Origin: Lachnospiraceae bacterium
GTDB lineage: Bacteria; Bacillota; Clostridia; Lachnospirales; Lachnospiraceae
Direction: 5' to 3'
Length of the DNA: 44,656 bases
NCBI GenBank assembly: GCA_016288005.1
Contig: JAEEXY010000019.1
Span: forward strand, 1 to 44,656
Shown: positions 1 through 44,656 of the stretch, piece after piece
How the letters are laid out: each line of letters opens with the position of its first letter
Position numbering within the stretch: position 1 is the first letter of the stretch
Notes under the pieces: generated by a model
What the model saw: the letters and a program-made list of their open reading frames with translations, nothing else
The model's database searches: none
What the model was told of the DNA's origin: nothing
Position numbers and translations under genes: made by a program

Positions 1-1
1 C

Positions 2-568
2 TTCCCCGCTACCAATGACGAAGTTATCGCTTCGCTTTGCTACCTTGAGTTCATGTCCCAGGCTTCAACCGTTGAGTTCCTTCAGATCGGTGAAGAGGGC
101 GTTATCCACACCGTTGATGCAGCTACAGGCGCTATGGTTATCCAGGCTCCCGATGACGCACATCATGACTGGTATCAGAACTCCGGTAAGAACATCGATA
201 TGACCATCAACTGCAACGGCTTAAGACTGGCTACCGAGGATCTTACCAACATTTCACTTGCTTACTCGTACTCGGATGTTGATCCCGCTGACGTTAAGCA
301 GGCTATCGAAGCTGCTAAGCTCGACGCTAAGGTTCCCGCTACACCTTCTGTAGGCGATATCAAGGCTGAGACCGAGGGTACCGATCTTTCCGGTAAGAGA
401 GACCAGACCTACGACAAGGCTGTTGTTGCTCCTGTTGCTGACTTCGACGCAGTTTGGGATGCAGGCATGAAGGAATATCTCGTTGATGGCGGCGGACAGG
501 ATATCATCGATGAGAGAAAGGCTGCCTGGGAAGCTACATACGGCACCGCAGTTAACATCGGTAATTGA
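2..568 (+). CDS. Extracellular solute-binding protein, C-terminal part (LplA/YtcQ-like oligosaccharide binder)
   Basis: The reading frame is open from the window edge, so the N-terminus and signal peptide are missing and about 188 residues remain. The visible part begins with a segment of the type NDEVIASLCYLEFMSQ, followed by FLQIGEEGV. It ends with a helical stretch containing FDAVWDAGMKEYLVDGGG and DIIDERKAAWEATYG. This arrangement, a 'yl..msq...~q.G.eGv' block followed by a long gap and a terminal 'y..~G..~ii.E...ay' helix, is typical of the large family 1 solute-binding lipoproteins of the LplA/YtcQ type that serve oligosaccharide ABC importers in Firmicutes. A rho-independent terminator follows at once, so it is probably the last gene of its operon. 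The AraC-type regulator that converges on it could control it. The ligand cannot be read from this fragment; an oligosaccharide such as a xylan fragment is inference from other genes in the window. Confidence 0.75.
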   Translation, partial: FPATNDEVIASLCYLEFMSQASTVEFLQIGEEGVIHTVDAATGAMVIQAPDDAHHDWYQNSGKNIDMTINCNGLRLATEDLTNISLAYSYSDVDPADVKQAIEAAKLDAKVPATPSVGDIKAETEGTDLSGKRDQTYDKAVVAPVADFDAVWDAGMKEYLVDGGGQDIIDERKAAWEATYGTAVNIGN

Positions 569-599
569 TAGACTTTCGTAAAAGATAACAGATGAACTA

Positions 600-632
600 A
601 ACCCCCGTCCGGGAAACCGGACGGGGGTTTTT
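600..632 (+). terminator. Rho-independent terminator
   Basis: A perfect 13-bp stem (600-612 with 617-629) rich in G and C closes a GAAA tetraloop and runs into a short T tract. It ends the solute-binding protein gene 31 bases upstream. A run of A precedes the stem, so it could also work for the convergent gene on the minus strand. Confidence 0.92.
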
Positions 633-637
633 GATAT

Positions 638-660
638 AAGACATGGGGACGGTTCTTTTG
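638..660. repeat. Half copy of the GGGGACGGTTCTTTTG dispersed repeat
   Basis: This stretch matches one arm of the palindromic repeat found upstream of modB, inside modC and after moaC. No partner arm is present. It lies directly between the terminator and the stop codon of the AraC-family gene. Confidence 0.8.
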
Positions 661-663
661 ATC

Positions 664-1587
664 TTACTCCATCACCTTCGCGGGCTTCGCGATCGAGGTC
701 GCGTAGCTGCGGTACTCGGTAGGAGAGCATTTCTTGATCATGCGGAAAGCGCGGTTAAATGTCGAGAGCGAGTTGTATCCGACCTTCATCGAGATATCGG
801 TGGTCGACAGATCGGGATAGATCAGCAGCTTCTCGGCAAAAGAGATGCGCTTCTGGTTGAGGTAGTCGTTGAAGCTCATGCCGGTGAAGGCTTCGAAGAG
901 CTTTGAGAAATAGCTCTTTGTCATGCCTGTGATCTCGCAGAGCTTTTCGATGCGCAGGTCCTCAGTGTAGTGATCGTCGATGTAATTGCATACGCCCATG
1001 AAACGGTTGACGTATTCATGCTGCTTCGATGCCGGCAGATTCGGGAACGGAGTCATCGTCTCGATGTTCGCGCGGCCGACCGTGGTCAGGAACTTGACCA
1101 GCATGTAGTAGATCGTGGCATCGCGGTATACGTTGTCGTGGAAGAACTCGTACTCGATCTCCTTGAGCACCTGGACCAGCGTCTCGCTGATCTTGGGATA
1201 TTCGGTCTTCGAGATGAGCTTGAACGGATGCAGCGAATCGATCAGCGAATTGATGCCGGGGAGTGAGGAGAGCAGCGAGTAATCGAAAAGCATGATCAGA
1301 CGCTCGCCCTCTTCGGGAGCGTAGAGCGCGTGCAGCTCTCCGGGCGGAATGATGAAGATGTCGCCGGGCCTGATCGTGGTCTTTACTCCGTTGATATCGG
1401 CCGCGTAGGTATTAACGTAAGGCATGATCACCTCGATCGAGGTGTGCCAGTGCGTGGCGTAATTCTCGTCCTGAACGTTGTGATATACACGTACCCAGCT
1501 GAGCGGGGGCATAACGTATTCCCTGGCGTTGCTCCCGGCGAACGGATTACCGGGCTCGTTTATATTTAAAATGTTGATCGGTGTCAT
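664..1587 (-). CDS. AraC-family transcriptional regulator with cupin sensor domain
   Basis: This is a 307-residue cytoplasmic DNA-binding regulator. The N-terminal half is a cupin-like sensing domain: a THWHTSIEV strand and the GDIFIIPPGELHAL turn are the usual metal or sugar-pocket positions in AraC/YesN-type proteins. The last 100 residues hold the two helix-turn-helix units, LRIEKLCEITGMTKSYFSK and then STTDISMKVGYNSLSTFNRA, closing with the family signature around FR..K..SPTEYR. The ATG start is preceded by GGGAGG at a spacing of five. Proteins of this layout usually activate carbohydrate uptake and hydrolase genes. The convergent solute-binding protein gene on its 3' side is a natural candidate target, but no operator could be identified, so the regulon is inference. 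Confidence 0.92.
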   Translation of the reverse strand: MTPINILNINEPGNPFAGSNAREYVMPPLSWVRVYHNVQDENYATHWHTSIEVIMPYVNTYAADINGVKTTIRPGDIFIIPPGELHALYAPEEGERLIMLFDYSLLSSLPGINSLIDSLHPFKLISKTEYPKISETLVQVLKEIEYEFFHDNVYRDATIYYMLVKFLTTVGRANIETMTPFPNLPASKQHEYVNRFMGVCNYIDDHYTEDLRIEKLCEITGMTKSYFSKLFEAFTGMSFNDYLNQKRISFAEKLLIYPDLSTTDISMKVGYNSLSTFNRAFRMIKKCSPTEYRSYATSIAKPAKVME

Positions 1588-1731
1588 GGTGACCTCCCGT
1601 ACCTGTTTTCTGCGTCAAAAGCAAAGACGCATATCTGTCCATACTGTTATTTTAAAGGTTTTCGCAGTACGGGGCAAATCATTTTTTGCTTATTTTTTCG
1701 CATTTTTCGCGTGAAAGGGCCTTCGATAAAC

Positions 1732-1760
1732 TTTACAAGTAAAAATCTATATGTTAAACT
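1732..1760 (+). promoter_or_regulatory. Predicted promoter of nifJ
   Basis: TTTACA (1732-1737) and TAAACT (1755-1760) are separated by exactly 17 bases, five and four matches to the sigma-A consensus. A-rich sequence lies upstream. The predicted leader is about 65 nt and ends in the strong ribosome site AAGGAGG at 1822-1828. The 1588-1834 gap also has to hold the promoter of the divergent AraC-family gene, for which I see no convincing hexamers. Confidence 0.55.
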
Positions 1761-1834
1761 AATCTCAAATTGGGTAATTTTGGCCTGACTTTGTCTGCAG
1801 GCACGAGGTCACTCAAAATTTAAGGAGGTTCTAT

Positions 1835-4800
1835 ATGGCTAGAGCTAAACAATCAATGGATGGAAATACCGCTGCCGCTCATGTGGCATATGCGTTTACC
1901 GACGTTGCGGCTATTTACCCCATCACACCTTCGAGCCCCATGGCTGACTCTGTTGATCAGTGGTCGGCGGCAGGCCAGAAGAACATCTTCGGCAACCAGG
2001 TTAAGGTTGTTGAGATGCAGTCGGAAGCAGGAGCCGCAGGTACCGTTCACGGTTCTCTTGCAGCAGGCGCTATCACTACTACATTTACAGCTTCACAGGG
2101 ACTTCTTCTGATGATCCCCAACATGTACAAGATCGCAGGTGAGCAGCTTCCCTGCGTATTTGACGTTTCCGCACGTACAGTTGCCACACAGTCACTGAAC
2201 ATCTTCGGTGATCACAGCGACGTATATGCATGCCGTCAGACCGGTTTCGCGATGCTCGCAGAGACCAACCCTCAGGAAGTTATGGATCTTTCACCCGTAG
2301 CTCATCTCGCAGCTATCGAGGGTAAGGTTCCTTTCCTTAACTTCTTCGACGGATTCCGTACATCTCATGAGATCCAGAAGATCGAGAAGTGGGATTACAA
2401 GGATCTTGCTGAAATGGTTAACATGGACGCAGTTAAGGCATTCAGAGAGCATGCCCTTAATCCCGAGAAGCCCGCTATGCGCGGTTCACACGAGAACGGA
2501 GACGTATTCTTCCAGCATCGTGAGGCCTGCAACGCGGCTTATGATGCACTTCCCGCAGTTGTTGAGAAGTACATGAAGATGATCAACAAAAAGCTCGGCA
2601 CCAAGTATGACCTGTTCAACTACTACGGAGCTAAGGACGCTGACCGCGTTATCGTAGCTATGGGTTCCATCTGCGACGTTGCCGAGGAAGTTATCGATTA
2701 CCTTACCGCAAAGAAGCAGAAGGTCGGCCTTATCAAGGTTCGCCTCTACAGACCTTGGGTAAGCAAGTCATTCCTTAAGGTTCTTCCCAAGACCGTTAAG
2801 AAGATCGCCGTTCTTGACCGTACAAAGGAGCCCGGTTCACTCGGTGAGCCTCTGTACCTCGATGTTGCGACCACTCTCCGTGAGGCCGGTCTCAACGACA
2901 TCGTTCTTACCGGCGGCCGCTACGGCTTAGGTTCAAAGGATACTCCTCCTTCGTCCGTATTCGCTATCTACAAAGAGCTCAAGAAGGCTAATCCCAAGAA
3001 GCGCTTCACCATCGGTATCGTTGACGATGTTACCGGTCTTTCGCTTCCCGAGGAGAAGCCCGCACCCATCACCTCCGCACCCGGCACGGTTGAGTGTAAG
3101 TTCTGGGGTATCGGCGGTGACGGTACTGTAGGAGCCAACAAGGATTCGACAAAGATCATCGGTGACCACACCAACAAATATATCCAGGCTTACTTCCAGT
3201 ATGACTCGAAGAAGACCGGCGGTATCACCATTTCGCATCTGCGCTTCGGTGATAAGCCCATCAAGAGCCCTTACTACATCAACCAGGCTGACCTCGTTGC
3301 ATGTCATCAGCAGTCCTACATCATCAAGGGCTACAAGATGGTTCAGGACGTTAAGCCCGGCGGAATCTTCCTTATCAACTGCCAGTGGGACGATAAGGAG
3401 CTCGGCGAGAAGCTCAATGCTGAGGCAAAGAAGTACATCGTTGAGAACAAGATCAAGGTTTATACCGTTGACGCTGTAGATATCGCAGGCAAGATTGGTC
3501 TCGGAAAGCGTACATCGACCGTTCTTCAGTCCGCATTCTTCACTCTGGCCAACGTACTTCCCGCTGATGAGGCGATCAAGTACATGAAGGAGAAGGTTGT
3601 TGCGAAGTTCTCCAAGAAGGGTCAGGACATCGTAGACATGAACTGCAAGGCTATCGATCAGGGTAAGGACGCCCTTCACCTGGTTAAGGTTCCTGCATCA
3701 TGGGCTAATCCCAAGGCTGATCCCAAGCCTAAGAAGCTTACCGGCCGTCCCGAGACAGTTGAGATGGTTGAGAAGCTCATGAACCCCATCGCTCTTATGG
3801 ACGGCGACAGCCTTCCCGTATCTGCATTCGCAGACAGAGCGGACGGTCAGTTCGAGCTCGGCGCCGCAGCTTACGAGAAGCGCGGTACCGCAGTTATGGT
3901 TCCCGAGTGGGATCCCGAGAAGTGTATCCAGTGTAACAACTGTGCATTCGTTTGCTCACATGCTACGATCCGTCCTTACATGCTTTCAGCCGATGAGGTT
4001 AAGAAGGCACCTAAGCAGATCAAGCTTGCTGACACAAAGCCTAAGGCTTCCCAGTACAAGTTCACGATGAGCGTATCGCCTCTTGACTGCATGGGCTGCG
4101 GCGAGTGTGTTACCGTTTGTCCCGACAAGGTACAGGCTATCAAGATGGTTCCTCAGGAGACTCAGGCAGACCAGCAGCCCGTATTCGATTACCTTGTTGC
4201 TAATGTCGGACGTAAGGCCGAGGCTCCCGCTGAGAACACCGTTAAGGGTTCACAGTTCAACCAGCCTCTCCTTGAGTTCTCGGGTTCATGCGCAGGCTGT
4301 GCCGAGACCTCTTACGCAAGACTTATCACACAGCTCTTCGGTGAGCAGATGTACATCTCGAACGCTACAGGTTGTTCTTCGATCTGGGGCGGTCCCGCAG
4401 CTACATCACCCTTCACCGTTAATAAGGACAGCGGACGCGGACCCGCATGGGCTAACTCACTGTTCGAGGACAACGCAGAGCACGGTCTCGGTATGTATCT
4501 CGGCCAGAAGGTTCTCCGCGACCAGGCTATCGCTAAGCTCAACGAGCTCGCTGACGACAAGAAGACCGCAGCAGGCTTAAAGAGCGCTATCGAAAAGTTC
4601 ATCGCTACCAAGGACAGCACCAAGGAGAATCCCGCAGCTGCATCCGCTCTCGTTGCAGAGCTCGAGAAGGCTGCTAAGAAGGGCAATGCTCTGGCAGCTG
4701 AGGTTCTTGAGAAGAAGCAGTATCTGTCAAAGAAGTCCGTATGGATCTTCGGCGGCGACGGATGGGCATACGATATCGGCTTCGGCGGACTCGATCATGT

Positions 4801-5386
4801 ACTTGCTTCCGGCGAGAACGTTAACGTTATGGTATTCGATACCGAGATGTACTCGAACACCGGCGGACAGGCTTCGAAGGCTTCCAACATCGGTGAGGTT
4901 TGCCAGTTCGCAGCAGCAGGTAAGGAAGTTGGCAAGAAGTCTCTTGCTGAGATCGCTATGAGCTACGGCTACGTTTACGTTGCACAGATCGCTCTGGGCG
5001 CTAACCCTGCACAGGCTGTTAAGGTTCTTACCGAGGCTGAGGCTTACAACGGACCTTCGCTCATCATCGGCTACGCTCCTTGTGAGCTCCACGGAGTTAA
5101 GGGCGGCATGAACCACTGCCAGGATGAGATGAAGAAGGCTGTAGCGGCAGGCTACTGGAATCTGTTCTCGTTCAATCCCGCTCTTAAGGCTGAGGGCAAG
5201 AATCCCTTCACCCTTACCTCGAAGGACGGCGACGGAACATATCAGGCATTCCTTAACAATGAGACACGTTACACCTCACTTAAGGTTAAGTTCCCTGAGA
5301 GAGCAGAGCGTCTGTTCAGTGAGTCCGAGAAGGCTGCCAAGGAGCGTTACGATCACCTTATGAAGCTCGTAGAACTCTACAAATAA
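1835..5386 (+). CDS. nifJ: Pyruvate:ferredoxin (flavodoxin) oxidoreductase
   Basis: This single-chain 1183-residue enzyme oxidises pyruvate and CoA to acetyl-CoA and CO2 and passes electrons to ferredoxin, a central reaction in anaerobic fermenters. The length and domain order match the family. YPITPSSPMAD lies near residue 29. The ferredoxin-like part has two 4Fe-4S motifs, C697-x2-C700-x2-C703-x3-C707 and C752-x2-C755-x2-C758-x3-C762. The proximal-cluster ligands appear as C819, C822, C847 and C1083. The thiamine diphosphate motif starts at GDGW (974-977) and ends at SNTGGQ. All expected ligands are present, so it should be active. It is monocistronic, with its own promoter and a strong palindrome after it. 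Codon use is biased (many GTT, GCT, CTT, AAG), as expected for a very highly expressed gene, and differs from the GC-rich neighbours. Confidence 0.98.
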   Translation: MARAKQSMDGNTAAAHVAYAFTDVAAIYPITPSSPMADSVDQWSAAGQKNIFGNQVKVVEMQSEAGAAGTVHGSLAAGAITTTFTASQGLLLMIPNMYKIAGEQLPCVFDVSARTVATQSLNIFGDHSDVYACRQTGFAMLAETNPQEVMDLSPVAHLAAIEGKVPFLNFFDGFRTSHEIQKIEKWDYKDLAEMVNMDAVKAFREHALNPEKPAMRGSHENGDVFFQHREACNAAYDALPAVVEKYMKMINKKLGTKYDLFNYYGAKDADRVIVAMGSICDVAEEVIDYLTAKKQKVGLIKVRLYRPWVSKSFLKVLPKTVKKIAVLDRTKEPGSLGEPLYLDVATTLREAGLNDIVLTGGRYGLGSKDTPPSSVFAIYKELKKANPKKRFTIGIVDDVTGLSLPEEKPAPITSAPGTVECKFWGIGGDGTVGANKDSTKIIGDHTNKYIQAYFQYDSKKTGGITISHLRFGDKPIKSPYYINQADLVACHQQSYIIKGYKMVQDVKPGGIFLINCQWDDKELGEKLNAEAKKYIVENKIKVYTVDAVDIAGKIGLGKRTSTVLQSAFFTLANVLPADEAIKYMKEKVVAKFSKKGQDIVDMNCKAIDQGKDALHLVKVPASWANPKADPKPKKLTGRPETVEMVEKLMNPIALMDGDSLPVSAFADRADGQFELGAAAYEKRGTAVMVPEWDPEKCIQCNNCAFVCSHATIRPYMLSADEVKKAPKQIKLADTKPKASQYKFTMSVSPLDCMGCGECVTVCPDKVQAIKMVPQETQADQQPVFDYLVANVGRKAEAPAENTVKGSQFNQPLLEFSGSCAGCAETSYARLITQLFGEQMYISNATGCSSIWGGPAATSPFTVNKDSGRGPAWANSLFEDNAEHGLGMYLGQKVLRDQAIAKLNELADDKKTAAGLKSAIEKFIATKDSTKENPAAASALVAELEKAAKKGNALAAEVLEKKQYLSKKSVWIFGGDGWAYDIGFGGLDHVLASGENVNVMVFDTEMYSNTGGQASKASNIGEVCQFAAAGKEVGKKSLAEIAMSYGYVYVAQIALGANPAQAVKVLTEAEAYNGPSLIIGYAPCELHGVKGGMNHCQDEMKKAVAAGYWNLFSFNPALKAEGKNPFTLTSKDGDGTYQAFLNNETRYTSLKVKFPERAERLFSESEKAAKERYDHLMKLVELYK

Positions 5387-5408
5387 TATTTGCTGAAAAG
5401 CATAAGAT

Positions 5409-5458
5409 AAAAGGTGCCTGTCACCATAAACAAAAGTTTATGGTGACAGGCACCTTTT
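5409..5458. repeat. Perfect 22-bp inverted repeat of the GGTGCCTGTCACC family; likely bidirectional terminator
   Basis: The arms 5409-5430 and 5437-5458 are perfectly complementary around a 6-base loop. The outer ends are AAAA and TTTT, so on either strand the hairpin is followed by a short T run. It lies between the converging 3' ends of nifJ and the transglutaminase-like gene. The core GGTGCCTGTCACC recurs at 35771 and 41121, so this is a dispersed element that probably serves as a terminator here. Confidence 0.85.
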
Positions 5459-5484
5459 GGTTGGTATGTTATTTATCTGCCGGG

Positions 5485-7392
5485 TCAGTCGTAAGGCGTG
5501 TACCAGTCATGCAGGCCGGTATCGGATGAAGAGGCGTTTTTCTTCTGCATCTCCGAGTCGGTCAGCATGAAATAGGTATTGTAATAATAACCGAAGCTGT
5601 CTTTGATATCGTTCCAGGTAACGTCGATGTGGTACCAGGTACCGCCGACCTTTACATAGTTCCATACATGCGTGCCTCTTTTGTTGCAGAGAGCGGTGTT
5701 TTCGTAGCCGAGTATGTTGAGTACCAGCCTTAATGAGGAGGCGTATCCCTCGCATACCGCGTCTCCCATATAAAATGCGCCGGTCGCGTCACGCTGCGGA
5801 ACATCTCCCGCAGGCGGGAACGGATCCGAGTATGTTATCAGATCGCAGAAATAATCGTTGATGTAGAGCAGCATCGCCCGCTCGTTGTCGGGATAGAGCC
5901 GGGCGGCTTTGTCGGCGAGCCTGTAGGCATCGCGCAGGAGTTTTTTCGTTTCGTCATCAGGTGTGTAATCCTTGTATTTCAGGGCGATCACGGCTTTCCA
6001 GCCGGTCTTTAATACAGTATCGGAGAGAGAGATCCTGGTGACACCGTTGGCGGTTGCCGGTGAAACATCGGTATAAGAGTAGTAGCCGTCAAGCTCCGGA
6101 CGAACCTTCAGGTCCTGAGCGAGCGTATTGCACCAATACATGCTGTCATGGGTGTGATCGTCGGGGAATCGGAAGTAAAGTGTTTCCGCGCCCTTTTCAA
6201 AACCGTCGCGGCAGGAAAGGATCAGGCTCTTTTCGTCGGTGACGGTGTAGGTGAGAGACGGCTCGTAACCGGTGACGCGGTTATGTTTGTACAGTATGCC
6301 GTAGGTATCTTTCGCGAGCAGCTGGTCTATCTCGGCGTCGGTCAGCTCCGTTACATCAGCTGAGCCGATCGTGAGGCGGAACTCGTACATATTCATGTCG
6401 GTTCCGTAAACATAGATGCTCAGGTTTATGCCGGCCTTTTTGGCGGTGATCTTACCCGTGGTCGTTACATCGGCATAATCGTCATCCCAGCCGTTCGGCA
6501 TGCAGTGCATGATATCGGTACCGACGAGCTTGATCTGATATGTGTCGCCGGGTTTGAGCTCAACCGACGCGGGATCGAGATAAGTTTTCCCGGGGATCGG
6601 AGTGGGCGCAGCTGTGGGCTTAGCCGTAGGCGCCGGAGTGGCGGTAGGCTTTGACGTGGGTGTCGGAGCGGCCGTAGGCTTAGCAGTGGGTGTCGGAGCC
6701 GCGGTGGGCTTCGGAGTGGGTACAGCACCGCCTTCCACGATATTTATCTTACAGAAATAATGATTGTAGAACTTGTCCTCGACCTTGACCGCGACGGGAT
6801 CGGATGAAACCTTGAGCGCGGTCACCAGGCCGTCCTTCGTGACATCAAGGTAGGCCTTTTTGGAGTCGTCCACATAATACTTCGAGGCATCCTTGCCGAC
6901 GAGTCTGAGCTTCAGCTGACCGCCTACCGGCAGGTTATAGACTGATTTGTTATCCGTGGTCAGGTCGTATACGGGTATCGGTGTGGGTGTCGGTACCGCT
7001 GTCGGCTTCGGCGTGGGTGTGGCGGCCGTGGACTTATTCTTTACCGTGATCTTGCACTTGAAGGTCTTGTCGCCGAGAGTCGCGGTGATCACGGCCTTGC
7101 CTGCCGAGACGCCGATGATCTTGGTGGATTTGCCCTTTTTGGTTTTAACCTTCGCGACCGAAGGATCGGAGCTGGTCCATGTGTATTTTTTCGACGCGTT
7201 CTTTATCTTTAGCTTGTAGGAAGAACCGACGTATATTGTCTTTTTGGTCTTATTGATCTTGGCTGCGGCAGCCAGGACCTCTTCGGTCTGTGTCCGCAAT
7301 ATGCCTGTATCGGGACAGAATATGCCCGAGCAGGAGAGTATTAATGTCAGCAGCAGAACGCCGAAGATTCGCGTGAATTTGCGGTTTCTCAT
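5485..7392 (-). CDS. Secreted surface protein with Ig-like domains, PT-rich linkers and a transglutaminase-like domain
   Basis: This is a 635-residue exported protein. It starts with a basic, hydrophobic signal sequence (MRNRKFTRIFGVLLLTLILS). I chose the ATG at 7392 because GGAGG lies nine bases before it; an in-frame GTG three codons upstream would abut that site. A bacterial Ig-like (BIG2-type) domain follows, with TWTSSDPSVAKV and ISAGKAVITAT-like strands. Two Pro/Thr-rich linkers separate further beta-rich modules. The C-terminal part is a transglutaminase-like cysteine protease fold with the expected triad: Cys547 in AVCEGYA, His575 in THVWNYV, Asp590 in HIDVTWND. Such domains cleave or crosslink peptides, often in peptidoglycan or surface proteins; the substrate is unknown. 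It is transcribed alone, against nifJ. No anchor was seen, and the ILSC near the signal is a poor lipobox. Confidence 0.85.
   Translation of the reverse strand: MRNRKFTRIFGVLLLTLILSCSGIFCPDTGILRTQTEEVLAAAAKINKTKKTIYVGSSYKLKIKNASKKYTWTSSDPSVAKVKTKKGKSTKIIGVSAGKAVITATLGDKTFKCKITVKNKSTAATPTPKPTAVPTPTPIPVYDLTTDNKSVYNLPVGGQLKLRLVGKDASKYYVDDSKKAYLDVTKDGLVTALKVSSDPVAVKVEDKFYNHYFCKINIVEGGAVPTPKPTAAPTPTAKPTAAPTPTSKPTATPAPTAKPTAAPTPIPGKTYLDPASVELKPGDTYQIKLVGTDIMHCMPNGWDDDYADVTTTGKITAKKAGINLSIYVYGTDMNMYEFRLTIGSADVTELTDAEIDQLLAKDTYGILYKHNRVTGYEPSLTYTVTDEKSLILSCRDGFEKGAETLYFRFPDDHTHDSMYWCNTLAQDLKVRPELDGYYSYTDVSPATANGVTRISLSDTVLKTGWKAVIALKYKDYTPDDETKKLLRDAYRLADKAARLYPDNERAMLLYINDYFCDLITYSDPFPPAGDVPQRDATGAFYMGDAVCEGYASSLRLVLNILGYENTALCNKRGTHVWNYVKVGGTWYHIDVTWNDIKDSFGYYYNTYFMLTDSEMQKKNASSSDTGLHDWYTPYD
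6614..6723 (-). repeat. 30-bp tandem repeat coding for the PT-rich linker
   Basis: Nearly four consecutive units with a 30-bp period encode a ten-residue pattern rich in Pro, Thr, Ala and Lys (such as PTPTAKPTAA). The period is a multiple of three, so unit gain or loss only changes the linker length between the Ig-like part and the catalytic part. Confidence 0.8.
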
Positions 7393-7423
7393 CAAAAACA
7401 CCTCCGTTTAGCGGTTTTGGATC

Positions 7424-7432
7424 ATTATAGCA
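7424..7432 (-). promoter_or_regulatory. Extended -10 promoter element for the transglutaminase-like gene
   Basis: Read on the minus strand the bases are TGCTATAAT, a perfect -10 hexamer with the TGn extension, about 32 bases before the start codon. No good -35 hexamer lies at the right distance, which is usual for extended -10 promoters. Confidence 0.5.
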
Positions 7433-7562
7433 TAAACGGCCCGGACGGAAATCCCCGTAAGGGGTGAGAACCGGCGCGTAACGTAGTATAATGTGATCAT
7501 AAAACACATCCCATTCGAAAATAGAATCGCAAAATTTAGTGAGCGATTACTGGTAAAGTGAT

Positions 7563-7591
7563 TAGAAAGCGCTATCTCTATCTGCTAACAT
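7563..7591 (+). promoter_or_regulatory. Predicted promoter of the GH30 cluster with a LacI/CcpA-like operator
   Basis: TAGAAA (7563-7568) and TAACAT (7586-7591) lie 17 bases apart, each with four matches to consensus, and the -10 carries a TGn extension (7583-7585). The near-palindrome AGAAAGCGCTATCT at 7564-7577 overlaps the -35 and spacer. Its central AAGCGCT resembles sites of LacI-family repressors, including CcpA cre sites. Bound protein there would block polymerase, so carbon-catabolite or substrate control of the downstream cluster is plausible. This is pattern reading only. Confidence 0.4.
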
Positions 7592-7666
7592 TTTTTATGT
7601 AAAAGGTATATTTTGTGCAAAAAAGGCTGATTATTACATAAATTTGTATTTTTTCGGAGATGTTTT

Positions 7667-9793
7667 ATGAAGAAAAAACTGATTGCGATCTTACTGATCA
7701 TTGCTTTGATGCTCACGGCCTGTTCCGGGGGCGGGAAGGATAAGGACCCTGCGGATAAAACCGCGGACCCCACGGCCGCAGCAAATGCCGCGCCGACCGA
7801 CGCACAGGCTGCGCCCACGACCGAGCCCACGACTGCGCCTGAGCCCACAGAGGAGCCCGATACCTTCGAGGGCAAGACTCTTGATTTTGACTTTGCCAAG
7901 AAATATCAGACCATAGACGGTTTCGGAGCCGCATTTACGTGGTACGCCGAGAGGCTGCTCCGCGCGGAGAACTCCGAGGGCGGCTTCGATGCTCTTTTCA
8001 ACGATCTTAAGCTCAATATCCTGCGTTTCAAAAATGAATATGAATACAACATCGAGGACAAGGCGGAAAATGCCGTAACGATGGCGTCTTATTATAAGGA
8101 GGCCAGAGAGAGGGCAGCGCTCTACGGGGAAAAGGTTCAGGTTCTCCTGTGCTGCTGGTCGCCTCCGGCCAAGCTCAAATCCGACAACAGCATAGATGTC
8201 GGAAGCGGCACACTGAAAAAAGACGAGTTGGGCAATTATTGCTACGATGAATATGCCGCATGGTGGACAGAGGCGGTTAAGTATTACCGCAGCTTCGGTA
8301 TTCAGATCGATTACGTCTCCATCCAGAATGAGGTTGATTTCGCTCCCGACGATTACGAAGGCTGTCTGTTCGCGGCAAAGGAAACCGACAAGCAGGCATC
8401 TTACTCGAAGGCATTCCTCGCTGTTTACCGCGCATTTAAGGCTGAGTTCGGCGACGACGCGCCGCTGCTGATCGGTCCCGAGACAATGAGCTGCGTACCC
8501 ACCACACTGAAGTCCTATATGAAGGAGGCGCTCGAAGAGGAGCCCGACAGCATGTACGGTTACGGATATCATCTGTATGTCGGCGGCACGAGCGATTCGA
8601 ATACGATGCAGGTCACTCCTTCATCCTACTTTGACAATTTCTCGATGATGCCCACACTGCTCGGCGATAAGCCGAAGTGGCAGACCGAGTTCTACATCGG
8701 GCACGGCATCCAGACTGCGGAGCTGATCAACGCGGCTCTTACGCAGGGCGAGATGAACGCGTATATCTACTGGAGCGGCGTCTGGGCCGATTCCACGCCA
8801 AATAACTTTGAATCGGCCGACCTGATCGAGGTCAACAACGCCAGAGAGTGGAGGACCAGCGCGAACTACTGGGCACTCAGACATTTTTCCGAGTTCATCA
8901 GACCGGGATATGTCAGGATCGACGCGATCAGCGGCTATAAGGATCTGCGTGTTTCGGCATTCGCGAACGAGGTCGGTAATAAGCTCGCGATCGTCATCGT
9001 AAACCGCGGCGACGAGGAGATCAGCTACCGCGTTAAGGGCAAAGATTACACGATCACCGACAGCACCGTTTATCAGTCGGTGTTCGGCGATGAGTGCGAG
9101 TCGGCCGACGGGCTTTACGCAAACCTCGGACCGCTCGGCAAAGGCAATACACTCACCATACCGGCCAAGAGCGTTACGACGATCGACATCACGGGATATT
9201 ACGGAGACACCGAGATACCGGTCGCAGCACCTGAGATCATAAAATATGACAATGAAGTTATCACCGAGTTCCCTGTTTCTGCAGTTCCGACCGAAGATGT
9301 CACGGTGATCGACACCTCGTTCGAGGCAAATACCGATATCAACGGTCTCTCGAGCTTCGGCAGCAGCGTGCTTTCGCATATCCCGGACGGAGGAAAAGAC
9401 GGGAACGGATGTCTGAAGGTCAGCCAACGCGCCCAGGACTGGAACGGCGTGATCCTCTCCGGCGGTTATTTCGAGCATTACGGATATATGCTCCGTGTGA
9501 GCTACGACTGCATGATGGAGAAGGACACCGAGATCCTCTCATGCACCTCTTCGTTCGACAAGGACGGCAGCACGAACTACCCCGACGGCGAGAACTTAAG
9601 GGTGGTCGCGACCGGGCTTAAGGCGGGAGAGTGGCAGCATGTCGAAGGCTATATGACCATGTATTCGGATATGGATCCCGGTACTTTTAAGATATACTGG
9701 GAGTCTTCCGGAAACACCGATGATATTTTCCTGGACAATGTAAAGGTTCAGATTTTGTATACAATGCCTGCGGGCAGATTTGCGGATCAATGA
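7667..9793 (+). CDS. GH30-family glycoside hydrolase lipoprotein with C-terminal carbohydrate-binding module (probable xylanase)
   Basis: This is a 708-residue exported enzyme. A lipoprotein signal ends at Cys19 (LMLTAC), followed by a Thr/Pro/Ala-rich linker to about residue 65. The catalytic domain opens with YQTIDGFGAAFTWYA, typical of GH30. It has the acid/base glutamate at E222 in SIQNE and the nucleophile at E341 in WQTEF. The sequence around these residues looks closer to the GH30 glucuronoxylanase subfamily than to glucosylceramidases, but the subfamily cannot be settled by eye. Residues from about 545 form a beta-sandwich (VIDTSFEANTDINGLSSFG, with a terminal DDIFLDNVKV strand) like CBM22/CBM4_9 modules. 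It is the first gene of a same-strand cluster of sugar transport genes, with a 35-base gap to the next gene, so it probably releases oligosaccharides for those importers. Confidence 0.88.
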   Translation: MKKKLIAILLIIALMLTACSGGGKDKDPADKTADPTAAANAAPTDAQAAPTTEPTTAPEPTEEPDTFEGKTLDFDFAKKYQTIDGFGAAFTWYAERLLRAENSEGGFDALFNDLKLNILRFKNEYEYNIEDKAENAVTMASYYKEARERAALYGEKVQVLLCCWSPPAKLKSDNSIDVGSGTLKKDELGNYCYDEYAAWWTEAVKYYRSFGIQIDYVSIQNEVDFAPDDYEGCLFAAKETDKQASYSKAFLAVYRAFKAEFGDDAPLLIGPETMSCVPTTLKSYMKEALEEEPDSMYGYGYHLYVGGTSDSNTMQVTPSSYFDNFSMMPTLLGDKPKWQTEFYIGHGIQTAELINAALTQGEMNAYIYWSGVWADSTPNNFESADLIEVNNAREWRTSANYWALRHFSEFIRPGYVRIDAISGYKDLRVSAFANEVGNKLAIVIVNRGDEEISYRVKGKDYTITDSTVYQSVFGDECESADGLYANLGPLGKGNTLTIPAKSVTTIDITGYYGDTEIPVAAPEIIKYDNEVITEFPVSAVPTEDVTVIDTSFEANTDINGLSSFGSSVLSHIPDGGKDGNGCLKVSQRAQDWNGVILSGGYFEHYGYMLRVSYDCMMEKDTEILSCTSSFDKDGSTNYPDGENLRVVATGLKAGEWQHVEGYMTMYSDMDPGTFKIYWESSGNTDDIFLDNVKVQILYTMPAGRFADQ

Positions 9794-9828
9794 TGAGGCT
9801 TTGCCTTATCCGATGAGGAGGATGTACC

Positions 9829-12756
9829 GTGAAAAAAGCAAAAGGTCTGATTATTTTAGCGGCAGCCGTCGCAGTGATAGTCCTTATCGTTGTGATAAAG
9901 AACCTGACTGCCGAAAAGAATTATTCCAAAAAATACGCGGGATACGATCTTACGGCCGACGTTAAGGGCCTCGGCAGAGACGATTCCTACGTAAAGTATC
10001 TGGAGAAGTATGAGAACGCGCCCGTAGCGCAGACCGCATTCTCGATCAATGCGGCCGATTTTGCCGAGGCTGAGGACGCGTATGTCATGGATGAGTGCGG
10101 AGGGCTGACCAACGTGCTCTATACCGGCGATTCTTCGGAGGTTTCGTGGAAGGTAAACATTCCCGAGACCGGCATGTACAATATCTTCGTTAAGTACTAC
10201 ACCGTTCCTTCGCGCGGTGTGGAGGTTGAGCGCGCAGTGTACATCAACGGCGAGATCCCTTTCCACGGCGCGGACGATCTGAGCTTTTCGAGGATATGGA
10301 CCAACAACGGAGCGGTACGCACCGACAACAGAGGCAATCAGATCAGACCCTCGCAGACCGAGCGTTTTGAGTGGCAGGGCCAGTATCTTAAGGACTATAT
10401 GGGATATATCGCGCATCCCTATAAGTTCTATCTTGAGGCGGGAGAGAACACTATCACGTTTAAGGCTGTGAACGAACCCGTCATTCTCTCAAATATCGAT
10501 TTCTGCGTTATCACCGAGGGTACGGGGTATGAGCAGTACGCGGCGGAGCACGCCGGCGAGCATATTTCCGCAGATTCGGCAAAGGCTGTTATCAAGATCA
10601 ACGGCGAGGACGCGGCGGCACGTTCCGACGCATCCCTCTACGCAAAATATGACAAGGCGGCGGCCAATACCGATCCGTACAGCATTACGGCGACTATACT
10701 CAACTACATCGGCGGCGATCCCTGGAAGGTCCCCGGACAGTGGATCGAGTGGGATTTCAACGCTCCCGCCGACGGCTGGTACAATATCACGATCAAGGGC
10801 AGACAGTACTATGAGCGCGGCGCCGTTTCGGGCAGAAGCCTCTATATCGACGGTGAGATCCCGTTCAAGGAGGTCGAGACCGTTGAGTTCAAATACGGCA
10901 ATGAGTGGGAGACGCTGACACTCGCCGACGCGAAAGGCAATCCCTACAAATTCTATCTGACCGCGGGCGATCATAAGATCAGGCTCGAGGCCAATCTGGG
11001 CGAGCTCGGCGACATCCTGAACACCCTGAGTGACAATGTTTTCCGTCTCAATCAGATGTACCGCAAGATCCTCGTTCTGACGGGCGCAAATCCCGATAAA
11101 TACCGTGATTACAATCTCGACCAGGTTTATCCCGAGGTCATAGAGGCCATGGCGCTTGAGAGCAAGCGTCTCTACAAGGTCATCGACGACTGTGTCGAGA
11201 TCACCGGACAGAAATCCGACAAGATAGCGACCGCGCTTACCCTGGCGATCCAGCTTGAGCGCTTCGTTGAGGATCCCGACGAGATCCCGAAGGCTCTCGC
11301 GAGCTTCAAGGAAAATATCGCAGGTCTGGGCACCTCGATCCTTTCGATGAGTGAGATCAAGCTCGACGTCGATTATATCGTGGTGCAGGGCACAGAAGCC
11401 GCGCAGGTAAAGGACAGCGCCGGATTCTTTAAGAGGGCATGGCACAGAGTCAGCAGCTTCTTCGCGACATTCTTCGTTGACTACAACGCGATCGGCGACG
11501 TATACGACGAGGACGACGATGAGGTTATCGAGGTATGGCTGCTTTCCGGACGTGACCAGAACGAAGTCATGAAAATGATGGTCGACGATACATTTACCCC
11601 GAACAGCAAGATCAAGGTCAATGTGCAGCTGATCGACGCGGGAGCGCTCCTGAACGCAGTAATGTCAGGCAACGGGCCGGACGTGGTCCTTACCGTAGAT
11701 GCGCAGCAGCCCGTAAACTACGCGCTGCGTCATGCGGTCGAGGATCTCACGCAGTTCCCCGATTTCTATGATGTTGTTGCGGATTATCCCGAGAGCTCTT
11801 ATACCTCGTATAAGTTCGAGGGCGGCGTATACGGACTTCCCGAGACCCAGAACTACAACGTTATGTTCTACAGAAAGGACATCATGGAGGAGCTCGGGCT
11901 CGAGGTTCCCCAGACATGGGACGATCTGGTAAACATGCTCGCCACCATCCAGGGCGCGAACATGTCGGTTGCGCTCCCCACGGTTGAGCGAAGGATCAAC
12001 AACGCGCAGAATCCCGACCTTTCGCTGTATTTCACACTGGTACAGCAGATGGGCGGCACGTTCTACGATGAGCCCGGACAGAGGATCATCATCGACAGCG
12101 AGGCCGGAGTCGGAGCATTTGAGCTCTACACGAGCATGTTCAACGATTACGGACTTCCCCGCGACTACGATTTCGTCAGCCGTTTCCGTTCGGGAGAGAT
12201 CCCGCTCGGCATCACCGATTACAACACATACAATACACTGGTCGTTTCCGCGCCCGAGATCAGAGGTCTCTGGGACTTCACACTGATACCCGGTACCGAA
12301 AGAACGGATGAGAACGGAAACACCTACATAGACAGATCCGTTCATTGCTGGGGCACATGTTCCATGATGCTCGCGAACGATGACGAGGTCAAGAAAAAGA
12401 AGGCCTGGGAGTTCATGAAATGGTGGGCTTCCGCAGATACCCAGGTACGCTTCGGACGTGAGCTCGAGGCGGTTATGGGTTCGGCCGCAAGATACGCGAC
12501 GGCCAATCTGGAGGCTTTCAAGCAGCTTTCATGGTCGGCCGAGCAGGTTAAGGTACTCGAGGAGCAGAGGAGCTTCACAAAGGGCTTCAGAGAGGTAGCC
12601 GGCGGCTACTACACCTCACGCCACCTGACCAATGCCTGCCGTAAGGTAATGAACAACAAAGAGGATCCCCGTGAGGTTCTGCTCGACTACGTAAGGACCA
12701 TCAACGAGGAGATCACTAAGAAACGAAAAGAATACGGCCTGTCCGTAAGAGAGTAA
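9829..12756 (+). CDS. Membrane-anchored extracellular solute-binding protein fused to duplicated carbohydrate-binding-like domains
   Basis: At 975 residues this is about twice the normal size of a family 1 sugar-binding protein. The start is GTG at 9829, eight bases after GAGGAGG. An N-terminal hydrophobic segment (about residues 5-23) without a lipobox anchors it. Two related beta-sandwich-like domains follow (about 60-235 and 245-400). They share the blocks VYINGEIPF / LYIDGEIPF and HPYKFYLEAGENTI / NPYKFYLTAGDHKI, which shows an internal duplication, and they resemble CBM6/CBM35-type sugar-binding modules. A helical stretch (about 400-520) leads to the solute-binding domain from about 545 to the end (GNGPDVVLTVD, YGLPETQNYNVMFYRKDIMEELG). 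It is followed after 16 bases by two permease genes, so it is presumably their substrate receptor. The ligand is unknown; a glycan with linked GH30 activity is inferred. Confidence 0.88.
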   Translation: MKKAKGLIILAAAVAVIVLIVVIKNLTAEKNYSKKYAGYDLTADVKGLGRDDSYVKYLEKYENAPVAQTAFSINAADFAEAEDAYVMDECGGLTNVLYTGDSSEVSWKVNIPETGMYNIFVKYYTVPSRGVEVERAVYINGEIPFHGADDLSFSRIWTNNGAVRTDNRGNQIRPSQTERFEWQGQYLKDYMGYIAHPYKFYLEAGENTITFKAVNEPVILSNIDFCVITEGTGYEQYAAEHAGEHISADSAKAVIKINGEDAAARSDASLYAKYDKAAANTDPYSITATILNYIGGDPWKVPGQWIEWDFNAPADGWYNITIKGRQYYERGAVSGRSLYIDGEIPFKEVETVEFKYGNEWETLTLADAKGNPYKFYLTAGDHKIRLEANLGELGDILNTLSDNVFRLNQMYRKILVLTGANPDKYRDYNLDQVYPEVIEAMALESKRLYKVIDDCVEITGQKSDKIATALTLAIQLERFVEDPDEIPKALASFKENIAGLGTSILSMSEIKLDVDYIVVQGTEAAQVKDSAGFFKRAWHRVSSFFATFFVDYNAIGDVYDEDDDEVIEVWLLSGRDQNEVMKMMVDDTFTPNSKIKVNVQLIDAGALLNAVMSGNGPDVVLTVDAQQPVNYALRHAVEDLTQFPDFYDVVADYPESSYTSYKFEGGVYGLPETQNYNVMFYRKDIMEELGLEVPQTWDDLVNMLATIQGANMSVALPTVERRINNAQNPDLSLYFTLVQQMGGTFYDEPGQRIIIDSEAGVGAFELYTSMFNDYGLPRDYDFVSRFRSGEIPLGITDYNTYNTLVVSAPEIRGLWDFTLIPGTERTDENGNTYIDRSVHCWGTCSMMLANDDEVKKKKAWEFMKWWASADTQVRFGRELEAVMGSAARYATANLEAFKQLSWSAEQVKVLEEQRSFTKGFREVAGGYYTSRHLTNACRKVMNNKEDPREVLLDYVRTINEEITKKRKEYGLSVRE

Positions 12757-12772
12757 GGAAGGAGGAGAGTAT

Positions 12773-13708
12773 ATGAGCTTTATTAAGAGTTATGTTTCGA
12801 TGCGCAAGCAGAACGCCAGGACAAACTGGAAAAAGGCAAAGATGATGAAGAACTGCTACCTCTTCCTTCTGCCTTATGCGGTGCTGTTCACGCTGTTCTA
12901 CATCGTGCCGCTGGTAACTTCGATCTTTTACGGATTTACCTACTACAACATTCTCGAAAGTCCGAAGTTCATCGGACTTCAGAACTATATCAACCTGATC
13001 CTGCAGGATGACGTATTCCTGATCGCCATCAGAAATACCTTCATCATCGCTGCGATCACCGGACCCATCGGATATATGCTCAGCTTCATGTCCGCGTGGT
13101 TCATCAACGAGTTGCCGAGCTGGCTGCGCGCGATCGCGATCGTGTGCTTCTACGCTCCCTCGATAGCGGGTAATGTTTACTACATTTTCTCGATCTTCTT
13201 CAAGGGCGATACTTACGGATACGTAAACGGTATACTTATGGATCTGGGGATACTCACCGAGCCGAGGATGTGGCTCACCGATCCCCGCTACATGATGCCG
13301 GTTGTCATCCTCGTAATCCTGTGGATGTCGCTGGGCAGCGGCTTCCTCGCGTTCGTTGCGGGTCTCCAGGGTATCGACCGCGCCCAGTACGAAGCGGGTA
13401 TGATCGACGGCGTAAAGAACCGCTGGCAGGAGCTCTGGTACATCACCCTTCCCAACATGAAGCCCATGCTTCTGTTCGGCGCGGTTATGGCCATCACCAC
13501 TTCCTTCGGTGTCTGCGACCAGACGATGTCCCTGTGCGGATATCCTTCGACCGATTACGCGGCACGAACCGTCGTAACCCACCTTTTCGACTACGGTTTC
13601 TCACGTTTTGAGATGGGCTACGCATCGGCGATCGCTACGATACTGTTTATTGTCATGATCCTCAGCAATAAGATCATTCAAAGTCTGTTAAGGAGGGTCG
13701 GAACATGA
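12773..13708 (+). CDS. Sugar ABC transporter permease, MalF/UgpA type (first pair)
   Basis: This 311-residue membrane protein has about six hydrophobic segments and the EAA loop EAGMIDGVKNRWQELWYITLPN that contacts the ATPase in binding-protein-dependent sugar importers. Its start follows AAGGAAGGAGGAG. The stop codon overlaps the next permease start (ATGA), so the two are translationally coupled. Together they would form the channel for the solute-binding protein encoded just upstream. No ATPase gene is in the cluster, so the pair must borrow one encoded elsewhere, as MsmX-type ATPases do in Bacillus. Confidence 0.93.
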   Translation: MSFIKSYVSMRKQNARTNWKKAKMMKNCYLFLLPYAVLFTLFYIVPLVTSIFYGFTYYNILESPKFIGLQNYINLILQDDVFLIAIRNTFIIAAITGPIGYMLSFMSAWFINELPSWLRAIAIVCFYAPSIAGNVYYIFSIFFKGDTYGYVNGILMDLGILTEPRMWLTDPRYMMPVVILVILWMSLGSGFLAFVAGLQGIDRAQYEAGMIDGVKNRWQELWYITLPNMKPMLLFGAVMAITTSFGVCDQTMSLCGYPSTDYAARTVVTHLFDYGFSRFEMGYASAIATILFIVMILSNKIIQSLLRRVGT

Positions 13709-14598
13709 TCGGAAAAGAAAATACAATTTACAAGAAAAAACCCAAGCTCCTTCGCAGACGTGTCGCAAATCGTTCGCGCGGCGGCGATATGGCCATCTAT
13801 CTGTTCCTGCTGATCATGGCCCTGATCATGGTGTTCCCGCTCGTATTTGCGATCAACAGCGCATTAAAGCCTCTGGACGAGCTGTTCCTGTTCCCTCCGA
13901 GGATATTTGCGCAGAACCCTACATTCGATAACTTCGCGGACCTGTTCGTTTCGATGAGCAAATCGACCGTTACGTTCTCGAGATACCTGTTCAATACCGT
14001 AATGATCACGGTTATCGGTACCGTCGGCCACGTACTCATCGCATCGATGGCTGCGTTCGTGCTCGCAAAGTATGATTTCCCGGGCGGAAGACTGTTCTTC
14101 AGCATTGTTGTTACGGCCCTCATGTTCACCGGTTACATCACACAGATCCCCAACTACCTGGTAATGAACAGGCTCGGCTGGATCGACACCTACTTTGCTC
14201 TTATCGTTCCCGCTTTCGCGGCGCCGATCGGACTGTTCCTCATGAAGCAGTTCATGGAGGGCATCCCCACAGCGCTTATCGAGGCGGCAAAGGTTGACGG
14301 AGCCTCCGAGTGGAGGACCTTCGCTACCATAGTTATGCCCAATGTTAAGCCCGCATGGCTTACCATCATCATCTTCTCGGTACAGAACCTCTGGAATACC
14401 AGGGCTTCGACATTTATCTATTCCGAGGAGAAGAAGACGCTTGTTTACGCGCTCCAGCAGATCCAGAACGGCGGCGTTGCGCGTACCGGACAGGCTGCCG
14501 CGGTAACTGTTGTGGTAATGATCGTTCCGATCCTTACTTTCATTCTCTCGGAGAGCCAGATCCTCGAGACCATGGCTTCCTCGGGTATCAAGGATTAA
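13705..14598 (+). CDS. Sugar ABC transporter permease, MalG type (first pair)
   Basis: This is a 297-residue inner membrane permease with about six transmembrane segments. Its EAA loop is EAAKVDGASEWRTFATIVMPN. It overlaps the MalF-like gene by four bases. A basic N-terminal tail precedes the first membrane segment. The C-terminus ends in the common MalG-family form (E.MASSGIKD). It would pair with the preceding permease. Confidence 0.93.
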   Translation: MIGKENTIYKKKPKLLRRRVANRSRGGDMAIYLFLLIMALIMVFPLVFAINSALKPLDELFLFPPRIFAQNPTFDNFADLFVSMSKSTVTFSRYLFNTVMITVIGTVGHVLIASMAAFVLAKYDFPGGRLFFSIVVTALMFTGYITQIPNYLVMNRLGWIDTYFALIVPAFAAPIGLFLMKQFMEGIPTALIEAAKVDGASEWRTFATIVMPNVKPAWLTIIIFSVQNLWNTRASTFIYSEEKKTLVYALQQIQNGGVARTGQAAAVTVVVMIVPILTFILSESQILETMASSGIKD

Positions 14599-14611
14599 GG
14601 GGGGACATGGG

Positions 14612-16120
14612 ATGAAAAGCTTATTTTCCAAAATGATCGCCCTGGCCGCGGCGATCGTATTGCTCGCGGCTCCCGTCGCGGCGTACGCCGACACGGGTTA
14701 TACCTACAACTACGATTACTGGGAAGAAACGCAGTATTCGCCGGATGCCTATACGGTAAGGGCTACGCTGACTTATAAGGAGCTCGGACTCGACAAAAAG
14801 TTCGAAGGCGCTTCTTCGGTATTTGTGCGCGGCAACATGATATATATCTGCGATTCGTCGAACAACAGGATCATCGAGGTCGCGGCTGAAAACGGCATTT
14901 ACACCGTACAGCGCGTGATCGACGGTTTTGAAGGCGATACGGAGATACTGACCTTCAATAATCCTCAGGATGTGTTCGTATCCGAGGACGGTGAGTTCTA
15001 TATCTGTGACAACGGAAACGGAAGAGTGGTAAAGCTCACGAGCGATCTCAAATATGTGCTCAGCTTTACGCAGCCCGACGACATCCTCTTTGATTCGAGC
15101 GTTTCGTTCCTTCCGACCAGACTCATTGTCGATGACGCGGGACGTGTTTATCTGGTTGCGCAGCATGTGAACAAAGGTCTGATCAAGTATGAGTCGGACG
15201 GTACATTTACAGGCTTCATCGGCGCGACTCCGGTTACCTACAGCTGGTATCAGTACATCTGGAAGACCTATCTGATGACAAAGGAACAGCGCGCTCAGAC
15301 ACAGAACTTCGTTCCTACCGAGTACGACAATATCGCGCTCGACAAGGACGGCTTCATGTATGTCGTAACGACGCACGTGGATGAAGCCGATCTGATGAAC
15401 GATCAGGCGATGCCCATCAGAAAGCTTAACGCGCTGGGCAACGATATCCTGATCAAGAACGGCAATTTCCCTCCGATCGGAGACATCGACTGGTCCGATG
15501 ACGCGGGTTATTCGGGATCGTCAAAGATGATCGACGTCACGGTACTCGATAATGACACTTATTTTGCACTCGACCGGACGCGATGCAGGATATTCGGATA
15601 TGACAACCAGGGACATCTGCTGTACGCCTTCGGCGGCAACGGAAACCGAGACGGTTATTTCAGAGAACCCGTATCGCTCGAGCATATGGGCAACGATCTG
15701 CTCGTGCTCGACAAAAAAGCGGGACAGATAACGGTATTTACGCCGACCGATTTCGGCGGAGGCATATTCGGCGCGATCGAGTCCTACCAGGCAGGAGATT
15801 ATGACGGCTCAGCGGATATCTGGCGTGACGTGCTGTCGTTAAACGGCAACTACGATCTGGCATATATCGGCATCGGGCGCGCGCTCCTGCGTCAGGACAA
15901 ATACAAAGAGGCCATGTACTATTTCAAGGTCAAGAACGACGTTGACAATTACGCAAAGGCCTTTAAGCTCTACCGCAAGGAATGGGTTGAGGACCACATC
16001 GCGATCATATTCGCCGCGGCGGTGATACTGATGGTCGTTCCGCTGGCGATAGGCAGATCAAAGAGACTCAGATGGGAGGTGGCGAAGTATGAAGAAGAGC
16101 GCAGAACTATCAGGCGCTAG
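14612..16120 (+). CDS. NHL-repeat extracytoplasmic protein with C-terminal membrane anchor
   Basis: This 502-residue protein has a signal peptide (cleavage likely after AYA at about residue 26), a beta-propeller-like region and a C-terminal transmembrane segment at about 462-481 followed by a basic cytoplasmic tail. The propeller shows repeated NHL-type blocks: GASSVFVRGNMIYICDSSNNRI, then NPQDVFVSEDGEFYICDNGNGRVV, and later HMGNDLLVLDKKAGQITVF. A short TPR-like helical pair (about 398-445; YQAGDYDGSADIW, LLRQDKYKEAMYYF) lies before the anchor. Propellers of this kind bind proteins or glycans outside the cell. It lies between the transport genes and a Yip1-like gene, with which it overlaps by 32 bases. 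Its role in the cluster is not established; a scaffold or ligand-sensing role next to the permeases is inference. Confidence 0.78.
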   Translation: MKSLFSKMIALAAAIVLLAAPVAAYADTGYTYNYDYWEETQYSPDAYTVRATLTYKELGLDKKFEGASSVFVRGNMIYICDSSNNRIIEVAAENGIYTVQRVIDGFEGDTEILTFNNPQDVFVSEDGEFYICDNGNGRVVKLTSDLKYVLSFTQPDDILFDSSVSFLPTRLIVDDAGRVYLVAQHVNKGLIKYESDGTFTGFIGATPVTYSWYQYIWKTYLMTKEQRAQTQNFVPTEYDNIALDKDGFMYVVTTHVDEADLMNDQAMPIRKLNALGNDILIKNGNFPPIGDIDWSDDAGYSGSSKMIDVTVLDNDTYFALDRTRCRIFGYDNQGHLLYAFGGNGNRDGYFREPVSLEHMGNDLLVLDKKAGQITVFTPTDFGGGIFGAIESYQAGDYDGSADIWRDVLSLNGNYDLAYIGIGRALLRQDKYKEAMYYFKVKNDVDNYAKAFKLYRKEWVEDHIAIIFAAAVILMVVPLAIGRSKRLRWEVAKYEEERRTIRR

Positions 16121-16766
16121 TACGGGCAGTTCACGCGCCTCGGGCTTCTGGAAGTCGCTTCGCTACGCTCTGTACGCGGTAGTGCATCCTGTCGACGGTT
16201 TCTGGGATCTGACACATGAAAAGAGAGGCTCGGCCGCAGCGGGAACGGTGATACTGATCCTTGCGCTGCTTACCAGGGTCTGGAGACTCCAGTACACCAA
16301 TTTCCAGTTCATCAGGGTCAACTGGGAGCGCATCAACATTTTCATGCAGGTCATGGGCATACTGATGCCGTTCCTTATCTGGGTGCTCTCGAACTGGGCG
16401 CTTACAACGCTTTTTGACGGAAAAGGCAATCTTAAGAACGTTTACATAGCTTCGTGCTACGCGATCGCGCCTTATCCGCTGGTAATGATACCCAACACGA
16501 TACTGAGCAATCTGCTCGCAGCCGACGAGAGTACGTTCTACGTGTTCTTTTACTACCTCTCGCTTGTATGGTGCGTGATGCTGATGGTAGTCGGGATGAG
16601 TCAGATCCATGAGTACAAGATGGGCAAGAATCTTCTGTGCATCCTGTTCTCGATCGTCGGAATGGCAGTAGTCATTTTCATCCTTCTGCTGTTCTTCTCG
16701 CTGATCAGTGACGGTATCGCGTATTTTTACTCGCTGTATAAAGAGATCATATTCAGACTATACTAA
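16089..16766 (+). CDS. Yip1-like integral membrane protein
   Basis: This 225-residue membrane protein has about five hydrophobic segments and a short cytoplasmic N-terminus with SLRYALYAVVHPVDGFWDLTHEKRGS, the entry pattern seen in bacterial Yip1-family proteins. It begins inside the end of the NHL-protein gene (32-base overlap, different frame), so the two are probably translationally coupled. No catalytic motif is visible. Bacterial Yip1 proteins have no settled function. Its place between an NHL protein and a DUF5696-like protein in a sugar transport cluster suggests a membrane partner for those exposed proteins. Confidence 0.7.
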   Translation: MKKSAELSGASTGSSRASGFWKSLRYALYAVVHPVDGFWDLTHEKRGSAAAGTVILILALLTRVWRLQYTNFQFIRVNWERINIFMQVMGILMPFLIWVLSNWALTTLFDGKGNLKNVYIASCYAIAPYPLVMIPNTILSNLLAADESTFYVFFYYLSLVWCVMLMVVGMSQIHEYKMGKNLLCILFSIVGMAVVIFILLLFFSLISDGIAYFYSLYKEIIFRLY

Positions 16767-16781
16767 CGAAAGGGGAGAACT

Positions 16782-19337
16782 ATGGAAGGGTTAAAAGATT
16801 TTCTGATATCTCTGGTCAAGGTTGTTATCCCCTGCGCGATCATCGCTCTGGCTGTATTTCTGATCGTAAAGCTGCAGCCCGAACCCGTGCCTGAGCCGGA
16901 GATCGAAGTCAGAGGCTTTGACGATGAGGCGTCCGAGATAGTTCTTGAAAACGATAAACTGAAATTTACGATGGATACCGGTACCACTTATTTTTCCGTA
17001 GAGGACAAGAGCTGCGGAAAGGTCTGGTATTCGAATCCGGTCGATGCCGATGACGATCCGATCGCGCTTCCGGCGGACAAGAATCTTCTGAAGTCGACTC
17101 TGATGCTGACCTACGGCAATGTTAACGGCGTCTGGACGGTTTTTAACAATTATTCGCTGAGCATTCAGAACGGTCTCTACGAGATCGAACAGAATGCCGA
17201 CTCGATCAAGGTTAAGTACACGATAGGCAATATAAAGAAGGAGTACATCCTTCCGGTTGCCGTTCCCGAGTCGAGAATGAACGAGCTGCTCGATCTCATG
17301 GAGAAAAAGCAGCAGAAGCAGGTTAAGGAGTATTACCGTAAGTACGATATCAAAAAACTCCGTAAGACCGACAACAAAGAGGAACTGCTCGCAAAATATC
17401 CGACACTCGAGGAAGAGCCGGTATATGTGCTTATCGATACGGCTGCGGACTATCTGAAGAAAAAGATCGAAGATATCTTCGCAGGCATCGGATATACATA
17501 CGAGGATTACGAGGCCGATCTGGCCAGATACGAGAAAGTATCCGATCAGGATATGCCTCTGTTCAACGTATCGATGGTCTACAGACTCGACGGAAACCAG
17601 CTCGTTGTAGAGGTTCCGTACGATGAGATAGACTACAAATCGGATTATCCGATCGTTTCTGTTCGTGTGCTTCCGTATATGGGTGCCGGCGGAAAGGACG
17701 CGGAAGGCTTCATTGTTGTTCCCGAGAGCGGAGGCGGTTACATTGCCTTCAACAACGGAAAACAGGATCAGAACGCATACAGCTCACAGCTCTACGGATG
17801 GGATTACGCGACGAGCAGAAAGGCCGTTGTAAGTGAGCCGAGGAATGCGTTCCCGGCATTCGGTATCTGCAATGACGGCGCATCTTTTGTATGCGTGAGC
17901 GATACCGGATCCTCGTTCTCGTCTGTAAACGCAGACGTGAGCGGACGTTACAACAGCTACAACTATGCAGGCTTCTCATATTCGGTGCTTCATTACGAGA
18001 GTTATGAAGTATCGCAGAAGTCGAGCTCGGTATTTTATGTTTATGAGGCCGAGGTGCCTGATATAACGGTCTCCCAGAGATACTGCTTCAGCGGTGAGAC
18101 CGATTACATCGGTATGGCCGGTGTCTACAGGGATTATCTCATCGGCAAATACCCGGCTCTTGCGGGTGGGACCGATTCGGGACTTCCCGTGGTCATCGAT
18201 GTGCTCCAGGCAGTTGACAAGGTTCAGCAGAAATTCGGTGTTCCGGTTTCGGCCGCTTTCCCGCTCACGACCTATGATGAAACCGTTGAGCTGACAGGCA
18301 GGCTGGCAACCTACGGCCTTACGGGCTACAAGATGCGTCTTTCCGGCTGGATGAACGGCGGAATAAAGCATGATCCGCTGAACAAGATAAAGCCTATTTC
18401 GTATCTGGGCGGCAAAAAGAAGTTCAACAATATGCTCGAAGATATCAAAGGCAAGGGCATTGATGTATATCTCGACGGGCAGTTTGAGTATTCTTACGAA
18501 AACAAGATGCTGGACGGATTCGTTGAGTTCCGCGACGCGGCGAAGCTCGCAAGCCGCGAGGCTGTCAAGCTCTATACCTATTCGATCATCTGGTATGGGC
18601 AGGAGAAGTTCAACGATCCTTACTATCTGCTGAAACCGAGTCTTCAGCAGAAGTATTTCAACACGCTTAAGGATTACGCAAAGAAACAGGGTACGGGTAT
18701 TTCCTGCAGGAATATCGGATATATCCTGAACTCGGATTTTAACCCGAGGGATCTCGTTACCAGAGAGAAGATGATCGAACTGCAGCGCGAGATGCTCGCA
18801 TCGGCGGCTGCGGAAGGCGAGAGCATCCTCATCAATTACGGAAACGAATACGCGATCGAATATGCGGATGTCATCACCTCGATGGACATCACCAATTCGA
18901 ACAACGCTATCATCGACTACGATATTCCGTTCTATGAGGCGGCGCTGCACGGAATAAAGAGCTATACCGGCGCTCCGATCAACCTTGCCGAGGATTATAA
19001 GCTCGAGCTCCTTAAGTCTGCGGAATACGGCGCAGGTCTCTCGTTCATGTTCATGCTCGAGGATGCCGGCTCGCTGCAGGATACGGCCTACACCAAGTAT
19101 TACGGTGCGGACTTTGACCGCTGGAGCGACCTGTTCGGAGAGATATACGAGAAGTACAAGGCTTCGTTCGACGGACTCAATTCCCTGAAGATCACAGGTC
19201 ATTCGCGTATAGGTGACCACTGCAGGGTTACCGAGTACGAGAACGGCACAAAGGTTTACGTAAACTACGGCTATGCCGATGAAACGGTGGACGGGATCAC
19301 GGTCCCTGCCAGAGACTATACGGTAGAAAGAAGGTGA
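16782..19337 (+). CDS. Membrane-anchored DUF5696-like protein, possibly a glycoside hydrolase-fold enzyme
   Basis: This 851-residue protein has one N-terminal transmembrane segment (about 10-29) and is otherwise extracellular. The first extracellular part is beta-rich (LENDKLKFTMDTGTTYFSVEDK), like the super-sandwich domain of several glycosidases. A central region from about 465 alternates strands and helices (PVSAAFPLTTYDETVELTG, KGIDVYLDGQFEYSYE, AAAEGESILINYGNEY), suggesting a TIM barrel. The end (YENGTKVYVNYGYADETVDG, then ARDYTV) looks like the small beta domain that closes GH13/31/36-type enzymes. I recognise the family as DUF5696 with moderate confidence; enzymatic function is inference and no catalytic pair can be assigned. 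It follows the Yip1-like gene by 15 bases and precedes the second permease pair by 6. Confidence 0.7.
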   Translation: MEGLKDFLISLVKVVIPCAIIALAVFLIVKLQPEPVPEPEIEVRGFDDEASEIVLENDKLKFTMDTGTTYFSVEDKSCGKVWYSNPVDADDDPIALPADKNLLKSTLMLTYGNVNGVWTVFNNYSLSIQNGLYEIEQNADSIKVKYTIGNIKKEYILPVAVPESRMNELLDLMEKKQQKQVKEYYRKYDIKKLRKTDNKEELLAKYPTLEEEPVYVLIDTAADYLKKKIEDIFAGIGYTYEDYEADLARYEKVSDQDMPLFNVSMVYRLDGNQLVVEVPYDEIDYKSDYPIVSVRVLPYMGAGGKDAEGFIVVPESGGGYIAFNNGKQDQNAYSSQLYGWDYATSRKAVVSEPRNAFPAFGICNDGASFVCVSDTGSSFSSVNADVSGRYNSYNYAGFSYSVLHYESYEVSQKSSSVFYVYEAEVPDITVSQRYCFSGETDYIGMAGVYRDYLIGKYPALAGGTDSGLPVVIDVLQAVDKVQQKFGVPVSAAFPLTTYDETVELTGRLATYGLTGYKMRLSGWMNGGIKHDPLNKIKPISYLGGKKKFNNMLEDIKGKGIDVYLDGQFEYSYENKMLDGFVEFRDAAKLASREAVKLYTYSIIWYGQEKFNDPYYLLKPSLQQKYFNTLKDYAKKQGTGISCRNIGYILNSDFNPRDLVTREKMIELQREMLASAAAEGESILINYGNEYAIEYADVITSMDITNSNNAIIDYDIPFYEAALHGIKSYTGAPINLAEDYKLELLKSAEYGAGLSFMFMLEDAGSLQDTAYTKYYGADFDRWSDLFGEIYEKYKASFDGLNSLKITGHSRIGDHCRVTEYENGTKVYVNYGYADETVDGITVPARDYTVERR

Positions 19338-19343
19338 CGCACG

Positions 19344-20246
19344 TTGAGTAAGACTAAAAAACAGAAAAATCTTGCGAAAAGACGTGCCGTTTCCGGATAT
19401 CTTTTCATAATGCCGTTTATTCTCGGATTCCTGTTCTTCATGGTAAAGCCTTTCTTCCAGTCGCTGTATATGTCCTTCTGCAAAGTTGACATCAGCGCTC
19501 AGGGAGTTGCCTATACCTTCAGCGGGCTGGAGAATTACAAGAGAGCGCTGCTGATCGATCCCGAGTTCAACCAGATGCTCACCGACGAAGTATGGAGAAT
19601 GGTGATAAATTCTATATCGACGATCATTTTCAGCCTTTTCGTCGCGCTGATGCTGAACAGGAAGTTCAAGGGCAGAGCGTTCGTACGTGCCGTATTCTTC
19701 CTGCCGGTTATATTTTCATCGGGTATAATCGTAGGTCTGGACGCCAACAACGCCGTTCTTTCGAGCATGGCACAGTCGGCGGAAGCCGGCACCGGTAATT
19801 CGGTAACTGCTGTTCTCGAGCAGATACTTACTTCCGCGGATATCGGATCGGGCTTTATGGATACGATCTTCGAGGTTGTTAACAGGGTATACGACATAGC
19901 CATTGCCTCGGGTATCCAGATCATCATTTTCCTGTCGGCACTTCAGACCATACCGCAGAGCATGTATGAGGCTGCGGAGATCGAAGGCTGCACGAAGTGG
20001 GAGAGTCTCTGGAAGATCACTCTGCCGATGATCAGTTCCATGTTCCTTGTAAACTGGATCTACACCATCATCGACTTCTTCACGAAGACGGACAACCAGA
20101 TCATGGAAAAGATCAGAATCCAGATATCGACCTATATGGCGTTTGATTTCGGCTCGGCACTGGCATGGATATACTTTGCCGTCGTAATGGTGATGATCGG
20201 CGTGAGTGCGCTAATAATAACGAGGGTGGTGTATTACTATGAGTAA
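19344..20246 (+). CDS. Sugar ABC transporter permease, MalF-like (second pair)
   Basis: This 300-residue membrane protein starts at TTG (19344), six bases after the preceding stop. It has about six hydrophobic segments and the EAA loop EAAEIEGCTKWESLWKITLP. It carries a larger extracytoplasmic insertion (about residues 130-170) than the first MalF-like protein. It overlaps the next permease gene by 8 bases. The two pairs are clearly diverged, so they are not a recent duplication and may serve different ligands or form one larger complex. Confidence 0.9.
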   Translation: MSKTKKQKNLAKRRAVSGYLFIMPFILGFLFFMVKPFFQSLYMSFCKVDISAQGVAYTFSGLENYKRALLIDPEFNQMLTDEVWRMVINSISTIIFSLFVALMLNRKFKGRAFVRAVFFLPVIFSSGIIVGLDANNAVLSSMAQSAEAGTGNSVTAVLEQILTSADIGSGFMDTIFEVVNRVYDIAIASGIQIIIFLSALQTIPQSMYEAAEIEGCTKWESLWKITLPMISSMFLVNWIYTIIDFFTKTDNQIMEKIRIQISTYMAFDFGSALAWIYFAVVMVMIGVSALIITRVVYYYE

Positions 20247-21240
20247 ACAGATTAACAGCAATACGCTGACTTTCAAACAGAGAAATGAACTTTCGGGCGG
20301 ATACCTGCTCAGGAAAAGGATATTGTCGGTGATCATCGATATATGCTTTTTCCTGCTGATGTTCGGCCTGTGCTTCCTCATACTCCAGCCCATACTCAAT
20401 AAGATATCATTGAGCCTCATGGCTGAGTCCGATCTTTACGATTCGACGATCAATCTGGTTCCGAGACATTTTACGATCTCGAACTTCGGATTGGCGGCAG
20501 AGCTGATGGAATACGGCAAAGCCTTCAGGAATTCGCTGCTGATCTCGGGCGGTGTATCGCTCGTACAGCTGATCGCCTGCACACTCGTAGGCTACGGTTT
20601 CGCGAGATTCAATTTCCCGTTGAAGAAGTTCTGGTTCTTCTGCGTGATACTCGTTATCGTTATCCCGCCCCAGACCATTTCTTCGGCACTGTACCTGCAC
20701 TTTTACTACTATGATTTCATGGGCCTGTTCAAACTCATCAAGGGCAGTACGATTAATTTAAGAGGCTCGATGCTGCCTTACTTCCTGATGAGCGCGGGCT
20801 GCATGGGACTTAAGGACGGTCTGTACATTTTCCTTATCAGACAGTACTTCAGAGGAGTTCCGAAGGAACTCGAAGAGGCTGCGTACGTGGACGGATGCGG
20901 TACCTTATCGACTTTCGTTCGCGTTATGCTCCCCGATGCAAAGCCTATCCTCGTTTCCTGCTTCCTGTTCAGCTTTGTATGGCAGTGGACGGACAGCTTT
21001 TATTCGAACCTTTTCCTCGGCAGAGTTAAGCTGCTCTCCCGAGAACTCGGTTCTCTTGCGGACAGCCTGAGTGCCTATGTTGAGCGTATTTCGGGCGGTT
21101 CCTCGCGCGCGTCGGTCGGCTTCATGCAGCAGATCAACGCCGTCGGCGTCCTGATGGTCGTAACGCCCATCATACTGCTGTACCTGGTAGCGCAGAGAGG
21201 CTTCGTTGAATCGCTGTCACAGACGGGAATCAAGATGTGA
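20239..21240 (+). CDS. Sugar ABC transporter permease, MalG-like (second pair)
   Basis: This 333-residue membrane permease has the EAA loop EAAYVDGCGTLSTFVRVMLPD and about six transmembrane segments, and it ends in the MalG-type FVESLSQTGIKM. It completes the second permease pair. No terminator is visible after its stop, and the next gene is a solute-binding lipoprotein with its own promoter, which is the likely receptor for this pair. Confidence 0.92.
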   Translation: MSKQINSNTLTFKQRNELSGGYLLRKRILSVIIDICFFLLMFGLCFLILQPILNKISLSLMAESDLYDSTINLVPRHFTISNFGLAAELMEYGKAFRNSLLISGGVSLVQLIACTLVGYGFARFNFPLKKFWFFCVILVIVIPPQTISSALYLHFYYYDFMGLFKLIKGSTINLRGSMLPYFLMSAGCMGLKDGLYIFLIRQYFRGVPKELEEAAYVDGCGTLSTFVRVMLPDAKPILVSCFLFSFVWQWTDSFYSNLFLGRVKLLSRELGSLADSLSAYVERISGGSSRASVGFMQQINAVGVLMVVTPIILLYLVAQRGFVESLSQTGIKM

Positions 21241-21305
21241 TATTTTTTGGCAAATATTCATGCCGATTTCGCAATAAATGAGAAGTCACATAGTTTCTTT
21301 TTGCG

Positions 21306-21373
21306 TATAATTTTCTTGTAACCAGGGGGAAACGTTACAATTTTTTATTTAATTTACATCATTGTAGTTACAA
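21306..21373 (+). promoter_or_regulatory. Promoter and repeated TTGTAAC/GTTACAA half-sites before the second solute-binding protein
   Basis: A perfect TATAAT lies at 21306-21311, without a clear -35 hexamer. Just downstream TTGTAAC (21316-21322) and GTTACAA (21334-21340) form a 7-bp inverted repeat with an 11-base spacer. A third GTTACAA lies at 21367-21373, within the pair TTGTA-gt-TACAA. Sites placed directly after the -10 are well located for a repressor. The cognate regulator is unknown. Confidence 0.45.
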
Positions 21374-21396
21374 ATGATGGGAAAGTGAGAAGTTTT

Positions 21397-22938
21397 ATGA
21401 AGAATCTTAAGAGATTTGCAGCTATCCTTATTGCGCTGTGCCTGGTAATGGGATGTGCGGCCTGCAGCGGTTCGAAGGGCAGCGGCGATCAGCCGGCTAC
21501 CAGCGCTCCGGATCCCGGAAAGACCGATCCCGCACCTACTAAGGCACCTTCGGGCGGAGACAGTGCTCAGACCACTCCCGCAGCTACCGACGCTCCCGTT
21601 GACACCGATGTGACTCCCGAGCCTGTAGTTGAGAAGCCCGACACAAAGGCTTATCTTGATGATGAGGGTATCTGGAGATACACCGACACAGACGAGATCG
21701 TTAACCTCGGCGGCATGCTCATTGAGCTCGGACAGCACTTCGGCGGAACCGAAACCGAGCCTACCACGGCATCGGAGATCGCCCGCGCAGAGTATCTTGA
21801 TTACATTCAGGAGACCTATAACTTCACCTTCAAAGAGGTTAAGCTCGGCAGCTTCGGCGTTATGCAGGATGTCATCAACGATTTCTGCACCACCGGCGGC
21901 GACGAGAACTATGTATTCTGTCTGGACAACGCATGGATCACCGCACCCATGAACAAGGGTCTGTTCTATGATCTGGCTACGTTAGACTGCCTCGATTTCT
22001 CGGAAGAGAAGTGGGACTACTCGACTTCTTACAAGATGAAGAAGGGTGACGCCATCTACGGTATGAGAGCTATGGCAGCCGAGCCTCGCGGAGGTCTCTG
22101 GTTCAACAAGAGACTTATGACTGAGCTCGGTGTTGATCCCGAGTCCCTGTACGATATGCAGGCCAGCGGAAACTGGACATGGAAAGAGTTCGAAGAGCTC
22201 TGCAAGAAGCTCACCGTTGATAAGGACGGCGACGGCATCATCGATGTTTACGCTATGTCATCGTTCAGCGGCGAGGCCATGAATACCGTTTGCGCATCCA
22301 ACGGCGCTCAGATCATTGACTACGATGAGAACGGAAAGTTCATCAACGCTACCAACACCGAAGCTTTCATGGAAGCTTATGACTGGTTCCACAATATGCG
22401 TCAGCTTTACGAGCTGTTCCCCGAGGGAGAGCTTGATGTTGACTACACATGGGATTATTCTTACGGATATTTCATCGACGGCAAGGTTCCGCTCAATGTT
22501 TCCGAGGAGTATCACGCAGCTACCTACAAGGCTGAGATGGCTGATGACTTCGGTTTCGTAGTATTCCCCAAGGGACCCAAGGTTGACGATTACAACGGTT
22601 ATTCGACCGATAACGCTTACATCATTCCCGCTATCTATGATGCCGACAGAGCATGGAACATCGCGTTCGCTTACAACCTTTACACCGAGCCTACACCCGG
22701 TTACGAGGATGACGACGACTGGAAGACCGCTTACTATCCGAACTTCTGTGATGAGAGAGCGGTAGACGAGACACTCGAGATCCTGCGCGATCATCAGACC
22801 GCCTGCATCTACAAGCTGGTTCCTCAGGTTAACAACAACAATAACTACTGGTGGAACATCGACGTTGAGACTGCGGCTGAGCGTTATGAGACCATGAAGG
22901 ACGAGATCCAGATGCTGATAGACGCGGTTCAGGACTAA
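21397..22938 (+). CDS. Extracellular sugar-binding lipoprotein of an ABC importer
   Basis: This is a 513-residue lipoprotein. I chose the ATG at 21397, because it gives a clean lipoprotein signal ending in LVMGC with Cys20; a GTG four codons upstream is the alternative. A Thr/Pro/Ala-rich linker runs to about residue 80. The rest is a family 1 solute-binding fold: GVMQDVINDFCTTGGDENYVFCLDN near the start, GGLWFNKRLMTELGVDPESLYDM in the middle, and a terminal AAERYETMKDEIQMLIDAV helix. Codon use is strongly biased to GTT/GCT/ACC, as in nifJ, indicating high expression, unlike the genes before it. It follows the second permease pair and is probably its receptor, expressed in excess from a separate promoter. 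Confidence 0.9.
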   Translation: MKNLKRFAAILIALCLVMGCAACSGSKGSGDQPATSAPDPGKTDPAPTKAPSGGDSAQTTPAATDAPVDTDVTPEPVVEKPDTKAYLDDEGIWRYTDTDEIVNLGGMLIELGQHFGGTETEPTTASEIARAEYLDYIQETYNFTFKEVKLGSFGVMQDVINDFCTTGGDENYVFCLDNAWITAPMNKGLFYDLATLDCLDFSEEKWDYSTSYKMKKGDAIYGMRAMAAEPRGGLWFNKRLMTELGVDPESLYDMQASGNWTWKEFEELCKKLTVDKDGDGIIDVYAMSSFSGEAMNTVCASNGAQIIDYDENGKFINATNTEAFMEAYDWFHNMRQLYELFPEGELDVDYTWDYSYGYFIDGKVPLNVSEEYHAATYKAEMADDFGFVVFPKGPKVDDYNGYSTDNAYIIPAIYDADRAWNIAFAYNLYTEPTPGYEDDDDWKTAYYPNFCDERAVDETLEILRDHQTACIYKLVPQVNNNNNYWWNIDVETAAERYETMKDEIQMLIDAVQD

Positions 22939-22945
22939 TTGTTGC

Positions 22946-22974
22946 TTGTCTTTTGAAACGGCAGATGCTATAAT
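22946..22974 (+). promoter_or_regulatory. Predicted strong promoter of the LPKTG-anchored protein
   Basis: TTGTCT (22946-22951) and a perfect TATAAT (22969-22974) are exactly 17 bases apart, with TGc directly before the -10. The leader is about 120 nt long and ends with TAGGAGG near 23087-23093. The leader is A/T-rich and holds a weak GGGA/TCCC stem near 23044-23060; I see no known riboswitch. Confidence 0.65.
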
Positions 22975-23100
22975 ATATTTCGTGAAGGAAATATTGCAAA
23001 GCATGGATTTAACGTTTCAGATTTCATAATTACCTTGATTTATGGGGAGGGTTTTCCCGTAAATATAAAAACTATTCATAATACTTAGGAGGGTTTATTC

Positions 23101-23724
23101 ATGAAGAAGAAACTGGTAGCTTTGTTACTCGTTGCGGTTATGACCATCGCAGCATCCGTTATCCCTGCATCCGCAGCTAACTATGACGGAATCGATTACT
23201 CGGCAGTTAAGGGCGCTAACCTGTATGTTAACTCATATGATAACCTTACTCTGTGCGTACAGGGTGAGGAAGGCGATCCCGGTCTCCTTGGCGCTGACCA
23301 TGTTGCTGACTGCTATGGTATGATTTTCTTCTGCACACCCGAGTCAACCGGAAGCATCAACCTTGTTGTTAATGCTGAGAACAACGGCTGGACAAACGGC
23401 GATGCTGTAGAGCCCGTTGCTTATGACGGCGGCGTTTACTACACCAACTTTGGTTCAACTTCTCCTTTCGTTAACGGCGAGAGCTACAGCCAGTACTGCC
23501 CTTGCAACTGGAGCGGCGCTAACCTCGTAGTTGTTGGTTACGCACTTCTTGGCAAGGATGGCAACTACATCGCTAAGGAAGGTACTTGCCCCGCTACATC
23601 ACCCGTTGCAGGCGCTTCTCTTCCTAAGACCGGCGTTGTAAGTGCAGCTGTTCTTTACGCTATCGGTTCTGTTCTTGTTGGTGCAGGCGTTGTTGTTACC
23701 AAGAAGAGCCGCAAGGAGGACTAA
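23101..23724 (+). CDS. Small secreted, sortase-anchored surface protein (LPKTG)
   Basis: This 207-residue protein has a typical Gram-positive signal peptide (cleavage about residue 25, after ASA) and a C-terminal sorting signal. LPKTG lies at 174-178, then a hydrophobic stretch, then KKSRKED. The mature part is only about 150 residues, with six cysteines that could form disulfides (LCVQGEE, DCYGMIFFC, YCPCNWSG). I recognise no domain. Codon use is the most biased in the window together with nifJ, and a strong promoter and terminator frame it as a single gene, so it is probably abundant on the cell wall. Its position after the second sugar-binding protein suggests a link with glycan capture, but that is only neighbourhood. 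No sortase gene is in the window. Confidence 0.88.
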   Translation: MKKKLVALLLVAVMTIAASVIPASAANYDGIDYSAVKGANLYVNSYDNLTLCVQGEEGDPGLLGADHVADCYGMIFFCTPESTGSINLVVNAENNGWTNGDAVEPVAYDGGVYYTNFGSTSPFVNGESYSQYCPCNWSGANLVVVGYALLGKDGNYIAKEGTCPATSPVAGASLPKTGVVSAAVLYAIGSVLVGAGVVVTKKSRKED

Positions 23725-23771
23725 TTCAGTCTTACGAGCGATCATAAACTGAATATGTTTTTATGACAAAT

Positions 23772-23802
23772 ATGCCGCCCCGGGTTTGGGGCGGCATTCT
23801 TT
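23772..23802 (+). terminator. Rho-independent terminator
   Basis: A perfect 10-bp stem ATGCCGCCCC/GGGGCGGCAT (23772-23781 with 23788-23797) with a 6-base loop is followed by TCTTT. It ends the LPKTG-protein transcript. Confidence 0.88.
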
Positions 23803-23825
23803 ATGCTTTATTTATGCTTGCTTTA

Positions 23826-23855
23826 TTGCCAAGACTTTGATGATTGATGTATATT
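23826..23855 (+). promoter_or_regulatory. Predicted promoter of the ABC-F gene
   Basis: TTGCCA (23826-23831) and TATATT (23850-23855), each five of six matches to consensus, are separated by 18 bases. A small hairpin (TGCCG/CGGCA, 23865-23877) lies in the early leader. The leader ends with CGGAGG at 23921-23926 before a TTG start. Confidence 0.5.
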
Positions 23856-23934
23856 AGATAAGAGTGCCGAAGCGGCATTTATAGATAAAAAACGGGCATT
23901 TAAGTGAATGTCCGTATATTCGGAGGAATAGAAA

Positions 23935-25746
23935 TTGAATCTTCTGGTAGCGGAGAATCTGAGCAAGAGCTACGGACCGAACGAGCTGTTCCGGGACGTG
24001 AGCCTGGGGATAAATGAGGGCGATAAATGCGGCCTGATCGGTGTGAACGGCACCGGCAAATCGACATTGCTGAAGATCATAGCGGGCGTCGAGGAGGCCG
24101 ATACCGGCAGCATCACGATGAGGAACGGGCTTAAGATCGCTTATCTGCCGCAGACACCCGAGTTTGATGAGTCGCTTTCATTGCTGCAGAATGTGATAAA
24201 GGACAAGTCACACGCGGACGCGTACAGGAATCTCGAGGGTGAGGCGAGAGCGGATCTCATGAAGCTCGGGATCGAGGACCCGAATGTGAATCCCGCGCAT
24301 CTGTCGGGCGGCCAGAGAAAGCGCGCAGCGCTCGTTAGGACACTGCTCACGGACTCGGATATTCTGGTACTTGACGAGCCCACGAACCATCTGGACGCCG
24401 AGATGACCGAATGGCTCGAGGACACGCTCAAAGCCTACAGAGGCGCGTTTATCTGCATCACGCACGACAGATATTTCCTCGACGAAGTGACCAATAAGAT
24501 ATTTGAGCTGAACAAGGGGAGCCTGTATTCATATCAGGCCAATTATTCCAGGTTCATAGAACTAAAGGCTGAGCGCGAGGAGAGCGAGTTGGCCACCGAG
24601 CGCAAGGCAAAGTCTCTGTTCCGTCAGGAGCTCGCCTGGATGATGAGAGGTGCCAGAGCGCGCAGCACGAAGCAAAAGGCGCATATACAGCGCTTTGAGG
24701 CTTTAAGGGACCGTAAAAAGCCCGTAGAGACCGAAAATGTGGAGCTGTTCTCCGCATTTACCCGCATGGGGCGCAAAACGCTCGAGGCGGAGCATGTCGC
24801 TAAGTCTTACGGCGACAAATGCGTAATCGCCGATTTTTCATATATTTTCCTGCAGAATGAGAGGATCGGAATAGTCGGTCCGAACGGCTGCGGAAAGTCA
24901 ACACTGGTCAAGATCCTCACAGGCGTGATCCCGCCCGATTCGGGCAAAGTTGAGACCGGCATCACGCTGAAGGTCGGCTATTTTGCGCAGGAATGCGAGT
25001 TTATGGATCCCGCGCAGAGAGTGATCGACTACATCCGCGATACGGCCGAGACCATTTACACCAAAGAGGGACCGATCACCGCGTCGCGCATGTGCGAGCG
25101 GTTCCTGTTCAACGCAGACAAGCAGTATTCGCCTATCGGCAAGCTCTCCGGCGGAGAGAAACGCAGACTGTATCTGCTGAAGATACTCATGGAGGCTCCG
25201 AATGTGCTGGTGCTCGACGAGCCGACCAACGATCTCGACATCATGACGCTCACGATACTTGAGGACTATCTGGCGACGTTCGAAGGCATCATCATCGCCG
25301 TTTCGCATGACCGTTATTTCCTCGACAAACTCGTAAACCGCCTGTTTGTTTTCAGGGGCAGCGGCGTGATCGAGCAGTCAGAAGGCAACTACACCGATTT
25401 CCGTGAGAAGGAGCTGGAGGCCGGCCGGGACGAGACTTTCGGCGGAAAGCGGACAGCGAACAGCGGCAGCGGTAATCCCGCAAACTCATGGAAGGCCAAT
25501 GCGCCGAAAAAGCTTAAGATGACCTATCAGGAGCAGCGGGAGTTTGAAACGATCGATGACGATATCGCGGCTCTGGAAGATAAGATAAAGCAGCTCGACG
25601 AAGAGATAGCGGCCAATGCCTCGAGCTACAGCAAACTTAACGAACTCATGGCGTTAAAGGACGCCGCGTCGGCAGAACTTGACGCGAAGACCGAGCGCTG
25701 GATATATCTGAACGATCTTGCGGAGAAAATAGCAGAGGGGAAATAA
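23935..25746 (+). CDS. ABC-F family ATPase (Uup-like)
   Basis: This is a 603-residue soluble ATPase with two nucleotide-binding domains and no membrane segment. Walker A motifs are GVNGTGKST (36-44) and GPNGCGKST (315-323). Signature motifs are LSGGQRKR and LSGGEKRR, and the Walker B regions are LDEPTNHLD and LDEPTNDLD. The linker contains MMRGARARSTKQKAHIQRFEALRDR, the arginine-rich block seen in Uup-type proteins. The C-terminal extension (about 500-603) is a predicted coiled coil (DDDIAALEDKIKQLDEEIA), also Uup-like. ABC-F proteins act on the ribosome; Uup is linked to translation stalling and replication-related phenotypes. The start is TTG, supported by CGGAGG eight bases upstream. It is unrelated to the sugar permeases and cannot be their missing ATPase. 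Confidence 0.93.
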   Translation: MNLLVAENLSKSYGPNELFRDVSLGINEGDKCGLIGVNGTGKSTLLKIIAGVEEADTGSITMRNGLKIAYLPQTPEFDESLSLLQNVIKDKSHADAYRNLEGEARADLMKLGIEDPNVNPAHLSGGQRKRAALVRTLLTDSDILVLDEPTNHLDAEMTEWLEDTLKAYRGAFICITHDRYFLDEVTNKIFELNKGSLYSYQANYSRFIELKAEREESELATERKAKSLFRQELAWMMRGARARSTKQKAHIQRFEALRDRKKPVETENVELFSAFTRMGRKTLEAEHVAKSYGDKCVIADFSYIFLQNERIGIVGPNGCGKSTLVKILTGVIPPDSGKVETGITLKVGYFAQECEFMDPAQRVIDYIRDTAETIYTKEGPITASRMCERFLFNADKQYSPIGKLSGGEKRRLYLLKILMEAPNVLVLDEPTNDLDIMTLTILEDYLATFEGIIIAVSHDRYFLDKLVNRLFVFRGSGVIEQSEGNYTDFREKELEAGRDETFGGKRTANSGSGNPANSWKANAPKKLKMTYQEQREFETIDDDIAALEDKIKQLDEEIAANASSYSKLNELMALKDAASAELDAKTERWIYLNDLAEKIAEGK

Positions 25747-25799
25747 GTCATATACAGACGGGACAGTATCGGGGGACTGCCCGCAGGGAAAGGAACATA

Positions 25800-27710
25800 A
25801 TGGAAAATAAACGTTCTTCAACGGGTTTTGTTATCGGCCTTACGATCGTAACGCTGATATTCCTCGTTCTGATCGAGCTGTCAAAAAATACGATCATAGG
25901 CTGGATACTGACCGTCGCTGCGGTCGCGGGGTTCGTGCTGGTAAGACGCAATCTTGTCAGCCGTGACATGTACTATCGGAGACCCCGAAAGGATATGCCG
26001 GCAAAAGGACCGGACGAGACCCCGGCTGTGCCCGACGATGCCGGAAAGCCTCGCAAGAGGGCATACGGTCCGCTCTGCCGGCTTGGTTTTCTTGCAGTCC
26101 TCGCTGCAATTTATTTCATCAGCTATCCTCCGATAAGACAGGTTCCCGCCGTCGAGGGCTTCGGCGTCGAGAAGACCGGCATCATCAAAGTGGCTGAGGG
26201 TGAGCTGACCGGAGTCTATAACAGAGAACATACGGCAGAGATCTATGCCGGTATCCCTTACGCGAAGGCGCCCGTGGGCGAGCTGCGCTGGAAGGAGCCG
26301 CAGGCACCGGACAGGTATGACGGTGTGCGTGCCTGCGATACATACGGCCCGATGGCCATGCAGAGCGGCAACGGACCGCTGTTCGGTTCGCTCTACCAGA
26401 TATTCGGCTTCCATAAGTACAATTTCAGTTTATTTGACAATTACAGAGAGAAAAAGTCCGAGGACTGCCTGTATCTGAACGTTTACAGGCCCGCGGATTA
26501 CAGCGGGGAGCCTCTGCCCGTAGTATTCTTCATACACGGAGGTTCGCTTACCACCGGGCAGTCGTACTATACCGAGTACAGGGGCGATTCTTTCGCGGAA
26601 AAGGGCGTGATATTCGTCAATTTTGCTTACAGGCTAGGCATACTCGGATATATGGCAAACGATGAGCTCGCGGCGGAGTCACCTGTCGGTACGACCGGCG
26701 ATTACGGCCTGCTCGACCAGATAGCGGCACTGAAATGGGTGCATGAGAACATCGCGGCTTTCGGCGGAGACCCCGACAATATCACGATCGCGGGCGAGTC
26801 CGCAGGCTCGTCGAGCGTCAATGCGCTGTGTGTTTCGCCTCTGACCGAAGGACTGTTCAGACGCGCGATCGCGGAGAGCAGCTCGGTTCTGGCGCGGAAG
26901 CCTTACCATACATTCCGTTCCATGGAAAACGCGCTGAAGACCGGCAGACAGATCATGAACGAGTTCGGTGCCGGCAGTGTTGCAGAACTGCGTGATATTC
27001 CTGCGGAAAAACTCATTACGACGCATACCTCGAACGGTCAGATGACCGTGGACGGCTACGCGATCGTCGAGCAGCCGTATCTGACCTATGAGAAGGGCAA
27101 AAACCACGAGGAGGCCCTGCTGAACGGCTTCAACGCCAAGGAAGCCGACGCGTTCCTGCTGGGCAACAAAGCGACCAAAGAGAATTACGAAGAACTCCTG
27201 AAGCCCATTGCCGGAAAGTATGCGGGAGAACTCGCGGCTCTGGTGCCGGCAGGCAGCATTACACGTGATCAGAAGTTCATCATAGATGCGGGAGGAGAGG
27301 CCAAAGGCTCGCTCTGTGAGGTGTATTCGGCCGCATGGTTCACCTACAGCCATTATCTCTGGACCAATTATATGGTCGATCAGGGACGCCCCGTTTACGA
27401 GTATTATTTTACGAAATCCAACAGATCGCTCAGCAATTTCCACGCGGGCGAGATGCCTTATGCCTACGGCAATCTGCACAGGAGCAGGGGCGTTTATGAC
27501 AGTGCCGACTTCGAGCTTTCTGAGAAGATGCAGAACTACTGGGTGAACTTCGCAAAGTACGGGGATCCCAACGGCGACGGTCTGCCCGTATGGGAACCGG
27601 TGACAGAGAAGGGCGGAAAAGTACTGGAACTGAACGAGAAGATCTCAATGACCGACGATCCGTATATCAGCATTTACCGCATACTCGACAAGTATCAGGC
27701 AGAGCAGTAA
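25800..27710 (+). CDS. Membrane-anchored carboxylesterase type B
   Basis: This 636-residue protein has about three hydrophobic segments in its first 120 residues, then an alpha/beta hydrolase domain of the carboxylesterase B (para-nitrobenzyl esterase) family. Visible signatures are YAKAPVGELRWKEPQ at the domain entry, EDCLYLNVYRP, the oxyanion loop FFIHGGSLTTG, and the nucleophile elbow GESAG with Ser334. A late His in FHAGEMPYAYGNL completes the likely triad. The membrane-anchored N-terminus is unusual, because most family members are soluble or secreted; the catalytic domain would face outside. The gene follows the ABC-F gene after 53 bases. Natural substrate unknown; removal of acyl groups from plant-wall material is only a possibility. 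Confidence 0.9.
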   Translation: MENKRSSTGFVIGLTIVTLIFLVLIELSKNTIIGWILTVAAVAGFVLVRRNLVSRDMYYRRPRKDMPAKGPDETPAVPDDAGKPRKRAYGPLCRLGFLAVLAAIYFISYPPIRQVPAVEGFGVEKTGIIKVAEGELTGVYNREHTAEIYAGIPYAKAPVGELRWKEPQAPDRYDGVRACDTYGPMAMQSGNGPLFGSLYQIFGFHKYNFSLFDNYREKKSEDCLYLNVYRPADYSGEPLPVVFFIHGGSLTTGQSYYTEYRGDSFAEKGVIFVNFAYRLGILGYMANDELAAESPVGTTGDYGLLDQIAALKWVHENIAAFGGDPDNITIAGESAGSSSVNALCVSPLTEGLFRRAIAESSSVLARKPYHTFRSMENALKTGRQIMNEFGAGSVAELRDIPAEKLITTHTSNGQMTVDGYAIVEQPYLTYEKGKNHEEALLNGFNAKEADAFLLGNKATKENYEELLKPIAGKYAGELAALVPAGSITRDQKFIIDAGGEAKGSLCEVYSAAWFTYSHYLWTNYMVDQGRPVYEYYFTKSNRSLSNFHAGEMPYAYGNLHRSRGVYDSADFELSEKMQNYWVNFAKYGDPNGDGLPVWEPVTEKGGKVLELNEKISMTDDPYISIYRILDKYQAEQ

Positions 27711-27738
27711 AGCGTTATTCTTTGCAGAAAATAATGAC

Positions 27739-27769
27739 TTGACACACCGTTGTATATTTGAGAGAATAT
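27739..27769 (+). promoter_or_regulatory. Predicted promoter of the mod genes with an overlapping inverted repeat
   Basis: A perfect TTGACA (27739-27744) lies 17 bases before GAGAAT (27762-27767, four of six matches). The inverted repeat ATATT-N6-AATAT (27754-27769) covers the spacer and the -10. Its A/T-rich, symmetric form recalls ModE-type operators near molybdate genes, but it lacks their full consensus, so molybdate control is only a suggestion. Confidence 0.45.
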
Positions 27770-27824
27770 CGATAGGGCAAAATTAATTTGCTCGTATCAA
27801 AAATATTTAGACGCGGTGAGAGTC

Positions 27825-28685
27825 ATGAAAAGAATTATCGCTGTTTTGCTGGTATTATGTCTGACATTCGGAGCTTTCGGGGGATGCTCAAAAAAAGAAA
27901 AAGAGAAGATCGAACTGATCGTTTTTGCTGCTGCGTCCATGACGGAGATGCTGACCGGTATCGCGGAGCTGTATAAGAAAACCGCGCCGGAGGTCACGCT
28001 GACTTTTAATTTCGATTCGTCGGGAACGCTCAAGACACAGATCGCCGAAGGCGCAGACTGCGATGTGTTTATCTCTGCGGCGCCCAAGCAGATGAACGGG
28101 CTGGATTCGGCCAAGGACGCCGACGGCGGCAATACCGAAGGTCTTGATTTTGTGCTGCAGGGTACGAGATTCGACCTGCTCGAGAATATGGTCGCGCTGG
28201 CCGTACCCGAAGGCAATCCGGGCGGTGTCGCTTCTTTTGACGATCTGTTTTCGAGATTGAAGGCCAAGAGTGAAGAACTCTCAGCCGGCAATTCCGATGT
28301 TGTATTTGACCTGATGCTAGCAATGGGCAATTCGGACGTTCCGGTGGGGCAGTATACGCAGAAGATCATAAAATATTACGGTCTCGACGAAGAGGCTCTG
28401 GCAAGATCAGGGCTGATCACCTACGGATCCAATGTAAAGGAAGTTACTTCACAGGTAAAAGAGGCAGTTGTATCCTGCGGAGTCATTTACGCGACCGACG
28501 CTTTTTCCGCAGGCCTGACAGTTGTGGATACCGCAACAAAGGAAATGTGCGGACAGGTTATTTACCCTGCGGCAGTCATGAAGAATACAAAGCATGAGCA
28601 GGCGGCGAAGGACTTCCTTGAGTTCCTCAAAGGCGGCGAGGCCTCGGAGGTATTCAAGGCAGTCGGATTCTCACCGCTGTCGTAA
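27825..28685 (+). CDS. modA: Molybdate ABC transporter, substrate-binding lipoprotein
   Basis: This 286-residue lipoprotein binds molybdate (or tungstate) outside the cell for the ModBC importer. I took the ATG at 27825, which gives the signal MKRIIAVLLVLCLTFGAF with lipid Cys21 (GGC); a GTG three codons upstream is the other option. The ModA hallmarks are VFAAASMTEMLTGIAELYKK at the start, FNFDSSGTLKTQIAEGADCDVFISA, and YATDA towards the end. It is compatible with ModA rather than the archaeal WtpA type. It leads a block of molybdenum genes and is separated from modB by a repeat-filled 141-base gap. Confidence 0.93.
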   Translation: MKRIIAVLLVLCLTFGAFGGCSKKEKEKIELIVFAAASMTEMLTGIAELYKKTAPEVTLTFNFDSSGTLKTQIAEGADCDVFISAAPKQMNGLDSAKDADGGNTEGLDFVLQGTRFDLLENMVALAVPEGNPGGVASFDDLFSRLKAKSEELSAGNSDVVFDLMLAMGNSDVPVGQYTQKIIKYYGLDEEALARSGLITYGSNVKEVTSQVKEAVVSCGVIYATDAFSAGLTVVDTATKEMCGQVIYPAAVMKNTKHEQAAKDFLEFLKGGEASEVFKAVGFSPLS

Positions 28686-28720
28686 TTTAATAATAGCATG
28701 AAGCCATGGAAGACAAGGGA

Positions 28721-28807
28721 AAGACATGGGGACGGTTCTTCTGTCTCCTGATTCTTGAGACAAAAGAACCGTCCCCGTGTCTTACAAAAGAACCGTCTCC
28801 ATGTCTT
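28721..28807. repeat. Palindromic GGGGACGGTTCTTTTGTCTC repeat plus an extra arm
   Basis: The arms 28721-28747 and 28757-28783 are complementary over 27 bases with two mismatches. A third copy of the right arm follows at 28784-28807, with one more change in the core. The element fills the gap between modA and modB and could form a strong hairpin in their transcript, perhaps lowering modB expression relative to modA. Confidence 0.88.
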
Positions 28808-28826
28808 GCAAAAGAAAGGACTCACC

Positions 28827-29513
28827 ATGGACTGGTATCCTTTGCTTAATTCCCTGAGGATCGCGGCGATCAGCAGCGTGATCGTATTCTTCCTCGGGAT
28901 TTGCGCAGCCTATTACATCGCAAAGACACCGCGCGTGATAAAGGGCATCCTCGATGTCATCTTCACGCTCCCGCTGGTGCTCCCGCCCACCGTTGTAGGC
29001 TACATTTTACTGAGAATACTGGGACCCAGACGCTTTTTCGGCGCCTGGTTTTTTGAAGTGTTCGGACTGAAGCTCACGATGCAGTGGTGGTCGGCGATAT
29101 TTGCGACGACTGTGGTCATTTTCCCGCTGATGTACAGGACCGCGAGAGGGGCATTTGAGTCGTTTGACGAGACTCTCGCATACGCGGGGCAGACGCTCGG
29201 TCTCAGCAATACATACATTTTCTGGCGGATCAGGATGCCTTACTGCAGGCAGGGGATCATCGCAGGCAGTGTGCTCGCTTTTGCGCGTGCGCTCGGTGAA
29301 TACGGCGCGACGAGTATGATCTGCGGGTACACTCCCGGGAAGACCGCTACCGTTTCTACAACTGTCTACCAGCTCTGGCGGACCAACGACGACTCTCTGG
29401 CGATAAAATGGGTGCTTATAAATATCGCGATATCCGCGGCTGTGCTGCTCACGATCAATCTGCTCGAGCGGAACGATTACTTTAAGAACCGTAAAAAAGC
29501 TGCTGTCAGGTAG
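28827..29513 (+). CDS. modB: Molybdate ABC transporter permease
   Basis: This 228-residue membrane protein forms the molybdate channel with ModC. Hallmarks are FTLPLVLPPTVVGYILL near residue 50 and the ATPase-contact loop with FARALGEYGAT. About five membrane segments are visible. The start is ATG 28827, preceded by AGAAAGGA; the frame is open further upstream to an ATG at 28755, but that extra stretch is translated repeat sequence and not part of the family. Confidence 0.95.
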   Translation: MDWYPLLNSLRIAAISSVIVFFLGICAAYYIAKTPRVIKGILDVIFTLPLVLPPTVVGYILLRILGPRRFFGAWFFEVFGLKLTMQWWSAIFATTVVIFPLMYRTARGAFESFDETLAYAGQTLGLSNTYIFWRIRMPYCRQGIIAGSVLAFARALGEYGATSMICGYTPGKTATVSTTVYQLWRTNDDSLAIKWVLINIAISAAVLLTINLLERNDYFKNRKKAAVR

Positions 29514-29541
29514 TTTTTTATGAGAAAGGAGGCGGCGTAAG

Positions 29542-30756
29542 ATGTCCCTGACCGTTGATATAGAGAAAAAACTGGGTTCCTTTATACTGAAAGTCAGTTT
29601 CGAGACGGGCAATGAATCCGTATCTCTCCTCGGGGAGTCAGGCTGCGGAAAGAGCATGACGCTTAAATGCATCGCAGGCATCGAAAAGCCCGACAGAGGG
29701 CGGATCGTGCTGGACGGACGCGTACTGTTCGACTCGGAAAAAGGCATTGACCTGCCGCCGCAGGAGCGCAGGGTGGGTTATCTGTTTCAGGAAGGCGCGC
29801 TGTTTCCCAATATGTCGATCCTGGACAATGTGATCTGCGGGATCAGAGAGAAAAGCGCTAAGCGGGAAAAGGAAAAGACCGCGCGCGAAATGCTGGCGCG
29901 GATGCATCTGTCCGATACGGAGAAACGCAGGCCCGACAGTCTCTCGGGAGGACAGCGGCAGAGAGCTGCGCTCGCGCGGATACTGGTAAACAAACCTGAG
30001 ATATTGCTGCTCGATGAGCCTTTTTCGGCGCTGGACGCGCATCTGCGCTTTGAACTGGAAAGAGTTGTGAGCGATACGATACGGGAGCTGAAAAAGCCCG
30101 CGATCCTCGTTTCACACAACCGCGACGAAGCATTCCGTATCACGGATAAGATAGCGATAATGAAGGACGGCGCGATCGAAACGGTCGGCGAGCGCCACAG
30201 CGTTTTTGCCGATCCGCAGACCGTGTATGCCGCGAGGATGACCGGCTGCAAGAATGTAGCGGCGGCTTATGTATCGGAAAGACACGGGGACGGTTCTTTT
30301 GTCTCCGGTGCTGACAGACAGAGGGACGGTTCTTTTGTCTCCGGTGCTGAAAGACAGAGAGACGGTTCTTTTGTCTCTGAGTCTGAAGACCAAAGAACCG
30401 TCCCCATGTCTTCGATATATGTTCCCGACTGGGGGATAGAGCTTACTGTTCCGCGCTCCGATAAGCCCGTAAATGCGGTCGGTATCAGGATGCACGACAT
30501 CATTCTGGGCCGCGGAGATACAAACGAATTTTGCTGCAGGGTCGAAGAAGAGATCGAGAATCCTTTTTCGTATACGATCATGGTAACGCCCAACAGACAT
30601 GAGGATGGTTCTTTTGTCTGCGGTGTCATTCAGGCAAAAGAACCGTCCCTATGTCTGCCGCTCGGAGTGGAGGCGGACAAACCGGCCTGGGAGGCGGCCC
30701 GTGCGGAAACCGTTACCATACACATTCCGCCCGAAAATGTGTTATTACTGAGATGA
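29542..30756 (+). CDS. modC: Molybdate ABC transporter ATPase with repeat-derived insertions
   Basis: This 404-residue ATPase powers the ModAB importer. The first 240 residues are a normal ABC domain: Walker A GESGCGKS (31-38), Q-loop FQEG, signature LSGGQ (134-138), Walker B LLLDEPFSALDAH and the switch His in LVSHNRDEA. The C-terminal part corresponds to the Mop/TOBE region. It is interrupted twice by translated copies of the dispersed repeat. Residues 250-285 are three 12-residue units (DGSFVSGADRQR and variants), and residues about 355-375 contain DGSFVCG and AKEPSLCLPLG. The frame is intact, so the gene is probably still functional, though molybdate sensing by the C-terminal domain could be altered. 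AAAGGAGG precedes the start. The stop overlaps an ATG (ATGA) in the next gene. Confidence 0.93.
   Translation: MSLTVDIEKKLGSFILKVSFETGNESVSLLGESGCGKSMTLKCIAGIEKPDRGRIVLDGRVLFDSEKGIDLPPQERRVGYLFQEGALFPNMSILDNVICGIREKSAKREKEKTAREMLARMHLSDTEKRRPDSLSGGQRQRAALARILVNKPEILLLDEPFSALDAHLRFELERVVSDTIRELKKPAILVSHNRDEAFRITDKIAIMKDGAIETVGERHSVFADPQTVYAARMTGCKNVAAAYVSERHGDGSFVSGADRQRDGSFVSGAERQRDGSFVSESEDQRTVPMSSIYVPDWGIELTVPRSDKPVNAVGIRMHDIILGRGDTNEFCCRVEEEIENPFSYTIMVTPNRHEDGSFVCGVIQAKEPSLCLPLGVEADKPAWEAARAETVTIHIPPENVLLLR
30281..30412 (+). repeat. In-frame 36-bp tandem repeat inside modC, from the GGGGACGGTTCTTTTG element
   Basis: Copies start at 30289, 30325 and 30361, so the period is 36 bases (12 codons). 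The third copy closes with the complementary arm (CAAAGAACCGTCCCC), so the whole block is a palindrome with an internally amplified left arm. All copies are in the modC frame. Confidence 0.9.
30595..30656 (+). repeat. Second repeat copy inside modC
   Basis: The arms 30595-30616 and 30635-30656 are complementary over 22 bases with three mismatches, around an 18-base loop. The block encodes DGSFVCGVIQAKEPSLC, inserted in the last third of ModC without a frame shift. Confidence 0.88.
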
Positions 30757-30770
30757 GAATCGAGGAAAAA

Positions 30771-31787
30771 ATGAGAAAAGTTCGTGTTGAAGATGCTGTC
30801 GGCCTGACATTATGCCACGACATCACAAAAATGGTCGACGGATTCAAAGGTCCAGCGTTTAAGAGAGGTCATGTCATCCGCGAGGAGGATATTGAGGAAC
30901 TCTTGAATATCGGCAAAAAGACCGTATTTATCTGGGAAGAGAATGCCGGCGAGCTGCATGAGGAGGACTGCGCCCTGCGAATGGCCGCGATGGCGCCCGT
31001 CGAGGGAGCGCATTATACCGCGCCGTCCGAAGGCAAGGTGCTGTTGATCGCCGATACGGACGGCATGTTCAGGGTCGATACGGAGCTGCTCACTGATATA
31101 AATTCGATCGGAGACCTCACGATCTCCACACTTCCCGATCATTTCCCTGTGAAAAAAGGCGACAGGCTGGCATCCATGAGGATCGTGCCTCTGGTGACGC
31201 AGGAGGAGCAGATCATTAGCGCCGAGAAAATGTGTGACGGCAGAAAACTGCTCAATCTGCGGACTTACCATGAGCGCAGGACCGGAGTCATCATCACGGG
31301 TTCGGAGGTTTACAGCGGCCGCATTAAGGACAAATTCGAACCGGTAGTCAGAGCGAAGCTGGCGAAATACCCCGGTGAGATCGTGGGAGTGACGATCTGC
31401 GACGACGACCTCGATATGATCGTGAGTGAGGCGAAAAAGCATCTCGACAGGGGAGCCGATTTCCTGATATTTACCGGCGGAATGAGCGTCGATCCGGACG
31501 ATATCACTCCGACCGCCATCAGGCAGTTGGGTGCCGGGATAATAACGCACGGAGTGCCCGCGCAGCCCGGCAATATGACTCTGGTCGCATATCTGGGCGA
31601 CATACCGGTACTCGGAGTTCCCGGAGCCGCGATCAGCCTGCCTACGACTATATTTGACGTGCTCCTGCCGCAGATATATGCCGGCGACAGGCTCACGAAA
31701 CAGGACCTGATCCGTTTGGGAGACGGCGGACTCTGCCGCATGTGCGAGACCTGCCATTTCCCTACCTGCACATTCGGGAGGTACTAG
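30771..31787 (+). CDS. Molybdopterin-binding protein (MoeA/MoCF domain family)
   Basis: This 338-residue protein probably acts in molybdenum cofactor assembly or handling. I chose ATG 30771, which has GAGGA just before it; ATG 30753 overlaps the modC stop and is an alternative. The N-terminal half starts with VEDAVGLTLCHDITKMVDG.FKGPAFKRGH, as in MoeA-related proteins. The second half is the MoCF domain, with GVIITGSEVYSGRIKDKF, FLIFTGGMSVDPDDITP and VLGVPGAAI. The last residues are Cys-rich, CRMCETCHFPTCTFGRY, and could bind metal. It is shorter than classical MoeA (about 400 residues) and matches the group usually annotated as probable molybdopterin-binding proteins. Translational coupling to modC fits a role with imported molybdate. 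Confidence 0.88.
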   Translation: MRKVRVEDAVGLTLCHDITKMVDGFKGPAFKRGHVIREEDIEELLNIGKKTVFIWEENAGELHEEDCALRMAAMAPVEGAHYTAPSEGKVLLIADTDGMFRVDTELLTDINSIGDLTISTLPDHFPVKKGDRLASMRIVPLVTQEEQIISAEKMCDGRKLLNLRTYHERRTGVIITGSEVYSGRIKDKFEPVVRAKLAKYPGEIVGVTICDDDLDMIVSEAKKHLDRGADFLIFTGGMSVDPDDITPTAIRQLGAGIITHGVPAQPGNMTLVAYLGDIPVLGVPGAAISLPTTIFDVLLPQIYAGDRLTKQDLIRLGDGGLCRMCETCHFPTCTFGRY

Positions 31788-32081
31788 TAACTGGATTTTT
31801 TGATACTCTTTCAAAAAATCCATCCGAGATTTGCTCTGAAAAAGTGCGAACGGGTCAACGCACTTTTTCAAAATCGAGGAAGGCGAAGCCGGTTACGGTC
31901 ACGCCGAGGTATTCCCGAGGCAGTGACTACCTTGTGTATTCTCGAGGCTGTGACTACCTTACATAATCTCCTTAACCATCGATTCCGCATACCCCATAAT
32001 AGTGTTTCTTTAATCATACGGGAGTGCTATGATAGTACCGTTGACCGATATAACTGTCATATTTTCGAATAGGAGACCGAT
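31788..32081. other. 294-base non-coding gap with two perfect hairpins and a direct repeat
   Basis: The first hairpin has 12-bp arms (31792-31803, 31811-31822) and the second has 12-bp arms (31837-31848, 31859-31870) with the T run CTTTTTC inside the second arm, so the pair may end the mod/moeA transcript. Two 25-base direct repeats with two differences follow (31909-31933, 31936-31960; core CGAGGC-GTGACTACCTT). The rest holds the promoter of the next gene. No convincing small reading frame was found. Confidence 0.7.
32005..32033 (+). promoter_or_regulatory. Predicted promoter of the lipoprotein gene
   Basis: TATGAT (32028-32033) is preceded by TGc, an extended -10. At 17 bases upstream is TTTCTT, a weak -35. 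The leader is about 42 nt and ends with AGGAGA before the ATG. Confidence 0.45.
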
Positions 32082-32687
32082 ATGAAGAAAACACTCATGC
32101 TTATACTGTTTGCCATTCTTCTTTCAGCCTGTACCGGGTATAACGAATCGAAGTATATAACGGAAGGCAGCATGGGCTACGAGCTCTCGAGCAGCCGCAG
32201 TGAGGCGATGGCTAGGGAATATTTCTGGGACGGGGACGAAAACAATACCGTGATAGATGTTCCCGCCGAACTCTCGGACGGCACCCCCGTCAGAAAGCTG
32301 GGCGGCTTCATCGGGATCGGAGTTCCCGCAAGTTTTGAGATAAAATATGATGAGGCAATCGATACGGAAACGGTCACCGGAAGCGCGGTCACCGTGAACG
32401 ATGCGGAAAACACTGATGACGGAAAAGAAGAGACCGCTGTCGTGTATAAGGATATCGTATTTACCGTAAATGTCGGCAGGAATATTACGAAAATGGGTGT
32501 CATGAACGAATACAACATTTGCTATAATATCACCTCGCACGGCATAAGACAGGATGACGGCACGGTGCTCGTTTACCGTCCGACGCTGTATTTTAACGTT
32601 GCTCCGCTGAATACCGCGTTTTATGCCGAGGACGGTATTCTGTACAAAAGAGATACGGGTGAGCCGGTCATGACGAGACAGGATTAG
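32082..32687 (+). CDS. Hypothetical lipoprotein
   Basis: This 201-residue protein has a lipoprotein signal ending in LLSAC with Cys17. The mature part is acidic and beta-rich. It has no motif I recognise; the strands around VVYKDIVFTVNVGRNITKMG and VYRPTLYFNVAPLNTAFYAEDG suggest a compact sandwich. A putative insertion VTVNDAENTDDGKEE looks like a loop. It lies between the MoeA-like gene and mogA on the same strand, with its own promoter, so a link with molybdenum use is only positional. It could be an exported partner of an enzyme encoded elsewhere. Confidence 0.8.
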   Translation: MKKTLMLILFAILLSACTGYNESKYITEGSMGYELSSSRSEAMAREYFWDGDENNTVIDVPAELSDGTPVRKLGGFIGIGVPASFEIKYDEAIDTETVTGSAVTVNDAENTDDGKEETAVVYKDIVFTVNVGRNITKMGVMNEYNICYNITSHGIRQDDGTVLVYRPTLYFNVAPLNTAFYAEDGILYKRDTGEPVMTRQD

Positions 32688-32785
32688 CAGTCTCGCAGCT
32701 GAGTTATCTGTGAGGCGCTAACGGGACGGGACTTAACACTCATATAAGGAGAGATCACAGTAATTTAAACGGGGAGAACATAAAT

Positions 32786-33289
32786 ATGGATAAGACATAT
32801 AAGGCCGCGGTGATAACAGTCAGTGACGGATGCCACAGGGGCGAGCGCACGGATACGAGCGGCCCCGCGCTGTGCGAGATCGTAAGGAGTATGGGGTATG
32901 AGGTCGCGCATATAGCGATAGTGCCCGATGAAAAGGATCTGATCCGTGACGAGCTGCTCAAATGCTGCGATACGCTCGGGATCAATCTTGTGCTGACTAC
33001 CGGAGGCACCGGTTTCGCAAAAAGAGATGTGACTCCCGAAGCCACAACAGAAGTCATCGAGCGCGAGATACGCGGGATACCCGAGGCCATGCGCGCCGCC
33101 AGTATGCAGATCACGCCTCACGGGTGCCTCTCACGCGGCGTTGCGGGGATCAGGGGATGTTCGCTTATCATCAATTTGCCGGGCAGCGAGAAAGGCGCGA
33201 GGGAGAATTTTGAGGCGGTCAAGCCTGCAATCGGGCATGCTCTTAAGATGATCGCATCGGACGGTTCGGCAAACTGCGCGGGCGTCTGA
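32786..33289 (+). CDS. mogA: Molybdopterin adenylyltransferase (MogA/MoaB family)
   Basis: This 167-residue cytoplasmic enzyme adenylylates molybdopterin, the step before metal insertion. It covers one MoCF domain: AAVITVSDGCHRGERTDTSGP at the start, LTTGGTGFAKRDVTPEAT in the middle (the GGTG and D/E substrate-binding residues), and LPGSEKGARENF near the end. The length is normal for MogA/MoaB. GGGGAGA lies before the ATG. It precedes moaA by 62 bases and is probably cotranscribed with it. Confidence 0.93.
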   Translation: MDKTYKAAVITVSDGCHRGERTDTSGPALCEIVRSMGYEVAHIAIVPDEKDLIRDELLKCCDTLGINLVLTTGGTGFAKRDVTPEATTEVIEREIRGIPEAMRAASMQITPHGCLSRGVAGIRGCSLIINLPGSEKGARENFEAVKPAIGHALKMIASDGSANCAGV

Positions 33290-33351
33290 GATAAAAAACT
33301 TTGAACCCGTCAGGCAAATGATCGGGAATACGACAACAGGAAGAAAACGAA

Positions 33352-34455
33352 ATGCTGGACAGATTCGGCAGGGAAATAACATATTTGCGAATGTCGGTGA
33401 CAGAGCAGTGCAATCTGCGCTGTCGCTATTGTATGCCCGTAAACGCCGATCGTACGAAGGGCAGCGTCGGATGTACATCGGCTGACTGTGACGGTGAGCT
33501 TTGCGGAGGAGACGGCGCCGGAACAGGCATGCTTACACCGGACGAGATGATCACGGCCGTACGCGCGGCTGCGTCTCTCGGGATAAAAAAGGTCCGCATC
33601 ACCGGAGGCGAGCCCCTCATCAGGCATGATATAGTTTCCATCTGTGAACGTACGGCGGCGGTTCTCGGGATAGACGAGGTCTGCATAACGACCAACGGAC
33701 TGCTGCTCAAAAAATACGCGAAGGAGCTCGCGGCAGCGTGTGTAAGGCACGTAAATATCAGTCTGGATACACTGGATGCGGAGAAGTATGAATATATCAC
33801 AGGACAATGCGATTGTCCGTATGCTTCAAAGAGCAGCCGGGGCGGAGCAGAGGTGGGTGCAGAGGTGACAGGCACCGGCAACAGGATCGGATGCCCTGCG
33901 GCAGCAGCCGGTCCCGAACGCGTACTGGCCGGACTGGAGGCAGCACTTGCCGCCGGCTATGAAAAGATTAAGATAAATACCGTGCTCATCGGCGGTTTTA
34001 ACGATGACGAGGCGGAGGCTCTCGCAGGGCTTACGCTCAGATATCCCATAGATGTGCGTTTTATCGAACTGATGCCGATGATGGGCGGCGTATTCGGCCC
34101 GGAGGCATATATTTCCGCGGACGAAGTGTTAAAACGCCTTAAAGGCCTCGAAAAAGCCCCTGACGACGGAGTGGCGAGAATGTACCGCCTGCCCGGAGCA
34201 AAGGGCGGCATAGGCCTTATAAGCCCCGTAAGCGCCCATTTCTGTGCGGAGTGCAGCAGGCTTCGCCTTACGGCCGACGGACGGCTAAAACCCTGCCTGC
34301 ATTCGAGAGAAGAGTATTCTATAAGGGGACTCGACGAGACGGGGATGAGAGCCCGCATGGAGGAAGTCATACTTGCCAAGCCCGAGATGCATCCGAGACT
34401 CTCATATGACTCTTTGTCGGAGGCCGGGCGCAGCATGAACAGGATCGGAGGATAA
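33352..34455 (+). CDS. moaA: GTP 3',8-cyclase MoaA, with two unusual insertions
   Basis: This 367-residue radical SAM enzyme starts molybdenum cofactor synthesis by rearranging GTP. The radical SAM cluster motif is C20-x3-C24-x2-C27 (CNLRCRYC), and the ITGGEPL glycine motif follows. The second cluster is formed by CAEC...C near the C-terminus (SAHFCAECSRLRLTADG, then KPCLHS). The tail ends with the conserved Gly-Gly (MNRIGG). It is about 40 residues longer than usual because of two insertions. Residues about 33-59 hold C41, C46 and C51, right after the SAM motif. Residues about 152-187 hold C153, C155 and C181, with a low-complexity Gly/Ala/Val stretch. All catalytic parts are present, so it should be active. 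It ends eight bases before the flavoprotein gene. Confidence 0.93.
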   Translation: MLDRFGREITYLRMSVTEQCNLRCRYCMPVNADRTKGSVGCTSADCDGELCGGDGAGTGMLTPDEMITAVRAAASLGIKKVRITGGEPLIRHDIVSICERTAAVLGIDEVCITTNGLLLKKYAKELAAACVRHVNISLDTLDAEKYEYITGQCDCPYASKSSRGGAEVGAEVTGTGNRIGCPAAAAGPERVLAGLEAALAAGYEKIKINTVLIGGFNDDEAEALAGLTLRYPIDVRFIELMPMMGGVFGPEAYISADEVLKRLKGLEKAPDDGVARMYRLPGAKGGIGLISPVSAHFCAECSRLRLTADGRLKPCLHSREEYSIRGLDETGMRARMEEVILAKPEMHPRLSYDSLSEAGRSMNRIGG

Positions 34456-34463
34456 TACAGAGC

Positions 34464-35144
34464 ATGAAAATACTGGTTTTAAACGGCAGCCCCAAGAAAA
34501 AGAGCGACACGATGAGACTCACCGACGCTTTTCTTAAGGGACTCAATAAAAACAACGAACACGAAGTAAATATCATAAATGCCATTGACAGCGACATCGC
34601 GCCCTGCAGAGGGTGTTTCGGATGCTGGCAGCAATCGGACGGTCACTGTACGATCGACGACGATCAGAACCGGATACTCGATCTGTACCGTGACAGCGAT
34701 GTGATAATCTGGAGCTTTCCGCTCTATTGCTACGGCATGCCTTCGCATTTAAAGGCGGTACTCGACCGCACGATCCCGCTGGTCAAAATGAAAATGGTGC
34801 AGCTGCCCGACGGAACGGTTCGTCACGAACCACTCGTTGATTTTTCGCGGATCCGTACATTGGTGATCTGCGGATGCGGATTCCCGAACTGGGACGGCAA
34901 TTTCGACGCGATGAAGCTGATGTGCAAAAACTGTTTCGGTGATCCGGAGATCGTCTGCGTGCCCGAGACTCCGCTGCTCAATGTACCTGCGGCAGCAGTC
35001 GTCGCCGACCCGCTGCTCGCGCGTTTTGAGCAGGCCGGAGAGGAATACGCCGCATCGCTTACACTCTCCACGGAAACGATAGCAGCGCTTGAGAAACCCA
35101 TGATATCTGCAGAAGAGTACATCCGAAACGTGAACGGGCAGTAA
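34464..35144 (+). CDS. Flavodoxin-fold NAD(P)H-dependent oxidoreductase
   Basis: This 226-residue protein carries the NADPH-dependent FMN reductase fold: LVLNGSPKKKSDT at the N-terminus forms the FMN phosphate loop, and IIWSFPLYCYGMPSHLKAVLDR follows. The block APCRGCFGCWQQSDGHCTI is Cys-rich (C-x2-C-x2-C plus C), as in many members that carry a metal cluster or redox cysteines near the flavin. It sits inside the molybdenum cofactor genes, eight bases after moaA, so it may supply electrons for cofactor steps such as the MoaA iron-sulfur clusters. That pairing is inference. Its CGGAGG ribosome site lies within the end of moaA. Confidence 0.85.
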   Translation: MKILVLNGSPKKKSDTMRLTDAFLKGLNKNNEHEVNIINAIDSDIAPCRGCFGCWQQSDGHCTIDDDQNRILDLYRDSDVIIWSFPLYCYGMPSHLKAVLDRTIPLVKMKMVQLPDGTVRHEPLVDFSRIRTLVICGCGFPNWDGNFDAMKLMCKNCFGDPEIVCVPETPLLNVPAAAVVADPLLARFEQAGEEYAASLTLSTETIAALEKPMISAEEYIRNVNGQ

Positions 35145-35171
35145 AATGCCGTTTTTCTTAAAGAAAATACT

Positions 35172-35200
35172 GGAAATGCGCAGTGATTTCGGATAAAATA
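35172..35200 (+). promoter_or_regulatory. Predicted promoter of moaC
   Basis: TGGAAA (35172-35177) and TAAAAT (35195-35200) are 17 bases apart, with four and five matches to consensus. The leader is about 60 nt and ends with GGGAGG before ATG 35267, so moaC may be transcribed separately from the flavoprotein gene. Confidence 0.45.
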
Positions 35201-35266
35201 TATCTGTAGGACGAATATGTGTTTTTGAAATCTGTTTTATGACATGACCGCGTTGGGAGGTGCCGT

Positions 35267-35761
35267 ATGATAGAGAAGCTTGAAGGCGATTTTACGCATT
35301 TTGATGACAGGGGTAAAGTTAAGATGATCGATGTCGGCGATAAGCCGAAGAGTGACAGGAGAGCGGTAGCCGCAGCCACCGTTCTGATCAATCAGGAAAC
35401 TTATGACCTGATCCGCAGCGGCGGCACCAAAAAGGGCGACGTTCTGACGGTCGCGCAGTTGGCGGGCATCATGGGAGCAAAGCATACCTCCGATCTGATC
35501 CCGATGGCGCATCTGGTCAATATCAACAGTGTGGAGATGAGGCTCCGCCTGAACGAGGAGAAGTGCGAGGTGGATATCGAAGCCGCCGTTTCATGCTTCG
35601 GCAGGACCGGAGTGGAGATGGAGGCGCTGACTGCGGTATCGATCGCTGCGCTCACGGTCTATGATATGTGCAAATCGATCCAGCGCGATATAAAGATCAC
35701 CGACATCCGCCTGCTGGCCAAGACCGGCGGCGTTCACGGAGATTATACCGCGGAAGAATAA
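35267..35761 (+). CDS. moaC: Cyclic pyranopterin monophosphate synthase
   Basis: This 164-residue enzyme acts after MoaA to make cyclic pyranopterin monophosphate. The length is normal. Family blocks are FDDRGKVKMIDVGDKPKSDRRA, KHTSDLIPMAHL, TGVEMEALTAVSIAALTVYDMCKS and LAKTGGVHG. The acidic pair in GVEMEA and the D..K pair in YDMCK, both expected in the active site, are present, and the catalytic His is retained, but the usual PMCHP motif is PMAHL here. It follows the flavoprotein gene and, with moaA, supplies the two first steps of the pathway. Confidence 0.95.
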   Translation: MIEKLEGDFTHFDDRGKVKMIDVGDKPKSDRRAVAAATVLINQETYDLIRSGGTKKGDVLTVAQLAGIMGAKHTSDLIPMAHLVNINSVEMRLRLNEEKCEVDIEAAVSCFGRTGVEMEALTAVSIAALTVYDMCKSIQRDIKITDIRLLAKTGGVHGDYTAEE

Positions 35762-35770
35762 AAAATATCC

Positions 35771-35896
35771 GGTGCCTGTCACCGTAAGACGATGGAATAC
35801 AAGGGGACGGTTCTTCTGTCTGCGCACTTCGCAGACAGAAGAACCGTCCCCATTGTCTTTATTAGTCAGCAGACAGAAGAACCGTCCCCTTGTCTT
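35771..35896. repeat. Cluster of dispersed repeats between moaC and metA
   Basis: A half GGTGCCTGTCACC copy (35771-35783) is followed by a perfect 21-bp palindrome of the second family (35803-35823 with 35831-35851; core GGGGACGGTTCTTCTGTCTGC), and then by an extra right arm near 35868-35891. The variant TTCTGTCTGC differs from the TTTTGTCTC variant elsewhere. Convergent genes flank it, so the hairpin may end both transcripts. Confidence 0.88.
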
Positions 35897-35904
35897 TCGT
35901 GTAT

Positions 35905-36822
35905 TTACTGTATGTTGTTCACATCGTAAGGTGTAGCCTGATATACGTAGTAGTTCAGCCAGTTCGAATACATTGTATTGCAATGGGCGCGCCAGGAGAG
36001 TATCGGCTTTTTCTCCGGATCGTCACCGGGATAGTAGTTTTTCGGGATCTCGATCGGCAGTCCTTTGTCCAGGTCGCGGTGATACTCGGAATCGAGCGTC
36101 ATGCGGTCGTATTCGAGGTGACCGAAAACGAATATCTGACGGCCCTCCTTTGCCATAGCGATGCAGATGCCGGCTTCGTCGGAATCAGCGAGGACCTTGA
36201 GCTCGGGATGATTTCTGATCTCCTCGGGATCGACCGTGGTATGGCGGCTGTGCGGGATGTAGAATATATCGTCAAAGCCTCTTACGAATGGCTCCTTGCG
36301 GTTGTGCACGGTATGTTCGAACACGCCGAACATCTTCTTGGGCAGGGCGATCTTATTTATGCCGTAATGATAGTAAACACCGGCCTGCGCGCCCCAGCAT
36401 ATATGCAGAGTGGAGGTAACGTTTGTTTTCGACCATTCCATGATGGAGCAGAGCTCGTCCCAGTAGGCGACCTCCTCGAAGGGCATCTGCTCGACGGGAG
36501 CGCCCGTGATGATCAGTCCGTCGAACTTTTTACCCTTAATGTCGTCAAAGGTCAGATAGAACTGGTCGAGATGCGATTTCGCGGTATTCTTGCCGACGTA
36601 GGTGGAGGTCGTAAGGAAAGTCATGTTCACCTGCAGCGGCGTATTCGACAGAGACCTCAGCATCTGGACCTCGGTGGCCTCTTTCAGGGGCATCAGGTTC
36701 AGGATCGCGATCTCCAGCGGACGGATATCCTGCGTCATTGCGCGGTTTTCGTCCATCATGAAGATATTTTCCTCTTCCATTATTTTCTTTGCGGGAAGAT
36801 CGTTCTGAACTCTGATAGGCAT
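35905..36822 (-). CDS. metA: Homoserine O-acetyltransferase of the MetA family
   Basis: This 305-residue cytoplasmic enzyme acylates homoserine in methionine synthesis. Key residues are visible: the nucleophile Cys142 (HICWGAQAG), and a catalytic His in VFGHLEYD. Residue 111 is Glu (GAPVEQ), the residue type known to give acetyl-CoA preference in MetA proteins, whereas Gly there gives succinyl-CoA preference. The old name homoserine O-succinyltransferase is therefore likely wrong for this protein. It has its own promoter upstream and follows ligA on the minus strand. Confidence 0.94.
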
Positions 36823-36891
36823 GCTGTGTTTCTCCGTTTCTTTAATGTGTAAAACGCAAGGACAGGATTGCCCTTGCGCCTTGATATACGT

Positions 36892-36918
36892 TATCTAATA
36901 AAAAATGCTTTTTGTCAA
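36892..36918 (-). promoter_or_regulatory. Predicted promoter of metA and leader hairpin
   Basis: On the minus strand a perfect TTGACA (36913-36918) lies 17 bases before GATAAC (four of six). The leader of about 70 nt holds a 7-bp hairpin (36855-36861 with 36872-36878). It is too short for a SAM riboswitch or a T-box, which often control methionine genes in Firmicutes. Confidence 0.55.
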
Positions 36919-36949
36919 GTCTTTACAGGGAAATAAGACATTGCCGGCC

Positions 36950-38920
36950 TTACTCGGTCATCTTCAGGAAATCCTCTTCGGTGATTATCGGGACGCCGAG
37001 TTCCTTTGCCGTTTTATTCTTTGACGAGCCGGAAGTGATGTCGTTGTTGATGAGGTACGACGTTTTCGCGGTGACCGAGCCCGTTACCTTGCCGCCGCGG
37101 GCCTCGATGTATTCCTTGAGCTCATTGCGGTTGGCAAAATGCTCTACCGAACCGGTTATGACGAATACCTTTCCTTCGAGTTCGTTTGACGCTGCTTCCT
37201 CCTTTTCAAACGTAAGGAGCGTGACCATCTCCCTGTACATCTCCAGGTTTTTCGGGTCGGCGAAATAATCCGTAAATGACCGCGCCAGAACCTCGCCTAT
37301 GCCTTCGATGCTCATGAGCTCATCGGCGGTAAGCTGCGGGATGCGTTCCGGATCGTCGGAAATATAACGACAGATCACCTTGGCGTTGGCGAGACCGATA
37401 TTCGGTATGCCGAGTGAATAAATGAGACGGGCGAGGGTAGTGGTGCGCGCGGTCTCAATGGCTGCGAGCAGGTTGTCGCGGCTCTTTTCCTTGAATCCGT
37501 CCATCGACGCGATGCGGTCCGCATGGTCCTTCAGTCTGAAGAAATCGGGCATGCTGTGGATCAGGCCTTCACCGATCAGTTTTTCAATCGTGGCCTCGGA
37601 GAGACCGTCGATATTCATGGCGTCACGCGCGGCCATGTGAGTGAAGAGCCCGAGCTGCTTTGCGGCACAGCCGGGATTCTCGCAGTACAGGGTGCGCACG
37701 CCGTTCTCATCATGGATGTTTGTAGGCGCGCCGCAGACGGGGCAGACAGCGGGAGGCGCGGCAGAACCGCTCCTCGTGAGATTCTCCGAGATCTGCGGGA
37801 TGATCATGTTTGCCTTATAGACTTTTATGCGGTCACCGATGCCGAGCGCGAGTTCCTCAACGATGCTGACATTATGCACGCTCGCGCGCGAAACGGTGGT
37901 GCCTTCGAGCTCAACGGGCTCAAATATGGCTACGGGATTGATAAGTCCGGTACGTGAGGGCGACCATTCTATCTCGGTGAGAGTGGTCTCGGCCTCCTCA
38001 TCGGCCCATTTGAACGCGATGCCGTCCCTGGGGAACTTGGCAGTGCGTCCGAGTGACTGACCGTAGGCGATGTCGTCGTAAATCAGTACGAGACCGTCGG
38101 AAGGGAAGTCGTTCGATGCGATGCGCTGCGAGTATCTCTCAACCTCCGCGGCAATATCTTCGGCTGTCACAAGGCTGCGCTCGACCACGTCAAAACCGAG
38201 TGAAGCCAGATAGTCGAGCTGCTCGTGGCGGTACGCGAAGCCGTCGGGTCTGCCCTCGGCAGGCTCGCTCATCGAGATCAGGGCAAACGCGTACAGATAC
38301 ACGCTGCGCTTTACGGTAACGGAGCTGTCGAGCTGGCGGACCGAGCCGCTGCACAGATTCCTGGGATTCTTATATTTGGCGTCGGCCTCGGGTATCGAGG
38401 CATTGATCTTTTCAAAATCGGAATAGCGGATAACGGCCTCACCTCTGAGGATCAGCTCGCCCTTGTACGCGATGCGCAGCGGCACATTTTTAAATACTTT
38501 TGCGTTAGGCGTGATGACTTCGCCAATCTCGCCGTTTCCGCGGGTGACTGCTTTTACGAGTTCGCCGCCCGAATACGTGAGAACGATCGTGAGACCGTCC
38601 ATCTTCCAGGAGAGGAGACCTGCATGTCCGCCGAGCCAGCTGCCAAGCTCCTCGCGGGACTTGGTCTTGTTGAGGCTCAGCATGGGCGAAGCATGGCGCT
38701 CCTTGGGCAGCTCCGAGAGTACCTCGTAACCGACCGTGTGAGTGGGGCTGCCGGCGAGAACTATGCCTGTCTCATCCTCGAGAGCCTTGAGCTCGTCGTA
38801 TAATCTGTCATATTCGAAATTACTGATTATTTCCCGGTCTTCCTGCTCGTAGGCTCTTGCTGCCCGGGAAAGAAGCTCTGTCAGTTCTGTTATGCGCTGT
38901 TTTTTCTCTTCTGTATTCAT
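36950..38920 (-). CDS. ligA: NAD+-dependent DNA ligase
   Basis: This 656-residue enzyme seals nicks in DNA using NAD+. I start it at ATG 38920, with GGAGA at a spacing of about six; the frame is open for 59 more codons, but that stretch is basic and not part of the family. The N-terminal NAD-binding part has ISNFEYDRLYDEL. The adenylated lysine is K106 in KMDG. A zinc finger of four cysteines (CPVCG...YCENPGC), helix-hairpin-helix repeats (SMEGIGEV-like) and a C-terminal BRCT domain (LEGKVFVITGSVEHFANRNELKEYI) follow in the normal order. The gene start lies inside the 3' end of rluF. Confidence 0.95.
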   Translation of the reverse strand: MNTEEKKQRITELTELLSRAARAYEQEDREIISNFEYDRLYDELKALEDETGIVLAGSPTHTVGYEVLSELPKERHASPMLSLNKTKSREELGSWLGGHAGLLSWKMDGLTIVLTYSGGELVKAVTRGNGEIGEVITPNAKVFKNVPLRIAYKGELILRGEAVIRYSDFEKINASIPEADAKYKNPRNLCSGSVRQLDSSVTVKRSVYLYAFALISMSEPAEGRPDGFAYRHEQLDYLASLGFDVVERSLVTAEDIAAEVERYSQRIASNDFPSDGLVLIYDDIAYGQSLGRTAKFPRDGIAFKWADEEAETTLTEIEWSPSRTGLINPVAIFEPVELEGTTVSRASVHNVSIVEELALGIGDRIKVYKANMIIPQISENLTRSGSAAPPAVCPVCGAPTNIHDENGVRTLYCENPGCAAKQLGLFTHMAARDAMNIDGLSEATIEKLIGEGLIHSMPDFFRLKDHADRIASMDGFKEKSRDNLLAAIETARTTTLARLIYSLGIPNIGLANAKVICRYISDDPERIPQLTADELMSIEGIGEVLARSFTDYFADPKNLEMYREMVTLLTFEKEEAASNELEGKVFVITGSVEHFANRNELKEYIEARGGKVTGSVTAKTSYLINNDITSGSSKNKTAKELGVPIITEEDFLKMTE

Positions 38921-39860
38921 ATCTGTTCTCCGCTGTTTTTCCTGATTTTCCCCGGTGCGGGTTCGCTGCGTCCGGATTTGCGCGGCCGGTGCCCGGTCTG
39001 TCGGATCGGGGGGATGAGTGTTCGTAAACGGTATGTTTGGCTGCGGAACGTTCCTCGCGCCTGTGCGACGAGCGGTTTTCTTCACCGTCGCCGTCATACT
39101 CGACGGGAGCGTTGCTTGAATGCGCGATCAGCTCCTTAAGTCCTGCGAGCTCCTGCTCGGTGACATTGCGGTAGGTGCCGGTCTTTAATCTGCCGAGAGA
39201 GATGTTCATGATCCTGACTCTCTGCAGCGAGCGCACGCGGTAGTCGAGCGCCTCGCACATGCGGCGGATCTGGCGGTTCAGGCCCTGGGTCAGGATGATC
39301 CTGAACGTGAATTTGTCTATCTGCTCAATGGTGCAGGGACGTGTGACGGTATCGAGGATCGGCACTCCCGAACTCATCCTGTCGAGGAAATCGGGGGTGA
39401 TCTCTTTGTTTACGTGCACGATGTATTCCTTTTCGTGGAAGTTGCCCGCGCGCAGGATCTTGTTGACTATATTGCCGTCGTTGGTCAGCAGAATAAGCCC
39501 CTCGGAGTCCTTGTCGAGACGCCCGATGGGGAAAATGCGCTTGCTGTAGCTGATGAAATCGATGATATTGTCGGGATCCCTGCGGTCAGTCGTGCAGACA
39601 ATGCCGCGCGGTTTGTTAAAGGCGATGAGTATGAGGTCCTCGTTGCGGGTGATCTCTTTGCCCTTAAACGCAACCGTCTGGCTGGGAAGAACCTTGCTTC
39701 CCATAAGTGCCGGCGCTCCGTCGATCGTTACGAGACCGGCCTCGACCGCCGCATCCGCCTCGCGTCTGGAACAGACGCCCGAATCGGCGAGAAATTTATT
39801 GATCCTGATGCCGTCGGCCTGATCGGTCGGGGCTTTGAACATGTCCTTTTTTGCTTTCAT
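38820..39860 (-). CDS. rluF: 23S rRNA pseudouridine synthase, RluF-like, with a basic C-terminal tail
   Basis: This 346-residue enzyme isomerises uridine in 23S rRNA. The ATG at 39860 has AAAGGAG five bases before it; an ATG seven codons upstream lacks this. The S4 RNA-binding domain (INKFLADSGVCSRREADAAVEAG) is followed by the catalytic domain, with the active-site Asp in GRLDKDSEGL and the motif LTQGLNRQIRRMCEAL typical of RluB/RluF. The last 100 residues form a low-complexity, Arg/Ser/Asn-rich tail, unusual in length. This tail overlaps the first 101 bases of ligA in another frame. RluB/RluE cannot be fully excluded; RluF is the best fit by eye. Confidence 0.85.
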   Translation of the reverse strand: MKAKKDMFKAPTDQADGIRINKFLADSGVCSRREADAAVEAGLVTIDGAPALMGSKVLPSQTVAFKGKEITRNEDLILIAFNKPRGIVCTTDRRDPDNIIDFISYSKRIFPIGRLDKDSEGLILLTNDGNIVNKILRAGNFHEKEYIVHVNKEITPDFLDRMSSGVPILDTVTRPCTIEQIDKFTFRIILTQGLNRQIRRMCEALDYRVRSLQRVRIMNISLGRLKTGTYRNVTEQELAGLKELIAHSSNAPVEYDGDGEENRSSHRREERSAAKHTVYEHSSPRSDRPGTGRANPDAANPHRGKSGKTAENRYEYRREKTAHNRTDRASFPGSKSLRAGRPGNNQ

Positions 39861-39908
39861 GATACTCCTTTCGGACTGCATCTCTGCATTCCTTTTTAAG
39901 TAAATCTA

Positions 39909-39937
39909 ATCATATCATTATCGGTGGTCGTCTGCAA
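39909..39937 (-). promoter_or_regulatory. Predicted promoter of rluF-ligA
   Basis: On the minus strand TTGCAG (39932-39937) lies 17 bases before TATGAT (39909-39914), which has TGa directly before it, an extended -10. Confidence 0.45.
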
Positions 39938-40005
39938 GCGGGAGACCTTATCGCAATTGTGTATAAATTCAGGCTTGAAACGATAAGTTTTGTAAAAATT
40001 TCCGC

Positions 40006-40066
40006 TTGCATCCTGAAACTGCTTGTGCTAAAGTATTATTTAATTTTAGAGCGCTAAAGTGCTAAA
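40006..40066 (+). promoter_or_regulatory. Promoter of ilvE with three GYGCTAAA repeats
   Basis: TTGCAT (40006-40011) and TAAAGT (40029-40034) lie 17 bases apart, with TGc before the -10. The octamer G(T/C)GCTAAA occurs three times, at 40025-40032 over the -10, and at 40051-40058 and 40059-40066 in tandem. TTTAG-N4-CTAAA (40045-40058) adds symmetry. This looks like a binding site for an unknown regulator. Confidence 0.45.
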
Positions 40067-40087
40067 CTGAAAAGGAGGAGAATATCT

Positions 40088-41113
40088 ATGGAAAAGAAAG
40101 ATATCGATTGGGGAAATCTCAGTTTCGGTTACATCAAGACCGACAAGAGATTCGTTTCGAATTTCAAGAACGGTGCCTGGGATGAGGGTACCATGACCGA
40201 TGACGCTATGGTCTGCATCAGCGAGTGCGCAGGCGTTATCCAGTACGCACAGACAGTTTTCGAGGGCCTTAAGGCTTATACCACCGAGGATGGACACATC
40301 GTTTGCTTCAGACCCGATCTGAACGCGGCACGTATCGAAGAGTCTGCCAAGCGCCTTGAGATGCCCGTTTTCCCCAAGGAGAGATTCCTTGAGGCCGTTG
40401 ACGAGGTCGTTAAGGCCAACGCGGCATATGTTCCCCCTTACGGCAGCGGCGCCACATTCTATCTGCGTCCCGTTATGTTCGCATCGAGCGCGGTTATCGG
40501 CGTTAAGCCCGCTGAGGAGTATCAGTTCAGAATTTTCGGTACTCCCGTAGGACCTTACTTCAAGGGCGGCGCTAAGCCCATCACGATCAAGGTCAGTGAT
40601 TTTGACCGTGCGGCACCCAACGGAACAGGCCACATCAAGGCAGGCCTTAACTACGCGATGAGCCTTCATGCGATCGTTACCGCCCACAACGAGGGTTATG
40701 CCGAGAACCTGTATCTCGATCCCAAGACCAGGACTAAGGTTGAGGAGACCGGCGGAGCCAACTTCCTGTTCGTAACAAAGGACAATAAGGTCGTTACTCC
40801 CAAGTCGACCAGTATCCTTCCTTCGATCACACGCCGTTCGCTCGTTCAGGTTGCAAAGGAGTATCTCGGGCTCGAGGCAGAGGAGAGAGAGATCACTCTC
40901 GAAGAGGTTAAGGATATGGCAGAGTGCGGACTTTGCGGTACCGCAGCGGTTATCTCACCTGTAGGCAAGATCGTGGATCACGGCAAGGAGATCGCTTTCC
41001 CGAGCGGCATGGAGAAGATGGGTCCGATCACCCAGAAGCTCTACGACACACTTACCGGCATCCAGATGGGCCGCATCGAAGGTCCTGCGGGCTGGGTTCA
41101 CAAGATCATGTAA
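40088..41113 (+). CDS. ilvE: Branched-chain amino acid aminotransferase
   Basis: This 341-residue PLP enzyme exchanges amino groups between branched-chain amino acids and their keto acids. Lys184 (GHIKAGLNYA) is the PLP lysine, and QTVFEGLKAY and EETGGANFLFV are present. The length and order match the fold-type IV IlvE group. Codon use is strongly biased to GTT/GCT/CTT, as for nifJ, suggesting a high level. AAAGGAGGAG precedes the ATG, and a terminator follows directly, so it is a single gene. Confidence 0.96.
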   Translation: MEKKDIDWGNLSFGYIKTDKRFVSNFKNGAWDEGTMTDDAMVCISECAGVIQYAQTVFEGLKAYTTEDGHIVCFRPDLNAARIEESAKRLEMPVFPKERFLEAVDEVVKANAAYVPPYGSGATFYLRPVMFASSAVIGVKPAEEYQFRIFGTPVGPYFKGGAKPITIKVSDFDRAAPNGTGHIKAGLNYAMSLHAIVTAHNEGYAENLYLDPKTRTKVEETGGANFLFVTKDNKVVTPKSTSILPSITRRSLVQVAKEYLGLEAEEREITLEEVKDMAECGLCGTAAVISPVGKIVDHGKEIAFPSGMEKMGPITQKLYDTLTGIQMGRIEGPAGWVHKIM

Positions 41114-41119
41114 TTATAC

Positions 41120-41155
41120 AAGGTGCCTGTCACCATATGACAGGCACCTTTTTTT
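41120..41155 (+). terminator. Terminator made of a GGTGCCTGTCA palindrome
   Basis: The 13-bp perfect arms 41120-41132 and 41138-41150 are followed by a run of seven T. The core is the same as the palindrome after nifJ, but truncated, so a dispersed repeat appears to serve as the ilvE terminator. Confidence 0.88.
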
Positions 41156-41245
41156 CATTTTCCGCAAAATTCAGTAATATCTTCATGTTAATTGATTAGA
41201 GCGCCGCCGCGCTTTTTTTTATATTATTTTCAGGAGGAGCTTGCC

Positions 41246-42934
41246 ATGGGACCTATTGCACCTAAAGACCCGGTCAGACAGCGGGAGTTTTTCTATATAA
41301 TGCTCGAAAAGGAGATATCGTCGGCACCCTCGCCCCAGGGCGGCGGAGTCTGCTCCATATATGAGAATGACGAGCGGCTGGTGACGGCGGCAAAAATAGT
41401 CGGCAATGTCACCGATGAGTCGATGCTGCAGATGCTGCGTTCCGTTGCGGATTTCAGGAAGCTGGTCTACGGTGTCGGTGTTTCGATCATGTGCTCCGGG
41501 GTCGATAAATGCAATTTCGCGTTCCAGATGTACGGAAAGACGGACCCGTATCACTCGGGCACCACGTTGAGACGCGAGATCACCACGGACGGGTCCGAGT
41601 ACCTGATACCTTTTGACGAGGCGGAATGGAAGGATGACGACGACATCCCCGGACAGATCAGGTTCGAGTTCGCAAAGCACGGATTCCTGGCTACGGTCAA
41701 TGTCAGACTTTTCCTTAATGACGGATATACGGCGCCTCCTTTTGAGGAGCCCGAACCGATAGATCTTAACGCACCCGGATTCAGAGACATGATCGCAAAG
41801 TCACTGGTATCGGCAGGCAGCAACGGCAGACTCAAAAAGGTCATCGAACGCGCAGAGGCGGGAGAGGACCTGACGATAGCTTTCATAGGAGGCTCGATCA
41901 CCCAGGGAGCGGGCGCTACGCCCATTCATACAGAGTGCTACGCGAGAAAGGCTTTCGAGAGCTTTGAACAAAAATATATGAAGGGCGGCAAGGCGACATT
42001 TATTAAGGCCGGAGTCGGAGGTACGTCCTCGGAGCTCGGCATCGTCCGCTATGACCGTGACGTGCTGGCGAACGGAAAGCACAGCCCCGACCTGGTGGTT
42101 ATCGAATTTGCGGTAAACGATGCCGGTGACGAGACCGGAGGCGACTGCTTCGAGGGACTTTTAAGGACGGTACTCAACAGTCCGAATCACCCGGCCGTGA
42201 TACTGATATTCTCGGTATTTACGGGCGGCTATAATCTCGAGGACCGCCTGATCCCGATAGGCGAGCATTACGGAGTGGCCATGACCAGCGTGAAGCGCGC
42301 GGTTATGCCCCAGTTCTCCCTTACGAAGGCTGAGGGCAGGGTCGTTCCCAAATACAGGTTTTTCTACGATTCTTATCATCCTACGAATATAGGTCACATG
42401 ATCATGGCCGAGTGCATCGGTTATCTTATCGATGCTGCGGCGGCAGACCGTTCGGAGGATAAGGATACGGATTTTACAAATTTTCCGCCGCTTCGCAGCG
42501 ACGATTTCGAAGGCGTGCATTTTATAGACAGGGCGGAGAACACGTTCGGCGCGATGATCTCGCACGGCGATTTTGACGATAACGATCCGGTGCTGCAGCA
42601 GTGTGAGATGAATATGGATCCGATGACCACACCGAGGTTCCCGTTCAACTGGATGCACGAGTCGGGCAGCAGGCCGTTCGAGATGGAAGTGACCTGCAGG
42701 AGACTGCTGATCGTTACCAAGGACGAATCGGATATCAGAGTCGGACGGGCGGACATTTATGTCGATGGGAAATTCATAAAGACAGTCGATCCGCATGAGA
42801 TCGGATGGTGCCACTGCAATTCGCAGATCATCATAAGGGAGAAAGAAAGCGCAAAGCATCACATTGAGGTGAGGATGCACGAGGGCGACGGGGATAAGCA
42901 GTTTACGATCCTCGGATTCGGTATAGTTGTATAG
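41246..42934 (+). CDS. SGNH/GDSL hydrolase, probable carbohydrate esterase
   Basis: This 562-residue protein starts at ATG 41246, seven bases after AGGAGGA; an in-frame start at 41192 has no such site. The middle third is an SGNH hydrolase: IAFIGGSITQGAGA with nucleophile Ser217, the FAVNDAG block, and DSYHPTNIGH with the catalytic Asp-x2-His. About 200 N-terminal residues and 140 C-terminal residues are beta-rich. A three-part form with N-terminal jelly roll and SGNH core recalls CE2-type acetylxylan esterases, but the family cannot be fixed by eye. No signal peptide is seen, so it should act inside the cell, on imported oligosaccharides. A GH3 gene follows 35 bases later, and the two are probably cotranscribed. 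Confidence 0.8.
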   Translation: MGPIAPKDPVRQREFFYIMLEKEISSAPSPQGGGVCSIYENDERLVTAAKIVGNVTDESMLQMLRSVADFRKLVYGVGVSIMCSGVDKCNFAFQMYGKTDPYHSGTTLRREITTDGSEYLIPFDEAEWKDDDDIPGQIRFEFAKHGFLATVNVRLFLNDGYTAPPFEEPEPIDLNAPGFRDMIAKSLVSAGSNGRLKKVIERAEAGEDLTIAFIGGSITQGAGATPIHTECYARKAFESFEQKYMKGGKATFIKAGVGGTSSELGIVRYDRDVLANGKHSPDLVVIEFAVNDAGDETGGDCFEGLLRTVLNSPNHPAVILIFSVFTGGYNLEDRLIPIGEHYGVAMTSVKRAVMPQFSLTKAEGRVVPKYRFFYDSYHPTNIGHMIMAECIGYLIDAAAADRSEDKDTDFTNFPPLRSDDFEGVHFIDRAENTFGAMISHGDFDDNDPVLQQCEMNMDPMTTPRFPFNWMHESGSRPFEMEVTCRRLLIVTKDESDIRVGRADIYVDGKFIKTVDPHEIGWCHCNSQIIIREKESAKHHIEVRMHEGDGDKQFTILGFGIVV

Positions 42935-42969
42935 GCGTTTTAATAAGACATGGGAGGTATTTATTCGGT

Positions 42970-44656
42970 ATGATCACAGAAGAAAGGCTGAACGAGTACA
43001 GGGAGAGAGCGACGGCTCTTGTTCAGGAGATGACCCTCGAGGAGAAGGTTTTTCAGCTGAGGCATTACGCTCCGGCTATAGAGAGACTCGGCATTCCGGC
43101 ATACAATTACTGGAACGAGGCACTGCACGGCGTGGCCCGTGCCGGCGTTGCTACGGTATTTCCGCAGGCTATCGGCATGGCGGCTTCGTTTGACGAGAAT
43201 ATGATCGGCGAGGTGGCCGAGACCGTTTCCACCGAGGGCCGCGGCAAGTACAACGCGCAGTTCAAGTACGGCGATCATGACATATACAAGGGACTGACCT
43301 TCTGGGCTCCCAATATCAATATTTTCCGCGATCCCCGCTGGGGCCGCGGTCATGAGACCTACGGAGAGGATCCTTATCTGACTTCGAGGCTCGGCGTGGC
43401 GTTCGTAAAGGGCATTCAGGGCGATGACGACAAATACCTGAAGGCTGCGGCATGCGCGAAGCATTTTGCGGTGCATTCGGGTCCCGAGAGCTTAAGGCAC
43501 AGCTTTGACGCGAGATGCTCGGAGCAGGACCTGCGCGAGACTTATCTTCCCGCGTTTAAGGCACTCGTTACCGAGGCGGGCGTTGAGGCTGTCATGGGCG
43601 CGTACAACCGCACCAACGGCGAGCCCTGCTGCGCGAGCAAGCGGCTGCTGATCGACATCCTCCGCAAGGAGTGGGGCTTCAAGGGCCACGTTACCTCCGA
43701 CTGCTGGGCGATCAAGGATATCAACGAGAATCACTGCGTGACCTCCACACCCGAGGAGAGCGTTGCGCTGGCGGTCAACAACGGCTGCGATCTCAACTGC
43801 GGCGATATATTCCAGTATCTGATCAAGGCTGTCGATGAGGGACTTACCTCCGTTGACGTTATCGACGAGGCACTGATCAGGGTGCTCACCACGAGGATGA
43901 AGCTCGGTCTCTTTGACGCGCCCGAGGGCAATCCTTACGCTTCGATCGATTACTCACAGGTCGATACGCCCGAAGCGCGCGCACTCAACCTTAAGGTCGC
44001 AAAGGAGTGCATCGTACTCTTAAAGAATGAAAACAACTTACTTCCGATCGACGCGAAGTCAATAAAGACGATCGGCGTGATCGGACCGAACGCGGACAGC
44101 AGAAAGGCGCTCGTGGGCAACTACGAGGGTACTTCGTCCGAATATATCACGGTACTCGAGGGCATCAGGCATGAGGCCGAGGAGGCGGGAGTCAGGGTAT
44201 TTTACTCTGAGGGCTGCCATCTCTACAAAGAAAAGATGTCGGGACTCAGCAAAAAGAACGACCGTCTCGCCGAAGTTAAGGCAGTCTGCGAGCAGAGCGA
44301 CATCGTTGTGCTGTGCATGGGTCTGGACGCGACTCTCGAAGGCGAAGAGGGCGATACCGGCAATGAATACGGCAGCGGCGACAAGCCGAACCTCAAGTTC
44401 CCCGGATATCAGCAGCTTATCATGGATACCGCGGCAGAGTGCGGCAAGCCCGTTGTACTCGTAGTGCTGTCGGGCAGCGCGCTGGCACTGGACAGCGCGG
44501 CAGAGTCGATCCCCGCGATCCTGCAGGGCTGGTACCCCGGCGCGCAGGGCGGAAAGGCGATAGCCGAGATCCTGTTCGGCAAGGCATGCCCCGGCGGAAA
44601 GCTTCCGCTCACATTCTACAGCGAGAACAATTCACTGCCCGGTTTCACCGACTATT
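42970..44656 (+). CDS. GH3 family glycoside hydrolase, probable beta-xylosidase (3' end outside the window)
   Basis: The frame is open to the window end, giving 562 residues of a protein that usually has 700 or more. The N-terminal domain carries YNYWNEALHGVARAGVATVFPQ, IFRDPRWGRGHETYGEDPYL and AKHFAVHSGPE, as in GH3 beta-xylosidases and arabinofuranosidases. The nucleophile is Asp244 in VTSDCWA. The second domain is entered at LLPIDAKSIKTIGVIGPNADS and is cut near PGFTDY. No signal peptide is seen, so it is likely cytoplasmic, finishing the breakdown of imported xylo-oligosaccharides. GGGAGG lies twelve bases before the start, a rather long spacing. The preceding SGNH esterase gene would remove acyl groups. 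Confidence 0.9.
   Translation, partial: MITEERLNEYRERATALVQEMTLEEKVFQLRHYAPAIERLGIPAYNYWNEALHGVARAGVATVFPQAIGMAASFDENMIGEVAETVSTEGRGKYNAQFKYGDHDIYKGLTFWAPNINIFRDPRWGRGHETYGEDPYLTSRLGVAFVKGIQGDDDKYLKAAACAKHFAVHSGPESLRHSFDARCSEQDLRETYLPAFKALVTEAGVEAVMGAYNRTNGEPCCASKRLLIDILRKEWGFKGHVTSDCWAIKDINENHCVTSTPEESVALAVNNGCDLNCGDIFQYLIKAVDEGLTSVDVIDEALIRVLTTRMKLGLFDAPEGNPYASIDYSQVDTPEARALNLKVAKECIVLLKNENNLLPIDAKSIKTIGVIGPNADSRKALVGNYEGTSSEYITVLEGIRHEAEEAGVRVFYSEGCHLYKEKMSGLSKKNDRLAEVKAVCEQSDIVVLCMGLDATLEGEEGDTGNEYGSGDKPNLKFPGYQQLIMDTAAECGKPVVLVVLSGSALALDSAAESIPAILQGWYPGAQGGKAIAEILFGKACPGGKLPLTFYSENNSLPGFTDY

Follow-up and report, generated by a model that had tools for sequence, protein, structure and literature searches.

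In Pseudomonas, REPINs have been described as inverted pairs of REPs that are mainly extragenic and are linked to RAYT genes (PMC3116915). Intragenic REPs were reported by Di Nocera et al. in 2013, who found palindromes in known genes and two of them in one gene in the cases of uvrA and uvrB. REP clusters in genes encode 43–82 residues, and these were suggested to be neutral in flexible linkers or loops (PMC3733652). REPtrons can be lost by deletion (PMC3733652), and in-frame REPs have been described inside RAYT genes themselves (PMC6006769). TIRYT genes are RAYT-like, have inverted terminal repeats with GGGGWSAS and encode a C-terminal helix-turn-helix; some of these TIRs are self-complementary and dispersed, as dimers or clusters (PMC3733652, PMC6006769). 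The palindromic elements of Rickettsia are ~150 bp in length, lie in frame in many unrelated genes, where nearly half of them are located, and are translated (PMC10969869). These statements, and the comparisons below, refer to the parts of the four sources drawn on here.

The locus that we analyzed lies in a window of 44,656 nucleotides from a Lachnospiraceae bacterium (assembly GCA_016288005.1, contig JAEEXY010000019.1), to which positions refer unless another locus is named. Its modC gene carries two in-frame insertions of a palindrome family, at places that we call site 1 and site 2. Tolerated insertions of REPINs, with site 1 later amplified in multiples of three, are very probably the explanation of both. 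By a REPIN we mean two inverted REPs, and by a REP a short hairpin that would be moved in trans by a tyrosine transposase of the RAYT/TIRYT type.

As with the REPs of Di Nocera et al., the palindromes in modC are short and intragenic, there are two in the gene and they code for tens of residues; however, the tags of those REPs are GTAG or CGTC, whereas the conserved part here is a GGGGACGGTTCT loop (PMC3733652). Neither “Firmicutes” nor “clostridi” occurs in the main text of that paper. At their foot, the listed arms showed no GTAG tetranucleotide, the mark of GTAG REPs, and CGTC lies within the paired arm and not at an unpaired end, which sets the family apart from CGTC REPs and the Rickettsia elements. 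It resembles the latter in that palindromes are inserted in frame into genes, but the elements here are ~63 bp, 4/66 sampled clusters are in genes and the sequence is different (PMC10969869). Like Pseudomonas REPINs, the family consists of inverted REP pairs that are mainly extragenic and RAYT-linked, here in relatives; unlike them, it occurs in a host genome in which no RAYT was found, and tandem REP monomers lie in a coding gene (PMC3116915). For subclass 2.1 (TnpAREP), the consulted part of PMC6006769 reports no REP-like sequence near the genes, whereas we observed a covarying hairpin and 217 arms in one genome, and unlike TIRYT/subclass 2.1 systems that genome shows no such transposase gene.

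In-frame REPs have been published before, and modC is a well-supported further case. It documents a REPIN family in rumen Lachnospiraceae, with a link to RAYT-type transposases in relatives, and indicates that a mobile palindrome can settle in frame in the gene of a transporter ATPase and then seed a coding tandem repeat. It is plausible that selfish DNA gives rise to new protein loops by such a route. A literature search with ggggacggttctt gave a match in Botrytis work only, and literature that names RAYTs together with clostridia and repetitive extragenic palindromes contained nothing about this family by title, both in collections that mostly do not cover subscription journals.

Two palindrome insertions in modC

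The gene order at the locus is modABC-like, followed by a MoCF_biosynth gene (PF13531, PF00528, PF00005 and PF00994). The open reading frame at 27816..28685 (plus strand) encodes a modA-type solute-binding protein (PF13531, E 8.5e-39), and a modB-type permease is encoded at 28827..29513 (plus strand; PF00528, E 3.1e-15). The start of modB is probably at 28827, where the sequence of a related locus, L061, aligns; the TTG at 28755 that begins the listed frame sits within a family element. This element lies between modA and modB (28729..28799, plus strand) and comprises one plus arm and two minus arms. The modC-type ABC ATPase, of 404 aa, is encoded by the open reading frame at 29542..30756 (plus strand; PF00005, E 1.7e-33), which hosts both insertions, and comparison with PDB structures showed that its fold is that of full-length MalK-class ATPases and of ModBC. 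A further copy of the family, again with one plus and two minus arms, lies at 35804..35888 (plus strand), outside genes according to a codon model.

Site 1 (30279..30412, plus strand) was delimited by repeat comparison, TRF and an alignment of ModC proteins, and is a REPIN with a tandem-amplified 5' REP, consisting of three 36-bp units and one inverted arm. The REP of unit 1 (30279..30304) has an AGACA...TGTCT stem and the GGGGACGGTTCT loop; those of units 2 and 3 are at 30315..30340 and 30351..30376, all on the plus strand, and an inverted REP at 30387..30412 (minus strand) closes the palindrome. Each outer arm (30279-30304 and 30387-30412) measures 26 nt, and the two are 92% complementary. 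The 36-base units span 30277 to 30384 in frame, with copies 2 and 3 having 92% and 81% identity to the first as reference, and TRF reported the repeat at 30277-30377 with a period of 36, 2.8 copies and a score of 174. An earlier note on this DNA had described three in-frame 36-base units, and this is borne out by the DGSFVSG codons, which begin at 30289, 30325 and 30361. It had also matched the outer ends to the palindrome upstream of modB, correctly, as the same arm is present there at 28729, 28758 and 28782. Site 2 (30594..30657, plus strand) was overlooked in that note. It is a second, single REPIN, complete and in frame, with 27-nt arms that are 85% complementary and have 10 nt between them.

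An AlphaFold model of ModC made with a 39-sequence alignment had a mean pLDDT of 89.5. By ten-residue blocks, the pLDDT was 47–71 over residues 251–290 and 58–66 over residues 351–370. In the model, site 1 comes after the strand at 243–247, early in the regulatory domain, and site 2 lies between the strands at 343–350 and 374–379. Both inserts are thus predicted to be low-confidence loops in an otherwise well-modelled regulatory domain. The repeat block had been placed at the boundary between the ATPase and the regulatory domain; in the model it is not exactly there but occupies a hairpin loop near the start of the regulatory domain.

The alignment contained 39 ModC proteins, that of the window and those of 38 of the 80 loci that were fetched. 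The stretch containing site 1 (N238-W297) has 16 residues in 36 of the 39 proteins, 34 in L061, 39 in L062 and 58 in the window. The earlier note had named the presence of the same segment in all related ModC proteins, those from genomes without the family included, as the finding that would speak against an insertion, and these lengths (16 residues in 36/39 versus 58) show that this is not the case. The stretch containing site 2 (E339-K380) has 23–28 residues in 38 proteins and 40 in the window. Among the 80 loci, an arm (≤3 mismatches) was found inside modC only in L061, a locus of the yak rumen Lachnospiraceae RGIG10088 (genome G020), which also bears the family elsewhere in its genome. Site 1 of L061 holds one simple palindrome, with 24-nt arms that are 100% complementary and 10 nt between them. 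The site 2 palindrome is absent from L061 and, within the aligned set, was seen in the window alone. Both length steps at site 1, of 18 codons (16 to 34 residues) and 24 codons (34 to 58), preserve the frame.

In another relative, an unrelated 23-residue extension (L062:1952-2044) was observed in the same ModC loop as site 1. It is probably not a decayed REP copy, since a search at ≤3 mismatches gave no arm and the sole inverted repeat was one of 9 nt.

The dispersed family and its candidate mobiliser

The window contains 13 arm matches (≤3 mismatches) versus 0.15 expected, and the maximum over 100 shuffles was 2. In the genome to which the window belongs (G000), 117 + 100 = 217 arms were found at ≤2 mismatches, and a reversed control gave 0 + 0. 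At ≤1 mismatch, arms occurred in 15 of 145 genomes, mostly in G000 (194), G081 (58), G005 (51) and G020 (35). These arm counts, together with the in-frame units, agree with the earlier reading of a dispersed palindrome that lies within modC and was amplified with its frame kept.

The location of the arms was assessed with a codon model for which 44 long frames, modC among them, served as the training set. By this model, 4/66 distinct sampled clusters of G000 lay within real genes: two are the modC insertions themselves, and the others lie in genes for an amidohydrolase and a GH2 glycosidase. The 66 clusters represent most of the 0-mismatch places among the matches listed (contigs to C83), with C43 left out. 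The same model gave a coding fraction of 0.905 for the window, and genes are therefore strongly avoided or purged. One of 21 clusters in G020 was in a gene, again modC, and in G005 one of 25 was clearly and one more weakly in a gene. The peptide encoded by the REP was missing from the amidohydrolase homologue L271 (n = 1) and from the four GH2 homologues that cover the place (L278–L281). In a frame of G005 that we take to be RibF-like (L260:1144-1701), one REP arm was observed in frame, translated as SVQTEEPSPCLNESS.

As expected of REPs and REPINs, the family is a high-copy palindromic unit of 20–40 nt that is mainly extragenic, with 62/66 clusters outside real genes, and it shows inverted pairing, with 42 short-loop inverted pairs listed (41 in G000 and 1 in G020). 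Outside genes, a seven-arm REP array with a period of ~35 was observed in G000 (L156:3750-3978), with a single arm at the matching place in G020 (L244), and comparison of the two sequences indicates that tandem growth happens outside genes too. Several wide palindromes (L158, L161, L162, L163, L164, L166, L167, L169, L011 and L017) had a second inverted repeat nested between their arms. This nested repeat, which has GCGGGCG-type ends and CCCGGAAGTTTTACTCG or TTTTACCGCAAAACG cores common to several loci, could represent another palindrome family, with the loop of the first as its target. A known structured RNA was rejected, as no Rfam match was found in positions 27000–36500 of the window, nor in five loci whose inner segments are long. 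The possibility that the arms are the ends of a long transposon was also rejected, as the widest plus/minus pairs (L153, L154 and L155) enclose ordinary-looking, mutually different frames.

Alignment of the arms indicates that every single arm forms a hairpin, in which the GGGGACGGTTCT loop is conserved and the stem covaries. Across 13 arms from 11 genomes the stem varies and the loop is constant, 76.9% of cells being paired versus 52.0% in shuffles, with 22 versus 9.5 two-sided cells. Covariation for these 13 arms was 0.647 versus 0.242 ± 0.060 when shuffled, above all 500 shuffles. Slid registers, which gave ≤0.256, are the better control because related sequences may beat shuffles without structure. 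Covariation rose to 0.752, and paired cells to 86.7%, for the ten arms with a clear stem, that is, without the poor-stem arms of L180, L186 and L212.

In some relatives, the repeat flanks a RAYT-type gene. Inward-facing GGGGACGGTTCT (≤2 mismatches, within 1 kb) was present on both sides of 10/22 RAYT-type genes and 0/17 IS200-type genes (Fisher p 0.0019). Control motifs (outward, reversed and scrambled) were two-sided in 0 cases in both groups and one-sided in up to 2/22 and 2/17. Left out of both groups were fragments (L182, L183, L188, L194 and L196-L200), weak matches (L187 and L193), a different protein of 126 aa (L208) and L177, which is the same gene as L201. Eleven of the RAYT-type genes came from 13 genomes chosen for their arm matches, and 6/11 were flanked; the other eleven, which had weaker Y1 matches and were mostly long frames, G056 included, were flanked in 4/11 cases (Fisher p 0.016 versus 0/17). 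The variants in the flanks were genome-specific (GACGGTTCT, GACGTTTCT and GACAGTTCT). When compared with GGGGWSAS, GGGGACGG agrees in 7/8 letters and GGGGACAG (L212) in all letters. Helix-turn-helix-type matches followed the Y1 domain in 8/8 proteins at E ≤ 5, although these were weak and all under the Pfam cut-off, the best being HTH_23 at 6.9e-5. Assignment to TIRYT/subclass 2.1 is suggested by these sequences as a lead.

A RAYT in the same genome, which is usual for REPs but not strictly defining, was not found in the draft G000. PF01797 had 0 matches there at E ≤ 0.001, with positive controls in 5/14 genomes, and a RAYT protein query of G000, run without a positive control, returned nothing at E ≤ 10. 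At E ≤ 0.001, G000, G005 and G020, the three arm-richest members of the genus, showed no Y1 transposase, and at E ≤ 0.1 G005 and G020 still had none. This absence is not proof, because the draft assembly of G000 comprises 136 contigs (99.55% complete, 5.98% contamination) and G005 and G020 are incomplete (81% and 64%, respectively).

Age and conservation of the insertions

Comparison with the related species sets the order of events. Because L061 has one palindrome at site 1 and none at site 2, site 1 is most likely older than the split between the species of the window and of L061, and its tandem copies most likely arose after the split, or else were lost in L061. The unit number, 1 in the related species versus 3 in the window, is the sole evidence of a change in length for the variable linker that the earlier note had suggested, and comes from one genome per species. 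Independent insertion at site 1 in both species is disfavoured because the two share a 10-nt loop of like sequence, and a loop of that length was found elsewhere only in L159 among the 42 listed inverted pairs.

An unexpected synonymous conservation bears on how REPIN copies persist. Outside the inserts, modC of the window and of L061 share 74.4% of bases and 47/118 fourfold sites; this fourfold identity of 0.398 is near saturation but not at it (random expectation 0.277). In the core of the element, by contrast, 51/54 bases and 10/11 fourfold sites are identical over 18 aligned codons (fourfold Fisher p 0.0024), and the codons of conserved residues are identical in 15/16 cases versus 128/243 outside (p 0.0011), in a small sample for which the region was chosen as the element and the more divergent outermost arm codons were left out. 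The plus arm upstream of modB is likewise preserved in L061. Since the conservation covers synonymous sites and one intergenic arm, protein selection alone does not keep the element.

Other sites gave a comparable picture. We compared G000 with G020 or G005 at 13 locus pairs picked by protein matches among 38 relatives' loci, and by eye the flanks aligned up to the element in 11 of them. The exceptions were L213/L236, whose flanks do not align, and L168/L259, which have single arms in opposite orientation. Among six full palindromes that were compared, six positions had changed on both arms together, in 4/6 pairs; the other differences were on one arm only or did not match. The joint changes, of one to three positions each, were observed in L217/L247, L026/L239, L225/L256 and L005/L261. 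This pattern fits long residence with some arm-to-arm correction, and re-insertion or selection on the hairpin could also produce it. In both species the modC copies are of the TTTT arm subtype, whereas TTCT is present in both arms of 30/36 sampled palindromes outside modC, and the modC copies have therefore not simply been overwritten by the commonest kind.

A further idea, which we regard as doubtful, is that the REPINs of this family are long-lived, with their sequence actively maintained at fixed sites, genic and intergenic, by a process acting on the DNA. In such a process, one arm could serve as a hairpin template for correcting the other, or copies could exchange sequence. If true, REPINs could persist without a transposase, and the block in modC would be a translated case, still present although most of the synonymous identity of the surrounding gene has gone. 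The most interesting point left over is that an old in-gene REPIN is conserved, synonymous sites included, in a genome without a visible transposase.

Tolerated insertion and its alternatives

In the explanation that we favor, a copy would have entered the loop early in the ModC regulatory domain by transposition, before the species of the window and of L061 (G020) split, and its mobiliser would have been a RAYT that is no longer visible in the genome. The insertion would have been tolerated, and presumably neutral for ModC function, owing to a flexible loop, a net gain divisible by three (18 codons, as in L061) and the lack of stops in the frame that is read through the element. Later, in the lineage of the window, slippage or unequal exchange would have duplicated the 36-bp unit of REP plus loop twice, adding 24 codons, and another ModC loop would have received a second REPIN.

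The reading frame of the insertions does not call for a special cause. The consensus element has 0 stops in six frames, as have 1083/20000 palindromes with shuffled arms. The copies in modC do contain stops: the 4 at site 1 all fall in a single unused forward frame, and the 4 at site 2 are distributed among four frames that are not used. Among 38 natural palindromes, 20 lack stops in all six frames, and the length is a multiple of three in 21. Given the stop-free consensus and these counts, an in-frame survivor is therefore not improbable and no extra selection on the frame is needed. Selection for the open frame, as the earlier note had worded it, was thus not borne out, the consensus being free of stops in six frames and ordinary selection on modC being sufficient.

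Some observations stand against tolerated insertion. The mobiliser is unseen beside the elements, as no Y1 transposase was found in G000, G005 and G020, and 12/22 RAYT-type genes have no flanking arm. The arms appear near-identical despite the 40% fourfold identity of modC, where simple neutral decay would predict otherwise. This DNA-level conservation, however, also counts against an adaptive linker, in which selection would have favoured the 12-residue units as a spacer whose variable length adjusts the regulatory domain, and which we consider quite unlikely. The units are in frame, their length is a multiple of three and their number is 1 versus 3 in the two species, and the unrelated extension of L062 indicates that the length of this loop can change. 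Yet 36/39 aligned ModC proteins hold exactly 16 residues there, the inserts have low pLDDT, fourfold sites are identical at 10/11 in the core versus 47/118 outside it, and tandem arms occur outside genes too, with periods of 24, ~35 and 38.

The presence of the modB-upstream arm and the modC element at matching places in L061, and the six arm positions changed jointly on both arms at other matched sites, would agree with a role in RNA or DNA, whereby folding of the palindrome within the mod mRNA would affect the stability or translation of the operon. The predicted folds are very stable (site 1, −73.6 kcal/mol, z −7.2; site 2, z −7.6; the L061 element, z −10.7; the modB-upstream element, z −6.9), but folding energies are not independent evidence because any palindrome folds well. 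The inverted arm upstream of modB has, moreover, been lost in L061 and no Rfam family was found in 27000-36500, and we judge this role to be very unlikely. A native coding minisatellite of modC that merely resembles the dispersed palindrome would account for the tandem in-frame units, but its probability is close to negligible. It was rejected on the single-copy state of L061 and on the complete palindrome with its own loop, of which site 2 holds a complete second copy.

Two other tandem repeats were observed in the window. A 27-bp repeat with ~2 copies lies at 31909-31970, downstream of the MoCF_biosynth gene, and a 30-bp repeat with 2.9 copies lies at 6634-6721, inside a 638-aa frame on the minus strand.
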